Part shown: positions 1 through 15,444 of the stretch, piece after piece | How the letters are laid out: each line of letters opens with the position of its first letter | Position numbering within the stretch: the first letter of the stretch is position 1 | Assembly (NCBI GenBank): GCA_017454425.1 | Contig: JAFTCZ010000085.1 | Span: forward strand, 1 to 15,444 | Direction: 5' to 3' | DNA length: 15,444 bases | Source: Clostridia bacterium | GTDB taxonomy: Bacteria > Bacillota_A > Clostridia > Christensenellales > UBA1242 | Program-made: the position numbers and the translations under genes | The notes under the pieces: model-generated | Told to the model about the DNA's origin: nothing | What the model saw: the letters and a program-made list of their open reading frames with translations, nothing else | Databases searched by the model: none

Positions 1-22
1 GTCGTTGCCAGATTCCATTACG

Positions 23-51
23 GAAGCAGAAAAATCTGCTTCTTTTTTATT
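23..51 (+). terminator. Rho-independent terminator of an upstream gene
   Basis: GAAGCAGA (23-30) pairs perfectly with TCTGCTTC (35-42) across an AAAA loop and is followed by TTTTTT (43-48) and further T-rich sequence. The T-tract is only on the plus-strand side, so it ends a rightward transcript arriving from outside the window. No plus-strand frame has a stop codon between base 1 and the hairpin, so the upstream gene either ends to the left of the window or is not protein-coding. Confidence 0.85.
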
Positions 52-58
52 TTCCCTA

Positions 59-87
59 TTGACAACTTCTTATAAATCGTTTAATAT
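59..87 (+). promoter_or_regulatory. Sigma-A-type promoter of the first small gene
   Basis: A perfect -35 box TTGACA (59-64) is followed by a 17-base spacer and TAATAT (82-87, four of six matches to TATAAT). Transcription should begin near 94, giving a leader of about 25 bases that contains the ribosome site AGAGG (107-111), 7 bases before the ATG at 119. The promoter lies directly after the upstream terminator, so the gene is an independent unit. Confidence 0.75.
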
Positions 88-118
88 ATGATTGAAAATA
101 TTGTAAAGAGGTACTTAT

Positions 119-607
119 ATGAATTTTGCAAAGATAAAAGCTCATTTTCTTAACAAAAAACAGCAAAAAGACGAGAAAAACTGGTATACAATTGAGTTTA
201 GATTTGATAAAACAATCCATATAGTTGAGCAAAAAATGCTAGAAATTATCCTTGCAGATAGAAGTAATTCTTTAAGTCAATTAATGTCTTGTGGCTGGAC
301 AAAAAATTGTGGTTGGCACGAAGGAAATGATGGAAAAATATATGAAAGACATGCCCTAAACGAGGCGGGTTTAGATTATTATGAACGCTTGGAACGCAAA
401 TGTGGCATTGCTCACATAGGCCCAATGTATGTAAAATTACTAAATAATATGAATGACCATAAATATCCAACAAAAGCTGATATAACAGCGACTTATATGT
501 ACTTTAATATATGCGAATATTTTAAGCGAAACGAGATAAAATCTATAAAAAAATACGAAGGCGCAGAACTAGAAAACAAGGGCGAGAATGTTGCCGTTCT
601 TCATTAA
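119..607 (+). CDS. Small soluble protein of unknown function, paralogue A
   Basis: I do not recognise the family. The 162-residue product has no signal peptide or membrane segment, so it is probably cytoplasmic. It starts with a Lys-rich amphipathic stretch (residues 1-20), then a WYTIEF strand-like segment, a helix VEQKMLEIILAD (36-47), a central GNDGKIYER region with LNEAGLDYYERL, and a basic C-terminal segment FKRNEIKSIKKYEGAEL. The same blocks occur in the same order in the 151-residue protein at 1457-1912, which supports both as real genes and both starts (MNFAKIK against MTFNKIK). An in-frame TAA at 104-106 rules out a longer start. The LNEAGLDYYERL segment resembles the wing-plus-helix of winged-helix regulators, but this is only a resemblance. 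It is transcribed alone, between its own promoter and a bidirectional terminator. Confidence 0.88.
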   Translation: MNFAKIKAHFLNKKQQKDEKNWYTIEFRFDKTIHIVEQKMLEIILADRSNSLSQLMSCGWTKNCGWHEGNDGKIYERHALNEAGLDYYERLERKCGIAHIGPMYVKLLNNMNDHKYPTKADITATYMYFNICEYFKRNEIKSIKKYEGAELENKGENVAVLH

Positions 608-639
608 AAGCAGAGCGATTTTATTTGTTAACAAAACAA

Positions 640-668
640 AAAAAGACCCAATTTCAGCAGGTCTTTTT
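640..668. terminator. Bidirectional intrinsic terminator between convergent genes
   Basis: AAAAAGACC (640-648) and GGTCTTTTT (660-668) form a perfect 9-bp stem with an 11-base loop. The plus-strand side continues into TTTTTGTTTATTTT and the minus-strand side into TTTTTTTGTTTTGTT, so both RNA strands end in a U-tract. It serves the small gene ending at 607 and the peroxidase gene ending at 671, whose stop codon starts within 3 bases of the hairpin. Confidence 0.85.
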
Positions 669-670
669 GT

Positions 671-1150
671 TTATTTTGCCAATTCTTCCTTAATTTTGTC
701 CACAAAACTTTCGGGTTTGTCTGTTGGCTCAAATCGTGCAACAACTTCGCCCTTGCGGTTTATCAAAAATTTTGTAAAATTCCACTTAATGGCTTGTGGT
801 TTGCCTTTTTCATTTTGCACAACAAGCCATTTATAAAGAGGGGAGGCATTGTTGCCCTTAACATCAATTTTCTTAAATCTTGGAAATTTTGTGTTGAATT
901 TTAAAGTGCAAAAAGTGTTAATTTCTTCATCACTTCCGGGTGCTTGATGAAAAAACTGGTTGCAAGGAAAATCCAAAATTTCAAAGCCTTGCCCAGCAAA
1001 ATCTTCATACATTTTTTCCAAAGCATCATATTGTGGCGTAAATCCGCATTTTGTTGCGGTGTTTACAATAAGCAAAACTTTGCCCTCATATTGCCTTAAA
1101 CTTACTTCTTCGCCCTTTTGGTTTAATACGCTAAAATCATAAACTGTCAT
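671..1150 (-). CDS. Cys-type glutathione peroxidase family thiol peroxidase
   Basis: The enzyme reduces hydrogen peroxide and organic hydroperoxides in the cytoplasm. Bacterial Cys-type members of this family (BsaA-like) usually use thioredoxin rather than glutathione; that is family knowledge, not shown here. The 159-residue length is normal. The peroxidatic Cys35 lies in NTATKCGFTPQY and is encoded by TGC, so this is not a selenoprotein. FPCNQF (61-66) with Gln69, and Trp123-Asn124 in KWNFTKFL, complete the catalytic tetrad. Cys81 in FCTLKFNTKFP is at the position of the resolving Cys of thioredoxin-type members; Cys63 is the conserved Cys of FPCNQF. The usual GFPCNQFGxQEPG is altered to DFPCNQFFHQAPG. 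The start is supported by AAAAGGAG (1168-1161), 10 bases before the ATG. It is transcribed alone, convergent with the first small gene. Confidence 0.96.
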   Translation of the reverse strand: MTVYDFSVLNQKGEEVSLRQYEGKVLLIVNTATKCGFTPQYDALEKMYEDFAGQGFEILDFPCNQFFHQAPGSDEEINTFCTLKFNTKFPRFKKIDVKGNNASPLYKWLVVQNEKGKPQAIKWNFTKFLINRKGEVVARFEPTDKPESFVDKIKEELAK

Positions 1151-1177
1151 AAAAAACTTTCTCCTTTTATGGTTTTA

Positions 1178-1186
1178 AGTATATCA
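1178..1186 (-). promoter_or_regulatory. Probable extended -10 promoter of the peroxidase gene
   Basis: Read on the minus strand, TGA followed by TATACT (1183-1178) forms an extended -10 element (TGn-TATACT, five of six matches). No TTGACA-like -35 box occurs at 16-18 bases upstream. Transcription would start near 1171, just ahead of the AAAAGGAG ribosome site at 1168-1161, leaving a leader of about 20 bases. No obvious PerR or other peroxide-response operator was recognised. Confidence 0.5.
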
Positions 1187-1384
1187 CATACACTCAAAAT
1201 TTGTGTTGTTTTTTTGCAAAAAACTTAAAAACAACAACAAAAAATTGTGCAAAATGCATAAAAAAACAAATGCAACAAAAACAAAATTTTAAAATGAATT
1301 CTGCTTATTTCTAATGTGAAAAATTAAAAAAGTTTTTTAAATTTTGCGAATAGTTTACGACACATCAGGCTGTTTTGTTGCATA
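1187..1384. other. AT-rich divergent intergenic region, no gene seen
   Basis: This spacer separates the divergent peroxidase and second small gene. It is dominated by A-runs and CAA/AAC repeats and holds no open frame with a ribosome site and no recognisable RNA gene. The only structure of note is a palindrome TTAAAAAA-G-TTTTTTAA at 1324-1340. That palindrome has no clear terminator role because no gene ends beside it. Confidence 0.5.
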
Positions 1385-1402
1385 TCAATTAAAAATAATT
1401 GA
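1385..1402. promoter_or_regulatory. Inverted repeat overlapping the -35 box, possible operator
   Basis: TCAATTA (1385-1391) and TAATTGA (1396-1402) are perfect inverted copies separated by AAAA. The right arm covers the first four bases of the TTGACA -35 box of the second small gene, where a bound dimeric repressor would block RNA polymerase. The repeat is AT-rich and short, so chance is possible. No equivalent was seen at the promoter of the paralogous gene at 119. Confidence 0.35.
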
Positions 1403-1427
1403 CAGTTTTTTGTTTGTGTGATAAAAT
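1399..1427 (+). promoter_or_regulatory. Strong extended -10 sigma-A-type promoter of the second small gene
   Basis: TTGACA (1399-1404), a 17-base spacer and TAAAAT (1422-1427), with a TGn extension at 1419-1421, form a near-ideal vegetative promoter. Transcription should start near 1434, about 23 bases before the ATG at 1457. This excludes an in-frame ATG at 1418, which lies inside the promoter. Confidence 0.8.
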
Positions 1428-1440
1428 CATCACAACAACC

Positions 1441-1450
1441 AAAGGAGGGG
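1441..1450 (+). promoter_or_regulatory. Consensus ribosome binding site that fixes the start at 1457
   Basis: AAAGGAGGGG contains the full AAGGAGG anti-16S sequence (1442-1448), 8 bases before the ATG at 1457. The alternative upstream ATG at 1418 has no ribosome site and sits in the -10 region. Confidence 0.85.
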
Positions 1451-1456
1451 CGCACA

Positions 1457-1912
1457 ATGACCTTTAACAAAATTAAACAATATCTTGCAACTAAAAAACA
1501 AAAAGAAAACAGTTGGTTTGTTGTTGAACTTAACAATGAATATGATTGTTACATTGTCAGTCAGCAAATGCTTGAAATTATGCTTGCTGATAACTTAAGT
1601 TTGCAATATATGATAAACTGCAATTTTTCGGGTAGTTTTGGCAGACACCTTGGCAATGACCAAAAATCTTATCAAAGATATCGCTTAAATGACAATGGCT
1701 GGTTGTTGTATGACTCATTAAAACTTCAGGATAGGGGCAAAGTTTATGTTGAAGCCCTTGAAGAGATGAATGCCGACAATATTTTCCCAGAAAAACTTGC
1801 CGAAGAAAAAGCTGAAATACGCTGGAATTTTAAGAGACACCAAGTGAAAAGCATAAAAAGTTATAATGCTGCAGAGTTAAAACAATCTGACAACATCTCA
1901 CTTGCGCTCTAA
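1457..1912 (+). CDS. Small soluble protein of unknown function, paralogue B
   Basis: This 151-residue protein is not a family I recognise, but it is clearly homologous to the 162-residue protein at 119-607. Shared blocks are the basic start MTFNKIK, the segment WFVVEL, the helix VSQQMLEIMLAD (34-45), the GNDxKxYxR stretch, LNDNGWLLYDSL, and the C-terminal FKRHQVKSIKSYNAAEL. There is no signal peptide or membrane segment. Conserved charged and aromatic positions suggest a compact alpha/beta domain. A winged-helix DNA-binding fold is a weak possibility from the YRLNDNGWLLYDSL segment. It has its own strong promoter, a consensus ribosome site and a terminator, so it is an independent unit. The two paralogues flank the peroxidase gene, which suggests duplication with an intervening gene, or insertion of the peroxidase gene between tandem copies. 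Confidence 0.9.
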   Translation: MTFNKIKQYLATKKQKENSWFVVELNNEYDCYIVSQQMLEIMLADNLSLQYMINCNFSGSFGRHLGNDQKSYQRYRLNDNGWLLYDSLKLQDRGKVYVEALEEMNADNIFPEKLAEEKAEIRWNFKRHQVKSIKSYNAAELKQSDNISLAL

Positions 1913-1919
1913 CACCCAC

Positions 1920-1948
1920 AAGCACCAAACTGATGGTGCTTTTTTTTG
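1920..1948 (+). terminator. Rho-independent terminator of the second small gene
   Basis: AAGCACCA (1920-1927) pairs with TGGTGCTT (1934-1941) across a 6-base loop and runs into a stretch of eight T residues (1940-1947). It begins 8 bases after the TAA of the small gene, so little read-through into the giant gene is expected. Confidence 0.88.
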
Positions 1949-1956
1949 TTTAAATT

Positions 1957-1984
1957 GGCATAAAAAACAACTTAATTTTATGCC
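1957..1984. repeat. Perfect 9-bp inverted repeat upstream of the giant gene
   Basis: GGCATAAAA (1957-1965) and TTTTATGCC (1976-1984) are exact inverted copies with a 10-base spacer. No T-tract follows on either strand, so it is not an intrinsic terminator. A second, weaker pair CCAAAAA (1984-1990) and TTTTTGG (2002-2008) follows at once. The position, 50-80 bases upstream of the giant gene's -35 box, would suit a regulator-binding site, but no protein can be named. Confidence 0.4.
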
Positions 1985-2036
1985 CAAAAAACCTATAAAA
2001 ATTTTTGGACAAAATGCCGAAAATTGGGTTATTTAT

Positions 2037-2066
2037 TTGACTTTTGTACACATTATTTAGTAGAAT
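2037..2066 (+). promoter_or_regulatory. Candidate promoter of the giant surface-protein gene
   Basis: TTGACT (2037-2042) and TAGAAT (2061-2066) are each one mismatch from consensus and are separated by 18 bases. The predicted start near 2073 leaves a leader of about 70 bases before the ATG at 2144. This is longer than the leaders of the neighbouring genes and leaves room for post-transcriptional control. Confidence 0.6.
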
Positions 2067-2076
2067 GTTTATTAGG

Positions 2077-2096
2077 TAAAAAATAGGTATTTTTTA
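2077..2096 (+). promoter_or_regulatory. AU palindrome at the 5' end of the giant mRNA
   Basis: TAAAAAATA (2077-2085) and TATTTTTTA (2088-2096) are perfect inverted copies around GG. As RNA this would form an A-U hairpin within a few bases of the predicted transcript start. It could stabilise the very long message or be a protein-binding site. In such AT-rich DNA it could also be chance. Confidence 0.3.
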
Positions 2097-2143
2097 ACAG
2101 ATTTTGTAAGGCTTTACTAAAAATGTTGAAAAGGAAGTAAGAT

Positions 2144-2257
2144 ATGAGTGCTGTTGCAAAAAGAATAATAATTATTGTAAGCATTTTGGCAGGTGTTTTG
2201 GCCATTGTTGGCGGAAGCGTAGCTGTCATGATGAGCAAACCTTCTGCGGTTGTGGCA
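2144..2257 (+). other. Signal peptide or N-terminal membrane anchor of the giant protein
   Basis: Residues 1-7 (MSAVAKR) are basic. Residues 8-30 are an uninterrupted hydrophobic run of Ile, Val, Leu, Ala and Gly with no charge. They are followed by SKPSAVVA-RS, where Val36 and Ala38 fit the -3/-1 positions of a signal peptidase I site. The segment is long enough to remain as a membrane anchor if not cleaved. Either way the rest of the protein should be outside the membrane. Confidence 0.8.
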
Positions 2258-5200
2258 AGGTCGGATAGGCTAGATACACCAACTATTCGCGGGGTCGAAA
2301 AAGAGGGTGATGATTATGTATTGTCATTTACTTATATTCCTGACGCAATAGGGTATATGGTTTGTGAGTACAACCCCGATACCAACGAGCGTCATACCCA
2401 AACCTACAAGGGTGATGATGTTATTTATGCCGGCGAGTATGTAAAGGTGCGCATAACCGACTTTTTGTTTAATACCTACACCGAGGCAGATTATCGTGAT
2501 TATACCTTTACCGCAACAGCAAAATATTCGGACCAAGTTTTTAATAGTAAAGAAAGTGCCGCTTATGTTTATAAAAACCAATTAAAGTTGCAAACCCCAA
2601 CAATTAAAGACATTGACCCAAGCGCAACTTCAATGAAATGGGATAGTATTGAGTTTGCAACAAGTTATAACATCTATTTGCAAGATGAAGACGACAGCAA
2701 CAACGATGTGTACATTAACACAGTCGAAACCTATGTGCCTTATTCAACAATTAAACAAACTTTTGGACAACAAGAAAACTACAGCCTTTATGTTGTTGCA
2801 AAAAACCTAAATGTTAATTTGCAAGGCTATGTTTTGGACAGTGAAAAAAGTGACATTGGGTTCTATTTGCCGGCAGGTAAGTTGGGTGATGTTGCGTTAA
2901 GCTATGACAAAAATACAAAATCATTGTCATGGGATAGTGTTGTGGGCGCTACGAATTATCTTGTGTACCTCAGCACTCATGGCACAAGTGCTTATGCCTC
3001 ATTGAACGATAACGCTGCATTGTTTAACCACACAAATGGCAAATTTACCTTTGACCTAAGTGAGATAGAATGTGCAAACTATCTTGGCAGTGTAATAGTT
3101 TATGTCGAGGCCACAACATCAAATGCCTATGTCGAACCAAGCACAAGCAATAAAATAACTTATATCAACCAACGCAAACTAGAAGGTCCAACAGATATAT
3201 CTATTGCCAGTGATGACTCATACATGCAAATTAGTTGGAAGCCATCGGTTGATGCACCTTACACAACGGGGTATACTGTTTGGGCTTATAAATATACTGC
3301 AGCTCAGGCCCAAAACAACGAGATTTTGGCTGCACCTCAAAATTATGATGTTGCTCGCAGTGCAGGTTTTGACACAAGTACAACAAGTGTAAGTATTCAA
3401 CTTGACATCAACCTGACAGGTTTTTATGGAATTGCAATAGTTGCAAAAGCACCTAAGGGCTCTCAATATAGTGATAGTGATGTTGTATATTACAAAAATG
3501 CAAATGACCTAAACTTTTATGATGCCAACAAAGTTTTGCCTGCACCAAACGGCATAGTGGCAAACGAAAACGATGATGGCACAATTTGGGTTAGTTGGAA
3601 CATTGTTGAAAATGCACGCCGTTATCTTGTTAAACTTGAATCTGCTGATGGCAATGGTACCCCAGAAAAGATTTATGCGGTAACAGATACTCGTGAAGAA
3701 ATAAATCGTGTAAACACACGAATTCCACCATATCTATTAGATGCCAGTGATTTAATTCCGGGCAAATACAAAATTTCTGTTCGTACAGAATCTGGTGTGT
3801 TTTTAACCTCAAACCAAGAATACAACACAAGCGTAAGTTATCCTGAAGGGCAAGACTATGTTGCTTATCGCACTCCTTTTGATATGAGTGGCGCAGGCTT
3901 AGTATTTATACCAGCCACAAAAACACTTGTATGGCAAGAAATTTTGGGCGCAGTATCTTATGATGTTTATGCTCAAACGGGGGCGGAAGACCCAACATTT
4001 GTTGGTGTATCTAACAGCACAAGCTTTAATATGACCACCTTCTTTGAAGATTATCACAATGACACAGGGCTTTACAACATCTATATTGTTGCAAAAGGTG
4101 CCGAAAATGCTTATCGCACACCAACAAAATCTAGCACTGTGCAATATGATTTTGTGCAAAAATATCAACCACCGACAAATTTGAGTGTGACCGACTTGGG
4201 TCTTAATAGCCGCACTCTTGAATGGCAGGCAAGTGTTAATGCACAAACAAGCACTACATACACAATAATTGTAAATGATGTGGTTGCAAGTTCAAACGCA
4301 ACCGGAACATCTTTTGATATCACAAATTACCTTTCACTTGGGCCAAACATAGTGCAAATAAAAGCAAATGGTGATGACCTAAGGCTTGATAGTGCGTATG
4401 CTAGTGTTGCGTTTGATTATTATTACACCCTAACAGCAATTAGTGGCAATGTTAATGTTAGTGCAAGTTCACAAAACTACAACTATCCAAGCGTTGCACT
4501 AGAGTTTGCACAAGTAAAAAATGCACTAGGTTATTATGTGACAATTAATGGCACACACACAAATTTGTATTCGGATATCGCTGTCAGTGGCGGAGTTGTA
4601 ACAATTGCGCTATCTGCACAAGATGTGTCATATCTTAATGCGTTTGCAGACAACGAGATTGTTGTTACTCCTCACAATCAGGACGAGCACGGAATAGGCA
4701 ACGAATATGTTCTTTTGCCTTCAACAAATATTGGCAAAACTGTTATATTTACAAACACTTATTATTTGCCAGCACTTGCTTCTGTCGAGTTGCTTACTAA
4801 CACGCTTAACACAAACATCATAAGCAAAATTGTCAATCAAACAATCAATATTCAATTTACGCCATTAAATCTTGTGTCAGCAAATGCCGAATTTACAAAT
4901 GTGGTGCCTGTACAAACATACAAGGTAAATATTTACAATTCAACTCTCGAATTGATTGCAAGCCTAGATATTGACATCACAACGACCGAGCGTGAACTTG
5001 ATGGCAGCGTAATTGTTAATATATTTGATGTCTTTGTAAAAGAAAATTTAACTTCATTGTACACTGGCGATATTTATATTGCTGTGGCAGCATGCGTTGA
5101 CAGCCCAAATGATGTTGTGGGTTTACTATGTGCTTGTGAAGATTTTATTCAAATCAATCTTGGAATAGGCGAATTTTCTAACATACAGTACAACGAAACT

Positions 5201-8200
5201 CAAGACGGAATGATTTTGTCATGGGATAGTGTAGAGAATGCCACTAGTTATGATGTTAGCGTTGCTGGCGAGACCGTGCCAGGAATTGTTGCCCAAGATG
5301 GTGATGTGCAAAGCTTGGACCTTCAAACAATATTGCATGACAAAACAATAGGCGCTTACAATGTGACAATTACGGCAAGATATGGTGCCCAAAGCGAAGT
5401 TGGTGTGCAAAGTATAACTGTTGTCAAAAAGTTGTTTGTGCACGACATCGAATTAATAGACAACAACACCAATCTCACAATTGCGCAAGATGCTTTGCCA
5501 AGCACTTTGTATGATGGTGGTTTGGGCACATATGTGACTGCTACTCATTTGGTATTATTGTTTGATAATGCCGAGGCAGCAGATTTGCTAGCAACAAGCC
5601 CTGCTTTGTTAAGTGACTATACCTACAAAATTGTTGATTTAACAAGTTTGACGGCAGTTAATAATGTTTATACAATCAGCATTAGTGAATTTAATGCTGT
5701 TCAAACATGTTATGTTTATGCATTTAATAACAACAATCTTGCTACTGTTAGTGATTATGTTGTTTTGGATGTTGGCGGGGCAGTGCAATACAGCGACCCA
5801 ATTTTGTCATTAAGTGTTTACGAAGAAGATATTTTGGCAGAATGGCGTGTTGAATATCTTGACAACAATGGTGTTTCTACTCCTGCAACATATGTTTTGG
5901 ACATCTTAAAAAATGACGATAGTTTGGTAAACAATGCCTTGCTTTCAAATATTGATTTGTCTATGTATGACAACGAAAATACGCAGGTTAATGCTGGTGC
6001 GACAATTGCGGTTGTTAATGGCAAATTAAGCATCAGTATATCAAACAACACAATTCGCACAATTGTTGTACAAATTGCCAACATGGCAGCGGGCAACTAT
6101 TTGTTTAAGTTGCAGGCTGTTACACAAAGCCGAGCATATGCAAACAGTTCAAACATTGTGCAAGCAGAAATCATCTTGGCAAAAGTCTTGCAAAAGCCAA
6201 CAACAAGATTTGTGCCATATGACTTTGATGTAACTCCAAGTACATATCATGATGAATATGATACCCAAGACATGCAAAATGTTGATATTGACATTTATGC
6301 GGGATATCCATTTAGGGTATATGTAACAAACAATACAATTGATAACCTAACACTTACAAGTGTTGCGTTAAAAGTTCAAAAGAACGGAGTAGTCGTTGTT
6401 GAGGACAAAACATATCTTCTTAAGTCAAACACTTATGGAAACTTTATAGAACTTGACAAACTTGCAATGGGTATTTATACAACAGGCAATTATTCGTTAT
6501 ACTTAAAATATCCAACTCCAAATGCAATTTATTATGCAGACAGTGACTATACACTTGTTCGTACACTCGAAGTAACTGCATGTGAGCAAGATTTAAGCGT
6601 AAGCAATGTTAGCTTTGCAGATGGTGTGACAATTGGCGCAGATACAGGCTTTGAAATCTCTTGGCAAAACAACATGCTTTATCCACTTGACAGTGTTGTA
6701 AGTATGCGAATTTATGATTTTGCAGGCTATGACATGGGTGGAACAAATATGCCTATTGACACTGTTTATGCAAATCAAATTATTGCAAACACCACAACTT
6801 CTATCCAATATGTAATTTCAGACGACAACCAGTATGTTGTAGAATTTGAAATCCAAACAAACATTACAAGTGCTGACGAAACAACATATGGTCTTACTGC
6901 GTACACAAATGTGGCATACAGTTTTGTATATTTGGTAAACAACAACACAAAAGCATTTAGTTATGATAGCGTAAACGATACTCTTACAATAACCCTAGAT
7001 AACAAAATTGCGCTTGACAGCCCAATTGCAATAACTCTTAATGGTCAAGAATTTGCCACAGCTTCGAGCACGCTAAATACAATCACTTTTGCTAATGGTG
7101 CAAGTGTTATTAACGCAGTACAACCAGGTCTTGGAAACGCCAATGCACAAGTTCCACCTGTTGACAGGTTGGTGAGTGTTGTAATTTACAAAAATAACCA
7201 AGTTGTATATGATGATTCTATACAACAATTTCCTGTGTTTGTTCCACAATACGCACAAGGTGTTCAGTTAATGAATGACACCCAACTTTATTGGGACAGC
7301 GTTCAGTATGTTAGTGGTTATGTTGTACACATAAGTGATGGCACAAATTCATATTCTTACAATGTTTCAAGCAATGTTGTTTCGATGTTAGATTTGGTAG
7401 ATATTCATGGTGGAGTTTATTATGTTTATGTAGAAACAGCGCCATTAATAATAAATAACATATTTGTGCTTAATGGTACGCAAAACCCTATTTCTATTGA
7501 ATATCTCGAGCCATACAACACGGTAAGCAATGTTAGCTATCAAGAAAGCCTTGCAGGGCAAATCTATGATTTGACAGCAGATGACCAAGACTTGCAATAC
7601 AACAAAACACTTTCTTGGACAATAGACACCACAGGCACAAAATCACCACTAAACCCACAAACTTATGCAATGTTTAATATTGTGTTTGATGGGCCAGAGT
7701 ATATTGTGATAAGTGCTGTTTCTAGTGCTGTTTACAACCAAATGGTTTTAGACAACCAAGATGTATCAAGTGTTGTTGTGTTTGCGGTTAATGGTGCACA
7801 ATATTCAATAGACCTAACCGACATCTTAAACAACAGCAAGGTTGGGCCATATGCCGTTTCGGTTGTGCTTAATCATGCACAAATTGTTGCCCAAGACGCC
7901 AATTATAGATATCGTCTTTACTCAAAGCCAAGCACTCGCAACATAACAAACCACAAAGTTATGTCAATACCAACAGCAAACATTTGGGATTATATAACAG
8001 TAACCCCAGACAACATAGTTGTTGTTGATGATGATGTGCAAAATGGCACAGGCATGGCAAAAGCCATAGCTGGGCAAGCGGATTCTTTGATTGCTAGAAT
8101 TGACACATTTAATCACAAGGCTTTTGTCTTAAGTCAAACATTTGATTATGCAACAAAACTTAGCATTTCATTGTGGACAGGTAACAACTCTTTGGGCAAT

Positions 8201-11200
8201 GTAAGCATTAACAATACACAAGATGCTGCTGGTAGTACAAGTTTGATTATTAATGGCACATCATACAGGGCAATTGTTACGCTATATCTAGATGAAAACA
8301 CAGACGACCTTGGTAATTATGATTATTATTATGTTCCTACACTTGCCGATTTGGGCACTGGGGCAGACGAAGTATTTACGATAGACCAAAATGCTCATAC
8401 TATTAGCCGTGAATATACATTAAATACATACTATGCACTTGCAACACCAACCTTTACAATCAATTCAACCGAGCCAAATTCTGTAAACGGAGTTAGTGAT
8501 GCAAACCAAAACACTGTTGCAATCACCAATTCAAATTCAAACAGTGATACAACATATTTAATTAACATCTACGAGAACTCTTTGTCTGGTGGCTTTAATT
8601 CACCACAAAACTTTAACAGACTAAACAACTCTGCAAACAGCGTGATTATTGAAAACACCGGCGTACTTGGTACAGTTAACCTTAATTATGTATTAAATGA
8701 TTTGAATTTGCCATATGGCAAATATTGGGTAAGTTTGGTCAGATTGTCCGATACTTACATTAACAACCCTCGTGGTGATCTTTATGCCCTCAGCAGCTTC
8801 CAAAGCGAGCCTGTTATGTTTGATTATCACTATGTGCTTGGCAACATAAATGATGTAGAATATAGTGATGAAGACGAATACACCTTGTCATGGACACTGC
8901 TTGATGTGCAAGATGTTACACCTGTTAAATATTATGTGACAATGCAAGACATTCAGGGCAACAACTTTACATATTGGTGTGTTGTTGCTTATGACGGAAG
9001 TGATTATTCTATCACATCTTCATCAAGCGAAAACGAACTATTTAGCATAAATGGTAACAAACTGATTTTTTATGTTGACAATTATGTACGCAACACCGAA
9101 AGAGGCGGGACATATTATTTGGTTGGCAATTATTCATATTTTGTTGTTGCAACCGATGACCTAGGCGAAGTTGTCAATTTGGGCAGACCATCGCCAAGCA
9201 CACCAAGTGCAAGCAATGTGATAAGCAGTGCCGAAACAACCGGCAATTTTGTGTACAAAATTGTTTATCCACTTCAATATACCAGTGCAACATTAAATGG
9301 CAATACACTTGCGTGGGGTGCTGTTGACCAAAGCGGGTTAGCCTTAAACACGATTACTCACACATGGCAATATCGTCTTGAAAATGGCGAATTTGTGACA
9401 CTTGGCAATGTTGATGAAGAAATAGATAATGGCAATATTACCTGCAGCACACAAATTTTGCTAGATTATACCACAAGACAGCAATATGGTGATGCAATTT
9501 ACATAAGGCTGTTAATAAACAACGAAATAAACTTCCTTCGTGATACCAGTGGCTTTAATGTAAATGTTAGTGATCAACCACAATTGCCAGGGTTTACATC
9601 GTTTGTATTAGATACAAACAAAGCGGACGGAACAGTTAAATATGTGTTTGACAATGCTGTTATCAACAACTCTAGGTCTGGCGAGGCATATTATCTTGAC
9701 GACCTAAACAATGGCGTATTCGAAATTGGCCTTGACTTCGAATTAACCTATAACAACCAAACAATCACTTTGCCAAACAAAAATGGTGACATTGACCTTA
9801 CTGCATACTACGAGATGATAACCACCCAATATATACAACTTGGCGGAAACCTAAACCTTATTCAATTAATGAATACTACTCAAAAAGCACACTTTACACA
9901 CACCGTAAATGGTGTTACCGAGTTTATGCCAGGTGCATATAAGTTAAGACTAAAACTTTATGACCGCGCAAACCAAAATGAGGCAAAATATCTAACAACC
10001 CAAACAGCACAACAAGATATTTTTATTGTGGAAAGATGGGAAGTAGAAAATGTTGAACTTGCTGGACCTTACATTACATATTATGCCGATTTAACCGATG
10101 AAAATGGCGTGTTCTCAAAGCGTCTTAACAATCAAAAATCAATCAGTTGGGTAAGTGATCGTACAACAAACCTAAGTTTTGATATCACAAATCCAACCCT
10201 TGATGCACAAAGCCTCGAGTTAACCGTTTGGTTGCTAGATTATAGTTCAGAATACAAGGCAAACAACTACACCTTAATTGTTCCGGGCGACCGAATAAAT
10301 CGCTGCAAAACATATGATCTTTCAGGCTTTATGACAGGTGACCAAACATGGCATATCCAAATTGATATAACCGAAATTTGGCAAACAGTTACTTTGCCAA
10401 GAGAATATTTTGTTGGGTTCTATCTTGGCGAGTCACAAAACAATCACAATTCAAGCATAAGAAGAAAATCAATTTCATCATCTCATAATGATGAATTAAA
10501 CGAACTTTTGGGCAAAAATGATGAAACATCTCGCAATTACGCAATTATTAACTACAAATTCTTGCCAACTGTTACTTTGATGGATTATTTTGAATATGAC
10601 AAAAACGGAAACACAATAGTTTGCTGGCTCGAAAACAAAATAGGTACCGATTCATTTAGTTATGATTTATCCATAACCGAAATGGAGTACACAACTTCTT
10701 GGACAACTGTTGGAAGAACATATAGTGTACAAAAAATTCGTTCCGAAACAATAAAACTTGATGGCGTTATTTATCAAAGCTATCAAACAAACAAAATAGT
10801 TGATCTAAAAGATGCTGCATATTACCTTATTAAGGTTGCAGTTAGTGATAACACCGCCGATTCATATTATATAGGAACAAATCAAGCCGAAGATGACGCA
10901 AAGGCCGAATCAGAAAGAATGTATATGTTCTTAAATATCTATCAAAAACCAATTGATGCAAATATTGTGTCACTTGGCACCAACGACACAACAAAAACAC
11001 TTACCGGAAATGATCGTGACGATGGCTTAAGAGTTGAATCAAACAAAGATGACAACAGCACAACCCGTGCAGTAGTTATTGTTGATGAAGACACCGACCC
11101 AGAAACACAAATGCTGAAAATAACTTTCACTCAAGAAAGTATTGCTTCACTTGCTTATCGTTTGATTGTAGAAGACAGCAATGGTGCAGTTGTTAGCACA

Positions 11201-14200
11201 TACTTTGTTGGACGCATAAACAACAACACAAGCCTTGCACTTTACCTATACCACAATGCCGAAGTTCAGGGGGCTTATTATACAACCGCCGACCTAAACA
11301 ACAATGCGCCAATTTACATTTATGGCAATTCGGTTGGTGCTATTGTCAAATCGGGTGCAGTTTACAACATAACAATAACAGGACTGACTCTTAATCAGTT
11401 GTTTGGTAATAATTACAACAATGGTGCCGATTATGTCTTAAAAATTAGTGCTTTTGTGCCTGTTTACTTCCACACAATCAATTCACAACCATACAACAAC
11501 ACAAGTGTAGGCATCAATCCAAAAATAAACAACCACAACGGTATTAACTCTCGCACATTTAGATATTACATCAAGTTTGTTGTGCCAAAAATAGATAACA
11601 TTATACTAGAACAAAAGAATTTAACCACAAATACATACGAGGTTGTTGACAATTCAACAATTCGCAATGACAACGGAAATTATTCTTACAAACTAAAATT
11701 TGTTATTGACAAAAACTATATCGGCACAAGCACCGATTCAAAAATTATTGCACTTTATCTTGCTGGTCAAACAAAACTAGAATTTATGTATTATCAGTCT
11801 TACAGTTCTTGTGCGTTAGATGCATCAGGCAACCCTGTTGTCGAAGTTGTTGTAAATGACACAAACATCGAAGGTATATTCCAAAAATTTAGACAATTAA
11901 TAAACAACAGCCTGCCATCAAAACTTACATTTGGCGTTGTTATGTTGCCGGTTGGCGAGTGGTCAAACTCTAGCACAGATACACTAAACCCAAAATCAAA
12001 CGCAACAAGTTACAACGACAGCAACGAACTTGTCAAAAACAAAAACATCAACTCAATGGTGCAAAGTGAAGGAAAAGATATTACAATTAACATTCAATTG
12101 CCAAATGTTCCTCTTGCGTTGCATTACAACAATAAAATCGAGCAAAGTGCCGCTGCAAACATCAAAAAGGCTGCAACAGTTAACAATGTTTATTCAAATG
12201 TGTTGCAACCATATGGTGCCGAAACAAAAGTGGCAGTAGACCCATACTTGGGCAGAAACACCGATGTTTCTCAAAATAATTGTACGCGTGCATATCTATA
12301 TCAAAATCAATTTACAAAAAGAAACAACTTCAAGTTTTATGTTACCGTTTACAACCGAAACACAAACGACCTGCTAGGAAGTTTTGATAATTTTGTTGAT
12401 GTTGTTGATTTGTTAGATGTTAGCACATACACCTCGGACACCAACAATTTGTATGGCAAGCTTTATGCACTTTGCCCAAGTGGCGGGGCATTAAGGCTAG
12501 ATGTTGTGCTAAAATATGTCGGCACTTCACTAGGAAATTCAAGCTTGTGGGCCGACAGCCAAGCTACATCAATCAATCTCGATTTTTATGTCCGTGACCC
12601 AAGTGTTTATAAGCTGTTGCTTACACAAGATTGGGCAAGTACTCATACCATAACTTATGGTCAAAAAACTGACTTTTTGGCACCAATGGTAAGCATAAGT
12701 GCAACAAAAGATGACGAGACCTTGCAAAACGCTACTCTTTATGTCAAGATGTATGCAACCTATGGTGTGGCTGCTTTGGACGAGTATTTGTTTGAAATAT
12801 CACTAGACACAAACAATGATTTGATGTCATGGATATTAGATAAATACACGCCAAGGCGACTTAATAAAAATGACACCACAAAAGAAAACTTCTTAATGTA
12901 CGCTCTTATTGGCACAACAAATGAGGGTGCAAAATGGCATATTGATTATACAGTAAAACAAACTTCTGGCTTTATATGCAGCAATTATCTAACAAACACC
13001 CTTGTGGGTGATAACAAAATTGTTTCAAGCAATGCGTTTAGCCCTCAGTTAAAACTTGTTCAGCAAGAGACCACCGTTACATATTCAAACACCGGTGGAA
13101 CATTAGAAAAATTAGATTATGATGATGAGATTAAGTTCTATAAGTCTTACCGTTTGTACACCAACCCAACTTTCAAAAACATAAACACAACAGCAAGATA
13201 TCTCGAAATTGTTAGCATAAAAGATGGAAATAATGTAGAAAAACTAAATAATACAAGTTTGTTTATCTCTTTGTTAAAACAAGATGATGAGTTTGCATAT
13301 ACCTATACCGACAGCACAATTAATATTAATAACCGTGACGATTTTGTCACAAATCTAAAAGATACTATTGACACGGCAATTAATAAGACTGCTGGGGTAT
13401 ACACAATATCTTATCGTTATACTTATTATGGTGCAGGCGCAAATGGTGACAGTGCAAGAGTATTGCCTTCTGCAAAAATGTCTACACCTGCACAAGATGA
13501 TGACGAAAAACCATTAAACTTTGTATATACAAAATATCAAAAAGTTTATCAAAAATATTATGTATTATCAGTTGAAAATGGTGTAGTAAAAACAGAAAAC
13601 CTCACCCAAAATACCAACCTAGGAACTTTAATAAACCAAGCAATTAATAATGATCCTAATCAACCATTAGGCAGTCGACAAGAAGGTAGCACCACCAGCG
13701 ATGGCTTGTTTATTGTTTCTGACCAACCACAAACAGGCTATCAAGTTTATATCAGCCAATATGACTATGCAAGCAACAAAAAAGTTTATACATCATTAGA
13801 CCTCGAGACACGCACATTTGATAATGGAAGTGGCCAAGATTATGCATATTATTATATACAATTTGACCCAACAAAGGCAGATTGTTTGGACGAATATGAT
13901 AATGAAGCCAACAACTTGTTTGTTACTGGACATTACACAAGGCATACAGGCTATTTGCAAGGCGGAAACAACGAATTTTGCGTTGTTTCGCAAGATATGG
14001 CAAACCTAAATGGTGTTTACACCGTTTACAGCATAAATGGTTCGGATATTACGGCAAAGCATGCTGCTGTTACAAACATTAGTGGTAACTTCTTGTTAGA
14101 TAAAAACGAGTACCTCAAGTTTGCACAAGCAAGCGGAACACCAAATGCATCATATATTGATGCATCAAATGGAGAAACATGGGAAAATAGCTTAATAACA

Positions 14201-15444
14201 AAACTTGGCCCTGGTGGCACAAATGCCGTAACACTAAACTTTAATCAAACATGTCCAGTTTGTCATGGCACAGGGTACGAGATGCGCAATGATTTACCAC
14301 ACGAATATGTCTGCACAAAATACATTAATGTTCTTACATCACCGGCCATAGTGCCTATTCCTATTGCGGGCTTCTATTACTTTACTTGCAAATATTGTGG
14401 CGATCAGGTAAATGACAAATGGGGCTTGGTTACTGACTACAGCGTCGGCGGCACTTACGAGCTTGGTGGGTGTTGCGAAAAAAGGCGTGGTGAATGTCAC
14501 AATTGTGGCGGAATTGGACACACAAACACCGATTCTACCTATAACTATGCGTCATTATCTAATGGCGGCAATGGTTTGGGCATGTATGATAACTATCAAA
14601 TCATCAGCTGGATTTTTGATGGTGAACCAGTGGTTGATGACAATGGTTATGTAACCGAGCGCAAAATAAAGATTTTGTGTCAAGACACAGCGGGAGAAAA
14701 TGCTTTTGTATACAACACAAAATTAATTATTGGTCAAACATTGCCCGAGGTGAACTTATACACCAAATATAGGTTTAATGTAAAAATCACATATGGAAAC
14801 AGCAACAAAATAACAACTATGGCATTTGACAATAATACCAAATATTATTTGTGTAATGCCAAAATCCTAAATAATTATACAGGGCAATATCAATTCTCAC
14901 TCGAGCCAAAAACAGGTTTTGAGGGCTGCTTTAAGAATGATATTGATCAAACCGAAGCATCTGCCTTAACTTGGACAAGTACAAGTCGCGAGGGTAGAAC
15001 AATAACATGGGAAGAAAAAGACTTTGCAAATTCACATGTACTGTCAATTGAATTAAATGATAAAGCACCACTTTATGTTGCTAATGATTACACACAAACC
15101 AATCTAAGCACCTATTATGATATGAACGCATCAAGATATGGTGGCACAAATGATGCAGGTGTGTTTGCTAGATTAACACAAGGAGAAGATAAATCTAACA
15201 TAAATGATAGCATCTTCCCAGGTATGCGCCTTGGTATAAATTATGATGTTAAGGTTGTGTTTACCAAATGGGAAATTTCGTGGGACCTTTTTGGATGGAG
15301 CGGTAGTTTTGGTGATAACAACACTTGCCAGATGGTTGGTGATGAGACATGTTGGGACGGAAGCAACTATGACAGCAATATTTTGTATAAAGATGTTATT
15401 AATGATGAGGAACATATTCTTCAAGGCTATGCAATAAGTTTGAA
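2144..15444 (+). CDS. Giant secreted/surface protein with FN3-like repeats and a CxxCxGxG module, 3' end missing
   Basis: One frame stays open from the ATG at 2144 to the window edge: 4,433 complete codons, no stop. The start is secure because AAAGGAAG (2130-2137) lies 6 bases upstream and an in-frame TAA at 2138-2140 excludes anything longer. Order: N-terminal signal or anchor (about 1-38), regular FN3-like repeats (about 45-760), longer divergent beta-sandwich repeats (about 760-4030), cysteine-rich module (4037-4126), Cys-containing tail (to the edge). Trp-Asp-Ser-Val/Ile recurs at residues 166, 263, 1027 and 1718, followed by an Ala...Tyr pattern typical of FN3 strands B-C. Asn, Thr, Asp and Tyr are abundant and Cys is rare before residue 4037. 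No catalytic domain, LPXTG or SLH motif was seen; the C-terminus is outside the window. I infer an extracellular adhesin, stalk or scaffold. It has its own promoter, after the terminator of the gene before. Confidence 0.93.
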   Translation, partial: MSAVAKRIIIIVSILAGVLAIVGGSVAVMMSKPSAVVARSDRLDTPTIRGVEKEGDDYVLSFTYIPDAIGYMVCEYNPDTNERHTQTYKGDDVIYAGEYVKVRITDFLFNTYTEADYRDYTFTATAKYSDQVFNSKESAAYVYKNQLKLQTPTIKDIDPSATSMKWDSIEFATSYNIYLQDEDDSNNDVYINTVETYVPYSTIKQTFGQQENYSLYVVAKNLNVNLQGYVLDSEKSDIGFYLPAGKLGDVALSYDKNTKSLSWDSVVGATNYLVYLSTHGTSAYASLNDNAALFNHTNGKFTFDLSEIECANYLGSVIVYVEATTSNAYVEPSTSNKITYINQRKLEGPTDISIASDDSYMQISWKPSVDAPYTTGYTVWAYKYTAAQAQNNEILAAPQNYDVARSAGFDTSTTSVSIQLDINLTGFYGIAIVAKAPKGSQYSDSDVVYYKNANDLNFYDANKVLPAPNGIVANENDDGTIWVSWNIVENARRYLVKLESADGNGTPEKIYAVTDTREEINRVNTRIPPYLLDASDLIPGKYKISVRTESGVFLTSNQEYNTSVSYPEGQDYVAYRTPFDMSGAGLVFIPATKTLVWQEILGAVSYDVYAQTGAEDPTFVGVSNSTSFNMTTFFEDYHNDTGLYNIYIVAKGAENAYRTPTKSSTVQYDFVQKYQPPTNLSVTDLGLNSRTLEWQASVNAQTSTTYTIIVNDVVASSNATGTSFDITNYLSLGPNIVQIKANGDDLRLDSAYASVAFDYYYTLTAISGNVNVSASSQNYNYPSVALEFAQVKNALGYYVTINGTHTNLYSDIAVSGGVVTIALSAQDVSYLNAFADNEIVVTPHNQDEHGIGNEYVLLPSTNIGKTVIFTNTYYLPALASVELLTNTLNTNIISKIVNQTINIQFTPLNLVSANAEFTNVVPVQTYKVNIYNSTLELIASLDIDITTTERELDGSVIVNIFDVFVKENLTSLYTGDIYIAVAACVDSPNDVVGLLCACEDFIQINLGIGEFSNIQYNETQDGMILSWDSVENATSYDVSVAGETVPGIVAQDGDVQSLDLQTILHDKTIGAYNVTITARYGAQSEVGVQSITVVKKLFVHDIELIDNNTNLTIAQDALPSTLYDGGLGTYVTATHLVLLFDNAEAADLLATSPALLSDYTYKIVDLTSLTAVNNVYTISISEFNAVQTCYVYAFNNNNLATVSDYVVLDVGGAVQYSDPILSLSVYEEDILAEWRVEYLDNNGVSTPATYVLDILKNDDSLVNNALLSNIDLSMYDNENTQVNAGATIAVVNGKLSISISNNTIRTIVVQIANMAAGNYLFKLQAVTQSRAYANSSNIVQAEIILAKVLQKPTTRFVPYDFDVTPSTYHDEYDTQDMQNVDIDIYAGYPFRVYVTNNTIDNLTLTSVALKVQKNGVVVVEDKTYLLKSNTYGNFIELDKLAMGIYTTGNYSLYLKYPTPNAIYYADSDYTLVRTLEVTACEQDLSVSNVSFADGVTIGADTGFEISWQNNMLYPLDSVVSMRIYDFAGYDMGGTNMPIDTVYANQIIANTTTSIQYVISDDNQYVVEFEIQTNITSADETTYGLTAYTNVAYSFVYLVNNNTKAFSYDSVNDTLTITLDNKIALDSPIAITLNGQEFATASSTLNTITFANGASVINAVQPGLGNANAQVPPVDRLVSVVIYKNNQVVYDDSIQQFPVFVPQYAQGVQLMNDTQLYWDSVQYVSGYVVHISDGTNSYSYNVSSNVVSMLDLVDIHGGVYYVYVETAPLIINNIFVLNGTQNPISIEYLEPYNTVSNVSYQESLAGQIYDLTADDQDLQYNKTLSWTIDTTGTKSPLNPQTYAMFNIVFDGPEYIVISAVSSAVYNQMVLDNQDVSSVVVFAVNGAQYSIDLTDILNNSKVGPYAVSVVLNHAQIVAQDANYRYRLYSKPSTRNITNHKVMSIPTANIWDYITVTPDNIVVVDDDVQNGTGMAKAIAGQADSLIARIDTFNHKAFVLSQTFDYATKLSISLWTGNNSLGNVSINNTQDAAGSTSLIINGTSYRAIVTLYLDENTDDLGNYDYYYVPTLADLGTGADEVFTIDQNAHTISREYTLNTYYALATPTFTINSTEPNSVNGVSDANQNTVAITNSNSNSDTTYLINIYENSLSGGFNSPQNFNRLNNSANSVIIENTGVLGTVNLNYVLNDLNLPYGKYWVSLVRLSDTYINNPRGDLYALSSFQSEPVMFDYHYVLGNINDVEYSDEDEYTLSWTLLDVQDVTPVKYYVTMQDIQGNNFTYWCVVAYDGSDYSITSSSSENELFSINGNKLIFYVDNYVRNTERGGTYYLVGNYSYFVVATDDLGEVVNLGRPSPSTPSASNVISSAETTGNFVYKIVYPLQYTSATLNGNTLAWGAVDQSGLALNTITHTWQYRLENGEFVTLGNVDEEIDNGNITCSTQILLDYTTRQQYGDAIYIRLLINNEINFLRDTSGFNVNVSDQPQLPGFTSFVLDTNKADGTVKYVFDNAVINNSRSGEAYYLDDLNNGVFEIGLDFELTYNNQTITLPNKNGDIDLTAYYEMITTQYIQLGGNLNLIQLMNTTQKAHFTHTVNGVTEFMPGAYKLRLKLYDRANQNEAKYLTTQTAQQDIFIVERWEVENVELAGPYITYYADLTDENGVFSKRLNNQKSISWVSDRTTNLSFDITNPTLDAQSLELTVWLLDYSSEYKANNYTLIVPGDRINRCKTYDLSGFMTGDQTWHIQIDITEIWQTVTLPREYFVGFYLGESQNNHNSSIRRKSISSSHNDELNELLGKNDETSRNYAIINYKFLPTVTLMDYFEYDKNGNTIVCWLENKIGTDSFSYDLSITEMEYTTSWTTVGRTYSVQKIRSETIKLDGVIYQSYQTNKIVDLKDAAYYLIKVAVSDNTADSYYIGTNQAEDDAKAESERMYMFLNIYQKPIDANIVSLGTNDTTKTLTGNDRDDGLRVESNKDDNSTTRAVVIVDEDTDPETQMLKITFTQESIASLAYRLIVEDSNGAVVSTYFVGRINNNTSLALYLYHNAEVQGAYYTTADLNNNAPIYIYGNSVGAIVKSGAVYNITITGLTLNQLFGNNYNNGADYVLKISAFVPVYFHTINSQPYNNTSVGINPKINNHNGINSRTFRYYIKFVVPKIDNIILEQKNLTTNTYEVVDNSTIRNDNGNYSYKLKFVIDKNYIGTSTDSKIIALYLAGQTKLEFMYYQSYSSCALDASGNPVVEVVVNDTNIEGIFQKFRQLINNSLPSKLTFGVVMLPVGEWSNSSTDTLNPKSNATSYNDSNELVKNKNINSMVQSEGKDITINIQLPNVPLALHYNNKIEQSAAANIKKAATVNNVYSNVLQPYGAETKVAVDPYLGRNTDVSQNNCTRAYLYQNQFTKRNNFKFYVTVYNRNTNDLLGSFDNFVDVVDLLDVSTYTSDTNNLYGKLYALCPSGGALRLDVVLKYVGTSLGNSSLWADSQATSINLDFYVRDPSVYKLLLTQDWASTHTITYGQKTDFLAPMVSISATKDDETLQNATLYVKMYATYGVAALDEYLFEISLDTNNDLMSWILDKYTPRRLNKNDTTKENFLMYALIGTTNEGAKWHIDYTVKQTSGFICSNYLTNTLVGDNKIVSSNAFSPQLKLVQQETTVTYSNTGGTLEKLDYDDEIKFYKSYRLYTNPTFKNINTTARYLEIVSIKDGNNVEKLNNTSLFISLLKQDDEFAYTYTDSTININNRDDFVTNLKDTIDTAINKTAGVYTISYRYTYYGAGANGDSARVLPSAKMSTPAQDDDEKPLNFVYTKYQKVYQKYYVLSVENGVVKTENLTQNTNLGTLINQAINNDPNQPLGSRQEGSTTSDGLFIVSDQPQTGYQVYISQYDYASNKKVYTSLDLETRTFDNGSGQDYAYYYIQFDPTKADCLDEYDNEANNLFVTGHYTRHTGYLQGGNNEFCVVSQDMANLNGVYTVYSINGSDITAKHAAVTNISGNFLLDKNEYLKFAQASGTPNASYIDASNGETWENSLITKLGPGGTNAVTLNFNQTCPVCHGTGYEMRNDLPHEYVCTKYINVLTSPAIVPIPIAGFYYFTCKYCGDQVNDKWGLVTDYSVGGTYELGGCCEKRRGECHNCGGIGHTNTDSTYNYASLSNGGNGLGMYDNYQIISWIFDGEPVVDDNGYVTERKIKILCQDTAGENAFVYNTKLIIGQTLPEVNLYTKYRFNVKITYGNSNKITTMAFDNNTKYYLCNAKILNNYTGQYQFSLEPKTGFEGCFKNDIDQTEASALTWTSTSREGRTITWEEKDFANSHVLSIELNDKAPLYVANDYTQTNLSTYYDMNASRYGGTNDAGVFARLTQGEDKSNINDSIFPGMRLGINYDVKVVFTKWEISWDLFGWSGSFGDNNTCQMVGDETCWDGSNYDSNILYKDVINDEEHILQGYAISL
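2276..4430 (+). other. Regular block of about seven FN3-like repeats (residues ~45-760)
   Basis: Each unit has a strand-B segment ending in Trp or Phe plus a 'v..A..Y.V' strand C, for example LSFTYIPDAIGYMV, WDSIEFATSYNIYL, WDSVVGATNYLVYL and WQEILGAVSYDVYA. Each also has a strand-F signature of the type YxLYVVAK, often followed by Ser pairs. Strand-B Trp residues are at 166, 263, 365, 485, 597 and 694. Strand-F signatures begin near 120, 213, 317, 427, 542, 644 and 736. Spacing is therefore 92-115 residues, slightly longer than a classical FN3 domain. Sequence identity between units is low, so this is an old, diverged array. Acidic loops such as QDEDDSNND (around residue 178) could bind calcium. 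An HMM search has not been run, so the family call rests on pattern. Confidence 0.68.
4431..14251 (+). other. Long, divergent beta-sandwich repeat region (residues ~763-4036)
   Basis: The FN3-like pattern continues but with wider, less regular spacing. Recognisable strand-B segments include WDSVENATSYDV (1027), WDSVQYVSGYVV (1718), LSWTLLDV (near 8888) and LAWGAVDQ (near 9308). Strand-F-like segments occur near residues 978, 1072, 1190, 1319, 1450, 1759, 1903, 2194, 2330, 2599, 2893, 3097 and 3753, so units grow from about 100 to 150-300 residues. From about residue 3150 the pattern is hard to follow and the sequence is mainly Asn/Thr/Asp/Tyr-rich beta-type sequence. Cys is nearly absent, apart from a small cluster at 984, 996 and 998. 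A basic RRKS patch occurs at 2773-2776. No enzymatic motif was recognised anywhere in this region. Confidence 0.5.
14252..14521 (+). other. Cysteine-rich, DnaJ-type zinc-module-like segment (residues 4037-4126)
   Basis: The segment opens with CPVCHGTG (Cys4037, Cys4040) and closes with CHNCGGIG (Cys4118, Cys4121). Both match CxxCxGxG, the repeat that binds zinc in the central domain of DnaJ/Hsp40. Between them are Cys4057, CKYCG (Cys4082, Cys4085) and Cys4110-Cys4111. In DnaJ four such repeats form two zinc sites, the outer pair making one and the inner pair the other; here the outer pair is exact and the inner Cys are only partly in that form. The span of 85 residues is longer than the roughly 57 residues in E. 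coli DnaJ. There is no J-domain nearby, and the host protein appears to be exported, so a structural zinc site or disulfide knot is likelier than a chaperone role. Confidence 0.65.
14522..15444 (+). other. Cys-containing tail of the giant protein, continuing off the window
   Basis: Residues 4127-4433 have no recognised domain. Isolated Cys occur at 4179, 4237, 4262, 4395 and 4403, a much higher density than in the region before residue 4037. Aromatic-rich segments such as YRFNVKITYG and FTKWEISWDLFGW alternate with Asn/Asp/Thr loops, consistent with more beta-rich domains. No wall-sorting signal, SLH repeat or cell-wall-binding repeat is present up to the edge, so attachment must be decided by sequence beyond it. 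Confidence 0.45.

Follow-up and report, generated by a model that had tools for sequence, protein, structure and literature searches.

The cysteine-rich domain of DnaJ is a hairpin fold with two zinc sites. Anti-TRAP binds zinc through two CxxCxGxG motifs (PMC2896485), and the plastid protein PSA2 has been reported in the thylakoid lumen (PMC7662858). In Lactococcus, the membrane proteins Llmg_0524 and Llmg_0526 bind zinc by CX2C pairs, in a complex judged to serve stability, not sensing; their Cys-bearing ends are cytoplasmic (PMC4628341, section 7), so they do not serve as a precedent for extracellular zinc. We describe here a cluster of nine Cys residues (the module) in a giant, probably exported protein. 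It resembles either a metal clip or a knot of disulfides, and it is probably a structural brace and not part of a chaperone. Our tentative preference is for a structural module, specific to the lineage, that binds metal (zinc being the most likely) in an N-terminally anchored or exported giant fiber.

The window (the whole 15,444-nucleotide stretch of DNA that was analyzed) contains the features listed in Table 1. The eight 19-residue windows of highest hydrophobicity in the giant protein are all N-terminal, and K6 and R7 are found there as well; together these fit a signal or signal-anchor, from which export is probable. Six FN3-like strand signatures were found with a simple pattern, and a Pfam search of the giant protein gave no family over the cut-off and no match to FN3. 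HPD, the J-domain signature, is absent from the 4,433 residues of this 3′-incomplete frame, in agreement with an earlier reading made from the sequence alone (the sequence-only reading), which had noted a missing J-domain.

Table 1. Coordinates of the giant ORF and of the parts of the nine-Cys module in the window
Feature	Coordinates	Strand	Residues and remarks
Giant ORF	2144..15442	+	4433 aa, continuing beyond the 3′ end of the window; signal/anchor at the N terminus; beta repeats that look FN3-like by eye
Nine-Cys module	14252..14518	+	Residues 4037-4125; C4037, C4040, C4057, C4082, C4085, C4110, C4111, C4118, C4121
Outer knuckle 1	14252..14275	+	CPVCHGTG, residues 4037-4044; CSTCHGTG in P0002
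Single Cys C4057 (CTKY)	14312..14314	+	At the place of the CxxC in the DnaJ second repeat
Segment 4064-4074	14333..14365	+	Holds the module's sole length difference from P0002; possible hairpin tip
Inner knuckle CKYCG	14387..14401	+	Residues 4082-4086; identical in P0002
Adjacent Cys pair C4110-C4111	14471..14476	+	May supply the last ligand of the inner site
Outer knuckle 4	14495..14518	+	CHNCGGIG, residues 4118-4125; CRNCGGTG in P0002

The two exact CxxCxGxG motifs are the only ones in the protein and lie where the sequence-only reading had placed them, with the CxxCG and the further Cys that it had reported between them. The 4,433 residues hold three CxxC pairs, two of them within full CxxCxGxG motifs, and 31 Cys, nine of which fall inside 85 residues. 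When the residues of the protein were shuffled 20,000 times, at least one CxxCxGxG arose in 7 shuffles and two motifs in none; the densest 92-residue window in 2,000 shuffles held at most 6 Cys. By these shuffles, the Cys clustering is beyond chance.

The sole relative found, P0002 (4503 aa), is 84% identical overall. It keeps all nine module Cys and 12 of the 13 Gly of residues 4037-4126. Loss of these positions in homologues had been named as grounds for abandoning the earlier proposal; their retention in one relative this similar says little, and since the two homologues are so close, with 29/31 Cys kept across the whole protein, Cys conservation has no discriminating power. Non-Cys residues of 4037-4126 are kept at 65/81 positions versus 301/437 in the flanks (Fisher p=0.046), and some stretches elsewhere in the giant protein are conserved equally or better. 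Identity with P0002 is full over residues 4041-4063 (23/23) and 4078-4102 (25/25), and the only indel in the module, residues 4068-4070 being absent in P0002, lies between C4057 and C4082.

Cys density, conservation in P0002, the CxxC pairs, and the position of this indel were counted in support of a metal brace, as were the zinc binding of the Lactococcus CX2C pairs and that of Anti-TRAP. With three CxxC pairs, two of which show the Gly pattern, the cluster looks like a set of metal knuckles. One Cys4 site would be built from the outer knuckles, CPVC (4037/4040) and CHNC (4118/4121); a second would combine CKYC (4082/4085) with C4057 and either C4110 or C4111. Late in the part of the giant fiber that is known, the two sites may brace an insert, rich in loops, of some 90 residues. 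The module would then act as a zinc clasp, and where it resembles the zinc domain of DnaJ, the same knuckle would have been put to use convergently. Points against the brace are the low confidence of the AlphaFold models (see below), the lack of a significant family match, the closeness of the two homologues, and a count of nine Cys, one more than two Cys4 sites require. We consider it unlikely that the full scheme holds, namely an extracellular two-zinc clasp of independent origin with DnaJ-like wiring (outer to outer, inner to inner) that stiffens or switches the fiber by its zinc or redox state.

The sequence-only reading had linked the CxxCxGxG signature to the zinc domain of DnaJ and equated the outer motifs with DnaJ repeats 1 and 4, sharing one zinc site. 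A shared outer site is feasible, and the order of the motifs is consistent with DnaJ repeats 1 to 4, but membership in the domain was rejected after Pfam, PDB sequence, local HMM, and hhalign comparisons, with one control still favoring it. The proposed PF00684 search (curated cut-off, 32.7 bits) gave nothing at E<=1, whether run with the whole protein or with the segment; its filters remove most matches whose E value exceeds about 0.1. DnaJ has four CxxCxGxG repeats, versus two exact ones in the module, one CxxC without the Gly pattern, and one single Cys where the second repeat would have a pair. Repeat spacing, from Cys positions, is 20/25/36 versus 17/26/14 in 30/30 DnaJ domains (the 30 best-scoring loci). 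A local HMM of these domains scored the module at 12.6 bits, from single repeats with the first the best, and the score was equaled by 12/200 shuffles that kept Cys and Gly. With hhalign, the comparison with the 30 domains reached a probability of 92 and an E value of 5.3e-7 (for one comparison) over 20 columns, a score attained by 0/60 such shuffles. A 118-column, two-row profile of the module gave 12 matches (E<=0.05) in 392 genomes from the phylum of G001: seven are DnaJ-like, one is L123, and of the remaining four, three contain stops. The seven, which include the best match (E 7.1e-4), sit in frames with the four CxxC of DnaJ; they start at profile positions 3-10 and stop at 33-61 of 118 and therefore rest on the first knuckle. 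The DnaJ likeness thus appears to lie mainly in that knuckle, which also occurs in the viral frame L128 (CPYCHGTGYE, inside 21 matched residues), unrelated and, by our reading, ATPase-like. Two AlphaFold predictions on two-row alignments had mean pLDDT values of 32.6 and 34.0. A captured and diverged DnaJ cysteine-rich domain, serving as a surface chaperone or oxidoreductase, would fit the hhalign result, the seven profile matches, and the precedents for DnaJ-type zinc proteins without a J-domain, ZnJ2 (PMC5818400) and PSA2 (PMC7662858); the repeat number, the spacing, the PF00684 and HMM results, the dependence on one knuckle, and the absence of HPD make it very unlikely.

Adjacent C4110-C4111 and the lone C4057 are atypical of zinc knuckles and were counted in favor of a disulfide-linked knot, in which the Cys are oxidized after export and lock the insert. 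Probable export of the protein speaks for this reading, as does a literature search in which no example of extracellular zinc turned up; exported module Cys could be oxidized to disulfides, a point against the zinc brace. The knot is nevertheless somewhat unlikely, given the knuckle-like CxxC pairs, an odd Cys count that would leave one Cys unpaired within the module, and the Cys-poor extracytoplasmic proteins ("cysteine exclusion") of Gram-positive bacteria described in PMC4628341, although a Gram-positive host is itself a weak inference. The module might instead be a ligand-binding head (for glycan, protein, or metal scavenging) and not a passive brace, a reading that may overlap with zinc binding. 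Its late position in the known part of the fiber and the two fully identical stretches are in line with such a tip; with no family match and with conservation as high or higher elsewhere in the giant protein, we regard it as quite unlikely. A redox or electron-transfer element is the least probable reading and hardly credible: CxxCH, the c-type heme motif, occurs in both homologues (CPVCH; CSTCH in P0002), or the Cys could hold an Fe-S cluster, but the motif alone is unspecific and His follows only the first of the three CxxC pairs in 4,433 residues.

Further relatives were sought. Protein-database searches, which require shared 5-residue words, returned P0002 alone for residues 3900-4433 and for the module (4026-4146) with length limits of the 4433-aa protein or a 1400-aa piece. 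The module was absent from 50,697 phage and 72,556 plasmid records, and comparison with Pfam, NCBIfam, PHROGs, and PDB sequences returned nothing significant for it. No match was found in viral_contigs to the first 700 residues of the giant, to its C-terminal part (absent also from genome_contigs), or to a small neighboring gene. Among whole genomes, the first 500 residues matched 0/8. In the order of G001, the first 1400 residues matched 1/274 genomes, through a frame of 957 aa that has FN3-like repeats and is no relative of the module, and the C-terminal 533 aa matched 1/279 (E 0.007, an unrelated frame). The C-terminal 2833 aa matched 0/279 in the order of G004, and a 275-residue alignment matched 2/391 in the class of G002, one match stop-broken and the other chance-like. 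These samples were chosen via the window's best peroxidase match, which may not reflect the host; with this choice and no known positive in any sample, absence from them is weak evidence.

The sequence-only reading thus stands as to a real, nonchance Cys cluster, kept in P0002, in a probably exported giant protein, and is not supported as to a DnaJ domain. At present the module is an isolated oddity with two known members. If it binds zinc extracellularly, it would be a new metal-braced element for giant bacterial surface proteins and would place the DnaJ-type knuckle outside any chaperone.

Several known systems share parts of this design. The DnaJ domain (PF00684) has the CxxCxGxG knuckles, and outer-outer plus inner-inner pairing is possible in both; the module differs in its two full repeats, in the single Cys replacing one inner pair, in its extra Cys-Cys pair, in its spacing, and in belonging to a probably exported protein in which a J-domain was not found. 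Anti-TRAP (RtpA) also has two CxxCxGxG motifs without a J-domain and was the best NCBIfam match (NF058604), a weak one at 13.5 bits and E 0.057 that falls far short of the equivalog cut-off of 65 bits; it is a small protein with its zinc segment at residues 9-36, whereas the module's motifs start 81 residues apart. The plastid proteins ZnJ2 and PSA2 likewise carry a DnaJ-type zinc domain without a J-domain, but each is a chaperone in its own right and the module is an insert in a giant fiber; ZnJ2 moreover has four motifs (PMC5818400). Llmg_0524 and Llmg_0526 differ in their CX2CX10CX2C arrangement as well as in the cytoplasmic location of their Cys ends. L126, which belongs to the same order as the best peroxidase match of the window, is an apparently exported protein of 1776 aa with 17 CxxC pairs, which weakens the earlier view that such a signature is unexpected outside the cell. 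Its resemblance to the module lies in these CxxC pairs and in the apparent export; it differs in being built of many repeats (the unit C-x(n)-CxxC-x(n)-GH occurs nine times) and in having no CxxCxGxG in the part examined, and its sequence link to the module is weak (E 0.026).

The giant, a single open frame of 4433 residues, carries two basic residues near its N terminus, followed by the protein's most hydrophobic stretch. Downstream are beta repeats of FN3-like appearance, with six strand signatures found by a simple pattern; against Pfam, the giant gave no FN3 match and no family above its cut-off. Exactly two CxxCxGxG motifs are present, CPVCHGTG (residues 4037-4044) and CHNCGGIG (4118-4125), at the positions reported in a sequence-only reading. 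These knuckles delimit a nine-Cys module with the spacing C-x2-C-x16-C-x24-C-x2-C-x24-CC-x6-C-x2-C. Whole-protein residue shuffles (n = 20,000) yielded at least one CxxCxGxG in 7 cases and two in none, and the densest 92-residue window in 2,000 shuffles held at most 6 Cys, versus 9 Cys in 85 residues in the real module.

Coordinates of features in the window and at two comparison loci
Feature	Sequence	Position	Strand	Remarks
Small protein, first paralogue	Window	119..607	+	One side of peroxidase gene
Glutathione peroxidase	Window	671..1150	-	PF00255; one gene from giant gene
Small protein, second paralogue	Window	1418..1912	+	Other side of peroxidase gene
Giant	Window	2144..15442	+	Incomplete at window 3′ end
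Nine-Cys module	Window	14252..14518	+	Residues 4037-4125
CxxCH motif	Window	14252..14266	+	Residues 4037-4041
CxxC-rich frame	L126	2365..7695	-	1776 aa
Viral frame	L128	~4927..5769	+	

The small proteins flanking the peroxidase gene are paralogues (37% identical, 59/161) and had no Pfam match at E<=0.1. The best of 80 genome matches listed for the peroxidase gene (72%) is a MAG titled 'Bacillales', a weak pointer to a host in the Bacillota.

A search of ~5.8 billion proteins, which depends on shared short words, returned a sole relative, P0002 (4503 aa, 84% overall identity). The module is present in this homologous giant, which retains 9/9 Cys, 12/13 Gly, and 3/4 His of residues 4037-4126. 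Non-Cys identity is 65/81 in the module versus 301/437 in the flanks from residue 3900 on (p = 0.046). Because P0002 also keeps 29 of the giant's 31 Cys and 3,334 of its first 3,899 residues, the module is conspicuous only against its own C-terminal neighborhood, and Cys conservation in one relative of 84% identity appears a modest test. The first knuckle doubles as a CxxCH motif in both homologues.

We tentatively read the module as a zinc brace of a loop-rich insert in the fibre, with confidence a little short of even. The outer knuckles would pair to form one four-Cys site, and the inner CKYC, C4057, and one of C4110/C4111 would form another. A hairpin tip would be expected between C4057 and C4082, where the homologues' sole length change within the module falls (residues 4068-4070). 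Structure predictions from two-row alignments gave mean pLDDT values of 32.6 and 34.0, too low to bear on this pairing or on the fold criterion of the sequence-only reading. The main rivals are that the Cys form disulfides, which we consider unlikely, and that the module is a binding tip, which is less probable still and could overlap with the zinc brace. Confidence in the zinc brace is reduced because two Lactococcus membrane proteins that bind zinc on CxxC knuckles have cytoplasmic Cys ends (PMC4628341). Zinc is also bound by anti-TRAP, with two CxxCxGxG motifs (PMC2896485), and ZnJ2 has four motifs without a J-domain (PMC5818400). The portions of the literature surveyed place zinc on such knuckles inside the cell and contain no case outside it. 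None of the titles and abstract openings surveyed describes a giant bacterial surface protein with a CxxCxGxG module, which leaves absence from print unproven.

An exported protein had seemed an unexpected setting for such knuckles. The setting is less strange than it seems, given the frame at L126, with 17 CxxC pairs, nine C..CxxC..GH units, and a start that reads as lipoprotein-like. The L126 genome belongs to the order of the window peroxidase's best listed match, and its frame suggests that some exported proteins of this order contain Cys knuckles. The match of L126 to the module profile (E 0.026) was not counted as homology. DUF4907 was the sole Pfam family above its cut-off in a 1064-aa L126 piece (25.6 versus 25 bits, no single stretch passing), and the units are possibly an undescribed extracellular Cys repeat. 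At the viral locus L128, a frame that reads as ATPase-like has an N-terminal CPYCHGTGYE knuckle in common with the module in a 21-residue match.

PF00684, the DnaJ central-domain family, did not match the giant at E<=1; in 117 genomes, it matched 115 at E<=0.001 and 111 above its cut-off. Among the matches listed, frames above the cut-off were 371 to 444 aa long and weaker ones 69 to 1001 aa, those of ~950 aa being presumably UvrA. A PDB search found the Escherichia coli DnaJ Cys-rich domain at E 0.96 (segment) and 5.4 (two-row profile). Against a profile of 30 DnaJ domains from the best-scoring PF00684 loci, the module scored 12.6 bits as separate single-repeat matches, the best being the first knuckle; this score was attained by 0/200 full, 0/200 Cys-keeping, and 12/200 Cys- and Gly-keeping shuffles. 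Profile-profile comparison gave probability 92 and E 5.3e-7 (single comparison) over 20 columns, a score attained by 0/60 Cys- and Gly-keeping shuffles (best probability, 86.5). The module profile had 12 matches in 392 genomes, 7 of them in DnaJ-like frames, including the best (E 7.1e-4). The last two results favor a DnaJ reading more. Both depend on the first knuckle and the residues around it; likeness to one knuckle is thus good, and likeness to the domain is not demonstrated. Assignment to the DnaJ central domain, as in the sequence-only reading, is not upheld by the PF00684 search or by the architecture: all 30 reference domains have four repeats spaced 17/26/14, whereas in the same register the module is spaced 20/25/36, its second repeat is a single Cys, and its third lacks the Gly pattern.
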